A stretch of 41,593 nt of DNA from Oscillochloris sp. ZM17-4. GTDB lineage: Bacteria; Chloroflexota; Chloroflexia; Chloroflexales; Chloroflexaceae. The notes under the pieces are model-generated. The model saw only the letters and a list, made by a program, of their open reading frames with translations. It did not search any database and was not told the DNA's origin. The stretch's first letter is position 1, and every line of letters begins with the position of its first letter. Position numbers and translations under genes: made by a program. The DNA is taken from the NCBI RefSeq assembly GCF_019599295.1, contig NZ_JAIEWN010000010.1, positions 111,163 through 152,755 on the forward strand, read 5' to 3'. Of this stretch, positions 1 to 41,593 are shown in pieces.

Positions 1-517
1 CCTGGAACAGCTTCTCAACCAGGAAGCCCGCCACAACCATCTCTGCGCCCGCCTCAGCCACGATCTCAGCCAGGGCCAGGGCCGTGCGCCCGTTGGCCAG
101 GAAGTCGTCCACCAGAGCCACCCGCGCCCCGGCCGGCATGTAGCGCTGCGCGATCACCAGCCGCGCCACGCCGCCCTTGGTGGGCGAGGGCACGACCCGC
201 GAGAGCGCCGGCGCCTCCACCTCAGGCGAGTACTTCTTCGCGTAGACCATTGGCAGCCCGGTGGACAGGGCCACCGCCAGGGCCGGCGCGATCCCGCTGG
301 CCTCGGCCGTCAGCAGCAGGTCGGGCGTAAAGCGCATCAGCCGCCCGGCCAGCTCGTTGCCCATCACCCGCATCAGCTCCGGGTCGATGCGGTGGTTGAG
401 GAAGTGGTCGATCTTCAGGATGCGGTCATCGACCACCGTGGCCTCGGCGATAATGCGGTCGACCAGCGGGGCGAAGGGCGCGGTGATCAGGCGCAGGCTG
501 TCCTCAGGTTCGCTCAC
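1..517 (-). CDS. xpt: xanthine phosphoribosyltransferase, 3' end beyond window
   Basis: It converts xanthine and PRPP to XMP in cytoplasmic purine salvage. The visible 172 residues carry the family pattern: an N-terminal [15 protein letters not shown] segment, an [10 protein letters not shown] purine-side loop, and the PRPP-binding [11 protein letters not shown] motif followed by GFLVEKLFQ. This matches Xpt rather than adenine or orotate phosphoribosyltransferases. The start is a GTG preceded by AGGAGG at a 7-base spacing. That ribosome-binding site abuts a copy of the ACTGAGCC octamer repeat seen elsewhere in the window. Roughly the last 20 residues lie outside the window. It is transcribed away from the CBS/receiver gene. 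No purine riboswitch was recognised in the short leader. Confidence 0.93.
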
Positions 518-780
518 AGATAGTCCTCCTCAGCGGCTCAGTGGCTCCGCGCTCTATTGTACGCGCTCTTGAGGGGGCAAAAATCGGGCAACACACCATA
601 AAGCAACAGTGTGTTATCATGATTTCACCTCTTGGTACTATCATATATGCCGTTCAGATATACAATACGTATACGTCGCCACTTCCCACTTCTCCACTAC
701 CTTCGGCGCTCTTGTGTAGCCCTGTGGCTGTCGGCAGCGGAGGGCGTTTTTTCTGCCCCTTGAGCTATCCTGTGAGCAGC
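518..780. promoter_or_regulatory. divergent intergenic region xpt / CBS-receiver gene
   Basis: This AT-richer gap separates two divergent genes. It holds an inverted repeat AACACAC / GTGTGTT (590-596 and 609-615, 12-base spacer) and a perfect 10-base palindrome ACGTATACGT (667-676). TACAAT-like -10 hexamers occur on both strands (661-666 plus; 556-561 minus) but have poor -35 partners. The inverted repeats could be operators. This is inference from symmetry only. Confidence 0.35.
719..752 (+). terminator. leader hairpin with T-run upstream of the CBS-receiver gene
   Basis: A GCCCT / AGGGC stem (719-723 and 741-745) encloses an inner CTG-TCGG-CAG hairpin and is followed directly by GTTTTTT (746-752). 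The structure lies only 28 bases before the start codon, so if transcribed with the gene it would act as an attenuator. A similar arrangement precedes the next gene, kimA. Confidence 0.45.
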
Positions 781-2364
781 ATGAACTCAACGAACCCAAA
801 TCTCTTCCTCCCAAGCCTCGACGATGTCACCAACACCGACCTACAGATCATTGATCTCGGCACTCCCGTGCGCGCCATTATAGAGCAGCTCAACCAGCAG
901 GGAGCCACCTTCACGCTCATCCGAGCGGCGGGCCAGATCACGGGCACGCTCACGATCCACGACGTGGTGCAGATGATCGCGGACGGCCCTGCGCCCGACA
1001 GCCTGACCCTCGACGCCGCGGCGGGCCGCCCGCTGATCAGCATCGCCCGCGACGCGCCCGATGGCGTCCTGGACGCGCTACGGCTGCTCGCGCAGCACCA
1101 GACGGGCCAGCTGATCGTCCGCAACGCCGACGGCTCGATCGCCGGGATGATCTCACAGGAGAGCATCTGCGCTGCGATGACCCCGGCGATGCTCATCCAC
1201 ATGCGCACGGTGGCCGAGGCGATGCGCACAGAGGTCATCAGCGTCGGGGCCGAGGAGTCGCTGCTCAGCATCGCCCGGCGCATGGGCGAGGGCAAGGTTA
1301 GCAGCGTGGTGGTCGTGGCCGTCGAGGAGGGCGGGGCGCGGCCGCTCGGCATGATCACCGATCGCGACATCACCCGCGCCCACGCGGCCCAGATCGACCT
1401 GGCCGCGACCCCGGCCCGCGCGCAGATCACCCCCCAGCTGATCACGATCACGCCCGACGCCAGCCTCTGGGATGCGCACCAGGCCCTCGACCGCGCCCAC
1501 GTCCGGCGGCTCATCGTGGTCGACTCCGCCGGCTACCTTGTTGGCCTGCTCACCCACAGCAACCTACTCAACGCCACCGCCCCGCAGGATCTTCAGCGCA
1601 CCTTCGACCTGCTCCAGCGCAGCGTGAGCATGCGTACGGCCGGGGCGCTCACCCCGCGCCCCGCAGCCGGCGGCGACGCTCAGCCCCGCAGCGGCATCCG
1701 CCTGCTGCTCGTCGACGACAACGGGCTCTTCCTCCAGGTGATCCACCGGCTGCTGGTGAGCCGTGGATTCACTGTCGCCGGCGTGGCGGGCAGCGGACAG
1801 GAGGCGATCCGGCAGTCCCGCGCGCTCCAGCCCGACATTATCTTGATGGATGTCGAGATGCCCGAGATGAGCGGCCTCGAGGCGACACGCGCGATCATGG
1901 ACGAGCGACCCGACGCGCGCATCGTCATGCTCACCGTCGCCGAGGACGACGACACGCTCTTCGAGGCAGTGCGGCACGGCGCGGCCGGCTACCTGCTCAA
2001 AGACGTCGACATCGACCAGCTCAGCCAGTACATCCTCGGCCTGATGCGCGGCGAGGCGGCCCTCTCGCCGGTGCTGGCCCAGCGGGTGCTCAGCGCCCTG
2101 GCCAGCCAGATGCGCCAGGACAGCGCCCTCCAGCCCGACCCATCCAGCATCCTCACCCACCACCAGATCCGCATCCTCACCCTGCTGGCCCAGGGCAACA
2201 CCTACAAAGAGATCGGCCGCATCCTCGGCTACAGCGAGCGGGCGATCAAGTACCACACCGGCGAGTCTATCCGCCAGCTCAAGCTCAAGGACCGCGCCGA
2301 GGCCATCGCCTACGCCCGCGCCCACATGCAGCGCGCCACCTGGCCGAACGTCGGCGATCCTTGA
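781..2364 (+). CDS. four-CBS / receiver / LuxR-type DNA-binding response regulator
   Basis: This is a 527-residue cytoplasmic regulator. Residues about 22-135 and 142-265 form two tandem CBS pairs (Bateman modules), which in general bind adenine nucleotides. A receiver domain follows (about 305-420), with the acidic pair D312/D313 and phospho-acceptor D357 in a LMDVEMPEMSG context. A LuxR/NarL-type helix-turn-helix (about 457-520) has the LAQGNTYKEIGRILGYSERAIKYH pattern. The reading frame extends upstream to 541, but ATG 781 was chosen because the longer version would run through the leader hairpin and low-complexity sequence. The architecture suggests a transcription factor that integrates nucleotide binding with phosphorylation. 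No partner kinase is adjacent. The next plus-strand gene is a potassium importer, and a link through cyclic di-AMP is possible but unproven. Confidence 0.85.
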   Translation: MNSTNPNLFLPSLDDVTNTDLQIIDLGTPVRAIIEQLNQQGATFTLIRAAGQITGTLTIHDVVQMIADGPAPDSLTLDAAAGRPLISIARDAPDGVLDALRLLAQHQTGQLIVRNADGSIAGMISQESICAAMTPAMLIHMRTVAEAMRTEVISVGAEESLLSIARRMGEGKVSSVVVVAVEEGGARPLGMITDRDITRAHAAQIDLAATPARAQITPQLITITPDASLWDAHQALDRAHVRRLIVVDSAGYLVGLLTHSNLLNATAPQDLQRTFDLLQRSVSMRTAGALTPRPAAGGDAQPRSGIRLLLVDDNGLFLQVIHRLLVSRGFTVAGVAGSGQEAIRQSRALQPDIILMDVEMPEMSGLEATRAIMDERPDARIVMLTVAEDDDTLFEAVRHGAAGYLLKDVDIDQLSQYILGLMRGEAALSPVLAQRVLSALASQMRQDSALQPDPSSILTHHQIRILTLLAQGNTYKEIGRILGYSERAIKYHTGESIRQLKLKDRAEAIAYARAHMQRATWPNVGDP

Positions 2365-2387
2365 TGATGGGCAGGCGTATGCCACAG

Positions 2388-2498
2388 ATGCCCGCAGGGC
2401 ATGAGCAACGTCAGCGGGCGAGTAAACGCGCGCCCGCAGGGCCTGCGGCCGACCGCCCACCTCCGTGGGCGGATCCGGCGTCGGCGCAGGCCGACGCC
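2388..2498. repeat. cluster of GC-rich hairpins in the 439-base gap before kimA
   Basis: The gap 2365-2803 has no convincing gene. It begins with several perfect inverted repeats: ATGCCC-GCA-GGGCAT (2388-2402), CCGCCCAC-CTCC-GTGGGCGG (2453-2472) and GGCGTCGGC-GCAG-GCCGACGCC (2477-2498). None has a T-run, so they look more like REP-type palindromes or mRNA 3'-end structures than classical terminators. The rest of the gap holds the kimA promoter and leader. Confidence 0.6.
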
Positions 2499-2587
2499 CG
2501 GCGCGCAGCGCCTCGTCGGCGCGACTACCAGCCGCCAGCCGGGGGCCAGGGGCGTTGCAACAGCCCTGTAGATGCCCGCGCTACGTG

Positions 2588-2616
2588 TTGACGCGGCACA
2601 CCCAACGTGCTATGAT
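2588..2616 (+). promoter_or_regulatory. sigma70-type promoter of kimA
   Basis: TTGACG (2588-2593) and TATGAT (2611-2616) are separated by exactly 17 bases. The -10 is also extended (TGC directly before it). Transcription would start near 2623 and give a leader of about 180 bases before the chosen kimA start. Confidence 0.75.
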
Positions 2617-2706
2617 CATCGCCGCATAAGGGCGCGGAGCAGCGGCCCTACCCCAGTAGAACACAGCCAGCGAACAAGCCAATAGCCAAGTGCGACAGCC
2701 GACAGC

Positions 2707-2736
2707 ACGCCGACTGCCGAGGTTAGGCGTTTTTTT
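2707..2736 (+). terminator. intrinsic terminator or attenuator in the kimA leader
   Basis: ACGCC (2707-2711) pairs with GGCGT (2726-2730). An inner GAC/GTT extension and one bulged A complete the stem, and a run of seven T follows (2730-2736). It lies between the promoter and the coding start, so it could stop transcription before kimA unless an alternative fold forms. In Bacillus, kimA is controlled by the ydaO cyclic di-AMP riboswitch. I do not recognise the ydaO core motifs in this leader. Confidence 0.6.
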
Positions 2737-2803
2737 GTTGTCTCTAGCGGCCGAGCAGCAGATCCCGCCCTGGGAAGGCGCGGGCTATGAAGGTAATGGT
2801 GTC

Positions 2804-4651
2804 ATGGTGGGCCAGATCAAGCGGTTTCTTGTCGGTAAACCCATTGCGACCGAGCATCAGCATAACGAGCGCCTGAGCCGGATTACCGCCCTCGCCGTCT
2901 TCTCGTCGGACGCGCTCTCGTCGGTGGCCTACGCCAGCGAGGCGATCCTCTCGATCCTCATCCTCGGCGGGGCGGCCGCCCTCGGCCTCTCGCTGCCGAT
3001 CGCCGCCGGCATCGCGGTGCTCCTCGTGGTGGTGGCCTTCTCCTACCGGCAGACCATCCGCGCCTACCCCAAGGGCGGCGGCGGCTACATCGTCGCCCGC
3101 GAGAACTTGGGCAATATCTACGGCCTGATCGCCGCCGGCGCCCTGCTGATCGACTACGTGCTCACCGTGGCCGTCAGCATCTCGGCCGGCGTGGCCGCGA
3201 TCACCTCGCTGGCCAGCACCTGGGGCGCGCCCTGGGTGAAAGACTACGCCGTCGAGATCGGCCTCGTCTGCATCCTCTTCGTCACGCTGGCCAACCTGCG
3301 CGGCGTCAAGGAGAGCGGCGTGATCTTCGCCGTGCCCACCTACGTCTTCATCGCGAGCATCCTGGCCCTGGTCTCCTACGGCATCGGCGTAGACCTGCTC
3401 TTCGGCGCGCAGCCGGTCGTCCAGGATCTGCCCGAGGTTCCGGTTAGTGAGACGATCGGCATCTGGCTGGTGCTGCGGGCCTTCGCCGCCGGGTGTACCG
3501 CCCTCACCGGGATCGAGGCGATCAGCGATGGGGTCCCCGCCTTCAAGGTGCCCGAGTCGAAGAATGCGGCGTCCACGCTGACCTGGATGGTGACCATCCT
3601 GGTCAGCATGTTCCTCGGCATCACCTGGCTGGCCCACGCCCACGGCGCCATCCCCAACGAGCTGACCCACGAGACCGTGCTCTCGCAGATCGCCCGCACG
3701 ATCTTCGGCAACGGGCCGATCTACTTTGTGATCCAGTCGGCCACCGCGCTCATCCTGGTGCTGGCCGCCAACACCGCCTACGCCGACTTCCCGCGACTGG
3801 CCTCGTTCCTCTCGCGCGACCGCTTCCTGCCCCGGCAGTTCTCCTCGCGCGGCGACCGGCTGGTCTTCTCGAACGGTATCCTCGCGCTGGGATTCTTCTC
3901 GGCGATGCTGGTGGTGCTCTTCCAGGCAAATGAGATCGCGATGCTGCCGCTCTATGCGATCGGCGTCTTCATCTCGTTCACGCTCTCGCAGTCGGGCATG
4001 GTCCGTCGCCACTTCCGGATCAAGGAGGAGGGGTGGCGGCGCGGCGCGGCGATCAATACGATGGGGGCCGTCCTCACCGCCGTCGTGCTGGTGGTGCTGG
4101 CCGTCACCAAGTTCACCCACGGCGCGTGGGTGGTGATGGTGCTCATCCCCATGCTCGTGCTGCTCTTCAACAGCATCAACCGGCACTACGGCAGCGTGGC
4201 CAGCCAGCTCTCGCTTGAGGGCGCCGACCTGCCGATCCCGCTGCGCCGCCACACATCGATTGTGCTGGTGAGCGGCATCCACCGTGGCGTGCTCCCGGCC
4301 CTACAGTACGCCCGCTCGATCGCCCCCGATAATGTCACTGCGGTCTATGTCAACCTCGACGCGGATCAGACGGCCAAGCTCCAGCAGCGCTGGATCGACT
4401 GGGGCTGCGATGTGCCCCTGGTGGTGCTCGAATCGCCCTACCGCTCGCTGATCACGCCGCTCTTCAACTACATCCAGGAGGTCGACTCGCGCTACACCGA
4501 CGATGTGCTCACCGTCGTGCTGCCCGAGTTTGTGCCCGCCCACTGGTGGGAGCACCTGCTGCACAACCAGACGGGCATCCTGATCAAGACGGCCCTGATG
4601 TTCAACAAGGGCGTCGTCGTGACGAGCGTGCCCTACCACCTGGGACGATAA
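2804..4651 (+). CDS. kimA: KimA-type potassium importer, APC superfamily
   Basis: This 615-residue membrane protein closely resembles Bacillus KimA in length and sequence pattern. It opens with an IKRFLVGKP segment, continues with LSSDALSSVAYASEAIL, SYRQTIRAYPKGGGGYIV and DYVLTVAVSISAG in the first membrane helices, and has TALTGIEAISDGVPAF further on. Around twelve membrane segments span residues 30-460. The last 150 residues form a soluble cytoplasmic domain. KimA proteins are proton-coupled high-affinity K+ importers, and both expression and activity are inhibited by cyclic di-AMP in Firmicutes. The frame extends upstream to 2690, but that would place the leader terminator inside the coding region, so ATG 2804 was chosen; its Shine-Dalgarno (AAGG) is weak. 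A repeat hairpin separates it from the convergent GTPase gene. Confidence 0.88.
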   Translation: MVGQIKRFLVGKPIATEHQHNERLSRITALAVFSSDALSSVAYASEAILSILILGGAAALGLSLPIAAGIAVLLVVVAFSYRQTIRAYPKGGGGYIVARENLGNIYGLIAAGALLIDYVLTVAVSISAGVAAITSLASTWGAPWVKDYAVEIGLVCILFVTLANLRGVKESGVIFAVPTYVFIASILALVSYGIGVDLLFGAQPVVQDLPEVPVSETIGIWLVLRAFAAGCTALTGIEAISDGVPAFKVPESKNAASTLTWMVTILVSMFLGITWLAHAHGAIPNELTHETVLSQIARTIFGNGPIYFVIQSATALILVLAANTAYADFPRLASFLSRDRFLPRQFSSRGDRLVFSNGILALGFFSAMLVVLFQANEIAMLPLYAIGVFISFTLSQSGMVRRHFRIKEEGWRRGAAINTMGAVLTAVVLVVLAVTKFTHGAWVVMVLIPMLVLLFNSINRHYGSVASQLSLEGADLPIPLRRHTSIVLVSGIHRGVLPALQYARSIAPDNVTAVYVNLDADQTAKLQQRWIDWGCDVPLVVLESPYRSLITPLFNYIQEVDSRYTDDVLTVVLPEFVPAHWWEHLLHNQTGILIKTALMFNKGVVVTSVPYHLGR

Positions 4652-4655
4652 GCAA

Positions 4656-4718
4656 GGGGACAGGGGACAGGGGACAGGGGACAGGGGTGAACCCTGTCCC
4701 CTGTCCCCTGTCCCCCTG
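4656..4718. repeat. (GGGGACA)n heptamer repeat with inverted copy, between convergent genes
   Basis: Four head-to-tail GGGGACA units (4656-4683) are followed by GGGG, a TGAA turn, and the complementary CCCTGTC units to 4718. The RNA from either strand could form a hairpin of about 25 bp, so it may terminate both kimA and the facing GTPase gene. The 7-base period matches the other intergenic repeat families of the window. Confidence 0.88.
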
Positions 4719-4720
4719 TA

Positions 4721-5263
4721 TCAGACGTGCTCCTCCTGGTGCTGCGCCGCGATATGCTTGAGCAGCGAGAGCAGGACAATCTTGACGCTCGAACGCTCGT
4801 TGGCGATACAGGGCAGCACCGGGACATCCATCGACACGCCCAGACGCCGCCGCACATAGCTCACTGGCAGGGCTGCGGGGTCATCCTGCTTATTAGCGGC
4901 CACCACAAAGGGCGCGTCGGTAATATCGGCGAAGCGGGCCATGAGCCGCTGAGTCTCGGCGAAGTGCCCGGGGCGACAGCTGTCAACCATCACCACATAG
5001 CCCAGGCAGCCGATACTCAGGTGCTCCCACATAAAGTCGAAGCGCTCCTGGCCAGGTGTTCCGAAGAGGTAGAGGTTCAGCTTCTCGTTGATCGCGATCG
5101 TGCCAAAATCGAGGGCGACCGTCGTCTCACGCTTGAGCTCGCGCTCCTCATCGAGGGTCACCGCATAATCGGTAGAGACCGTCTCAATATCGCTAATTGT
5201 CCGGATGAACTGGGTTTTTCCAGCCGAGTAACTGCCGGTGATGACGATTTTCAGCGGCTGCAT
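4721..5263 (-). CDS. small Ras-like GTPase (CvnD / MglA-like)
   Basis: This is a 180-residue cytoplasmic GTPase. The P-loop is GSYSAGKT (10-17), the G3 region reads GTPGQERF (68-75) and G4 is NKQD (124-127). The G3 Asp of most Ras proteins is replaced by Gly, as I recall from CvnD GTPases of Streptomyces conservons; the following FDFMWEHLSIGCLGYVVMVDS stretch also fits that group. It is the last gene of a three-gene operon after the roadblock and PATAN proteins, starting 19 bases after the PATAN stop. Roadblock proteins commonly act as partners or activators of such GTPases, so a signalling switch is likely. An MglA-like role in polarity is an alternative. Confidence 0.88.
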   Translation of the reverse strand: MQPLKIVITGSYSAGKTQFIRTISDIETVSTDYAVTLDEERELKRETTVALDFGTIAINEKLNLYLFGTPGQERFDFMWEHLSIGCLGYVVMVDSCRPGHFAETQRLMARFADITDAPFVVAANKQDDPAALPVSYVRRRLGVSMDVPVLPCIANERSSVKIVLLSLLKHIAAQHQEEHV

Positions 5264-5282
5264 GGTCAGGTTGTCCTTTCAC

Positions 5283-6017
5283 CTACAGCCCACGGACGCG
5301 CCGCATAATCGCGTCGAGCAGACCTCGGCCAACCATTGGCGGACCCTCTTCTCCAGAGCGCGCGCCAGCCAACACCGGTTCCATCATCGAACCCTGCGGT
5401 GATGTCATCAGATCGAGTCGCGGGCGTGGCTTGGACTTCGGCACCGCCGGCGGGACAATCTCAACCAGGCCGATGGACATGAGCTCGGCCACCGTGCGGA
5501 TCGCCTGGTCTACGCTGATCCCGGTGGCATCACAGATAGCGCGCAGGCTCGGGGCGATGGAGACCTGGCTAAGAATGCGCCACTGGTTCACATCGAGGCT
5601 CACCCCGCTCTCCGCGCTGCTGGGCAGCGGCGAAAGCTGGAGCTGTGTGTCGAGGGTGATCGTGTGGTAGGGCATCGCGAGGGCCGGGTTATCGCGCCGC
5701 CGCATCCCCTCAAGCACAAGCCACTCGCTGTCATGCGCAATATGCACTGGTCGCTCTAGGACAGCAGGCGAGTGGCGGAAGGTGAAATCTGCATCATCCC
5801 ACAGCAGCATACGAATCACGCCCTCATCATGGGACGCGAGAACCGTGCGCTCAGGGCCGCTCACTACCGCTGCGTCGATCAGTCGCCCCGCAGCCACATA
5901 GATAATCCCGCGCTCGGCGCCGCTCGTAAGGAGCAGCACCCCAGTCTTTGGCCCCATACGAAAGACCTGAAACAGGTCGCTCAGGGACATATCTTGCAGT
6001 GTGCCTTCGAGTGCCAT
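5283..6017 (-). CDS. PATAN (DUF4388) domain protein with C-terminal winged helix
   Basis: The 244-residue product starts with MALEGTLQDMSLSDLFQVF and continues with GVLLL...GIIYVAAGRLIDA, the hallmark of DUF4388/PATAN domains (about 1-100). A predicted winged-helix segment (about 140-190) reads RAICDATGISVDQAIRTVAELMSIGLVEIV. The tail is proline- and charge-rich. It sits between the roadblock and GTPase genes, the place taken by the DUF742 protein (CvnC) in actinobacterial conservons, whose C-terminal half also looks like a winged helix. I infer it is the adaptor of the module. ATG 6017 was chosen over upstream codons because it begins at the conserved domain edge and has GGAGG six bases before it. 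Confidence 0.85.
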   Translation of the reverse strand: MALEGTLQDMSLSDLFQVFRMGPKTGVLLLTSGAERGIIYVAAGRLIDAAVVSGPERTVLASHDEGVIRMLLWDDADFTFRHSPAVLERPVHIAHDSEWLVLEGMRRRDNPALAMPYHTITLDTQLQLSPLPSSAESGVSLDVNQWRILSQVSIAPSLRAICDATGISVDQAIRTVAELMSIGLVEIVPPAVPKSKPRPRLDLMTSPQGSMMEPVLAGARSGEEGPPMVGRGLLDAIMRRVRGL

Positions 6018-6215
6018 GGAGGCCCTCCGTACACATGTGGGGAAGGGCTGGCCCCCCCTCCCCACACACTCCCCCATCTGCCACTTAGATGCCGGCCAGC
6101 TGACGCCGGGCCATCCGCTCACCGCCCCCCAGCTCAGCAAGGTGCGTGAGCTGATTATCATCGTACGACTGCTTGAAGATCGCCACGTCGAGGGACAGCA
6201 GCCCACGTGGTATTT

Positions 6216-6587
6216 CTATAGGATCTGGGCAATCGCCTTTGCGGCGTCGCGGGCCTCAATCCGCACCAGGCCGAGGTTGGCGCCCTGGCGCAGGTTCACC
6301 GCCAGCAGGCTCTGGTCGCCCGCCGGGAGCACCATGAACAGGCCGTTATCGGCCTTGATGATCGTCTCCTCAGTCATACCGATCTTCAGCTCGCCCGACA
6401 CCCGCCGCGTCACGCCCATCATCGTGGCGGCCACGGCGCCGACGCGGTCGGCGTTCACATCGGCCGACATCTTCGAGACGAGGACGATCCCATCCATGCT
6501 CACCGCAGCGACACCAGAGACATCGGTGCCAGCATTGGAGGACAAGTGATCAAGCACCGTCGTAATCTGCTCCTGTCGTGAGGCCAT
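6216..6587 (-). CDS. roadblock/LC7 domain protein
   Basis: This 123-residue protein is a single roadblock/LC7 domain. It has the typical pattern of an N-terminal helix (QITTVLDHLSSNAGTDVSGVAAVSMDGIVLVSK) and a late strand (LFMVLPAGDQSLLAVNL). Such dimeric proteins (MglB, CvnB) bind small GTPases and act as regulators or GAPs. It is the first gene of the operon and has a good AAAGGA ribosome-binding site. The 198 bases before the next gene contain only short imperfect hairpins and no gene I can support. The operon is divergent from a histidine kinase. Confidence 0.9.
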   Translation of the reverse strand: MASRQEQITTVLDHLSSNAGTDVSGVAAVSMDGIVLVSKMSADVNADRVGAVAATMMGVTRRVSGELKIGMTEETIIKADNGLFMVLPAGDQSLLAVNLRQGANLGLVRIEARDAAKAIAQIL

Positions 6588-6710
6588 GGTATATTTCCTT
6601 TCACCTATTGAATAGTACCGCCCTGGGCCAGCGCCCGTAGCGCTCGTCGGGCATCTCCACAGCACCAGTATAGAGGGGCGCGGGCCATCCGTGTACAACA
6701 GAACCACAAC

Positions 6711-6722
6711 GATCACGTGATC
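6711..6722. promoter_or_regulatory. 12-base perfect palindrome, possible operator
   Basis: GATCACGTGATC is fully self-complementary. It lies in the gap between the roadblock operon and the kinase gene, immediately upstream of the kinase -35 box, a position suited to control of both directions. No protein is assigned to it. Confidence 0.45.
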
Positions 6723-6728
6723 ATTCCA

Positions 6729-6757
6729 TTGCCCCGATAACCTAACAGCACTATACT
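6729..6757 (+). promoter_or_regulatory. putative promoter of the histidine kinase gene
   Basis: TTGCCC (6729-6734) and TATACT (6752-6757) are 17 bases apart, about 28 bases before the first start codon. The -35 matches only its TTG half. An alternative start at 6822 would give a longer leader. Confidence 0.5.
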
Positions 6758-6791
6758 ATCCTGATGCTCACCACATCACAGGGGCCGCGCG

Positions 6792-8825
6792 ATGGCCCCG
6801 TACTACACCAGGGCTGTACCTATGTCACGCCATCTGCAGCTGACGCTTGGCTATAGCGTCGCTATTCTGCTCGTCGTAATCACCACACAAGGCCCGGCGA
6901 CACTCTTCGGCATCGCCGCGATCCTCGCCGTCTGTGCGGTGGTCGCGGCAATACGTTACACGCAGAGCAGCGCCCTCGTCACGCCCCTGCAGCAGGTCGG
7001 CGCGGCCTTGGATGCGGTTGCCCAAGGCGATCTGGAGTATGCCCTACCCCGCCAAATGCCCGCCGAGTTTGCCACCATCGCTCACAGCTACCACACGATG
7101 CGCGATATCCTGCGTGATCGACAGCGCGACCTCGAGATCCAGCTGCGCCGCACCTCGCTGCTCACCCAGATCTCCATTGAGCTGTGCGAGAGCCTCGACA
7201 CAACGATGATCGCCGAGCGTGTGCTGCGGGTGCTTGGCAGCAGCCTGAACATCGATAGCGCCACGATCATCCTCTCGCCCCCTGAAAGCCCAACCCGACT
7301 CGGGATGCGCTGGGAGAATCGGCACCTCCAGCAGCTTGATCCGCCACGGATCGCCCAGATGCTCGACTACGGCATGGAGGGATGGGTGCAGCAAACCACG
7401 AGCAGTGCCGTGCTCGCCGATGTGAGCACCTCCGAGCGCTGGCAGGCCGGCGGCGGCAGCCAGACGGGAAGTGCGATCGTGCTCACGCTGCGCCAGGATA
7501 CGGACGCACTGGGGAGCCTGACCGTCTACGCCCAGCACACAAACGCCTTCACCAACCACGATCTGCTCCTGATGGAGGGCATCGTCGCCCAGACGAGCGT
7601 GGCCATCAGCCTGAGCCTTCGCTTTCAGGCCGAGCGGCAGCACACCGAGCAGCTCGGCGCGCTGGTGGGCCGCCGCACCGATGAGCTCCAGCGGTCGCGC
7701 GATCTGCTGCGGCTTGTCTTCGACCACCTGCCCGAGGGCCTGCTGCTGCTCGACGCAGATGGCGAGATCCTGGCGGCCAACAGCACATTTTGCCGCAGCA
7801 TCGTCGGGCGCATGCCGCGCGAGACCGTTGGGAGCCGCTACCATCAGCTCTGGCGCGATCTGATGCAGCAGTCTGAGCTCAGCCTGACCCCGCAGGGGCC
7901 ATCGGAGAGCGGTGTCCCGCTCGCGCTCGCCGAGGGGGAGGCATTCACCAGCATCGCGGCGAGCTGGCGCGTGCTCAGCAGCGATATGATGGGACAGCAG
8001 CGCTGGTACGCCGTTGAGCGAACCCCCATCGCAGGCCCCCAAGGCACCGCAGAGCAGTGCCTTGAGCGCTGGCGCGACATCACCCAGCAGGAGGAGCTCC
8101 AGCGACGGCTGCTCGTACACGAGCAGCTCACCAGCCTGGGGCGCCTGGCGGCGAGCGTCGCCCACGAGGTGGGGAACCCGCTCCAGAGCGCGCTCGGCTG
8201 CCTGGAGCTCTGCCGCGAGGATCAAGGCCTGAGCCCGCTGAGCCATGAGTACCTCGATCTCGCGCTGGGTGAGCTTGATCGCATGGCGCGGACGATGGCG
8301 AGCCTGCGCAATCTCTACCGGCCGCCGCAGATTGTCTGGGAGCCGGTCGATCTCAACCAGATCATCCGTCAGGTGGGGCAGTTTACCCAGCACCAGCTTG
8401 ATCGCACAAGAGTGCGCCTGCACCTCCACCTCGATGGTGAGCTGCCGCCGATCACCGGCCAGCCCGACGCGCTGCGCCAGGTCTTCTTAAACCTTGTGCT
8501 CAACGCGCACGAGGCGATGGAGCAGGGCGGGGAGATCCATGTCAGCACGGTGCACAAGCCCACCGACCGAATCTGCCAGGTGATCATACGCGACACGGGC
8601 GTTGGCATGAGCGCCGATCAGCTCGCCCATATCTTTGAGCCATTCCGCTCGATGAAGGCTCAGGGCGTGGGACTGGGACTCTACCTGAGCCGCCAGATCA
8701 TCACACAGCACACGGGCCACATCGAGATCTCCAGCCAGCTCGGCCAGGGCACCACGATCATCATGCAGTTCCCGTGGAATGACGCAGGGCCGTGGCGGCC
8801 ACATCGTGCGCAGAGGAGTGCGTGA
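6792..8825 (+). CDS. membrane histidine kinase: 2 TM, HAMP, GAF, PAS, HisKA, HATPase
   Basis: The 677-residue protein has a hydrophobic hairpin at about 17-57 with no sizeable external domain, so it probably senses membrane or cytoplasmic signals. It continues with a HAMP-like region (60-110), a GAF domain (about 115-280), a PAS domain (about 305-430), and a HisKA domain with phospho-acceptor H458 in ASVAHEVGNPLQ. The ATPase domain (about 545-665) has FLNLVLNAHEA, DTGVGMS, FEPFRSMK and GVGLGLYLS boxes. All catalytic boxes look intact. The response regulator gene begins about 50 bases later and is the obvious partner. Divergence from a roadblock/PATAN/GTPase operon recalls conservons, whose first gene is a sensor kinase. 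ATG 6822 (residue 11) is an alternative start. Confidence 0.9.
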   Translation: MAPYYTRAVPMSRHLQLTLGYSVAILLVVITTQGPATLFGIAAILAVCAVVAAIRYTQSSALVTPLQQVGAALDAVAQGDLEYALPRQMPAEFATIAHSYHTMRDILRDRQRDLEIQLRRTSLLTQISIELCESLDTTMIAERVLRVLGSSLNIDSATIILSPPESPTRLGMRWENRHLQQLDPPRIAQMLDYGMEGWVQQTTSSAVLADVSTSERWQAGGGSQTGSAIVLTLRQDTDALGSLTVYAQHTNAFTNHDLLLMEGIVAQTSVAISLSLRFQAERQHTEQLGALVGRRTDELQRSRDLLRLVFDHLPEGLLLLDADGEILAANSTFCRSIVGRMPRETVGSRYHQLWRDLMQQSELSLTPQGPSESGVPLALAEGEAFTSIAASWRVLSSDMMGQQRWYAVERTPIAGPQGTAEQCLERWRDITQQEELQRRLLVHEQLTSLGRLAASVAHEVGNPLQSALGCLELCREDQGLSPLSHEYLDLALGELDRMARTMASLRNLYRPPQIVWEPVDLNQIIRQVGQFTQHQLDRTRVRLHLHLDGELPPITGQPDALRQVFLNLVLNAHEAMEQGGEIHVSTVHKPTDRICQVIIRDTGVGMSADQLAHIFEPFRSMKAQGVGLGLYLSRQIITQHTGHIEISSQLGQGTTIIMQFPWNDAGPWRPHRAQRSA

Positions 8826-8872
8826 TCCTACGTGTGCGGCGGCGCGCCTATCGTGTGAGGCTCGGCGCACAT

Positions 8873-9706
8873 ATGAGCAGAGAGAGAGAGATGGAATCAT
8901 CCCGGGTGTTAGTGGTTGATGATGAGACCCTGGTGCGGAGAGTCCTCGGGGACGCACTACGCCAGGCCGGGTACCGCGTGTATCGTGCGGCGAGCCGCGC
9001 CGAGGCGCTCACCATCCTTGAGGAGACCGGCGCCGATCTGATGCTGCTAGATCTCCAGCTCGGGGATGATGACGGGGTCGAGGTCATGCGCACCGCCCGC
9101 AGCAGGTGGCCCAACCTCCCCATCATCATTCTGACAGCGCACGGGTCGATGTCCAGCGCGATTGAGGCGGTGCGCAACGATGCCGCCGACTACCTGCTCA
9201 AGCCGATCAGGATGGACGTCCTGAAGGCACGTGTGGCGGACATTCTTGATCAGCACCGCGTCAGCCAGCAGCGGACCGAGCGCATTCGCACGATGTACGA
9301 GCAGCTCCAGGCGCTTGTCGAGGATGAGGGTCTCGACACCGCGCGGGGGGCAGCGCCGCAGCCGACGCCCAGCGCAAGCCTGCGCGCCGGCCCCCTGATG
9401 ATCGATGTGCAGCAGCATGTGGCGCGTATGGACGGGCAGCCCGTCGATCTCACCCCCACCGAGTTTGCGATCCTGTACGCCATGGTGCGCCAGCCGGGGG
9501 TGGTGATCTCCTGCAACCAGCTGATCCAGTCGTTCCAGAGCAGCCAGATGGATGAGGATGAGGCGCGCACGGTCATGCGCCCGCATATCGTGCGCCTCCG
9601 CCGAAAGCTTGAGCCGGACCCCCACCGGCCACAGTATATCCAGTCGGTGCGCGGGATCGGCTACCGCTGGAGCGACACCGACGACCAGGGCGGCGATGAG
9701 CGGTGA
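8873..9706 (+). CDS. OmpR-family response regulator
   Basis: This is a 277-residue DNA-binding response regulator. The receiver domain has the DDE acidic cluster near residue 13 and phospho-acceptor D60 in LMLLDLQLGDDDG. The conserved T (ILTAHG) and K (LLKPI) are present. A linker of about 60 residues leads to an OmpR-type winged helix (about 175-265) with the PTEFAIL...PHIVRLRRKLEPDP...VRGIGYRW signature. ATG 8873 was chosen; ATG 8891 is possible, and an upstream in-frame extension to 8792 overlaps the kinase. It is co-transcribed with the kinase and presumably phosphorylated by it. The GAGAGAGAGAG run just before ATG 8891 is unusual and could serve as ribosome-binding sequence. Confidence 0.9.
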   Translation: MSREREMESSRVLVVDDETLVRRVLGDALRQAGYRVYRAASRAEALTILEETGADLMLLDLQLGDDDGVEVMRTARSRWPNLPIIILTAHGSMSSAIEAVRNDAADYLLKPIRMDVLKARVADILDQHRVSQQRTERIRTMYEQLQALVEDEGLDTARGAAPQPTPSASLRAGPLMIDVQQHVARMDGQPVDLTPTEFAILYAMVRQPGVVISCNQLIQSFQSSQMDEDEARTVMRPHIVRLRRKLEPDPHRPQYIQSVRGIGYRWSDTDDQGGDER

Positions 9707-9732
9707 TGACGTCGGCGCGTCGGCCTGCGCGC

Positions 9733-9761
9733 TTGACAACTCCTGTGGTATCTCGTACACT
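9733..9761 (+). promoter_or_regulatory. sigma70-type promoter of ssb
   Basis: A consensus TTGACA (9733-9738) and TACACT (9756-9761) are 17 bases apart. The start site would fall near 9768, about 33 bases before the ssb start codon, which is preceded by AGGTGA. Confidence 0.75.
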
Positions 9762-9800
9762 GAATGCGATCAAATGTGCGATTCTACCCACAGGTGACAC

Positions 9801-10148
9801 ATGGCGCGAGACCTGAACAAGGTTCAGCTCACGGGGCGCCTCGGCGCCGACCCGACACTCCGCCGCACGGCCCACGGCAGCGTCATCTCGACATTCCGCG
9901 TTGCCACAAATCGATCCTGGCGATCGTCCACCGGGATCTCCCACCAAGAGACCGAGTGGTTCTATGTCGTCGCCTGGGATCAGCTCGCCGATCTCTGCCA
10001 GCGCTCGCTGGTGAAGGGCGCCCACATCTATATCGAGGGCCGGCTCAAGACGCGCCTGTGGGCCGAGGGTGATGGGCGACAGCGCTCGACCACCGAGATC
10101 ATCGCCAGTGAGATTATTCTGTTCGCTGACCAGGAACGCGCCATCTGA
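9801..10148 (+). CDS. ssb: single-stranded DNA-binding protein, short form without acidic tail
   Basis: The 115-residue protein is an OB-fold SSB. It begins MARDLNKVQLTGRLGADPTLR and has a STFRVATNRSW strand, an ETEWFYVVAWDQLAD segment and a KGAHIYIEGRLKTRLW strand. It binds single-stranded DNA during replication and repair. It ends at FADQERAI, right after the OB fold, and lacks the glycine/glutamine linker and acidic DDDIPF-type tip that recruits partner proteins in most bacterial SSBs. A second full-length SSB elsewhere in the genome would explain this. It has its own promoter and faces the PfkB-type kinase gene. Confidence 0.92.
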   Translation: MARDLNKVQLTGRLGADPTLRRTAHGSVISTFRVATNRSWRSSTGISHQETEWFYVVAWDQLADLCQRSLVKGAHIYIEGRLKTRLWAEGDGRQRSTTEIIASEIILFADQERAI

Positions 10149-10169
10149 TCGCAGCGTTGTGTCCGCCGC

Positions 10170-11027
10170 CTACAAGCCTGGCGTGTCGTGCCGCGCATGG
10201 GCGGTGAGCCGCGCCATCGCCTCTGCGCGGGTGGGCACCGTCGTAGCGCCCCGCCCCTCCACCGCGCAGGCGGCCACGGCGCAGGCGAAGGCGGCTGCGG
10301 CGAGCGGGTCGCCCGTCTCGCGCAGCCTCAGCAGTAGCGACGCGGCAAACACATCGCCGGCGCCCGTCGGGTCGCGCTCATCCGCCGGGAAGGCGGCTAT
10401 CTCGTGCGGCGCGCCGCCGATGTAGAGGGTTGCGCCGCGCGCCCCACGAGTCACCGCCACGAGGCGACAGTCACGCGCGTAGCTCGCCGCCAGCGCCTCA
10501 TCCCCACCCACATCCTCGATGCTGAGCACCAGCGCATCGACGCGGCGCAGCTGGGCCGGGTCGGGCCGCCACACCACGCGCCGGATGGGCGCGGGCAGGG
10601 GCAGATCCCACGCGCGCATCCACCCCTGGGGCGTGACGCCGATGAGCGCGTCGGGGAAGGCGTCGGCGAGCTCCAGCCCAAACTCGCCCGTCAGCGGGCC
10701 GAGGTGTACGAGCGCAGCGGAGCGCCACGCCGGCGGCACATCGGCGGCGCGCAGCCGGGCGCCGAGCGCGTGCAGGAGCTGCACGCGGCCGTGCTGCGTG
10801 TAGTGGTTCTCGAACGTCGATAGCGCATCCGAGGGCACAAGCGCGACCTGCACGCCCGCAGGCAGGCCGGGGATGAACCCAGGGCTTCCAGCCGCCAGAA
10901 CCGCCGCACGGACACCAAGACGGCTGGCCGTGATCGCCGCGTAGCGCGCCGTCCCGCCGAGGGCGCTACCGCCATCGGGCAGCAGATCGCGGGTCAGGTC
11001 ACCGATGACCAGGTACTCTGGGGGCAT
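10170..11027 (-). CDS. PfkB-family (ribokinase-like) carbohydrate kinase
   Basis: This 285-residue cytoplasmic kinase has the PfkB-family glycine pair near the N-terminus (GGSALGGTARYAAITASRLG) and the C-terminal signature DPTGAGDVFAASLLL, in which the Asp of GAGD is the catalytic base. VTRGARGATLY precedes it. The family phosphorylates sugars or nucleosides. The substrate cannot be read from the sequence. It is the last gene of the minus-strand rpmH cluster, 68 bases after jag, and converges on ssb with a 21-base gap. The ribosome-binding site is weak. Confidence 0.88.
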   Translation of the reverse strand: MPPEYLVIGDLTRDLLPDGGSALGGTARYAAITASRLGVRAAVLAAGSPGFIPGLPAGVQVALVPSDALSTFENHYTQHGRVQLLHALGARLRAADVPPAWRSAALVHLGPLTGEFGLELADAFPDALIGVTPQGWMRAWDLPLPAPIRRVVWRPDPAQLRRVDALVLSIEDVGGDEALAASYARDCRLVAVTRGARGATLYIGGAPHEIAAFPADERDPTGAGDVFAASLLLRLRETGDPLAAAAFACAVAACAVEGRGATTVPTRAEAMARLTAHARHDTPGL

Positions 11028-11095
11028 ACGCTGCTCGTCGAATCAAGAGGAGGCCGGGTATGCCCCAGCCTCCTGCCCGCGTAGATCAGCCCGCG

Positions 11096-11800
11096 CTACT
11101 TTGCGGGGTAGATCACGATCTTACGGTTCTCACCCTCGCCAGAGCTCTCGGTATAGATGCTCTTGTCCTCACGAAGCGCCAGGTGTACGATGCGGCGCTC
11201 GTAGGCGGCCATAGGCTCAAGCATCAGCGGGCGCCCCGTCTGGCGCACCCGCTCAGCCATACGCCGGGCCAGGCCCTCAAGCGACTCCTGGCGGCGCTGG
11301 CGATAGTTGCCGACATCCACGACAACCTGCGGCCACTTCTGCACCCGACGGCTCACCAGGAGGTTCAGGAGGAACTGCAGCGATCGCAGCGTCTCGCCGC
11401 GCCGGCCGATCATCAGCCCCATCGCCTCCTCATCCGCGCCTTCGACGTGGAGCGTCACGGTCTCCTCAATGTCACCTTTCTGACCAGGCACACGGGAGAG
11501 CACGGCCGTCACATAGGCGTGAATATCCATGCGCTCAAGAAGATCCTCAAGGATCTTGCGAGCGACAGTGCCAAGCTCGTCCCCAACCGGGGCGCTATCA
11601 GCCTGCGGCGGCGTTGACTCTTCAGGCTCAGCATCATCGGCATCATCGTCCACGACCGTTACACGAACCAGTGCCTCATCGCCCGACTCGCCGGACTCCA
11701 GCACTTCGATAGCAACTTCGTCGCGATCCTTACCGAGCTGCGCGAGTGCGAGCTCAACGGCCTCTGCGACCGTTCGCGCGCTGATCTCGATGCTCTTCAT
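11096..11800 (-). CDS. jag: Jag / KhpB RNA-binding protein
   Basis: The 234-residue protein has the Jag architecture. The Jag_N domain (1-50) starts MKSIEISARTVAEAVELALAQLG, an acidic low-complexity linker follows, then a KH domain with MGLMIGRRGETLRSLQFLLN, and an R3H domain with the RRIVH core near residue 203. Jag/KhpB (EloR) binds RNA and, in Gram-positives, affects cell elongation and division. It follows yidC, the usual neighbour. The start has GAGGAG seven bases upstream. Confidence 0.93.
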   Translation of the reverse strand: MKSIEISARTVAEAVELALAQLGKDRDEVAIEVLESGESGDEALVRVTVVDDDADDAEPEESTPPQADSAPVGDELGTVARKILEDLLERMDIHAYVTAVLSRVPGQKGDIEETVTLHVEGADEEAMGLMIGRRGETLRSLQFLLNLLVSRRVQKWPQVVVDVGNYRQRRQESLEGLARRMAERVRQTGRPLMLEPMAAYERRIVHLALREDKSIYTESSGEGENRKIVIYPAK

Positions 11801-11823
11801 ATCGCTCCTCGCTTCTCAGACAC

Positions 11824-11908
11824 GCTCTCCATGAACATTTCGGAGAGCAGATCAGCGATGATCATAACGCTGCAACTAGGAAAGATGGGGAGAGCTGATG
11901 CGCTCTCC
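11824..11908. repeat. two hairpins sharing the same arms between yidC and jag
   Basis: GCTCTCC / GGAGAGC arms occur twice in the 135-base yidC-jag gap, at 11824-11848 (11-base loop) and 11889-11908 (6-base loop), in opposite order. The arms could also pair across the two hairpins. No T-run follows, so processing or attenuation is more likely than termination. Confidence 0.5.
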
Positions 11909-11935
11909 ACCACAACTGCCGCGATCGTCACAGGT

Positions 11936-12940
11936 CTAGCGCCGTCGCCGTGGCCGGCGCGGGTTCTCTGGCGCACGACCCTGGAGTCGCGCATCATCAA
12001 TTGCCTCTTCTGTCGCATCAGCCTCAGGCTGCGTCTCCGTCTCGGTCAGCGGGCGCATGACCGACCAGAAGTCCGCACGCTGTGCGGCAACGCTCAGCGT
12101 GGATCCGGGCTCACCGCTTCCAGAAGAGACGACCACCGCCGGAGTAAGCGGTGAGGGCGCGGCGGGGCCGCTATCAGGCGGAAGAAACTTCAGGTAGTTC
12201 GCCAGCGAGCCCCAGCCCGACGTGAAGTACTGCTGCACCACACCGACGAGGCTGCTCACCACCCAGTAGAGCACCGCCCCGGTGGGAAACGTGAAGGCGA
12301 TATAGCCGAAGACGAGCGGCATAAACATCATCGCCTGGGTCATCGCCTTCTGCTGCGGGTCCTGGGTGCGCGGGGTCGCCATCGTCGTCTGCATCAGCTG
12401 GAGCAGGATGGACAGCACCGGCAGCACCAGGTAGATCGGGGCGGCGAAGCCAAGCCCGCCCGGCCCAAAGGCCGTCTTGCCAAGGTCGAACAGGCCGAGG
12501 AAAAGATGGTTGCTGTCGAACAGCGCGGCGACACTCGGATTTTCAAGGGCGGCCTTCGCGCCCGCGCTGAGGTTCACCCGCTGCGCCTCGACCATCAGGT
12601 GGTAGACGGCCTGGTACACGCCGAAGAAGATCGGCAGCTGGAGCAGCACCGGGAGGCAGCCGCCGACCGGGTTGATCTTATACTCGCGGTAGAGCTTGAG
12701 CGTCTCTTCCTGGAGCTTCTGCTGATCCTTGCCGTGCTTACGCTGCAGCTCCTTGATCAGGGGCTGGATCTGCTGCATCTTCCGGCTCGAGCGCAGCGAG
12801 GTGAGCGTCAGCGGAAGGATGATCAGCCGGGCACAGATCGTGAAGATGATGATGCCAAAGCCAACGCTCCCGGTCGTGGTGCTGAACCAGAGCAAGGTCT
12901 GCTCAAGCAGGCCAACAAATGCGGACCAGATTCCACCCAT
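11936..12940 (-). CDS. yidC: YidC/Oxa1-family membrane protein insertase
   Basis: The 334-residue insertase lacks the large periplasmic domain of proteobacterial YidC. The conserved core starts at the first membrane helices (GSVGFGIIIFTICARLIILPLTLTS), including the helix Arg that forms the hydrophilic groove. It continues through a cytoplasmic coiled hairpin (QQIQPLIKELQRKHGKDQQKL) and KINPVGGCLPVLLQLPIFFGVYQA, and ends in an arginine-rich tail (RAPENPRRPRRRR) suited to ribosome contact. It inserts membrane proteins with or without SecYEG. It begins 11 bases after rnpA. No yidD lies between them. Confidence 0.94.
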   Translation of the reverse strand: MGGIWSAFVGLLEQTLLWFSTTTGSVGFGIIIFTICARLIILPLTLTSLRSSRKMQQIQPLIKELQRKHGKDQQKLQEETLKLYREYKINPVGGCLPVLLQLPIFFGVYQAVYHLMVEAQRVNLSAGAKAALENPSVAALFDSNHLFLGLFDLGKTAFGPGGLGFAAPIYLVLPVLSILLQLMQTTMATPRTQDPQQKAMTQAMMFMPLVFGYIAFTFPTGAVLYWVVSSLVGVVQQYFTSGWGSLANYLKFLPPDSGPAAPSPLTPAVVVSSGSGEPGSTLSVAAQRADFWSVMRPLTETETQPEADATEEAIDDARLQGRAPENPRRPRRRR

Positions 12941-12951
12941 AGTACAAGCCT

Positions 12952-13356
12952 CTAGTGCCCAGTATGGGGATGAGTCGAATCCCCAGAAGATGGTGTCGCC
13001 ACATCTAGCGATGGGGAAGGCCGCCAGACCTGAGCCCGGCGCAATAGCTCTTCCACAGCACGCTGGAGCATGATAAATGGAGTGTCGATGATAGCTGCGC
13101 TACGTATCACAAATACGAGATCGTAGCCAGGGGTGATGTGAGGGAGGGCAATCCGCACCGATTCACGGAGGCGCCGCTTCGCAAGATTACGTCGCACCGC
13201 GATGCCGATCTGCTTCCCGACAACAAACCCGCACCGTATACGTCTGCGGCGACCGGAAACAACATTGAGCAGGAGAAGCGGGGAAGAAAACGTCCGGCCT
13301 TCGCGCCGTGCGCGCCGAAATTGGTCAGGCCGGCGCAGACGATAGGCGCGCTTCAT
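12952..13356 (-). CDS. rnpA: ribonuclease P protein component
   Basis: The 134-residue basic protein assists RNase P RNA in tRNA 5' processing. It has the N-terminal RLRRPDQFRRARREGR segment, the FVVGKQIGIAVRRNLAKRRLRE block containing the conserved RNR motif, and a YDLVFVIRSAA strand. A tail of about 20 residues after the fold (PSPSLDVATPSSGDSTHPHTGH) is longer than usual and low in complexity. The position right after rpmH is the classical one. Confidence 0.94.
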   Translation of the reverse strand: MKRAYRLRRPDQFRRARREGRTFSSPLLLLNVVSGRRRRIRCGFVVGKQIGIAVRRNLAKRRLRESVRIALPHITPGYDLVFVIRSAAIIDTPFIMLQRAVEELLRRAQVWRPSPSLDVATPSSGDSTHPHTGH

Positions 13357-13430
13357 ACCGTACCAATCAGGGTGCAGGGAGGATGTGACACCAGGTCGAT
13401 CTTACACACTGCACCCCAACAGCGCACCAT

Positions 13431-13604
13431 CTAGCGGTGCCCGCCACGAACGCCACGGCGCTCATCGCTCACGCTCAGCTTCCAGCGCCCCTTCATACGA
13501 CGGCGGCGCAGCACCTCACGACCGTCCTTCGTCTCCATCCGCGAGAGGAAGCCGTGCTTACGACGACGCGGGATACGCTTCGGCTGCCATGTTCGCTTCG
13601 GCAT
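13431..13604 (-). CDS. rpmH: 50S ribosomal protein L34
   Basis: This 57-residue gene begins [19 protein letters not shown] and contains the [24 protein letters not shown] core of L34. A tail of about 12 residues after the usual end ([12 protein letters not shown]) makes it slightly long for the family. It has GAGGAG seven bases before the ATG and a strong promoter upstream. It heads the rpmH-rnpA-yidC-jag cluster, which in many bacteria lies beside dnaA and the origin; no dnaA is seen here. Confidence 0.95.
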
Positions 13605-13663
13605 CTGTATGCTCCTCTACGCGCATTAACGCGCGCGCTATGCTTTATAGACAAACGCTAGAC

Positions 13664-13693
13664 ATTATACCCGTCGCGCTACGACAGTGTCAA
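13664..13693 (-). promoter_or_regulatory. consensus promoter of the rpmH operon
   Basis: Read on the minus strand, TTGACA (13693-13688) and TATAAT (13669-13664) are both perfect matches with an 18-base spacer. The start would be near 13657, about 53 bases before rpmH. Confidence 0.85.
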
Positions 13694-13724
13694 ATGGCCC
13701 TGGGGCCGCGCGACAGAAAGATGC

Positions 13725-13746
13725 GAGGGGCGGCAAGCCGCCCCTC
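13725..13746 (-). terminator. putative terminator of the S1-domain gene
   Basis: GAGGGGCGGC and GCCGCCCCTC form a perfect 10-bp inverted repeat with almost no loop. On the minus strand it lies 45 bases after the S1-gene stop and is followed by a moderately T-rich GCATCTTTCT. It also separates the S1 gene from the rpmH promoter. Confidence 0.6.
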
Positions 13747-13790
13747 CACACACAAGGGACACGCGATCACTCGCGCGCCTTGCTATCTTG

Positions 13791-15362
13791 CTACTCGTCG
13801 CGCCCGACCTGCTGCAGCGTGCGCCGGATGGCGTCGCGCTGACGGCTGCCGCTGCCTGCTGTCTCCTCTTCGTCCTCGATATCGACCTGATCCTTCTTGC
13901 GATCACGCCGACTATTTGTGGGGCTGCCGTACTTGCTCAGCAGATCCTCGAGGGTCGCATCGCCCACAAACTCCTCGGTGTCATCCTCGGTGCTGTAGGT
14001 CTCAGGGACAGCGGGCTGAGACGTGCGGCGGCGATCCCGACCGCGGTCGCCCCGATCATTGCGGCCCTCGCGGGCGGCGGCGGCGGCGGCGGCGAAGCGC
14101 GGTGCCGCGCCGGGGCCGGTGCGCGGGATCACCTGACTCTGCGGCTCGTCATCGTAGCTCCCACTCGTCGGCTCCGAGTCATCGAGGCGCATGGTCAGGC
14201 TGATCCGCTTGCTCTGCTGGTCAACCTCGATCACCCGGACGGTGACCTTATCGCCGACCTTCACCACGTCCTCAACCTTCCCGACGCGGCTCGACGAGAG
14301 CGCCGAGATGTGGACAAGGCCATCGCGGCCGACGCCGATGTCCACAAAGGCGCCGAAGGGGGCCAGGCCGCTCACGGTGCCATCAAGCACCTGGCCGGGC
14401 TCCAGGCCCTGCATCCGCTGGGTGCGCATGGCGCGGCGCAGGCTCAGGCTGATCCGGGTGCCATCGGGGTCAATCTCCAGGATCTTGAAGTTGAACTGCT
14501 CGCCGACCTTGACCGCATCCTCAGGCTTCTCGACCCGGCCCTCGGCCAGCTCAGAGACGTGGATGAGGCCATCCTTGCCCACGCCAATATCAGCGAAGGC
14601 GCCGAAGGGCGCGAAGCCAGTGATCGTCCCCTCAACGACATCGCCGATCTTCAGCGATGTCATCTTATCCTTGTCGACCTCGACGCGCTTCGGCCGGCCG
14701 CGGCTGCGGCCGCCCTCGCTGCGCTCCTGCGAGCGCATGGTCAGGCTGATCCGCCGCGCATCAGGATCGATACTCTTCACCCGCACCTTCACCGTATCCC
14801 CGATCTGCACCAGGTCAGACGGCGTATCGATCCGGGTGTCGCTCATCTCCGAGATGTGGACGAGGCCATCGCGGCCAACATTCACATCCACGAAGATCCC
14901 GTACAGCGCGATCGACGTGACCCTGCCCTCAAGCTCCATGCCGGCCTGGAGATCCTTGAGGCGGCGCGGGCGGCCGCTCTCCTCGGCAACCGGCGTAAAG
15001 CTGGCACCCACATCGCCGGCATCCGAAGCGGCGATCGCATCGCCGGCATCCGAAGCGGTGCCCTCATCACCGGCCCCCGAAGCAGCGACCTCATCGCTAG
15101 CCTCCGAAGCGGCGCTCTCTGAAACAGCAGCCTCAACCCCTTCCGCCTCGGCGACAGCCTCCGAAGCGTCCGACGCCTCCGACACCGCCTCAGCAGCGGG
15201 TGCCTGAGCCTCAGTTTCAGGGGTAGGCTGTGCCGTCGCCTCCCCCGCCGCGGTCTCCGGCGTGGTGGCGTCGGCCTGAGCCGCCGGAGCGTCAGCTGCG
15301 TCGAGCAGCGTGTCAAGCAGCTCGCTCTCAGCGACATCGTCCCTACGTACCTGATCGGTCAT
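13791..15362 (-). CDS. three-S1-domain RNA-binding protein (ribosomal S1-like)
   Basis: The 523-residue protein has three S1 domains, each with the GxFVDxGVGxDGLIHxSE pattern: IFVDVNVGRDGLVHISEMS, AFADIGVGKDGLIHVSELA and AFVDIGVGRDGLVHISALS. They lie about 140-215, 240-310 and 320-395. The first 130 residues are an acidic alanine/serine/glutamate-rich region with imperfect SDAGDAIAASDAGDVGAS repeats, and the C-terminus is arginine-rich and charged. It probably acts in translation initiation or RNA binding like S1, but fewer domains and long disordered arms set it apart from canonical RpsA. ATG 15362 was preferred because GGAGGG lies ahead of it. It follows the chelatase-like gene with a 41-base gap. 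Confidence 0.88.
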   Translation of the reverse strand: MTDQVRRDDVAESELLDTLLDAADAPAAQADATTPETAAGEATAQPTPETEAQAPAAEAVSEASDASEAVAEAEGVEAAVSESAASEASDEVAASGAGDEGTASDAGDAIAASDAGDVGASFTPVAEESGRPRRLKDLQAGMELEGRVTSIALYGIFVDVNVGRDGLVHISEMSDTRIDTPSDLVQIGDTVKVRVKSIDPDARRISLTMRSQERSEGGRSRGRPKRVEVDKDKMTSLKIGDVVEGTITGFAPFGAFADIGVGKDGLIHVSELAEGRVEKPEDAVKVGEQFNFKILEIDPDGTRISLSLRRAMRTQRMQGLEPGQVLDGTVSGLAPFGAFVDIGVGRDGLVHISALSSSRVGKVEDVVKVGDKVTVRVIEVDQQSKRISLTMRLDDSEPTSGSYDDEPQSQVIPRTGPGAAPRFAAAAAAAREGRNDRGDRGRDRRRTSQPAVPETYSTEDDTEEFVGDATLEDLLSKYGSPTNSRRDRKKDQVDIEDEEETAGSGSRQRDAIRRTLQQVGRDE

Positions 15363-15403
15363 CTCCTGAATCCCTCCTGCGTTGATCGACAAACCTGCTA
15401 TTC

Positions 15404-17515
15404 CTATGATATCTGCATCTGCCGTCGGACAGCCTGTACCAGGCCATCGTCGTGGAGATCTTCGAGCCGATAGTAGCGCCCTTTCAGGTGCTCAGACAGC
15501 CGCCGTGAAAGCCCCCGCTCGAAGTTCGGGTGCTCGGTATCGATCACAATCGCGCGAATATCGCGCGCGGCGATCAGATCGGCGATAGCATATGCCTCTT
15601 GCTGCGGTGGCGCGTTACCGATGGCGACATTCGCCTGTCCATCGGTGAGCAGCACCATCAGCGGGACAATCTCATCATCCTGGCGTCGCGCCCGCTCGAG
15701 CAGCTCGTACGCGGTGAGCATACCACGGGCCAGGGGGGTCTTCCCTCCCGTTGGCATCGTCTGAAGCCGGCGCTGCGCGAGCTCGACGCTGTTCGTGAGC
15801 GGCAGCAGCACGCGCGCGTAGTCGCGCTGAAAGCTCACCAGCCCGACCTGATCGCGGCGCTGGTAGGCGTCGCGCAGCAGCGACAGGACGGCGGCCTTCG
15901 TCGCCTGCATGCGCTCCTCGGCGGCCATGCTCCAGCTCGCATCGACGACGAAGCACACCGCGTTGCGCGTGCGGCGCACCCGCACCTTCTGGCGCAGGTC
16001 GCTGCGGGTGATCAGCACTTTGGGGGTGCGGCGATGGGGGGTGTGTGGCTGGTGCATCAGCTCGGCGCGTCGCTTGCGCTGGTAGATCGCGGCCTCGCGC
16101 AGGGTCGCGTCGAGCGCCAGGTCCGTAACGCGTGGAACCATCTGGCTTGTGATATAGCGGCCCTGCTTACGTGTCGTTCGGGTGCGCGAGCGTTTGCCCG
16201 GCGACTTGCGCTGCTTCCGGTCGGCCGAGCTCTCGAGGCGGCGGGTGCGGAACATATGGTCGGCGTCGATCTGCTTGCCGCCGGCGCTCGTGTCGCCAGA
16301 CTGCTGGCTCTCGCTCGACCCGGCGCTGCCCAGGGGGGCGACGCTGCCGCCCCCGGAGCTACTGTCGTTATCGTCGCCGCCCTCGCCCGTCTCCGTCGGA
16401 TCACCTACGTCAGACTTTTTTTTTACATCATCCCCGGTGCTGCCATCAGCGGGCTTGCCGCTGCGCTCAAGGATCTGGGCGATGCGCTGCTCATCGACCT
16501 TGATCTCGGCGAAGGGCTGGCGGCGCATCCGATGGGGCAAGGCCAGCTCGGCGGCGAGGCGGATGTCCTCGGCGCTCAGGGCAAGCCGGCCGCTCCAGGC
16601 CGCGTGGGTGCGCGCCGTCTCCAGGATCGTCAGGTCGGCGCGGTGGCCATCGACGCCGAGCTCAAGGCAGAGCCCCGCAACCGCCGCCATATCCGCCGTC
16701 TCGATCCGCACGCGCGGCAGTAGGTCGCGGGCGACTGCGATCCGCTCGGCGAGCTCGCTCTCGCTGCGCTGCCACTGCTCCATAAAGCTCTGCGGCTCGG
16801 ACTCATAGGCCATGCGCCGCTCGATCACCGCCACCCGCGAGGGGATATCCGTCAGGCCGACAACCTCAACCGCGAGGCCGAAGCGGTCGAGCAGCTGCGG
16901 GCGCAGCTCGCCCTCCTCGGGGTTCATCGTGCCGACAAGGATGAATCGCGATGGGTGCGAGATGCTCACGCCCTCGCGCTCAACGGTGTTCATCCCCATG
17001 GCTGCGGCGTCGAGGAGCAGATCGACGAGGTGATCATCAAGCAGGTTGACTTCATCGACATAGAGCAGCCCGCGGTTGACCTGCGCGAGCAGGCCGGGCT
17101 CAAAGCGGCGCTGGCCTTCAGTGATCGCGTGCTCAAGGTCAAGCGACCCGACAACACGATCCTCCGAGGCCGAGACCGGCAGCTCAACGAGGCGCGTAGG
17201 CCGCTCGAGCGTGGGCAGATCTGCGCCAGCCAGCCGCATCTGGCAGCTCCCGCAGAGCCCGGCGGGCCGATCGGGGGTGCAGCTATAGGGGCAGTCGGCA
17301 ACGACCGTGATCGAGGGGAGGATGCGAGCGAGGCCGCGCACCGCCGTCGACTTGGCGGTACCCTTCTCACCGCGGATGAGAACGCCACCAACTCGTGAGT
17401 TGACCGCGTTGAGGATGAGCGCGCGCTTAAGCCGCTCTTGGCCGACGATCGCGGTAAATGGATATACTGGGCGCAATACCGACGTGCTCACAACAATAAA
17501 AATCTTCCGGCCCAT
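15404..17515 (-). CDS. AAA+/VWA magnesium- or cobalt-chelatase-like protein
   Basis: The 703-residue protein fuses an AAA+ ATPase of the ChlI/BchI type to a ChlD-like integrin-I (VWA) domain. Walker A is GEKGTAKST (49-57), Walker B LLYVDEVNLL, and the arginine-finger region reads RPQLLDRFGL. A Cys set C75-C79-C88-C91 lies in the ATPase part, in a CPYSC...GLCGSC pattern, and could bind a metal. An acidic, glycine-rich linker follows (about 355-410). The VWA domain has an intact MIDAS start D525-x-S527-x-S529 and a later LLTDGQANV. Such fusions power insertion of Mg into protoporphyrin or Co into corrinoids with a ChlH/CobN-type subunit. None is in the window, so the substrate is undecided. GTG 17491 is an alternative start. 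Confidence 0.85.
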   Translation of the reverse strand: MGRKIFIVVSTSVLRPVYPFTAIVGQERLKRALILNAVNSRVGGVLIRGEKGTAKSTAVRGLARILPSITVVADCPYSCTPDRPAGLCGSCQMRLAGADLPTLERPTRLVELPVSASEDRVVGSLDLEHAITEGQRRFEPGLLAQVNRGLLYVDEVNLLDDHLVDLLLDAAAMGMNTVEREGVSISHPSRFILVGTMNPEEGELRPQLLDRFGLAVEVVGLTDIPSRVAVIERRMAYESEPQSFMEQWQRSESELAERIAVARDLLPRVRIETADMAAVAGLCLELGVDGHRADLTILETARTHAAWSGRLALSAEDIRLAAELALPHRMRRQPFAEIKVDEQRIAQILERSGKPADGSTGDDVKKKSDVGDPTETGEGGDDNDSSSGGGSVAPLGSAGSSESQQSGDTSAGGKQIDADHMFRTRRLESSADRKQRKSPGKRSRTRTTRKQGRYITSQMVPRVTDLALDATLREAAIYQRKRRAELMHQPHTPHRRTPKVLITRSDLRQKVRVRRTRNAVCFVVDASWSMAAEERMQATKAAVLSLLRDAYQRRDQVGLVSFQRDYARVLLPLTNSVELAQRRLQTMPTGGKTPLARGMLTAYELLERARRQDDEIVPLMVLLTDGQANVAIGNAPPQQEAYAIADLIAARDIRAIVIDTEHPNFERGLSRRLSEHLKGRYYRLEDLHDDGLVQAVRRQMQIS

Positions 17516-17830
17516 AACGAGCCAGAAGCACTAGCAGCAGCGCCGTGATCCGATGTATCTGATAGACCGGATGATGCCGACAGGAACCGACGTTGACACG
17601 GCTGTTGCCCACGCGTTGACGGAGTGTCGCCTCATGTGTACGACAAGGCTATTGTCTCACAAAGCCTAGCAAAAGTCAAATAGCGGTATCAGTTTTTTAT
17701 CAGCCTACGCGGCAGGGCGTTCCGCGATAGATGGGGTCAGCTATGCTATAATCCGATGCCGAACATCATGCGGATGATGTGAAGATGTCCCGCTACACAA
17801 ACACACACCTTCATCTCTGGAGTATATTAC
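17516..17830. promoter_or_regulatory. 315-base divergent gap chelatase / mreB
   Basis: No gene is supported here. On the plus strand, TTGACG (17616-17621) with a weak TACGAC 17 bases later and the extended -10 at 17744 could both serve mreB. A short T-run (TTTTTT) occurs near 17692. The minus-strand promoter for the chelatase was not recognised. Confidence 0.4.
17744..17752 (+). promoter_or_regulatory. extended -10 promoter of mreB
   Basis: TGCTATAAT combines the extended TG with a perfect TATAAT (17747-17752). The -35 region is poor, as expected of extended -10 promoters. The same TATGCTATAAT string is found upstream of minC. Confidence 0.65.
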
Positions 17831-18910
17831 GTGGGCTTTAACCCGATCAACTCGCTGTTTGGTGCCTTCAGCCGCGATCTTGGGATCGACCTGGGCACCG
17901 CCAACACCCTAGTTCATGTGCGTGGCAAGGGTATTGTGATCAGCGAGCCGTCTGTTGTGGCGATCGACCGCAAGACAAAGCAGGTCCATGCGGTCGGCGC
18001 TGAGGCCAAGGCAATGGTCGGCAAGACGCCGGCAAACATCATCGCCGTGCGCCCGCTGAAGGATGGCGTGATCGCTGACTTCGACGTGGTCGAGAAGATG
18101 CTGGCCTATTTCATTAAGAAGGCCCACACCTACTCATCAGTGCGCCTGATGGACCCGCGGCCACGGGTGATTGTCGGCGTGCCCTCAGGGGTGACGGAGG
18201 TTGAGAAGCGGGCCGCCCGCGACGCGACTCTGAACGCCAAGGCGCGCGAGGCCTATGTGGTCGAGGAGCCGATGGCCGCCGCGATCGGGGCTGGCCTGCC
18301 GGTTGAGGAGCCGATGGGCTCGATGATCGTCGATATCGGCGGCGGGACAACGGAGGTGGCGGTGATCTCGCTCGGCGGGATTGTAATCAACCACTCCATC
18401 CGCACCGCCGGCGATGAGATCGACGAGGCGATCATCCAGTTCGCTCGCCGTGAGTATAACCTCCTTATTGGCGAGCGCATGGCCGAGAAGGCCAAGATCG
18501 CCGCCGGCTCAGCCTACCCACTCGAAGAGGAGATCAAGGTGGTGCTGCGCGGGCGCGACCTGCTCACCGGCCTGCCGAAGGCGGTTGAGGTGAGCAGCGT
18601 CGAGATTCGCGAGGGTATCGCCGGGCCGATCAATGCGATCGTCGCCGAGGTGCGCGCCGCCCTTGAGGAGACGCCGCCGGAGCTGGTGGCCGATGTGATG
18701 GAGCACGGGATCACCCTGGCCGGCGGCGGGTCGCTGCTCCACGGCCTTGATAAGCGCATCGCCGCCGAGACGCGCATGCCCGTCTACGTCGCCGAGGACC
18801 CGCTCTCCTGTGTCGCCCGCGGCGCCGGCAAGATGGTCGAGAACTTTGAGAATAAGGTCTACCAGGATATCCTCGCCCGCACCCAGAGCAGCCGAAGAGC
18901 CAAGTTGTAA
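17831..18910 (+). CDS. mreB: rod-shape-determining actin MreB
   Basis: The 359-residue bacterial actin has the phosphate-1 loop LGIDLGTANTLV near residue 20, the VIVGVPSGVTEVEKRAARDA segment, the phosphate-2 loop IVDIGGGTTEVAVISLGG and the adenosine motif ITLAGGGSLL. MreB filaments guide the elongasome that inserts lateral peptidoglycan. The start is GTG with GGAG nine bases upstream. It heads the mreBCD operon. The stop is followed directly by a heptamer repeat array that fills the gap to mreC. Confidence 0.97.
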   Translation: MGFNPINSLFGAFSRDLGIDLGTANTLVHVRGKGIVISEPSVVAIDRKTKQVHAVGAEAKAMVGKTPANIIAVRPLKDGVIADFDVVEKMLAYFIKKAHTYSSVRLMDPRPRVIVGVPSGVTEVEKRAARDATLNAKAREAYVVEEPMAAAIGAGLPVEEPMGSMIVDIGGGTTEVAVISLGGIVINHSIRTAGDEIDEAIIQFARREYNLLIGERMAEKAKIAAGSAYPLEEEIKVVLRGRDLLTGLPKAVEVSSVEIREGIAGPINAIVAEVRAALEETPPELVADVMEHGITLAGGGSLLHGLDKRIAAETRMPVYVAEDPLSCVARGAGKMVENFENKVYQDILARTQSSRRAKL

Positions 18911-18971
18911 TGTTGAATGCTGAATGCTGAATGTCCGGCATTCAACATTCAGCATTCAACATTCAACATTC
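18911..18971. repeat. TGCTGAA/TTCAACA heptamer repeat with inverted copy between mreB and mreC
   Basis: TGTTGAA-TGCTGAA-TGCTGAA (18911-18931) is followed by a short centre and the complementary units TTCAACA-TTCAGCA-TTCAACA-TTCAACA (18941-18968). The array begins on the base after the mreB stop and ends five bases before the mreC ATG. It therefore forms the whole intergenic spacer and takes the place of a Shine-Dalgarno site. Confidence 0.88.
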
Positions 18972-18975
18972 GTCT

Positions 18976-19887
18976 ATGCGCAATTACCTCGACGATGACC
19001 GGCCGATCAAGCTGCGCCGCGATCGCACCAACACGCCGGCCTCGGGCCGGCCGTTTGTGCTCGCTGTGGTGCTGTGCCTCGTCGCCGGGGCGCTGATCGT
19101 CCTCGACCGCCAGGGCATGATCACGTCGATCAGGCTGCTTGCCCAACAGGTCGTCGCGCCGATCGCCCAGCAGCTCACGGGCCTCCGTGATGCGATGAAT
19201 GATCTGGCGGCTGCACCCCGTAGCGAGGCGGGCCTCCAGGCACACATCCAGAGCCTTGAGCAGGAGAACAGCCAGCTGAAGGCCGATAATCTGCGCCTGG
19301 AGCAGGCTGGGGTGGAGAATGAGTTCCTGCGCCAGCAGCTCCAGATCCAGCGTGAGCAGCCGTGGACCCTCCTGGGAGCCGAGGTGACGGTTCGCCCGCC
19401 CGACGCCGGCCGGCGGGTGATGACGATCGCTCGCGGCACCGCCGACGGGGTGACGGTGGGCATGGCCGTGATCGGCCAGAACCCCGGTGGCCCCGCCGCA
19501 CTAGTGGGGGTTATCGAGACGGCCAGCGCCCACACCGCCGAGGTCTTACTTATCACCGATGTCAGCAGCCAAATCAGCGCCCGTGTGATCCACGGCACAA
19601 TCGCCAGCCTCGGGCTCACCCAGGGCCAGTGGCAGCGCGGATCACGCCTCACCCTTGGGCAGATCGACCGCAGCACCCAGATCGCGCCGGGGGACTCGGT
19701 GGTCAGCGCGGGTCTCACCGGCTCGCTCCACGTGGATCTTGACCTCGCGGCTGTCCCGGCAAATATCCCCATCGGCTCGGTGGATACGGTCGCTGCCAGC
19801 GGTCAGGTGCAGTCTGCTGAGCTGCGACCCTTCGTCGACCCCGATCAGGTACGCTACGTGTGGGTGATTCTCAACCAAGACGACTAG
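18976..19887 (+). CDS. mreC: rod-shape-determining protein MreC
   Basis: The 303-residue protein has a basic cytoplasmic start (IKLRRDRT), one membrane helix (about 26-44), a coiled coil (about 90-125, LEQENSQLKADNLRLEQAGVENEFLRQQLQ) and the MreC beta domain (about 130-290, TVRPPDAGRRVMTIARGTADGVTVGMAVIG...GLTGSLHVDL). It links MreB to the extracytoplasmic synthesis machinery. The frame reads back into the heptamer repeat, but ATG 18976 starts the recognisable protein. Its last 28 bases overlap mreD. Confidence 0.92.
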   Translation: MRNYLDDDRPIKLRRDRTNTPASGRPFVLAVVLCLVAGALIVLDRQGMITSIRLLAQQVVAPIAQQLTGLRDAMNDLAAAPRSEAGLQAHIQSLEQENSQLKADNLRLEQAGVENEFLRQQLQIQREQPWTLLGAEVTVRPPDAGRRVMTIARGTADGVTVGMAVIGQNPGGPAALVGVIETASAHTAEVLLITDVSSQISARVIHGTIASLGLTQGQWQRGSRLTLGQIDRSTQIAPGDSVVSAGLTGSLHVDLDLAAVPANIPIGSVDTVAASGQVQSAELRPFVDPDQVRYVWVILNQDD

Positions 19888-20393
19888 AGGAGCTGCTGGC
19901 GCGTGAGGTCGGGCTGATCCTCGCCATTGGCGTTCTCGCCCTGGTGCAGGTGACGCTCTTGGCCACGCCGCTAGGGTTTAGCGCTCCGCTGATTCTCGTG
20001 CTGGCGATCTGCCGTACGCTGATCGGCGTCGGATCGGCGTTCCCCGACAGCGGGGTGATGCGCGGGTTGCGCTGGGCGCTCTACGGCGGCCTGGCCCTCG
20101 ATGTTTTTGCGGCGACGCCTCTTGGCAGCCACGCCCTCGCTATTCTGCTGGCCTCCCTCGCTGTCGCTGCGCTCACCCGTCGCCTGCGGATCGAGGGGCC
20201 GATCCTCCCACTGCTGTCGATACTCGTGTCAAGCCTGATCTATGAACTGGTGCTGGCACTCCTGCTCCAGCCCGGCCCGATCGACTGGGAGAGCACCGCG
20301 CGCGTGGCGCTCCTCCCCAGTATGCTCGTCGCCATCATCCTGACTCTGCCGACCTTTTTTATGCTACGCTGGTTCCTGCGCGGGCAGCTGTAG
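19860..20393 (+). CDS. mreD: rod-shape-determining protein MreD
   Basis: This 177-residue hydrophobic protein has about five membrane helices, typical of MreD, with the FPDSGVMRGLRWALYGGLALDVFAATPLGSHALA stretch in the middle. It is a membrane component of the elongasome. The GTG start lies inside the end of mreC (28-base overlap), pointing to translational coupling. No later in-frame start gives a full first helix. It is followed 30 bases later by the PBP2 gene. Confidence 0.88.
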   Translation: MGDSQPRRLEELLAREVGLILAIGVLALVQVTLLATPLGFSAPLILVLAICRTLIGVGSAFPDSGVMRGLRWALYGGLALDVFAATPLGSHALAILLASLAVAALTRRLRIEGPILPLLSILVSSLIYELVLALLLQPGPIDWESTARVALLPSMLVAIILTLPTFFMLRWFLRGQL

Positions 20394-20423
20394 ACAACGA
20401 GTTTCCGGGAAGGTTGGCACCAG

Positions 20424-22520
20424 ATGCCACGACTGATAGTGCTGCGAGTGGCGGTGCTGCTCATGGTGGTGGTGCTCGTGGGCCGGCTCTACGAGCTCCA
20501 GATCATCACCGGCGATCAGCAGCGCTTTGGCGAGACCCCTGAGACGATGAACCGGCGCTACCTGACGGTGCCGCCGCGGCGTGGTGAGATCTTCGCCGCT
20601 GACGGGCGCACCCTGCTCGCCGAGAGCGTGCCGATCTACAATATCGCCATCGTCCCCGGGCGGCTGCCCTCGCGCAGCGAGGATGCGGAGCGGCGCGATA
20701 TGGTGCTGGCTCGGGTCAGTCAGATTGCCACGCTCACCAGCACCCTGACGCTCTCGCCCACCAGCGCCCTCGATGTGCGGCCCGGCCTGCGGGATGATCT
20801 GCGCGGCATCGCCACGCTCCCCGCCATCACGGCCGGCTCGCCGCTGACCGTCACCATTGCCCCCGACGATACGCTGCGTGCCCTGAGCCTGTCCCGCACC
20901 TATAGCGATGTGCTGCGTATCAATAATCCGATCGAGCAGCAGATCGAGCGGCAGGACATCCGGCGCTACGAGACACTGATCATCAAGGAGGATATCTCGT
21001 CGGAGCTGGCCCTGGTGATCCGTGAGAACAGCAACTACCTGCCGGGCGTGCTGGTGGTTGAGGGCTATCGGCGGCGCTACCCAGCGAGCGCCGCAGTGCC
21101 CTCACTCTCGCACACCCTCGGCTACATCGGCCGGGTGAACGAGTGCGAGCTTGTGGCCGAGAACCCGGCCAGCTCCTGGCTCACCAGCCTAAGCAATGTG
21201 ATCAGCCACGCGAGCAGGTGCGGGCTGATCCGCAAGCAGATCGACCCCGGCAGCATCGGGCAGCCGCCCTACCAGAGCGACGACCGGATCGGCAAGGATG
21301 GGCTGGAGGCCTCGTACGAGGCGCAGCTGCGCGGCGTCGCGGGGATCGAGACCCTGCTCGTGGATGCGCTGGAGCGCCCGGCCAGCCCAGCCAGCACCCT
21401 GCGCCCCGTCCAGAACGGCGATAACCTTGTGCTGACGATCGATGTCGCCTTTCAGGCCGAGGTTGAGCAGATCGTGCGCCGCTGGATCGCCGAGGGCGAG
21501 CGACGTCGCCAGAACGTCAAAGAGGACTACAAGCGCAACTATCGGCCGATCACGAATGGTATCGCCGTGGCGATCGACCCACGCGACGGGCGCATCCTGG
21601 CGATCGTGAGCGTGCCCGACTACGATAACAATGTCTGGGTGGACCCGGCGCGCGTCGCGGATCTCCAGGCGCTTCTTGCGCCCGAAGACCCGCTGGTGGC
21701 GCCGCTGCTCGACCGGGCGATCGCCGGGCAGTACCCGCCCGGCTCGACGCTCAAGCAGTTCGTCGGCTCGGCGGCGCTTCAGGATGGGGTGATCACCCCC
21801 GAGACCAAGCTGCGCGACCCGGGCCTGCTCCGGCTGATCGAGCGCAGCGGGATCGAGTTCATCCTGCCAAACTCGGTGCGCAGCCGCGACAATGGCGAGC
21901 TGACGGTGGTCGACGCCCTGCGGCTCTCCTCAAACGTCTTCTTCGCCTCGGTGGCTGGCGGCAACGATCAGGTGGTCAACATCGATGACAAGGCCTTCCG
22001 CACCGAGGGGCTCGGCATCGACCGGCTGGTCGAGGGGCTATCGTGGTTTAACCTGGGCCGGCTGATGGGCGTCGACATCGCCGGCGAGGCGCCCGGCCTG
22101 GTGCCGACGAAGACCTGGAAGGCCCAGACGCTGCGCGAGAGCTGGACGACCGGCGACACCTACAACACGGCGATCGGCCAGGGCTACCTCCAGGTGACGC
22201 CGCTCCAGCTGGTGGCCGCCGCCGGCGCGGTGGCCACCGACGGCACCGTCTACCGGCCGCATGTGGTAAGCGCGATCACCGACAGCGACGGCAATGTGGT
22301 CAGCACGATCACGCCGGAGGTGCGGGCGAAGGCGCCGGTGGACCCGGCCTACCTGGCGGTGATCCGCGAGGGCATGCGCCAGTCGGTAACGGAGGGGCTC
22401 AACATCGCCGCGCGCGACGAGTGCTCGGGCCTGAGCATCGCCGGAAAGACGGGGACGGCCGAGTTCGGACCGATCCTCACGCCCGACGGTAAGCGACGCC
22501 AAACTGTCAAGTGCTTCTGA
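20424..22520 (+). CDS. mrdA: class B penicillin-binding protein 2, C-terminally truncated
   Basis: The 698-residue protein is the elongation transpeptidase. It has an N-terminal membrane anchor (about 3-22), a PBP dimerisation region, and a transpeptidase domain with SxxK at S441-TLK-444, SxN at S502-S503-N504 and KTG at 675-677. After GKTGTAEFGPILTPDGKRRQT the frame runs into VKCF and stops, only 21 residues past the KTG. PBP2 proteins normally continue about 50 more residues (HAWFVGFAPY... onwards) to build the last strands and helix of the fold. The DNA after the break is unrelated repeat-like sequence, so I read this as a truncated gene. Activity is uncertain although all three motifs remain. 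RodA is not adjacent. Confidence 0.85.
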   Translation: MPRLIVLRVAVLLMVVVLVGRLYELQIITGDQQRFGETPETMNRRYLTVPPRRGEIFAADGRTLLAESVPIYNIAIVPGRLPSRSEDAERRDMVLARVSQIATLTSTLTLSPTSALDVRPGLRDDLRGIATLPAITAGSPLTVTIAPDDTLRALSLSRTYSDVLRINNPIEQQIERQDIRRYETLIIKEDISSELALVIRENSNYLPGVLVVEGYRRRYPASAAVPSLSHTLGYIGRVNECELVAENPASSWLTSLSNVISHASRCGLIRKQIDPGSIGQPPYQSDDRIGKDGLEASYEAQLRGVAGIETLLVDALERPASPASTLRPVQNGDNLVLTIDVAFQAEVEQIVRRWIAEGERRRQNVKEDYKRNYRPITNGIAVAIDPRDGRILAIVSVPDYDNNVWVDPARVADLQALLAPEDPLVAPLLDRAIAGQYPPGSTLKQFVGSAALQDGVITPETKLRDPGLLRLIERSGIEFILPNSVRSRDNGELTVVDALRLSSNVFFASVAGGNDQVVNIDDKAFRTEGLGIDRLVEGLSWFNLGRLMGVDIAGEAPGLVPTKTWKAQTLRESWTTGDTYNTAIGQGYLQVTPLQLVAAAGAVATDGTVYRPHVVSAITDSDGNVVSTITPEVRAKAPVDPAYLAVIREGMRQSVTEGLNIAARDECSGLSIAGKTGTAEFGPILTPDGKRRQTVKCF

Positions 22521-22528
22521 AACCATGT

Positions 22529-22578
22529 CTTCGCTCAGAATGACATGACGCTTCACCGCGTTACTTCTGCGGTATTGC
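22529..22578. repeat. intergenic repeat motifs abutting the truncated PBP2 end
   Basis: 22529-22545 reads, on the minus strand, TGTCATTCTGAGCGAAG, a core I associate with dispersed intergenic repeats in many bacteria. 22553-22578 is a 26-base motif containing ACTTCTGCGGTATTGC that recurs with one mismatch at 34164-34189. Both begin within 60 bases of the point where PBP2 homology ends. Confidence 0.7.
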
Positions 22579-22613
22579 CAATCTACAATCTACAATCTGC
22601 AATCTGCAATTAT
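22579..22613. repeat. CAATCTA/CAATCTG heptamer repeat
   Basis: Four exact-phase heptamers (CAATCTA twice, CAATCTG twice) and a fifth degenerate copy (CAATTAT) follow immediately after the 26-base motif in the gap between PBP2 and minC. No inverted copy is present. Confidence 0.85.
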
Positions 22614-22665
22614 CAAGAGTGTAAGGCCAATGCGGATCAGCGAGGCGCGCAATTCGCCCTTCCTA

Positions 22666-22674
22666 TGCTATAAT
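22666..22674 (+). promoter_or_regulatory. extended -10 promoter of minCDE
   Basis: TGCTATAAT has a perfect TATAAT at 22669-22674 with the TG extension, 38 bases before minC. It is the same extended -10 string as at mreB. This suggests that minCDE can be expressed independently of the mre operon. Confidence 0.65.
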
Positions 22675-22711
22675 TAACAGATATCACCCGTTCAAATATG
22701 GACACAGGAGC

Positions 22712-23386
22712 ATGAGCGACCTGATCAGCATCAAAGGAGGTCGCGATGGGCTACGGCTTCGTCTCGACGACACGGCTGACTGGCAGGTGCTCACGGAAGC
22801 CCTGAAGCAGCAGATCACGCAGAACAGCGGCTTCTTCGCCGGAGCGCGGCTGACCCTGGAGATCGGTGATCGGGCGCTGAGTGATGCGCAGATGGCGACG
22901 CTCCTTGATCTGCTCCAGCACTACGGCGTGCAGATCGAGTCGCTGGGCGCGACCGCCCGCGAGAGCCGGAACGCCGCCCGCGCGTCTGGGGTGACGGCCC
23001 GCCCCCTGCCGCGCTACCAGGAGCCCGCCGGGCCTGCGCCGGCCGCCGAGAGCGACGGGATGATGGTGACACGGACATTGCGATCAGGCCAGGTGCTGCG
23101 TCACCACGGGAATATCACCCTGATCGGAGATGTCAACCCCGGCTCCGAGCTGATCGCTGGCGGGAGCGTGGTGGTCTGGGGGCGGATGCGTGGCCTGGTC
23201 CACGCGGGCGCGCTGGGGAATGCCGAGGCTGTGGTGTGTGCGCTGGAGCTGCGGCCAACACAGCTGCGGATCGCCGATCAGATCACCCGGACGCCCGATG
23301 GTGTGGGGCGGCTCGGGCCGGAGACCGCGCGGATCGAGGATGGCCGAATTGTCGTTGAGCCTTGGGAAGGGCCGAAAAGGGGATAG
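22712..23386 (+). CDS. minC: septum site-determining protein MinC
   Basis: The 224-residue protein has the MinC layout: an N-terminal domain (about 1-100, with ISIKGGRDGLRLRLDD and FFAGARLTLEIGDR), a proline/alanine linker, and the C-terminal beta-helix (about 118-215) with GQVLRHHGNITLIGDVNPGSELIAGGSVVVWGRMRGLVHAGALGN. It inhibits FtsZ polymerisation away from midcell and is recruited by MinD. The start has AGGAG close upstream. The stop is three bases before minD. Confidence 0.95.
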   Translation: MSDLISIKGGRDGLRLRLDDTADWQVLTEALKQQITQNSGFFAGARLTLEIGDRALSDAQMATLLDLLQHYGVQIESLGATARESRNAARASGVTARPLPRYQEPAGPAPAAESDGMMVTRTLRSGQVLRHHGNITLIGDVNPGSELIAGGSVVVWGRMRGLVHAGALGNAEAVVCALELRPTQLRIADQITRTPDGVGRLGPETARIEDGRIVVEPWEGPKRG

Positions 23387-23389
23387 AGG

Positions 23390-24190
23390 ATGGCGCGTGT
23401 CATCACAATCACATCGGGCAAGGGCGGCGTCGGCAAGACCACCACCACCGCAAACCTTGGGACGGCCCTGGCCATGCAGGGGGCGAAGGTGGCGGTGATC
23501 GACGCCGATATTGGGCTGCGCAACCTCGATGTGGTGATGGGGCTGGAGAACCGGATCGTGTACGATCTGGTTGATGTGGTGGAGGGCCGCGCTCGGCTCC
23601 GGCAGGCGCTGATCAAAGATAAGCGCCTGCCGGAGCTCTGCCTGATGCCCGCCGCGCAGACCCGCGACAAGGACGCGGTCAGCCCCGACCAGATGATCGC
23701 GCTGACAAACCAGCTGCGCCAGGAGTTCGACTTCGTGCTGATCGACAGCCCGGCCGGGATCGAGGGCGGGTTTCGCAATGCGATCGCCGGTGCCGACGAG
23801 GTGGTGATCGTGACCACCCCCGAGGTCTCGGCGGTGCGCGACGCCGACCGGATCGTCGGCCTGGTTGAGGCGGCCGAGAAGGGGCCGCCGCACCTGATCG
23901 TCAACCGGATCAAGCCGAGGCTGGTGAACCGCGGCGAGATGCTCTCGGTCGAGGATGTGCTGGAGCTGCTGGCGATCAACCTGATCGGGATCGTCCCCGA
24001 CGACGAGGCGATCGTCACCTCGACCAACCGCGGCGAGGCGGTGGTCTACGACCAGGGCTCGCTCGCCGGGCGGGCCTTCCTCAATGTTGCGCGGCGCCTC
24101 GGCGGCGAGGATGTGCCGTTTATGGCGATCACCGACCAGCAGGGCGTGCTTGAGCGGCTGTTAGGGATGTTCGGCCGGCGCCGCTCGTAG
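23390..24190 (+). CDS. minD: septum site-determining ATPase MinD
   Basis: The 266-residue ParA/MinD-family ATPase has the deviant Walker A SGKGGVGKTTTTANLG (9-24), Walker A' VIDADIGLRNLDVVMG, switch II FVLIDSPAGIEGGF, and a C-terminal amphipathic membrane-targeting helix (VLERLLGMFGRRRS). It binds membrane as an ATP dimer and recruits MinC. It lies between minC and minE in one operon. Confidence 0.97.
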   Translation: MARVITITSGKGGVGKTTTTANLGTALAMQGAKVAVIDADIGLRNLDVVMGLENRIVYDLVDVVEGRARLRQALIKDKRLPELCLMPAAQTRDKDAVSPDQMIALTNQLRQEFDFVLIDSPAGIEGGFRNAIAGADEVVIVTTPEVSAVRDADRIVGLVEAAEKGPPHLIVNRIKPRLVNRGEMLSVEDVLELLAINLIGIVPDDEAIVTSTNRGEAVVYDQGSLAGRAFLNVARRLGGEDVPFMAITDQQGVLERLLGMFGRRRS

Positions 24191-24205
24191 CGGAAAGGGA
24201 CAGCA

Positions 24206-24472
24206 GTGGGCTTCTTCGACTCGATATTCGGCGGGCGGCGCGACCGCAGCGCCCATGTGGCCAAGGAGCGCCTGGCGACGGTGCTCGTGGACGACCGCTA
24301 TAAGCTCACGCCGGAGATGAAGGAGCAGATGAAGCTCGATATCGCCGAAGTGCTGGCGCGATACCTACCATCGGTTGACCCGGATCAGATCGAGGTGACG
24401 CTGATGCGCGGCGAGGGGAATGACCATCTGAAGGCGGATATCCCGCTGCGGCGCGCATCCTCCGATATGTGA
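24206..24472 (+). CDS. minE: cell division topological specificity factor MinE
   Basis: The 88-residue protein begins with the membrane-targeting segment GFFDSIFGGRRDRSAHVAKERLATVLVDDR and ends with the dimerising beta domain (LPSVDPDQIEVTLMRGEGNDHLKADIPL). It stimulates MinD ATPase and displaces MinC. The start is GTG with AAAGGGA upstream, 15 bases after minD. Confidence 0.94.
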   Translation: MGFFDSIFGGRRDRSAHVAKERLATVLVDDRYKLTPEMKEQMKLDIAEVLARYLPSVDPDQIEVTLMRGEGNDHLKADIPLRRASSDM

Positions 24473-24495
24473 CGCCCTGAAACAGCTGAACGCGG

Positions 24496-24501
24496 TATAA
24501 T
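24496..24501 (+). promoter_or_regulatory. possible -10 box before the AI-2E-family gene
   Basis: A perfect TATAAT lies just after minE, with only a poor -35 (TGACGC, 19-base spacer). The 218-base gap otherwise holds octamer repeats (24581-24618) and no gene. Confidence 0.35.
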
Positions 24502-24580
24502 AGTCAGCATGGCTCGACGCGCGGTGGTCGGGGCATGCTGTTTTTAGTGTCTGTGTGGTACGACGACGCCCCATGAGAGC

Positions 24581-24618
24581 ACTGAAGCGGAATGCTTGAG
24601 CCACTGAGGCACTGAATC
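24581..24618. repeat. ACTGA octamer repeat upstream of the AI-2E-family gene
   Basis: ACTGAAGC (24581-24588) and the adjacent pair ACTGAGGC-ACTGAATC (24603-24618) belong to the same 8-base family found at the other end of this gene (25840-25871) and, in related forms, near 29085, 29170 and 530-548. Confidence 0.7.
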
Positions 24619-24690
24619 TGGTGGCTCGCTGCGCTCGCACCTTGCTGCGACAGGCTCAATGATTCTTCCCGCCGCTATAGAGGATCGACT

Positions 24691-25860
24691 ATGTCGCAGG
24701 AGTCAGTGCCGATTCGCTTCTCGGCGCGCTATAAGCTTATTACGACGGCGGTGATCGTCGCTCTAACGATCCTGTTCTTTCAACATATCAGGCACGTGCT
24801 GCCGCCCTTCATCGGGGCGATTATCACCGCGTATCTCTTCAACCCGCTGGTGACCTGGCTCCAGCGACGCACGGGGATGGGCCGGGCGATCTGGATCGTG
24901 GTGCTGTATGTCCTGGCCTTTCTGCTGTTCTACGGCCTGTTCATCTGGATCTGGCCGATTATTGTGGAGCAGACGCGCGATATGGCCCGCGCCGCACCAC
25001 AGCTCGTGAATGAGATCCGCAGCTTCTTCGAGGGCCGCGAGCAGATCGAGCTGGGCGGCTTTGTGATCGACCTGGCGCCCCTCGAAGATCAGCTGATCAG
25101 CGTGGTGCGCGATATGGGTGCCTGGATGAGCGGCAATGTGCCGCGGCTGGTCTTCTCGGCCCTGGAGACGGTGATCTACATCCTGGTGTACCTGATCATC
25201 ACCTTCTACCTGCTGCTTGAGGCCGGCCAGCTAAAAACTTGGTCATCGAACCTCATCCCGGCGCCCTACCGCGATGAGATCGGGAGCCTGGGCAGGCAGA
25301 TCGATGCGGTGTTCAGCGCCTATATTCGCGGCCAGCTCCTGCTGATCGTGATCATGTCGGTGCTGCTCTATATCCCGCTCTCGATCCTCCAGGTGCCCTA
25401 CGCCCTGGTGATCGCGGTGGCCTCGGGCACGCTGGAGATCCTGCCGATCATCGGGCCATGGTCGGCGGCGGGGATCGCGATCACCGCCACGCTGTTCCAG
25501 ACCGAGATCCCGTTCGGATTGTCGGGCCTCGGCCTGGCGGCGATGGTCGGCGCGATCTATTTCCTGCTGCGCCAGATCGAGGACCACTTCATCATCCCGA
25601 ATATTATGGGGCCGCTGGTGCGGCTGCACCCAGCGATGGTGATCTTCGCCATCCTGGCCGGCGGGGCTCTCGGCGGGGCCTTCGGCCTCTTTATCTCGAT
25701 CCCGCTGGCGGCGGTGGTGCGCATCCTGCTGAGCTACCTCTACCGCAAGATGACCGACCAGCCGGAGCCGCCGGCGTCGCCGCCGACGACAACGAGAGAG
25801 CAGGAGGAGCCGGCCAAGCCGGCGTCCCAGCCAAAGAGCACTGAGGCACTGAATCACTGA
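24691..25860 (+). CDS. AI-2E family transporter
   Basis: This 389-residue polytopic membrane protein has about eight helices and the family pattern: an N-terminal helix pair (VLPPFIGAIITAYLFNPLVTWLQRR), a soluble loop with a long amphipathic segment, and the C-terminal block ILPIIGPWSAAGIA...FLLRQIEDHFIIPNIMGPLVRLHPAMVIFAILAGG...FGLFISIPLAA. The family includes TqsA and PerM-type exporters; real substrates are often unknown. The cytoplasmic tail is proline/glutamate-rich, and its last codons (STEALNH) and the stop lie inside an ACTGA octamer repeat. The gene end may therefore have been reshaped by the repeat. Confidence 0.88.
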   Translation: MSQESVPIRFSARYKLITTAVIVALTILFFQHIRHVLPPFIGAIITAYLFNPLVTWLQRRTGMGRAIWIVVLYVLAFLLFYGLFIWIWPIIVEQTRDMARAAPQLVNEIRSFFEGREQIELGGFVIDLAPLEDQLISVVRDMGAWMSGNVPRLVFSALETVIYILVYLIITFYLLLEAGQLKTWSSNLIPAPYRDEIGSLGRQIDAVFSAYIRGQLLLIVIMSVLLYIPLSILQVPYALVIAVASGTLEILPIIGPWSAAGIAITATLFQTEIPFGLSGLGLAAMVGAIYFLLRQIEDHFIIPNIMGPLVRLHPAMVIFAILAGGALGGAFGLFISIPLAAVVRILLSYLYRKMTDQPEPPASPPTTTREQEEPAKPASQPKSTEALNH

Positions 25861-25871
25861 GGCACTGATTC
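25840..25871. repeat. ACTGA octamer repeat spanning the stop codon
   Basis: Four perfectly phased octamers ACTGAGGC-ACTGAATC-ACTGAGGC-ACTGATTC run from the last codons of the AI-2E-family gene into the gap before the era fusion gene. The TGA of the third copy is the stop codon. Confidence 0.85.
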
Positions 25872-25910
25872 TGGGGCGCGAGTGCGCCCACACACGATTA
25901 TAGAAAGACT

Positions 25911-27377
25911 ATGCTGCAATTTTCGCACGATCCCGAGGCGTGTACCCTGTACGCCTACTTCACCGAGCTTGAGGCGGGCCAGGCGGTCTACACCCTGGAG
26001 TACCCGGCCAGCCTGCTGCTCGACGACGCCGGCCAGGTGGTCGGCCTGCGCCTTGACCTGGACGATGAGATCACGCTCGACCAGCTGGCGCTGGCCCTTG
26101 ACGATGAGTTCGGCCGGCTGGATATGGAGACTGGATTCCTCTCCATCCTGGTCCCGGGCGCTGTGGCGGCGAGCGCAGAGCCGCTGGAGCAGACGGCGAT
26201 CCTCGACCTGGACGAGGACGAGCGCATCCTGGGGGTGGAGCTGGCGCCGCCGGAATCGTGGCTGACCCCCGAGCGGCTGGCCCACCTGACGTCGGCGATG
26301 GTCGCCCTCGATGAGGAGCCCCAGGCCGGCGAGGGGCCGGTGGTGTTTGCTCCGCAGGAGGCAGGTGGCGAGGGGCAGGAGGCAGGTGGCGAGGGGCAGG
26401 AGGCAGGTGGCGAGGGGCAGGAGGCAGGTGGCGGGACGCAGGATTCGAACCTGCCATCTGCCTCCGGCCACCTGCCTCCTGGCGCCAGCTTCCGCTCCGG
26501 CTTCGTGGCCCTGGTGGGCAAGCCGAACGTCGGCAAGAGCACGCTGCTGAACCAGCTGCTCGGCCAGAAGGTGACGATCGTCTCGCCGCGGGCGCAGACG
26601 ACGCGGGTGCCGGTGCGCGGCATCCTGAGCCGGCCGGACGCGCAGGTGGTGTTCATCGACACGCCGGGGATCCACCAGCCGAGCCATAAGATGGGCAAGT
26701 TTATGGTCGACCTGGCCGAGCGCAGCCTGCCGGGCGCCGACGTGATCTGCTTTATGGTCGATATCAGCCAGCCGCCCAGCCAGCTCGACCGCAAGATCGC
26801 CGAGCAGGTGCAGCGCGCGCGCGGGCACAAGCTGCTGCTGCTCAACAAGGTGGACGTGCCGCCGCGGCGGGGCGCAACCTACATGGAGGAGTACCGCGAC
26901 CTGGGGCGCTGGGCGATGGAGCTGGCGATCTCGGCGCGGCGCGGCCACGGCCTGAGCCAGCTGCTCGATGAGATCGTGGCCCGCCTGCCGCAGGGCGAGC
27001 CGCTCTACCCGACCGATCAGGTGACCGACCAGAACGAGCAGCAGCTGGCCGGCGAGCTGGTGCGCGAGAAGGTGCTCTACTTCATCCAGCAGGAGGTGCC
27101 GCACGCCGTGGCCGTCGAGGTGGACGAGTGGGAGCAGAAGGATGCGGCCACCTATATCCGCATGTCGATCAATGTGGAGAAGGATAGCCAGAAGGGCATC
27201 CTGATCGGCGCGGGCGGCACGATGCTCAAGCGGATCGGCAGCTCGGCCCGCCAGGATATCGAGCTGATGCTGGGCCAGAAAGTCTTCCTGGAGCTGTGGG
27301 TGAAGGTCCGCGAGAACTGGCGGGACGACCTCTCGGCGATGGGGTGGCTAGGCTACCGGATGAAGGACTGGTCGTAG
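25911..27377 (+). CDS. era: Era GTPase with N-terminal DUF2283-like region
   Basis: The 488-residue product joins two parts. Residues 1-147 look like two DUF2283-type repeats (FSHDPEACTLYAYF...LLLDDAGQVVGLRL and FLSILVPG...AILDLDEDERILGVEL). Residues from about 190 are a complete Era: P-loop GKPNVGKS (203-210), D250 of DTPG, NKVD from 312, and a C-terminal KH domain (KGILIGAGGTMLKRIG). Era is a membrane-associated GTPase needed for 30S assembly and 16S rRNA processing. The linker (149-185) is encoded by a 21-base tandem repeat (QEAGGEG three times plus a partial copy) followed by an inverted remnant of the same repeat. Era could also start internally, but no good internal ribosome-binding site was seen. 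Confidence 0.88.
   Translation: MLQFSHDPEACTLYAYFTELEAGQAVYTLEYPASLLLDDAGQVVGLRLDLDDEITLDQLALALDDEFGRLDMETGFLSILVPGAVAASAEPLEQTAILDLDEDERILGVELAPPESWLTPERLAHLTSAMVALDEEPQAGEGPVVFAPQEAGGEGQEAGGEGQEAGGEGQEAGGGTQDSNLPSASGHLPPGASFRSGFVALVGKPNVGKSTLLNQLLGQKVTIVSPRAQTTRVPVRGILSRPDAQVVFIDTPGIHQPSHKMGKFMVDLAERSLPGADVICFMVDISQPPSQLDRKIAEQVQRARGHKLLLLNKVDVPPRRGATYMEEYRDLGRWAMELAISARRGHGLSQLLDEIVARLPQGEPLYPTDQVTDQNEQQLAGELVREKVLYFIQQEVPHAVAVEVDEWEQKDAATYIRMSINVEKDSQKGILIGAGGTMLKRIGSSARQDIELMLGQKVFLELWVKVRENWRDDLSAMGWLGYRMKDWS
26355..26434. repeat. in-frame 21-base tandem repeat at the Era fusion junction
   Basis: Three full copies (26355-26417) and a partial fourth encode QEAGGEG units. Each 21-mer is itself three similar heptamers (GAGGCAG, GTGGCGA, GGGGCAG). 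At 26461-26482 the inverted motif (GGCCACCTGCCTCCTGG) appears, mirroring the tandem-plus-inverted layout of the intergenic arrays. 26437-26453 reads as a tRNA T-arm on the minus strand. Confidence 0.85.
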
Positions 27378-27386
27378 GTGGGAGGT

Positions 27387-27416
27387 GGGGGTTGGGGGTT
27401 GGGGGTTGGGGGTTGG
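27387..27416. repeat. (GGGGGTT)n heptamer repeat after era
   Basis: Four head-to-tail GGGGGTT units start ten bases after the era stop, preceded by a degenerate GTGGGAG copy. The G-runs could form a quadruplex in single-stranded DNA or RNA. Confidence 0.85.
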
Positions 27417-27578
27417 CATCGCGTATATGCAACAAAATGGCCGTCACAGACGTAGATAGGATGTGCGGCCGCCCTTGCCGGGAGGTGCCGCCTATGCTAC
27501 CCTGGAGGCGGCACGATGCCCACCTATGCCCGAACGGCAGGAGCGCCCGTCGCCCTCGCCAAGCCTATCTGGAGCGTT

Positions 27579-29081
27579 ATGGCTGAGGTCAACCAGATCC
27601 TCTGCCCGATCTGTCATAAGCAGAACCTGCGCCGCGCCCGCTTCTGCCAGCACTGCGGCAGCGATATTGTGCTGAATAACGATAAGCCGACCGACGGCCG
27701 GCGCTATGTGATCACGCGCGTGATCAAGCAGGGTGGGCAGGGCGCGGTCTACGAGGGGATCGATGAGAGCGGCCAGGTCTTCGCGATCAAGGAGATGCTG
27801 GACAAGTTCACCGACCCGAAGGAGCGCACCGAGGCGATCGAGCGATTCAACGCCGAGGCCGAGCTGCTGAAGGGCATGAGCCACCCGCGCATCCCGCGGA
27901 TCTACAGCCACTTCACCGACGAGGGCCGGCACTACCTGACGATGGACTTTATCCGCGGCAAGGATCTAGAGCAGATCGCCGAGGATCGGGGCCTGCTGCC
28001 CGAGGATCAGGTGCTGGCCTACGCCGACCAGATCTGCGATGTGCTGGTGTACCTGCATGGCAAGAACCTGATCTACCGCGATATGAAGCCCTCGAACGTG
28101 ATGATCGAGGATGCCTCGGGCGGCGTGAAGCTGGTGGACTTCGGGATCACCAAGCTGTTCAAGCCCACCGAGCGCGGCACGCAGATCGGCACGCCGGGCT
28201 ACGCCCCGCCCGAGCAGTACCAGGGGCTGGCCACGCCCGCCTCCGATATCTACGCTCTGGGGGCGACGCTGCACCACCTGCTGACCGGCCGCGACCCGAC
28301 GGAGCAGATGCCCTTCGACTTCCCGCCGGCAAACAGCGTGAACTCCAGCGTCTCGAAGCGCACGAGCGAGGCGCTCCAGCGGGCGCTCCAGAAGGTGCCG
28401 CAGGACCGCTTCGCGACGATGACCGAGTTCTGGGACGCGCTGCGCCCCGAGCGGGCGCGCCGGCCGGCCCAGGTGCGGGTTGCCCAGCCGACGGTGACGC
28501 TGCCGGCCGCCGCTGCGGCCCAGGTGTCCGGCGCCCCTGCGATGGCCGGCGCGGCAGCCCCGGCGGCCAAGCCGGCGCCGGCCCGCCCGACGCCGCCCCC
28601 GCAGCCGACGCCGCAGCGGCCGCCCGTCCCGACGCCCTCGCCGCAGCAGCCCGCCCGACGCCGGCGCGGCCTTCTGGCCGGCATCGCGGCGTTTGTCAGC
28701 TGGATGATCGCGCTGCTGGTGGTGGCCACGATCGGCCTGGGCGCCTACGTGTACGTGGCCCGCCCGGCCTGGGCCGAGCCCTACCTGGCCCCGCTGACCA
28801 ACCTGGTGCCGACCAGCGCACCCACGAACCTGACCTCGCAACTGGTGCAGATCACCGTGACGATCCAGGTCCCCGCCGGATCGAGCAACCAGGAGATCAC
28901 AAACGCCTTGCGCGCAGCCTTCGCGACGACAGCGAAGGCGCAGTATGGCGAGGGCACCCTGGTCAACCCCAACTCGCCGCCGAGCCCGATAAGCGGCACG
29001 ATCGAGCAGCTCGGCGATCCGGACGCGAGCGGCATGGCAACCTACCAGGCCACCATGCAGGGCTACATCTACACGCCGTAG
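27579..29081 (+). CDS. membrane Ser/Thr protein kinase with N-terminal zinc ribbon
   Basis: The 500-residue protein begins with a four-cysteine zinc ribbon (C9, C12, C23, C26). A Hanks-type kinase domain follows (about 43-300): glycine loop IKQGGQGAVYEG, lysine K71 in FAIKEM, catalytic loop YRDMKPSN with D168 (Tyr replaces the usual His of HRD), DFG at 187, and GTPGYAPPEQ. Then come an alanine/proline-rich linker, one membrane helix (about 370-392) and an external domain of about 100 residues. It likely phosphorylates cytoplasmic targets under control of an external cue. ATG 27579 was chosen because GGAG lies just upstream and the zinc ribbon starts there; the frame is open to 27516. Substrates are unknown. 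Confidence 0.9.
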   Translation: MAEVNQILCPICHKQNLRRARFCQHCGSDIVLNNDKPTDGRRYVITRVIKQGGQGAVYEGIDESGQVFAIKEMLDKFTDPKERTEAIERFNAEAELLKGMSHPRIPRIYSHFTDEGRHYLTMDFIRGKDLEQIAEDRGLLPEDQVLAYADQICDVLVYLHGKNLIYRDMKPSNVMIEDASGGVKLVDFGITKLFKPTERGTQIGTPGYAPPEQYQGLATPASDIYALGATLHHLLTGRDPTEQMPFDFPPANSVNSSVSKRTSEALQRALQKVPQDRFATMTEFWDALRPERARRPAQVRVAQPTVTLPAAAAAQVSGAPAMAGAAAPAAKPAPARPTPPPQPTPQRPPVPTPSPQQPARRRRGLLAGIAAFVSWMIALLVVATIGLGAYVYVARPAWAEPYLAPLTNLVPTSAPTNLTSQLVQITVTIQVPAGSSNQEITNALRAAFATTAKAQYGEGTLVNPNSPPSPISGTIEQLGDPDASGMATYQATMQGYIYTP

Positions 29082-29126
29082 ATCACTGAGCCGCTAAGGT
29101 GCGTGCCAGAGCCGCGCATTGAACGA

Positions 29127-29165
29127 AAGCGGGGTGGTCGATGCTAGGCATCGACCACCCCGCTT
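29127..29165. terminator. bidirectional terminator between kinase and EF-G-like gene
   Basis: AAGCGGGGTGGTCGATG and its exact complement form a 17-bp stem with a 5-base loop (CTAGG), between two convergent genes. ACTGA octamer-family motifs flank it on both sides (29085-29092 plus; around 29170-29190 minus). Confidence 0.8.
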
Positions 29166-29191
29166 GTTGATCACCTCAGTGGCGCAGTGAT

Positions 29192-31303
29192 CTAGTGCGC
29201 GTGGGCCGCATCGACATCCTTCTTGTGGGCGGCGATGATGCCATCCACCAGGTGCGGCGGGACGTCCTCGTAGTGGTCGAAGGCCACCGAGAAGCGCCCG
29301 CGGCCCTGGGTCATCCCCTTGAGGTCGGTGGCGTAGCGCTGGATCTCAGCCAGCGGCGCCTGGGCGGTGATCGTCGTCTTGCCGTTGCCGGCGGGCAGCA
29401 TGCCCTGGACGCGCCCGCGACGGGTGCTCATATCGCTCATGATATCGCCGGCGAACTGGTCGGGGACGATGATCTCCATGTGGTAGATCGGCTCGGTGAT
29501 CGCCGGGTGGGCCTTGGCGGCGGCGAGCTTGAAGGCCTCCTTGCCGGCGCTCTTGAAGGCGATCTCCTTGCTGTCGACCGGGTGCTCTTTGCCGTCGAAG
29601 ACGGCCACGCGCACGTCGAGCAGCGGGCAGCCTGAGAGGACGCCGTCGGCCATAGCCTCGCGCACGCCCTTCTCGATCGCCGGCATGAAGCCGCGCGAGA
29701 TCACGCCGCCGACGACCGCGTTGACAAACTCCAGCGGATCCTCGCGATCAGGGTCGGGCTCCAGCGGCTCGACGCGCAGGCTAACATCGGCGAACTGGCC
29801 GGCGCCGCCGGTCTGCTTCTTGTGGCGGTACTGGGCCTCTGCCTTGCCGCGGATCGTCTCGCGGTAGGGGATGCGCGGCAGCTCAATGTCGATACTGACA
29901 TCGAACTTGCGCTTCATGCGCTCGGCGACAATGCCCAGGTGGCTCTCGCCGAGGCCGATCAGCAGCGTCTCGCCCGTCTGGTGGTCGCGGTCAGTGCGGA
30001 GGATGGGATCCTCCTCGATCATGCGGCCGAGGGCGACGCCGAGCTTATCGAGGTCGGCGCGGCTATGGGGCTTGACGGTGGCGACGAAGGGCGCAGCCGG
30101 GAAGCTGATCGGGTCGAGCTGGAGCGGGTGGGCGGCGGTGCTAAGCGTGTCGTTGGTCGCCGTATCGACCAGCTTGGTGATCACGCCGATATCACCGGCG
30201 CCGACCACATCGATCTCGGCCTGCTCCTTACCGCGCACGCTGTAGACGTGGGCGACGCGCTCCTCCTTGCGGGTGCGCGAGTTGAGCAGGCTGGTGTTGC
30301 CGTGGAGCTCGCCGCTGTAGACCCGGAAGAAGCTGAGCCTGCCGTAGGTGTCGGAGACCGTCTTGAAGACGAGGGCGCTGAACGGCTCGCTGCTGGCGGC
30401 GTTGAGCGTGAAGTCGGCGCCGGTGTTGATGTCGGTGACATGCACCAGCTTACGGGCGGCCGAGGGGATCGAGTCGACGATCCCGGTGAGCAGCTGGGCG
30501 ATGCCGGCGACCTCGGTGGCCGAGCCGCAGAAGACGGGGACGATCGAGCCATCGGCGATCCCGGTGCGCAGGCCGATCAGCAGCTCATCGAGGGTCAGCG
30601 CATCCTCGCCGCCCTCCAGATAGCGCTCGATCAGGTGGTCGTTGGTTGCGGCGATCTTATCGATCAGCGCGGTGCGCCACTCGTGCATCAGCGCGTTCAT
30701 CTCGGCGGGGACGTCGGCCTCGACAAATCCGCCGTCGTGCTGGGGCGAGACGAGCCAGGCACGCTGCTGGCGGAGCGAGATCAGGCCCTGAAAATCTTTG
30801 CCGGTGCCGATCGGGATCTGCATCGGGATGACAGCGGCGTCGAGAACCTCGCGGGCGTGCTCGATGGTGCGGTAGAAGTTGGCGTTGTCGCGGTCGAGCT
30901 TGTTGACAAAGATCAGGCGCGGCACCTTGTTCTGGATGGCCATCTCCCAGGCGATCTCGGTGCCGACCTCCACGCCGGCGGAGGCGTCGAGGACGATGAC
31001 GGCGCCGTCGATCACACGCATGGCGGCGGCCATATCGCCGGCGAAGTCGGCGAAGCCGGGGGCATCGATCAGGTTCACCTTGTCATCGTGCCATTCGAGG
31101 GGCAGCACAGAGAGGGACACAGAAATCCCGCGGCGGGCTTCGTCGGGATCGTAATCGCTCGTAGTCGAGCCGTCCTCGACGCGCCCCATGCGCGGGATGG
31201 CGTGGGCGGTCATCAGCATTGCCTCGGCCAGCGTGGTCTTCCCGCTGCCGAGGTGACCAAATATGCCGATATTGTGGATCCTTTCCGGGCCATACGCTCG
31301 CAT
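29192..31303 (-). CDS. EF-G-like translational GTPase (EF-G paralogue)
   Basis: The 703-residue protein has the five-domain EF-G layout. G1 is GHLGSGKT (16-23), unlike the AHIDAGKT of canonical EF-G, switch I contains RRGISVS, G3 is DAPGFADF and G4 NKLD. Domain IV has KKQTGGAGQFADVSLRVEP, and the end has the GMTQGRGRFSVAFDHYEDVP pattern. The divergent G1 places it in the EF-G-like subgroup known beside the main FusA in several phyla. Its exact role (translocation, recycling or ribosome rescue) is not settled by sequence. It has an AAGGAGG ribosome-binding site and its own promoter, and no rpsG/rpsL neighbours, again arguing against the primary EF-G. Confidence 0.9.
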   Translation of the reverse strand: MRAYGPERIHNIGIFGHLGSGKTTLAEAMLMTAHAIPRMGRVEDGSTTSDYDPDEARRGISVSLSVLPLEWHDDKVNLIDAPGFADFAGDMAAAMRVIDGAVIVLDASAGVEVGTEIAWEMAIQNKVPRLIFVNKLDRDNANFYRTIEHAREVLDAAVIPMQIPIGTGKDFQGLISLRQQRAWLVSPQHDGGFVEADVPAEMNALMHEWRTALIDKIAATNDHLIERYLEGGEDALTLDELLIGLRTGIADGSIVPVFCGSATEVAGIAQLLTGIVDSIPSAARKLVHVTDINTGADFTLNAASSEPFSALVFKTVSDTYGRLSFFRVYSGELHGNTSLLNSRTRKEERVAHVYSVRGKEQAEIDVVGAGDIGVITKLVDTATNDTLSTAAHPLQLDPISFPAAPFVATVKPHSRADLDKLGVALGRMIEEDPILRTDRDHQTGETLLIGLGESHLGIVAERMKRKFDVSIDIELPRIPYRETIRGKAEAQYRHKKQTGGAGQFADVSLRVEPLEPDPDREDPLEFVNAVVGGVISRGFMPAIEKGVREAMADGVLSGCPLLDVRVAVFDGKEHPVDSKEIAFKSAGKEAFKLAAAKAHPAITEPIYHMEIIVPDQFAGDIMSDMSTRRGRVQGMLPAGNGKTTITAQAPLAEIQRYATDLKGMTQGRGRFSVAFDHYEDVPPHLVDGIIAAHKKDVDAAHAH

Positions 31304-31390
31304 GGTTGTCCTCCTTGACTGGACCGTCGAGGCCGCCCTGGGGGTGGGCGGGATGGGCGGTGAATTTGGAAAGGGGTGTGTTAAGATTGC

Positions 31391-31418
31391 ATTATAGACA
31401 CCTTAAGGGCAACGTCAA
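31391..31418 (-). promoter_or_regulatory. promoter of the EF-G-like gene
   Basis: On the minus strand TTGACG (31418-31413) and TATAAT (31396-31391) are 16 bases apart, giving a leader of about 80 bases. The rest of the 307-base gap (31304-31610) shows no gene and no clear promoter for the divergent receiver-kinase. Confidence 0.75.
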
Positions 31419-31610
31419 TAGAGAACGCCGCAACACAGCGCATGAACACCGAATGCACAAGAAACCTCTTCATAATGCGCTAAAATGCCGTGCCCTTTTT
31501 CTTCCCCTACTGGTAATACGCCCTTGTTATGCTCGTGAGCACGTGCGAACATGGCCTCAAGAACGAGCGGCGGCCACACCCACAGCTTCTCCCCACACCC
31601 CGAGCGAGCA

Positions 31611-32876
31611 ATGCCAGCATACCCTGGAACGATCCTGGTCGTCGATGACAATGAGATCAACCGCACCATCCTGCGCATCCAGCTTCAGCAGGAGGGCCAT
31701 CAGGTTGAGACGGCGGAGCATGGGCTGGCCGCCATCGCGATGCTGCGCGAGCGGCCCTTCGACATCGTGCTGCTGGATCTGCTCATGCCCGAGATGGATG
31801 GCTTCCAGGTGCTCACGCTGCTCCAGGCCGACAGCGAGCTGCGGCACATTCCGGTGATCGTGATCTCGGCGCTCGACGAGATGGAGAACATCACGCACTG
31901 CATCGAGATGGGGGCCACCGATCACCTGGCCCGGCCCTTCAACCCGATGCTGCTGCGGGCGCGGATCAACGCCTCGCTGGCGGCCAAGCGCCTGCACGAC
32001 CAGGAGGCCGAGTACCTGCACCAGGTGCGCCGGATCACCGACGCTGCCGCAGCGATCGAGGCCAAGCGCTTCGATGCCGCCAGCCTGGGGCCGGTCGCGG
32101 CGCGCGGGGACGCCCTCGGCCAGCTGGCCCGCGTCTTCACGCAGATGGCGCGCGAGGTCGAGGCCCGCGAGCGGCAGCTGAAGCAGGAGAGCCAGTTTAA
32201 GTCGGCCCTGATCGGCAAGATCACCCACGAGCTGCGCAGCCCCTTCGTCTCGGTCGGGCTCACGGCCCAGCTGATCCAGCGCTACGCCGAGCGCCAGATG
32301 CTGGCCGAGGTGTGTGTGGAGGCGGGCCAGCTTGATCGGCAGCTGGCGGCGGGGCGACAGATGATCGACAGCGTGATCAGCTACGCGTCGCTGGTCAGCA
32401 AGCTCACTGCGCCCCAGCCCGAGCCGACTGATATGGCCGCCATGATCCGCGAGAGCACCGCCCCGCTCCAGCGCCTCGCCGAGACGCGGGAGGTGGAGCT
32501 GAGCTATGTGATCGCCGAGCCGCTGCCGATGATGTCGGTCGATCATGAGCAGCTCAGCGAGGCGATCCATCACCTGGTACACAACGCGATCAAGGTTAGC
32601 CAGCCCGGCGGGCATGTCCGCCTAAGCTGCGCGGCGCAGGGCGGGCAGCTCACGCTGATGATTGAGGATGATGGCCCGGGGATCGCCCAGGATAAGCTGG
32701 AGACGATCTGGGATGTGTTCGCGCAGACGAGCGACGACGTGCAGCGCGGCGTAGAGGGGCTGGGGATGGGGCTGGCGCTGGTGAGCTGCATCATCAAGGC
32801 CCACCGCGGCAAGCTGCTGGCCCGCAGCACACCCGGCGTGGGGAGCAGCTTCGGATTTCGCATAGCAATTGGCTGA
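31611..32876 (+). CDS. receiver-histidine kinase (hybrid, N-terminal receiver)
   Basis: The 421-residue soluble protein has a receiver domain at 6-122 (acidic pair DD near 13, phospho-acceptor D56 in LLLDLLMPEMDG). A helical linker (DALGQLARVFTQMAREVEARERQLKQE) follows, then a HisKA domain with H206 in KITHELRSPFVSV and an ATPase domain (about 300-420) with HLVHNAIKVS, EDDGPGIAQ and GLGMGLALV boxes. It has no membrane segment or sensor domain, so its input is probably phosphorylation of the receiver by another kinase. The next gene is an Hpt protein starting 28 bases later, suggesting a phosphorelay. ATG 31611 was chosen as the domain begins there; the ribosome-binding site is weak. Confidence 0.9.
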   Translation: MPAYPGTILVVDDNEINRTILRIQLQQEGHQVETAEHGLAAIAMLRERPFDIVLLDLLMPEMDGFQVLTLLQADSELRHIPVIVISALDEMENITHCIEMGATDHLARPFNPMLLRARINASLAAKRLHDQEAEYLHQVRRITDAAAAIEAKRFDAASLGPVAARGDALGQLARVFTQMAREVEARERQLKQESQFKSALIGKITHELRSPFVSVGLTAQLIQRYAERQMLAEVCVEAGQLDRQLAAGRQMIDSVISYASLVSKLTAPQPEPTDMAAMIRESTAPLQRLAETREVELSYVIAEPLPMMSVDHEQLSEAIHHLVHNAIKVSQPGGHVRLSCAAQGGQLTLMIEDDGPGIAQDKLETIWDVFAQTSDDVQRGVEGLGMGLALVSCIIKAHRGKLLARSTPGVGSSFGFRIAIG

Positions 32877-32904
32877 GCGCCACCCAGGACAGGATCCATC
32901 ACCC

Positions 32905-33288
32905 ATGACTCCCCAGAGCACCCATGGTGCGGCGGCCGACAGCGCGCCCCAGGCGATCGACAGGGCCGTCATCCAGCAGCTGGCCAGCGCCCTGGGAGAT
33001 CAGGGCGTCGCCGTCATGCCCGCGCTGATCAGGACGTTCATCGAGAGCGGCGACGCGCTCCTGGCCAGCGCGCGCGTGGCGATCGGGCGAGACGACCGAC
33101 CCACCATGCGCCGGGCCATGCACACGCTCAAATCGAACGCCAACACCTTCGGGGCGCGCGCGCTGGAGGCCCTCTGCCGCGATCTGGAGCGGCGCGCGGC
33201 GGATGGCGGTCTGAGCGATGCCGGCGCGGCGCTTGACGAGGTTGCCGCAGAGCTCGCCCTCGTGCGCGCCGCGCTTGAGGCGCTGTAG
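32905..33288 (+). CDS. Hpt (histidine phosphotransfer) domain protein
   Basis: This 127-residue helical protein carries the Hpt signature AMHTLKSNANTFGARALEALCRDLE with phospho-acceptor H73. It would shuttle phosphoryl groups between receivers. It directly follows the receiver-kinase and probably shares its transcript. A TTG start at 32869 overlapping the kinase is possible but less likely; GGACAGGA precedes ATG 32905. The output regulator is not in the immediate neighbourhood. Confidence 0.87.
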   Translation: MTPQSTHGAAADSAPQAIDRAVIQQLASALGDQGVAVMPALIRTFIESGDALLASARVAIGRDDRPTMRRAMHTLKSNANTFGARALEALCRDLERRAADGGLSDAGAALDEVAAELALVRAALEAL

Positions 33289-33357
33289 GGTTCTGCGATA
33301 AGGGGGGCAGATAGAAAAGCTCAATACGTCTTAAAAAAACTGTCACCCGTACAGGTA

Positions 33358-33385
33358 TTTACATAGCAAATTCTCCGGTTATACT
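33358..33385 (+). promoter_or_regulatory. promoter of the exported-protein gene
   Basis: TTTACA (33358-33363) and TATACT (33380-33385) are 16 bases apart, about 30 bases before the ATG, in an AT-rich patch. Confidence 0.65.
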
Positions 33386-33415
33386 CCTTCATGGTGGAAT
33401 CGTAGGAGAAACGCT

Positions 33416-34102
33416 ATGCCGCACCATCGTCGCTTCTTCATGGCTCTGACCGCACTACTGGCCTTCGCCACGCTGCTGAGTATCGCCCGAGCCGACACGG
33501 GCAATACCGTCTACCTGCCACTGCTCGTCAGCGATGGCTCGGGTCAAGGCCAGGCCCCGGTGCCGACCGACCTCACGGCCACCGCCACCAGCACCGCCAC
33601 CGCCACCGCGACGACAACGCCGACAGAACCCTGCACCGGGGTCTATCCGATCGGGATCGACACGGCGACGATCACGGGGGACACCTTCAACAATCTCGGC
33701 GTTGACACGACTAACCCCAACGAGTACAAGGTACTGAGCAACGGCCAGATCCAGCGCCGACTCTACGTCACCACCGACAGCATGCCCGGCGGCTTCGCCT
33801 ACCTGCGCTGGAACGAGAGCTTTGCGCCAGGGGGCATCCCGGCGACCAGCGGGCAGGCGCTGGTGAACTCGCTGAGCGGCGAGGGCAACTATGGATCGGG
33901 CTTTGAGGAGGCTCCCTGGCCAGTTCTGGGAACCGCGCCAGTCGACTACCCGAACCAGCCCGGCGCGCTGAACGCGGGCGACTGGATCTGGGGCACCCCG
34001 GGATGGAAGGATAGCACTGGCGCAACCGGCGTCCCTGCCGCCCTGGACGCGCAGATCGTCACCGGGCGCCCAATGCGAAGGCCGCCTGCGCGGCCTGTCT
34101 GA
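33416..34102 (+). pseudogene. exported protein of unknown function, truncated at a palindrome
   Basis: The 228-residue frame has a signal peptide (MPHHRRFFMALTALLAFATLLSIARA), a NTVYLPLLVS segment of the type seen after signal peptides in Chloroflexota exported proteins, and a threonine/alanine/proline-rich linker (about 50-72). A globular part follows (GVYPIGIDTATIT...QIQRRLYVTTD...GGFAYLRWNES...GDWIWGTPGWKDSTG). After PAALDAQIVTG the frame enters a perfect 22-bp palindrome, reads MRRPPARPV, and stops in the palindrome loop. The domain looks unfinished at that point; related proteins, as I recall them, continue with further strands after a similar DALDA segment. I therefore call it 3'-truncated. 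It has a promoter and a good GGAG ribosome-binding site, so it may still be expressed. Confidence 0.65.
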
Positions 34103-34154
34103 GGCCGCGCAGGCGGCCTTCGCAAACCCTAGCCCGCCCGTTTACGGGCCGGGC
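34074..34154. repeat. 22-bp perfect palindrome followed by a second hairpin
   Basis: Arms 34074-34095 and 34103-34124 are exact complements with a 7-base loop (TGTCTGA). A second imperfect hairpin GCCCGCCCG-TTTA-CGGGCCGGGC follows (34132-34154). The first could terminate transcription, but it also supplies the last codons and stop of the truncated exported protein. Confidence 0.85.
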
Positions 34155-34163
34155 GCGGTCGGG

Positions 34164-34189
34164 TCACCGCGTGACTTCTGCGGTATTGC
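34164..34189. repeat. second copy of the 26-base motif after a truncated gene
   Basis: It contains ACTTCTGCGGTATTGC and TCACCGCGT, and matches 22553-22578 at 25 of 26 positions. It lies 62 bases after the stop of the truncated exported protein. Internal symmetry (ACCGC...GCGGT) would allow a small hairpin. Confidence 0.8.
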
Positions 34190-34201
34190 ACCATTTGTGT
34201 T

Positions 34202-34228
34202 GTGTGGGAGAGCGTCGCTCTCGCACAC
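34202..34228 (-). terminator. hairpin downstream of the cyclophilin gene
   Basis: GTGTGGGAGAG and CTCTCGCACAC form an 11-bp stem with one mismatch and a 5-base loop, 15 bases after the cyclophilin stop on the minus strand. No clear T-run follows. Confidence 0.5.
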
Positions 34229-34243
34229 CCTCACCGGGCGCAG

Positions 34244-34726
34244 CTACGCCTCGGCGACAGAGACATCGACCATCACGTCGCCCTGGCGGATGGCGTTGAC
34301 CACATCCATGCCGCTGGTGACGCGGCCGAAGACGGTGTGCTTGCCATCGAGGTGGGGCTGGGGCGCGTGGGTGATGAAGAACTGGCTGCCGTTGGTGTTC
34401 GGGCCAGCGTTCGCCATCGAGATCACGCCGGTCTGGTGGGTGAGCGGGTTGCCGCGCACCTCGTCGGCGAACTTGTAGCCGGGGCCGCCGCTGCCAGTGC
34501 CGGTGGGGTCGCCGCCCTGGATCATGAAGTTGCTGATCACGCGGTGGAACTTCAGCCCGTTGTAGAAGCCCTGGCCCGCCAGGAAGACAAAGTTGTTCAC
34601 GGTCAGCGGGGCGCTCTGGGGATAGAGCTCGAGCTCGATATCGCCTTTAGTGGTATCTATGGTAACTTTGTAGGTCTTGGTCTTGTCGATCGTCAGCGCC
34701 GGCGGGCTGCTCCACTGGTGTGCCAC
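34244..34726 (-). CDS. cyclophilin-type peptidyl-prolyl cis-trans isomerase
   Basis: The 160-residue single-domain cyclophilin has the active-site pattern [27 protein letters not shown], followed by [37 protein letters not shown]. The conserved Arg, Phe, Met and Gln positions are present, while the Trp of human CypA is His (HLDGKH), as in many bacterial forms. There is no signal peptide, so it acts in the cytoplasm. It catalyses proline isomerisation during folding. It converges on the truncated exported-protein gene and is divergent from pbpC. Confidence 0.93.
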
Positions 34727-34784
34727 ACGTCACTCCTTACTGTATGCCGTTACGAATGCCGGCGGCATTATAGCACGGGGAGGA

Positions 34785-34847
34785 GATAGCCGATAGCCGA
34801 TAGCTGATAGCCGATAGCTGATAGCCGATAGCTGATAGCTGATAGCT
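34785..34847. repeat. (GATAGCY)9 heptamer repeat upstream of the cyclophilin gene
   Basis: Nine perfectly phased heptamers, GATAGCC or GATAGCT, fill 63 bases of the gap between the divergent cyclophilin and pbpC genes. It is the longest array in the window. Confidence 0.92.
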
Positions 34848-34887
34848 ACGCATAATCTGGCTATCAGAGTACGACCGGCGAACAAAG

Positions 34888-34896
34888 TGCTATGAT
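34888..34896 (+). promoter_or_regulatory. extended -10 promoter of pbpC
   Basis: TGCTATGAT has the TG extension and a TATGAT hexamer (34891-34896), the same -10 as kimA. The -35 region is poor. It lies between the two heptamer arrays. Confidence 0.5.
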
Positions 34897-34903
34897 TCGG
34901 GCA

Positions 34904-34936
34904 GAGTGTTGAGTGTTGAGTGTTAAGTGTTGAGTG
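34904..34936. repeat. (GAGTGTT)n heptamer repeat abutting the pbpC start codon
   Basis: GAGTGTT occurs three times, then AAGTGTT, then GAGTG directly before the ATG. The repeat occupies the position of the ribosome-binding site, and no Shine-Dalgarno is present. It lies in the transcribed leader if the -10 at 34891 is used. Confidence 0.88.
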
Positions 34937-37435
34937 ATGGCACGCCAGCCCAGAGCACAAACTATTGCGACACGCCGACTATGGCGGCCGGCCCTGCGCA
35001 TCGCTGGGCTGCTGCTGCTGGCCGGGCTGCTGTTTGGCGGCTACCTGTGGGTCTCCACGCCGCTGCCGGAGCCGGGGCAGATCTGGGCGCGGGCGAGCCT
35101 GGGGAACACGCGCATCCTCGACCGGGGCGGCCGGCTGCTCTACGCGGTGCCCGACCCGCTCAGCGGCCGGCAGCAGCCGGTGCCGCTTTCCGCGATCCCG
35201 CTGGCCCTCCAGCAGGCCACGGTGGCCGTCGAGGATGCGAGCTTCTACCAGAACCCCGGCGTCGACCTGCGCGGGATCGCGCGGGCGGCCTGGCAGAACC
35301 TGCGCAGCGGCGAGATCGTGGCCGGCGGCTCGACGATCACCCAGCAGCTGGCGCGGACGATCCTGCTCGACCCGCGCGAGGCCCAGCGGCAGAGCCTCGG
35401 CCGCAAGCTGCGCGAGGCGGTGCTGGCCCTCAAGCTGAGCGCCAGCTTTGGCAAGGGCGAGATCTTGTCCATGTACCTGAACCAGGTCTACTACGGCGGC
35501 CTAAGCTATGGGGTGGAGGCGGCGGCCCAGCGCACCTTCGGCAAGCCGGCAAGCGACCTGGATCTGGCCGAGGCGGCGCTGCTGGCGGGGCTGCCCCAGG
35601 CGCCCGGCCGCTACGACCCGTTCAGCCAGCCCGATCTGGCGGCGGCCCGCCAGGCCCAGGTGCTCGACGCGATGGCGCGCGAGGGCTTCATCACGGCCGA
35701 GGAGGCTGAGCGGGCCAAGGCCGAGCCGCTCCAGCTGCATGGCGCGGCGGCGGAGATGCGCGCCCCGCACTTTGTGGGCTATGTGCTCGACACGCTCACC
35801 GCCGCGCTCGGCCCCGACACGGTGCTGCGCGGCGGGCTGACGATCACCACGACCCTGGACGCCGACCTGCAGGACGCGGCCCAGGAGGTCCTGCGCCGCC
35901 AGATCGAGCGGCTGAGCAGCCCGCGCGACGGCGGGCTGCCCCACCGGGTGAGCGGCGGCGCGGTGGTGGTGCTCGACCCGCGCGATGGCGCGATTCTTGC
36001 GATGGTGGGTAGCCCGGACTTCGCCGACCGGGCGAGCGCCGGGCAGGTGAACGCCGCCCTGGCCCTGCGCCAGCCAGGCTCGGCGATCAAGCCGCTGACC
36101 TACGCGGCCGCCCTGGAGCGCGGCTGGACGCCGGCGACGACGATCCTCGATGTGCCGAGCTCGTTTGCGACCCGCGAGGGCCGGCCCTACGCCCCGGAGA
36201 ACTATGACTCGACCTTCCACGGCCCGCTCAGCCTGCGCGAGGCCCTGGCGACATCCTCGAATGTGGCGGCGGTGCGCGCCCTTGACCACATTGGCGTGCC
36301 GGCCCTGCTGGAGATGGCGCAGCGCCTGGGGATCACCTCGCTCGGCCAGGACTCGGCGCGCTACGGGCTCTCGCTGACCCTGGGCAGCGGGGAGCTGCGG
36401 CCCCTGGAGCTGACGGCGGCCTTCGCGGCCTTCGCCAACGGCGGCAGCCGGGTGACGCCCTATTCTGTTATGTCAATCTCTGGCGCGGCGACGCCGGGGC
36501 ACGCCGGGCCTGAGCCAGCCCTCTCGCCGCAGGTGGCCTACCTGATCAGCGACATTCTCTCGGATCGCTACGCCCGGATGCGGGCCTTCGGCGTCGAGAG
36601 CCCGCTGGACATCGGCCGGCCGGCGGCGGCGAAGACGGGCACGACGACCGACTGGCGCGATAACTGGACGGTGGGCTACACGCCGGACCGGGCGGTGGGG
36701 GTGTGGGTGGGCAACGCCGACGGCGAGCCGATGAAGGACGTGAGCGGGATCAGCGGGGCCGGGCCGGTCTGGCACGATGTGATGCTGGCCGCGCACCGTG
36801 GCCTGCCGGCGCGCGACTTCGCCCGGCCGGCGGGGATCGTCGAGCTGAGCGTCTGCGCCGAGGGCGGGATGCTGCCGGGGCCGGCATGCCCCGCATCCCG
36901 GCTGGAGCGCTTCGTGGCGGGGACGGAGCCGCGCCAGCCTGACACGACCCACGTGGCGCTGCGGGTGGACCGGCTGCTGGGCTGCCTGGCCCCGGCGGGC
37001 TACCCGGCCGCCAGAACGACAACGCGGATCTTCCGGCGGCTGCCGCCTGAGGCGGCGGCCTGGGGCCGGGAGAACGGCATCCCCGCGCCGCCGGCCCAGC
37101 CCTGCCGGCAGGAGGGCGGCCCCACGCCGACAGCCCCGCAAGCCAATGTATCGGCCGGGGATGTGGCGGCCGGCCCGACCCTGATCAGCCCGGCCGCCGG
37201 CTCGGTCTACCGGATGAGCGCGGGGGTGCCGGCGGATCGCCAGCAGATCGTGATCGAGGCGGTCGGCGGGGGAACAAATTCGGCCCTCACCATCGTCATT
37301 GATGGAGAGCCAGTTGCACAACTCAGCGGGCCGCCCTACCACGCCTTCTGGCAGCTCGCGCCGGGCGAGCACCGGGCCTGGGCCGAGGCGGGCGGCGCCC
37401 GCAGCGCCGAGGTGCGCTTTACGGTGATCAGATAA
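34937..37435 (+). CDS. pbpC: class A penicillin-binding protein 1C (PbpC-type)
   Basis: The 832-residue bifunctional peptidoglycan synthase has a short cytoplasmic start, one membrane helix (about 20-40), and a GT51 glycosyltransferase domain (about 55-225; catalytic Glu in VAVEDASFYQNPGVD, then GGSTITQQLARTIL). The transpeptidase domain has SxxK at S382-K385, SxN at S440-S441-N442 and KTG from K566 (AKTGTTTDWRDNW). The final 90 residues (TLISPAAGSVYRM...FWQLAPGEHRAWAEA) form the BiPBP_C domain typical of PBP1C. Start ATG 34937 follows a heptamer repeat directly; GTG 34934 is an alternative. The next gene is an alpha-2-macroglobulin-like protein, the classical partner of pbpC in proteobacteria. 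Confidence 0.93.
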   Translation: MARQPRAQTIATRRLWRPALRIAGLLLLAGLLFGGYLWVSTPLPEPGQIWARASLGNTRILDRGGRLLYAVPDPLSGRQQPVPLSAIPLALQQATVAVEDASFYQNPGVDLRGIARAAWQNLRSGEIVAGGSTITQQLARTILLDPREAQRQSLGRKLREAVLALKLSASFGKGEILSMYLNQVYYGGLSYGVEAAAQRTFGKPASDLDLAEAALLAGLPQAPGRYDPFSQPDLAAARQAQVLDAMAREGFITAEEAERAKAEPLQLHGAAAEMRAPHFVGYVLDTLTAALGPDTVLRGGLTITTTLDADLQDAAQEVLRRQIERLSSPRDGGLPHRVSGGAVVVLDPRDGAILAMVGSPDFADRASAGQVNAALALRQPGSAIKPLTYAAALERGWTPATTILDVPSSFATREGRPYAPENYDSTFHGPLSLREALATSSNVAAVRALDHIGVPALLEMAQRLGITSLGQDSARYGLSLTLGSGELRPLELTAAFAAFANGGSRVTPYSVMSISGAATPGHAGPEPALSPQVAYLISDILSDRYARMRAFGVESPLDIGRPAAAKTGTTTDWRDNWTVGYTPDRAVGVWVGNADGEPMKDVSGISGAGPVWHDVMLAAHRGLPARDFARPAGIVELSVCAEGGMLPGPACPASRLERFVAGTEPRQPDTTHVALRVDRLLGCLAPAGYPAARTTTRIFRRLPPEAAAWGRENGIPAPPAQPCRQEGGPTPTAPQANVSAGDVAAGPTLISPAAGSVYRMSAGVPADRQQIVIEAVGGGTNSALTIVIDGEPVAQLSGPPYHAFWQLAPGEHRAWAEAGGARSAEVRFTVIR

Positions 37436-37440
37436 GGCCT

Positions 37441-37538
37441 TCTGGGGCTGCGCCCCAGACCTGCTCTTTGTTCTGGTTTGGCGGCTTCGCCGCCAAACCA
37501 GAACAAAAAATATTGTGGGGGCGGCGAAGCCGCCCCCA
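37441..37538. repeat. three consecutive perfect palindromes between pbpC and the A2M gene
   Basis: TCTGGGGC-TGC-GCCCCAGA (37441-37459), a 19-bp perfect stem with a TTC loop (37467-37485 with 37489-37507) and TGGGGGCGGC-GAA-GCCGCCCCCA (37516-37538) fill the 124-base gap. The middle one ends in an A-run and could terminate on the minus strand. On the plus strand they may reduce read-through into the A2M gene or protect the pbpC mRNA end. Confidence 0.85.
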
Positions 37539-37559
37539 TACCCCCACCGGGAGGATGTT

Positions 37560-40500
37560 ATGAGCCGTCTTCGCTCTCTTCTCACACCGCGCGGCGGGCT
37601 GATCGCCCTGGCGGTGCTCGCCGTCATCGGCCTGATCGGCGGCGGGGTCGCCGTCGGCCCGCAGCTGCTGCGCGGGCCGCAGGTGCTCAGCGTCAGCCCG
37701 GCCGACGGGTCGGACCACGCTAACCCGCAGGCCGAGATCACCATCACCTTCGACCAGCCGGTGCAGGAGTCCTCGCTCGCAGATGCCATCCAGCTCGACC
37801 CGCCGGCCGCCTTCGCGGCCAGCGCCTCGGGTGCCACAGTGACGATCCGGCCCGAGGGCGGGCTGGCCTACGGGGCGGGCTACCGCCTGACGATCGGGGC
37901 GGTGAAGAACAGCTTTGGCCGGCAGCTGGAGCAGCCGGTGAGCGTGGGATTCACCACGCAGCCCTTCGTGGCGGTGGCCGAGGTCGGCCCGCAGGATGGG
38001 GCCAAAGAGATCGCGGCGAACGCGCCGCTGACGGTGATCTTCGACTCACCGGTGGTGAGCGCGGAGCAGGTGCGGGCGGCGGCCGAGGACCCGCGCCAGG
38101 CGGCGGATCTGCCGCAGCCGCTGGCCTTCACGCCCGCCATCGCCGGGGCGGGCCAGTGGCTCTCGCCCACGCGCTATGTCTTCTCGCCCGAGGGCGGCTG
38201 GGGCGCGGCGACGAGCTACACCGTCACGGTGCCGGCCCAGGTCAGCGCCGACGGCGCGGCGCGCATGGAGCAGCCCTTCAGCTGGGGCTTCAGCACGGCG
38301 GCCAGCGTGCTGGCCTCGACCCGGCCCTTCGACCAGGAGCAGGACGTGGCGGCCGGCCAGCCGGTCGAGGTGCGTCTGGCCCGGGGCGTGGACGTGGCCT
38401 CGGCGGCGCAGCGCTTTGTCCTGGCCGACGCGGCCAGCGGCGCGCCGGTGGCGGGGACGGTGGATTCTCAGGCCGACCGCTTCATCTTCAAGCCGGCCTC
38501 GGCGCTGACGCGGGGCGGGCGCTACGTGGCGACGATCCAGCCGGGGGTGCTGGCGGCGAGCGGTGCGGCGATCAACAGCCAGCCGCTGAGCTGGGAGTTT
38601 GGCGTGATCGGCGACCTGAGCGTGGCCCAAGTGATCCCGGCCGCCGATGCCAGCGACATCATCACCACCACCCAGCAGATCGCCGTCCACTTCAACCACC
38701 CGGTTGTGGCCCTGGTCAGCCCCTCGGCCCAGGCGAGCCTGCCGCAGCCGCTGACGATCAGCCCGGCGGTGGCGGGCGTGGGCCGCTGGCTGGACACCAG
38801 CACCTTCATTATCTCGCCCACCACGCCGCTGGAGCCGGCCACCACCTACACCGCCAGCGTGGCGGCCGGGCTGGCCGACCAGACCGGCGGGCAGCTGCGC
38901 GACGCCTTCAGCTGGAGCTTCACCACGGTGGCACCGCTGGCCTACGGCTCGCTCCCGGCCGACGGGGAGGCATTCGCCAGCCCGAGCGGGCCGCTGAGCA
39001 TTGTGTTCAACCAGCCGATGGACATGGGCAGCCTGGGCGGGGCGGTAGCCCTGCTCGACCCCAGCGGAGCCAGCGTGCCGGGAAGCCTGTCGGTGGCGGC
39101 GAAGCCGGCCCAGGTCTTCCGCCAGGGCGGCCAGAACTACGACAACCCCTATGTGAGCGGCTTCACGGTGACATTCACACCGGCCGCCCCGCTGACGCGC
39201 GGCGCGATCTACAGCCTGATCGTGCGCGCCAGCGCGCGATCCGCCCAGGGCGGCGCGGCCCTGGCCCAGCCCTTCTCGGCCACCTTCACCGTCGCCCCGC
39301 TGCCGGCCCTGCTCGACAGCACACCGGCCAGCGGCGCGCGGGGCGTCAGCCCGAACGACTCGATCAACCTGCGCTTCAGCGAGCCGATGGACTGGGCCTC
39401 GGTGCAGAAGAGCCTGACGATCGACCCGCAGCCGACCGAGGTCTACACCGGAACCTACGACGGCGAGCTCTCCCTCTACCTGACGATGGAGGCCGAGCGC
39501 GACTACACGATCACCGTCGGCGCGGCGGCGAGCGACCTCTACGGCAGCACGCTGGGCCAGGACACGACGATCAGCTTCCGCACCGCGGCGCTGCCGCCCT
39601 CGCTGAACCTCGTCGGCGGCGGCCGCATGATGACCTACAGCAGCTACGCGCCGGCGCGCGTCCCGCTGCAGACGGTGAACACCGACAGCGTGAGCTACGA
39701 CCTCTACCGGGTGGAGCGCGCCCGGCTGGGCGCGCTGGTCGCGGCCACCCAGGACGATGATCAGTGGCGGGCCTTCGCGCCGGCGGGCGGCGCGATCAAG
39801 AGCGACACGCTCGCGCCGCAGGGGCCGCGCAACCGGGTCAACCTGACTCTGCTCGACATGGGCAGCCTGGAGGCCGGGGCCTACCTGCTGGAGGCTCGCG
39901 GGGCCGGGCAGGTCGAGCGCCAGCTGATGCTGGTCAGCCCGACGACCCTGACGGTCAAGCGCAGCGCGGATAAGCTCTTCGTCTGGGCGGTGGACCTGGC
40001 CAGCGGCAGGCCGACGGCGGGCCAGGCGATCCAGGCGGCGGCCATGACCTACGCGGACGGCGGGCAGCGCATGGGCGAGGTGGCGAGCCTGGGGATCACG
40101 GACGCCGACGGGGTGGTGCAGGCGGACTACGCGGCGGACAACCCCTACGACCCGATCTACATCTGGTCGGCCGAGGGCGCGCCCTTCGCCTTCGGCAGCA
40201 CCGTCTGGAGCGACGGCATCGACCCCTGGAGCTTCTCGCTGCCGGCCAGCATCGACCGGGCCGCCGTGGTGGGCAGCCTGAGCACGGACCGGCCGATCTA
40301 CCGGCCGGGCGAGCCGGTGCATATGCGCGGGGTGCTGCGCCTTGACGATGACGGGCGCTACACGATTCCCGGCGCGGATCGGCTGGCCAGCCTGACCGTC
40401 AGCGACTCGAACGGCAACCAGGTCTACTCCTCGACCCTGGAGCTGAGCCCGTTCGGCACCTTCAGCGCCGACCTGCCGCTGAGCGGGGACGCGCCCCTGG

Positions 40501-41593
40501 GCAGCTACTTCATGAGCGCCCAGCTCGTGGGCGACAGCTCCTACTACGGCACCTACGGCAGCTTCGGCGTGGCCGAGTACCGCAAGCCGGTCTTCGAGAT
40601 CAGCGTGCAGCCGGACCGCGAGGACGTGCTGATGGGCGAGCCGATCGTGGCCACGGCCACGGCGCGCTACTTCGCCGGGGGCGTGCTGGCCAACGCGCCG
40701 CTGCACTGGCGGCTGCTGGCCAACCCCTACTACTTCAGCGCCGACGCGGCGCCGGGCTACCAGTTCGAGAACCTCGACGACGCCTACGCCTCGTACCGCT
40801 GGTTCGACGGCCCGCCGGCCAGCGGCGGCGATCTGGTGGCCGAGGGCGAGGCGACCACCGACGCCCAGGGCCGCTTCGCCCTGAGCCTGCCGGCCGGCAC
40901 CGCCAGCGACCCGCACAGCCGCGCGCTGACCCTGGACATCGAGGTGACCGACATCGACGGCCAGGTGATCGCCGGCCAGGGCGACCTGCGCCTGCACGTG
41001 GGGGCCTTCTACCTCGGCCTGCGCCCGGCGGGCTACGTGGCCCAGATCGGCCAGCCGCAGCAGGTTGACCTGATCACCCTCGACCCGCAGGGCCAGCCGG
41101 TGGCCGGGCGCGCGGTGGAGGTGGGCGTCTACCAGCGCGAGTGGTACAGCGTGCGCGAGCAGGGGCCGGACGGCCAGTTCTACTTCACCTCGGCCTACAC
41201 CGACACCCTCCAGCAGACCATCCCGGCCACCACGGACGCCCAGGGCCGGGCGCAGATCAGCTTCACCCCGCGCGAGGCCGGCTCCTACCGGATCGGCGCG
41301 ACGGGCAAGGACGACGGCGGGCGGACGGTGCAGTCCAGCGCCTTCGTCTGGGCCGCCGGCGGCGACGCCTTCTGGGGCGTGAATGACTCGAACCGGATCG
41401 ACCTGATCGCCGACCAGACCAGCTACAAGCCCGGCGACACGGCCAAGATCCTGGTGACCGCGCCCTACAAGGGCAGCACGGCCCTGCTGACGATCGAGCG
41501 CGGCGAGGTGATCTCGCACCGCATCCTCAGCATCGCCGGGACGACCGAGCTGCTGGAGGTGCCGATTACGGCCGACTACGCGCCGAATATCTA
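37560..41593 (+). CDS. bacterial alpha-2-macroglobulin-like protein, 3' end beyond window
   Basis: The frame is open from ATG 37560 (GGGAGG nine bases upstream) to the window edge, at least 1344 residues. It has an N-terminal membrane anchor (about 12-33) without a lipobox Cys. About five SbsA-type Ig-like repeats follow, each with a SPADG...I.I.FDQPV pattern (starting near 42, 140, 355, 460 and 580). An A2M macroglobulin domain has the TDRPIYRPGEPVHMRGVLR signature near 905. The visible end (ADQTSYKPGDTAKILVTAPYKGSTALLTIERG) enters the bait/MG7 region. The thioester CxEQ motif, if present, lies outside. Such proteins trap attacking proteases and pair with PBP1C, which repairs the wall. The multi-Ig front end is larger than in E. 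coli YfhM. Confidence 0.9.
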   Translation, partial: MSRLRSLLTPRGGLIALAVLAVIGLIGGGVAVGPQLLRGPQVLSVSPADGSDHANPQAEITITFDQPVQESSLADAIQLDPPAAFAASASGATVTIRPEGGLAYGAGYRLTIGAVKNSFGRQLEQPVSVGFTTQPFVAVAEVGPQDGAKEIAANAPLTVIFDSPVVSAEQVRAAAEDPRQAADLPQPLAFTPAIAGAGQWLSPTRYVFSPEGGWGAATSYTVTVPAQVSADGAARMEQPFSWGFSTAASVLASTRPFDQEQDVAAGQPVEVRLARGVDVASAAQRFVLADAASGAPVAGTVDSQADRFIFKPASALTRGGRYVATIQPGVLAASGAAINSQPLSWEFGVIGDLSVAQVIPAADASDIITTTQQIAVHFNHPVVALVSPSAQASLPQPLTISPAVAGVGRWLDTSTFIISPTTPLEPATTYTASVAAGLADQTGGQLRDAFSWSFTTVAPLAYGSLPADGEAFASPSGPLSIVFNQPMDMGSLGGAVALLDPSGASVPGSLSVAAKPAQVFRQGGQNYDNPYVSGFTVTFTPAAPLTRGAIYSLIVRASARSAQGGAALAQPFSATFTVAPLPALLDSTPASGARGVSPNDSINLRFSEPMDWASVQKSLTIDPQPTEVYTGTYDGELSLYLTMEAERDYTITVGAAASDLYGSTLGQDTTISFRTAALPPSLNLVGGGRMMTYSSYAPARVPLQTVNTDSVSYDLYRVERARLGALVAATQDDDQWRAFAPAGGAIKSDTLAPQGPRNRVNLTLLDMGSLEAGAYLLEARGAGQVERQLMLVSPTTLTVKRSADKLFVWAVDLASGRPTAGQAIQAAAMTYADGGQRMGEVASLGITDADGVVQADYAADNPYDPIYIWSAEGAPFAFGSTVWSDGIDPWSFSLPASIDRAAVVGSLSTDRPIYRPGEPVHMRGVLRLDDDGRYTIPGADRLASLTVSDSNGNQVYSSTLELSPFGTFSADLPLSGDAPLGSYFMSAQLVGDSSYYGTYGSFGVAEYRKPVFEISVQPDREDVLMGEPIVATATARYFAGGVLANAPLHWRLLANPYYFSADAAPGYQFENLDDAYASYRWFDGPPASGGDLVAEGEATTDAQGRFALSLPAGTASDPHSRALTLDIEVTDIDGQVIAGQGDLRLHVGAFYLGLRPAGYVAQIGQPQQVDLITLDPQGQPVAGRAVEVGVYQREWYSVREQGPDGQFYFTSAYTDTLQQTIPATTDAQGRAQISFTPREAGSYRIGATGKDDGGRTVQSSAFVWAAGGDAFWGVNDSNRIDLIADQTSYKPGDTAKILVTAPYKGSTALLTIERGEVISHRILSIAGTTELLEVPITADYAPNI

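Follow-up and report, generated by a model that had tools for sequence, protein, structure and literature searches.

A Roadblock/GTPase operon of Oscillochloris sp. ZM17-4 as a probable globin-less derivative of a haem-globin-gated switch

The minus-strand operon of Oscillochloris sp. ZM17-4 described here probably derives from a haem-globin-gated Roadblock/GTPase switch and is present as a globin-less form of it. This reading is based on gene linkage, co-occurrence, a conserved column of the putative haem-ligand histidine, and the deletion and decay of the globin gene, all as read from sequence. The operon lies at 6587-4721(-) of the window, i.e., the whole analyzed stretch of 41,593 nucleotides, and consists of a Roadblock protein, a PATAN plus winged-helix protein and a GTPase with a GTPGQ motif (hereafter, the trio). 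A membrane kinase and its regulator are encoded divergently. The first-pass annotation had proposed this arrangement, and all five genes were found where it placed them (Table 1). The divergent gap was 204 to 225 bases, depending on the choice of the kinase ATG and with the Roadblock start at ATG 6587. Several gene boundaries were corrected. The Roadblock ORF, called as 6216-6716(-), and the PATAN ORF, called as 5283-6206(-), were shortened to ATG 6587 and ATG 6017, respectively, by alignment with relatives. The stretch 6206-6018, which the mechanical ORF had fused to PATAN, contains the remnant of the lost globin gene. The 63 residues upstream of MALEGTL were ruled out as a part of the PATAN protein, being unlike the relatives and in another frame overlapping the remnant. 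As the regulator likely starts at ATG 8873, its overlap with the kinase was considered an artefact of a GTG-extended ORF. No Rfam match was obtained within the window.

Table 1. Features of the Roadblock/GTPase locus and the divergent kinase genes (window positions).
Feature	Position	Strand	Basis
Small Ras-like GTPase, 180 aa, G3 FGTPGQ	4721..5263	-	Pfam and motifs
PATAN (DUF4388) + winged-helix protein, 244 aa	5283..6017	-	Pfam DUF4388, 1.1e-16; start from homologues
Winged-helix domain, about residues 118-190	5448..5666	-	Structure model compared with the PDB
PATAN domain, about residues 4-110	5688..6008	-	Pfam match, renumbered from ATG 6017
Protoglobin gene remnant (codons 143-181; full gene about 182)	6091..6207	-	tblastn and L073 alignment
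Roadblock/LC7 protein, 123 aa (MASRQEQ...), first operon gene	6216..6587	-	Robl_LC7, 6.9e-12; start from homologues
Divergent intergenic region, Roadblock/kinase	6588..6791		Sequence read
Membrane sensor histidine kinase, HAMP-GAF-PAS-HisKA-HATPase_c	6792..8825	+	Pfam
OmpR-type response regulator	8792..9706	+	Pfam; likely start ATG 8873

The Roadblock/LC7 protein is presumed to be a GTPase regulator. The GTPase matched ATP_bind_1 (1.5e-13), Ras (2.2e-8) and Arf (3.9e-8) in Pfam and carries the motifs GSYSAGKT (G1), FGTPGQER (G3) and NKQD (G4). In the case of the PATAN protein, the winged helix matched MarR_2 below the Pfam cut-off (0.0032), the C-terminal helix LLDAIMRRVRGL is conserved, and the model had a mean pLDDT of 81 and a pTM of 0.51. 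Compared with the locus L073, Roadblock showed 90% identity and a pN/pS of 0.12, and the GTPase 93% identity and a pN/pS of 0.09. All three proteins of the window are evidently kept under purifying selection after the globin deletion. A check of relatives for the co-occurrence of the trio covered 25 long loci retrieved around GTPases with at least 56% identity. All three genes were present in 24; the exception was L064, where Roadblock was not detected. The grouping goes beyond chance, as the trio is conserved in numerous genera and in varying gene order.

In the relatives, the operon holds a fourth gene, encoding a single-domain sensor globin (Pfam Protoglobin, 1.1e-28). The first-pass annotation overlooked it because it is deleted in the window genome. 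The GTPase (at least 60% identity) and the full-length globin were each present in 28 of 61 genomes and were concordant in 59, with 27 holding both and 32 neither; as these genomes are mutually related, the Fisher value for the co-occurrence overstates independence. Counted by genus, 15 held both, one held the globin only and 13 held neither. In the mixed genera (g1, g11 and g23), the two genes were gained or lost jointly, with the exception of the window genome. Moreover, the globin lay within the same cluster in 23 of the 27 genomes holding both, and elsewhere in G014, G018, G019 and G029. One genome, G007, held the globin and Roadblock but no GTPase reaching 60% identity. In G044 (GTPase 56% identical), a trio operon was present and the globin was not found, and two Deinococcus plasmid operons with PATAN, GTPase and Roadblock showed no globin by annotation or HMM.

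Scanning for the globin by itself returned 46 loci. In 38 of these, a Roadblock, GTPase or PATAN gene was encoded on the globin strand no more than 1 kb away, and in 33 the distance to Roadblock was at most 500 bases. The loci linked to trio genes span at least five phyla, and 12 of 12 globins in loci labelled non-Chloroflexota or Anaerolineae were so linked (L103, labelled Gracilibacteria, was kept out of this count). At the remaining eight loci (L106, L109, L111, L122, L129, L130, L131 and L134), no trio gene was in reach, the sequence of L109 stopping 154 bases past the globin; thus, the globin may also act alone. The globin-bearing operons come in several gene orders, and the globin adjoins partner genes in Herpetosiphon aurantiacus, Thermus oshimai and Pseudomonas citronellolis. 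In the existing annotation of T. oshimai, DUF4388, GTPase, roadblock, protoglobin and EAL genes are consecutive, the globin being a more divergent protoglobin (HMM 4e-8). When plasmids were searched with the globin by tblastn, only 11 records came up, each with low identity, and the T. oshimai protein was not among them. For a match on an Acinetobacter plasmid, obtained separately, no gene was listed beneath the matched stretch. The globin lies beside MglA-type GTPases in L135, L136, L137 and L143. In L114, L125, L126, L138 and L141, it accompanies Roadblock, and no GTPase lies closer than 3 kb. Accordingly, Roadblock appears to be the constant partner of the globin. No fusion of the two was found; in the loci read, they are separate ORFs. 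Other putative input genes were seen in or beside the operon, namely, V4R, a phosphonate-binding-like protein and two-component systems, which suggests a module with swappable inputs.

For haem binding, the protein contacts, the ligand, the direction of the signal and the output, we infer the following scheme. In the ancestral form, the single-domain sensor globin, Roadblock, the PATAN/winged-helix protein and the Ras-like GTPase would act jointly. Binding of O2, NO or CO at the globin haem would change the shape of the globin, and this change would be passed to Roadblock, which, like MglB or MfpD, would determine whether the GTPase is in its GTP or GDP state. As an exchange factor or an effector, the PATAN/winged-helix protein might transmit this state to an output that could be motility or transcription. 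The first-pass annotation named polarity or gliding as one option. In the literature, roadblock proteins are described as GAPs and the CvnC homologue MfpC as a likely GEF (PMC13343842). In the window, the globin is deleted, and the divergent kinase and regulator may now supply the input or take the output.

The kinase had been described as a full HAMP-GAF-PAS kinase with a DNA-binding regulator, which agreed with the Pfam matches (HAMP, GAF, PAS_4, HisKA and HATPase_c; Response_reg and Trans_reg_C). Its hydrophobic stretches were near the N-terminus only, which we read as a two-helix hairpin in the membrane without a periplasmic domain. Since the kinase is retained in the window where the globin is lost, the locus could be a conservon analogue in which the divergent kinase is the true sensor, the trio is the signal path and the globin of the relatives is incidental. 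Consistent with this, kinase homologues (E<=1e-70, 19 candidates per genome scored) occurred in 10 of the 28 operon-bearing genomes vs 0 of the 33 others and were adjacent in 8 of the 10, and more distant kinase matches held the same divergent position in L088, L089 and L112. However, close homologues were lacking in 18 of the 28 operon-bearing genomes with the same number of candidates scored, while the globin followed the GTPase in 27 of 28, and the kinase lies outside the operon, has its own regulator and lacks LPxR. No close-by kinase homologue was found at the Roseiflexus or Herpetosiphon loci. Thus, the kinase as the true sensor is considered unlikely. Its proposed tie to the trio stands in several relatives but not as a core part, which was rejected on the distribution above; the pair is a lineage-restricted addition that may now provide the input or receive the output.

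The likeness of the locus to actinobacterial conservons (CvnA-D), as proposed in the first-pass annotation, was only partly borne out. Roadblock is present together with a GTPGQ GTPase, to which CvnD is 35-43% identical; in a tblastn search of plasmids, the best matches (40-43%) were CvnD-like proteins of Streptomyces. In a 60-row tree, however, 10 CvnD rows, all plasmid-borne, formed their own branch (100/100), and the window GTPase was within a 27-row Chloroflexota branch (100/97). Five MglA-like rows, one of which matched Thermus MglA at 5.6e-65, formed a far branch (100/100). Therefore, the GTPase is nearer in sequence to the CvnD type than to MglA proper but is outside the CvnD clade. LPxR was found in 4 of 4 CvnA proteins examined and is absent from the window kinase. 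Moreover, CvnA is encoded within its operon without a response regulator, whereas the kinase here is divergent and accompanied by one, and the relatives of the window operon have a globin partner. Conservons have a stand-alone DUF742 protein (CvnC) in the place of the PATAN protein, and no DUF742 match was obtained among the window proteins at E<=0.1 in Pfam. The idea that PATAN replaces CvnC may nevertheless be the wrong picture. The winged-helix half aligned with DUF742/CvnC at an hhalign probability of 93% (C-terminal half alone, 70-77%), compared with 14% for distant PATAN-winged-helix proteins, 21% for paralogues and 0-0.7% for unrelated controls, although generic HTH chains also weakly match DUF742. 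Thus, PATAN may be an added domain, or the similarity may be that of generic HTH proteins.

In the globin, the proximal-histidine column was invariant in 30 of 30 sequences and corresponded in the alignment to the histidine of GsGCS, a globin-coupled sensor from Geobacter. The proximal histidine is the haem ligand in the GsGCS family. The globin model (pLDDT 89) reached a TM-score of up to 0.84, on the target, against globin sensor domains. The present globin therefore resembles protoglobins and the globin-coupled sensors HemAT, AfGcHK and GsGCS in fold and histidine column; whereas the output domain is fused in those sensors, here the globin is unfused, with Roadblock and GTPase as its gene partners. 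As unlinked and tandem copies exist (L111 and L122), the globin might instead be an enzyme of detoxification or oxygen handling that only shares its expression with an oxygen-responsive GTPase module and does not gate it. This is quite unlikely, as globin and Roadblock are tightly paired in different phyla and alongside either of two GTPase types, the closest solved folds of the model are sensor domains, and an independent globin-Roadblock fusion, HGbRL of Methylacidiphilum infernorum, is known (PMC4476040). In that paper, HGbRL is a haem globin fused to Roadblock, is proposed to relay a ligand signal to Roadblock and is called unique to Methylacidiphilum. As described there, HGbRL is one protein with a flavohaemoglobin-like globin, whereas the present system consists of separate genes with a protoglobin-type globin, includes a GTPase and PATAN, and occurs in several phyla.

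The globin gene of Oscillochloris sp. ZM17-4 appears to be deleted to a decaying stump. The remnant comprises 39 codons without a start codon, the first approximately 142 codons being gone, and was matched at 74% identity (tblastn, 4.8e-11), compared with 92-95% for more distant intact globin pairs. Its pN/pS was 0.36 vs 0.04-0.08 in four intact pairs, which indicates relaxed constraint, and its pS (0.385) was similar to that of the GTPase (0.397). Compared with L073, the amino acid was changed at 10 of 39 codons, including three columns invariant in 30 of 30 sequences (K144, N154 and E158) and three conserved at 90% or more. Among the globin-less operons examined, a remnant was seen only in the window: none was above chance in L082, L084, L088, L089, L080 and L061, and short, weak matches in L076 and L077 (E 0.009 and 0.038) were not counted, as they fell where one query ORF had been extended too far at its start, into an overlap with the query's own Roadblock gene. 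As the genome is in 182 contigs, assembly errors could occur, but an intact globin hidden by such an error is highly improbable and was dropped as the sole explanation, since the leftover codons themselves decay at a pS matching that of the GTPase, and no PF11563 match, and hence no second protoglobin, was found anywhere in the genome.

Neighborhoods related to the trio have been described. Wuichet and Sogaard-Andersen (2014, PMC4316618) have reported MglA/MglB genes with PATAN neighbours, in Groups 1 and 5, as well as a REC-like plus winged-helix protein adjoining the GTPase in Group 3. These share with the present operon a small GTPase, Roadblock and an adjacent PATAN or winged-helix protein; the word "globin" does not occur in the main text of that paper. 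The gamma/beta-proteobacterial loci L132, L139, L140 and L142 have a Group 3-like layout plus the globin and, judging by this layout, may belong to Group 3. For the winged-helix part of the PATAN protein, 8 of the 10 top structural matches were chains of the GATOR1/SEA complex (Z 8.1-9.2, 69-73 residues). These chains are presumably NPRL2/NPRL3, regulators of Rag GTPases. However, the Z-scores barely exceeded the tool's stated background of 7-8, generic winged-helix matches were nearly equal, the Foldseek E was 0.014 with no match reaching 0.001, and the sequence profile against NPRL2 was at chance level (E about 1). Therefore, the GATOR1-like fold was not upheld as a claim and is kept as a lead. 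For the PATAN half, a very limited comparison gave no clear PDB match, to which no weight is attached.

More broadly, and tentatively, the loci could represent a widespread unrecognised class of globin-gated GTPase switches in five phyla (Chloroflexota, Deinococcota, Pseudomonadota, Verrucomicrobiota and Chlorobiota), with the globin as the sensing partner of Roadblock and the trio as a minimal bacterial analogue of Rag-Ragulator-GATOR1, the nutrient switch of eukaryotes, with swappable sensors; we hold this at somewhat below even. If true, many orphan sensor globins would gain a function, and haem gas sensing would be an input of GTPase switches. Our literature search, with most subscription papers outside its scope, gave HGbRL as the only globin tied to Roadblock/GTPase. 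According to a published abstract, the role of the Methanosarcina protoglobin is still unknown, and the signal path of bacterial Roadblock/GTPase switches is called poorly understood in PMC13343842. The window offers a natural knock-out, in which the globin decays and the GTPase, Roadblock and the PATAN/winged-helix protein stay conserved. If right, the proposed gating would be directly testable in isolates with adjacent genes, such as the Herpetosiphon, Thermus and Pseudomonas species named above, and would join the function of stand-alone sensor globins and protoglobins with the signal for bacterial Roadblock/GTPase switches.

The gene content that the first-pass annotation gave for the window locus was right, and gene starts alone were corrected. 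When relatives were searched for the trio of Roadblock, PATAN/winged-helix (PATAN-wH; PATAN is Pfam DUF4388) and small GTPase, its predicted co-occurrence was borne out. Among 61 genomes of the order, 28 had the GTPase at ≥60% identity, and genome G044 had a copy at 56%. Around GTPases of ≥56% identity, 24 of the 25 long loci fetched (L-numbers) contained all three genes, the sole exception being L064, where Roadblock was not detected. Most genomes of the order also carried a second GTPase, approximately 54% identical and located 3' of a different PATAN gene, with no Roadblock hit nearby at the thresholds applied. In the window genome, this paralogous operon showed neither a Roadblock nor a globin hit nearby and adjoins a gene that we take to be DUF1385. 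PATAN genes as neighbours of GTPases are already in print (PMC4316618).

Features of the window and of related loci
Feature	Locus	Coordinates	Strand	Remark
Roadblock gene	window	6587-6216	-	start revised from earlier ORF
PATAN + winged helix gene	window	6017-5283	-	start revised
Small GTPase, FGTPGQ	window	5263-4721	-
HAMP-GAF-PAS histidine kinase	window	6792-8825	+
OmpR-type regulator	window	end 9706	+
Three CBS stretches + receiver domain + LuxR-type HTH	window	541-2364	+	one unusual protein (Pfam)
SSB	window	9801-10148	+	Pfam-confirmed
ORFs, presumably PfkB-type sugar kinase, Jag, YidC, RnpA	window	10170-13356	-
Paralogous PATAN-GTPase operon	L016 (C161 of window genome)	7270-8676		in most genomes of order
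PATAN-GTPase pair duplicated in tandem	L076	4895-10086		globin between copies; second globin after second pair
PATAN-GTPase pair duplicated in tandem	L077	2308-6543		globin between copies
Phosphonate-binding-like protein (PF12974)	L080	2863-3594		directly upstream of Roadblock
Phosphonate-binding-like protein (PF12974)	L084	4466-5197		directly upstream of Roadblock
Thermus oshimai pTHEOS01	L144	4908-7125		EAL-domain gene starts 4 bases after protoglobin

The PfkB-type kinase/Jag/YidC/RnpA arrangement is frequent near the replication origin.

In relatives, a gene of approximately 182 codons lay between Roadblock and PATAN and matched Pfam Protoglobin (1.1e-28); its predicted structure (pLDDT 89) matched sensor domains of globin-coupled sensors. 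Other relatives had the orders PATAN-GTPase-Roadblock-globin or globin-Roadblock-PATAN-GTPase. The full-length globin was found in 28 of the 61 genomes. Both genes were present in 27 genomes and neither in 32, while the window genome had the GTPase only and G007 the globin only; counting G044 as GTPase-positive gave 27 both, 2 GTPase only, 1 globin only and 31 neither. By genus, the counts were 15 both, 0 GTPase only, 1 globin only and 13 neither. Fisher p values were 5e-15 (genomes) and 2e-7 (genera), both too small owing to the kinship of the genomes. Within genera g1, g11 and g23, globin and GTPase were present or absent in step, the window genome excepted. The globin lay outside the cluster in 4 of the 27 genomes (G014, G018, G019, G029), adjoining a second Roadblock in G014 (L114). 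In G019 and G029, the operon itself was without globin, and two different sensor globins stood in tandem away from any GTPase operon (L111, L122).

No PF11563 match at E≤0.001 was found in the window genome. The best globin match of the window was 39 codons immediately after the Roadblock stop codon, 74% identical to the globin C-terminus. Against the closest relative, this remnant had a pN/pS of 0.36. Four intact pairs, although more distant, gave 0.04-0.08 over the corresponding segment; its shortness makes these ratios rough. Moreover, 3 of its 10 replacements fell on columns invariant across 30 intact globins. The other window genes gave 0.09 (GTPase), 0.12 (Roadblock) and 0.25 (PATAN-wH). 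Judged from these sequence ratios, constraint on the remnant appears relaxed, while the other three genes look maintained.

One scan of a contig collection with the globin alignment as the only query yielded 46 loci. Profile searches placed a co-oriented trio gene no more than 1 kb away in 38 of them, the others being L106, L109, L111, L122, L129, L130, L131 and L134; Roadblock lay within 500 bases of the globin in 33. The profiles were built mostly from Chloroflexales sequences, plus a few from the scanned loci themselves (L128, L137, L142). All 12 loci labelled non-Chloroflexota or Anaerolineae were linked to a trio gene: a Deinococcales MAG, three Pseudoxanthomonas, Pseudomonas citronellolis, a Rhodocyclaceae MAG, a Verrucomicrobia MAG, Cerasicoccus maritimus, a Chloroherpetonaceae MAG, two Anaerolineae MAGs and a Halothece-labelled MAG, which may be mis-binned. 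The loci L103 (labelled Gracilibacteria) and L127 (labelled Halothece) were Chloroflexota-like; the former label looks wrong and the latter is uncertain. On Thermus oshimai pTHEOS01, others' annotation lists DUF4388, GTPase, roadblock, protoglobin and EAL consecutively; this globin was more divergent, and the EAL gene hints at a c-di-GMP output there. Two Deinococcus plasmid operons had the trio, with no globin detected.

The GTPase neighbour of the globin was of MglA type at L135, L136, L137 and L143, and at L114, L125, L126, L138 and L141 Roadblock adjoined the globin with no GTPase detected within 3 kb. Thus, Roadblock is the constant partner of the globin. V4R proteins (in the operon at L080, L109 and L110) and the phosphonate-binding-like proteins (two genomes of one genus) are possible other inputs. 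A receiver gene immediately followed the globin at L113, and a PAS-kinase-receiver gene followed it at L143.

The divergent kinase had been proposed as part of the system. With 19 candidates scored in most genomes, its homologues (E≤1e-70) turned up in 10 of the 28 genomes that carry the operon and in 0 of the 33 others, adjoining the operon in 8 of those 10. Therefore, the kinase accompanies the operon in some members of the family but is not a core part.

The suggested likeness to actinobacterial conservons held in part. In a 60-row GTPase tree, CvnD (10 plasmid sequences) formed its own branch (100/100), while the window GTPase sat in a 27-row Chloroflexota branch (100/97), with MglA-like GTPases far off. 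The LPxR motif, present in 4/4 CvnA examined, was absent from the window kinase. The C-terminal half of PATAN-wH aligned with DUF742 (CvnC) at 93% probability, and at 70-77% when taken alone, against 0-0.7% for unrelated controls; DUF742 scored 14% against a distant PATAN-wH set and 21% against paralogues, and its profile also weakly matched ordinary HTH proteins. From these alignments, homology of the winged-helix half to DUF742 is plausible. The PATAN-wH model (mean pLDDT 81, pTM 0.51) had no Foldseek match at E≤0.001. Of its top 10 chains, 8 were from GATOR1/SEA complexes (Z 8.1-9.2, winged helix only), presumably NPRL2/NPRL3. The sequence profile reached only E of about 1 against NPRL2, and the resemblance offers no more than a starting point for comparison with Rag-like systems.

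The trio and a globin-Roadblock fusion in one genus are already known, and the open-licence literature searched yielded no paper linking protoglobins to Roadblock/GTPase operons. Published work describes the Roadblock proteins MglB and MfpD as GAPs, with MfpC a likely GEF (PMC13343842), and a ligand-signal relay was proposed for the globin-Roadblock fusion (PMC4476040). Because of these precedents, we propose that gas bound at the globin would alter the globin-Roadblock contact, and that Roadblock would in turn set the GTPase state, with PATAN-wH as a putative exchange factor or effector. A Myxococcus list tied to MglA/SgmX pili regulators includes PATAN proteins, not studied there as far as the consulted part goes (PMC11580455). 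The obvious candidate outputs would be motility or transcription.
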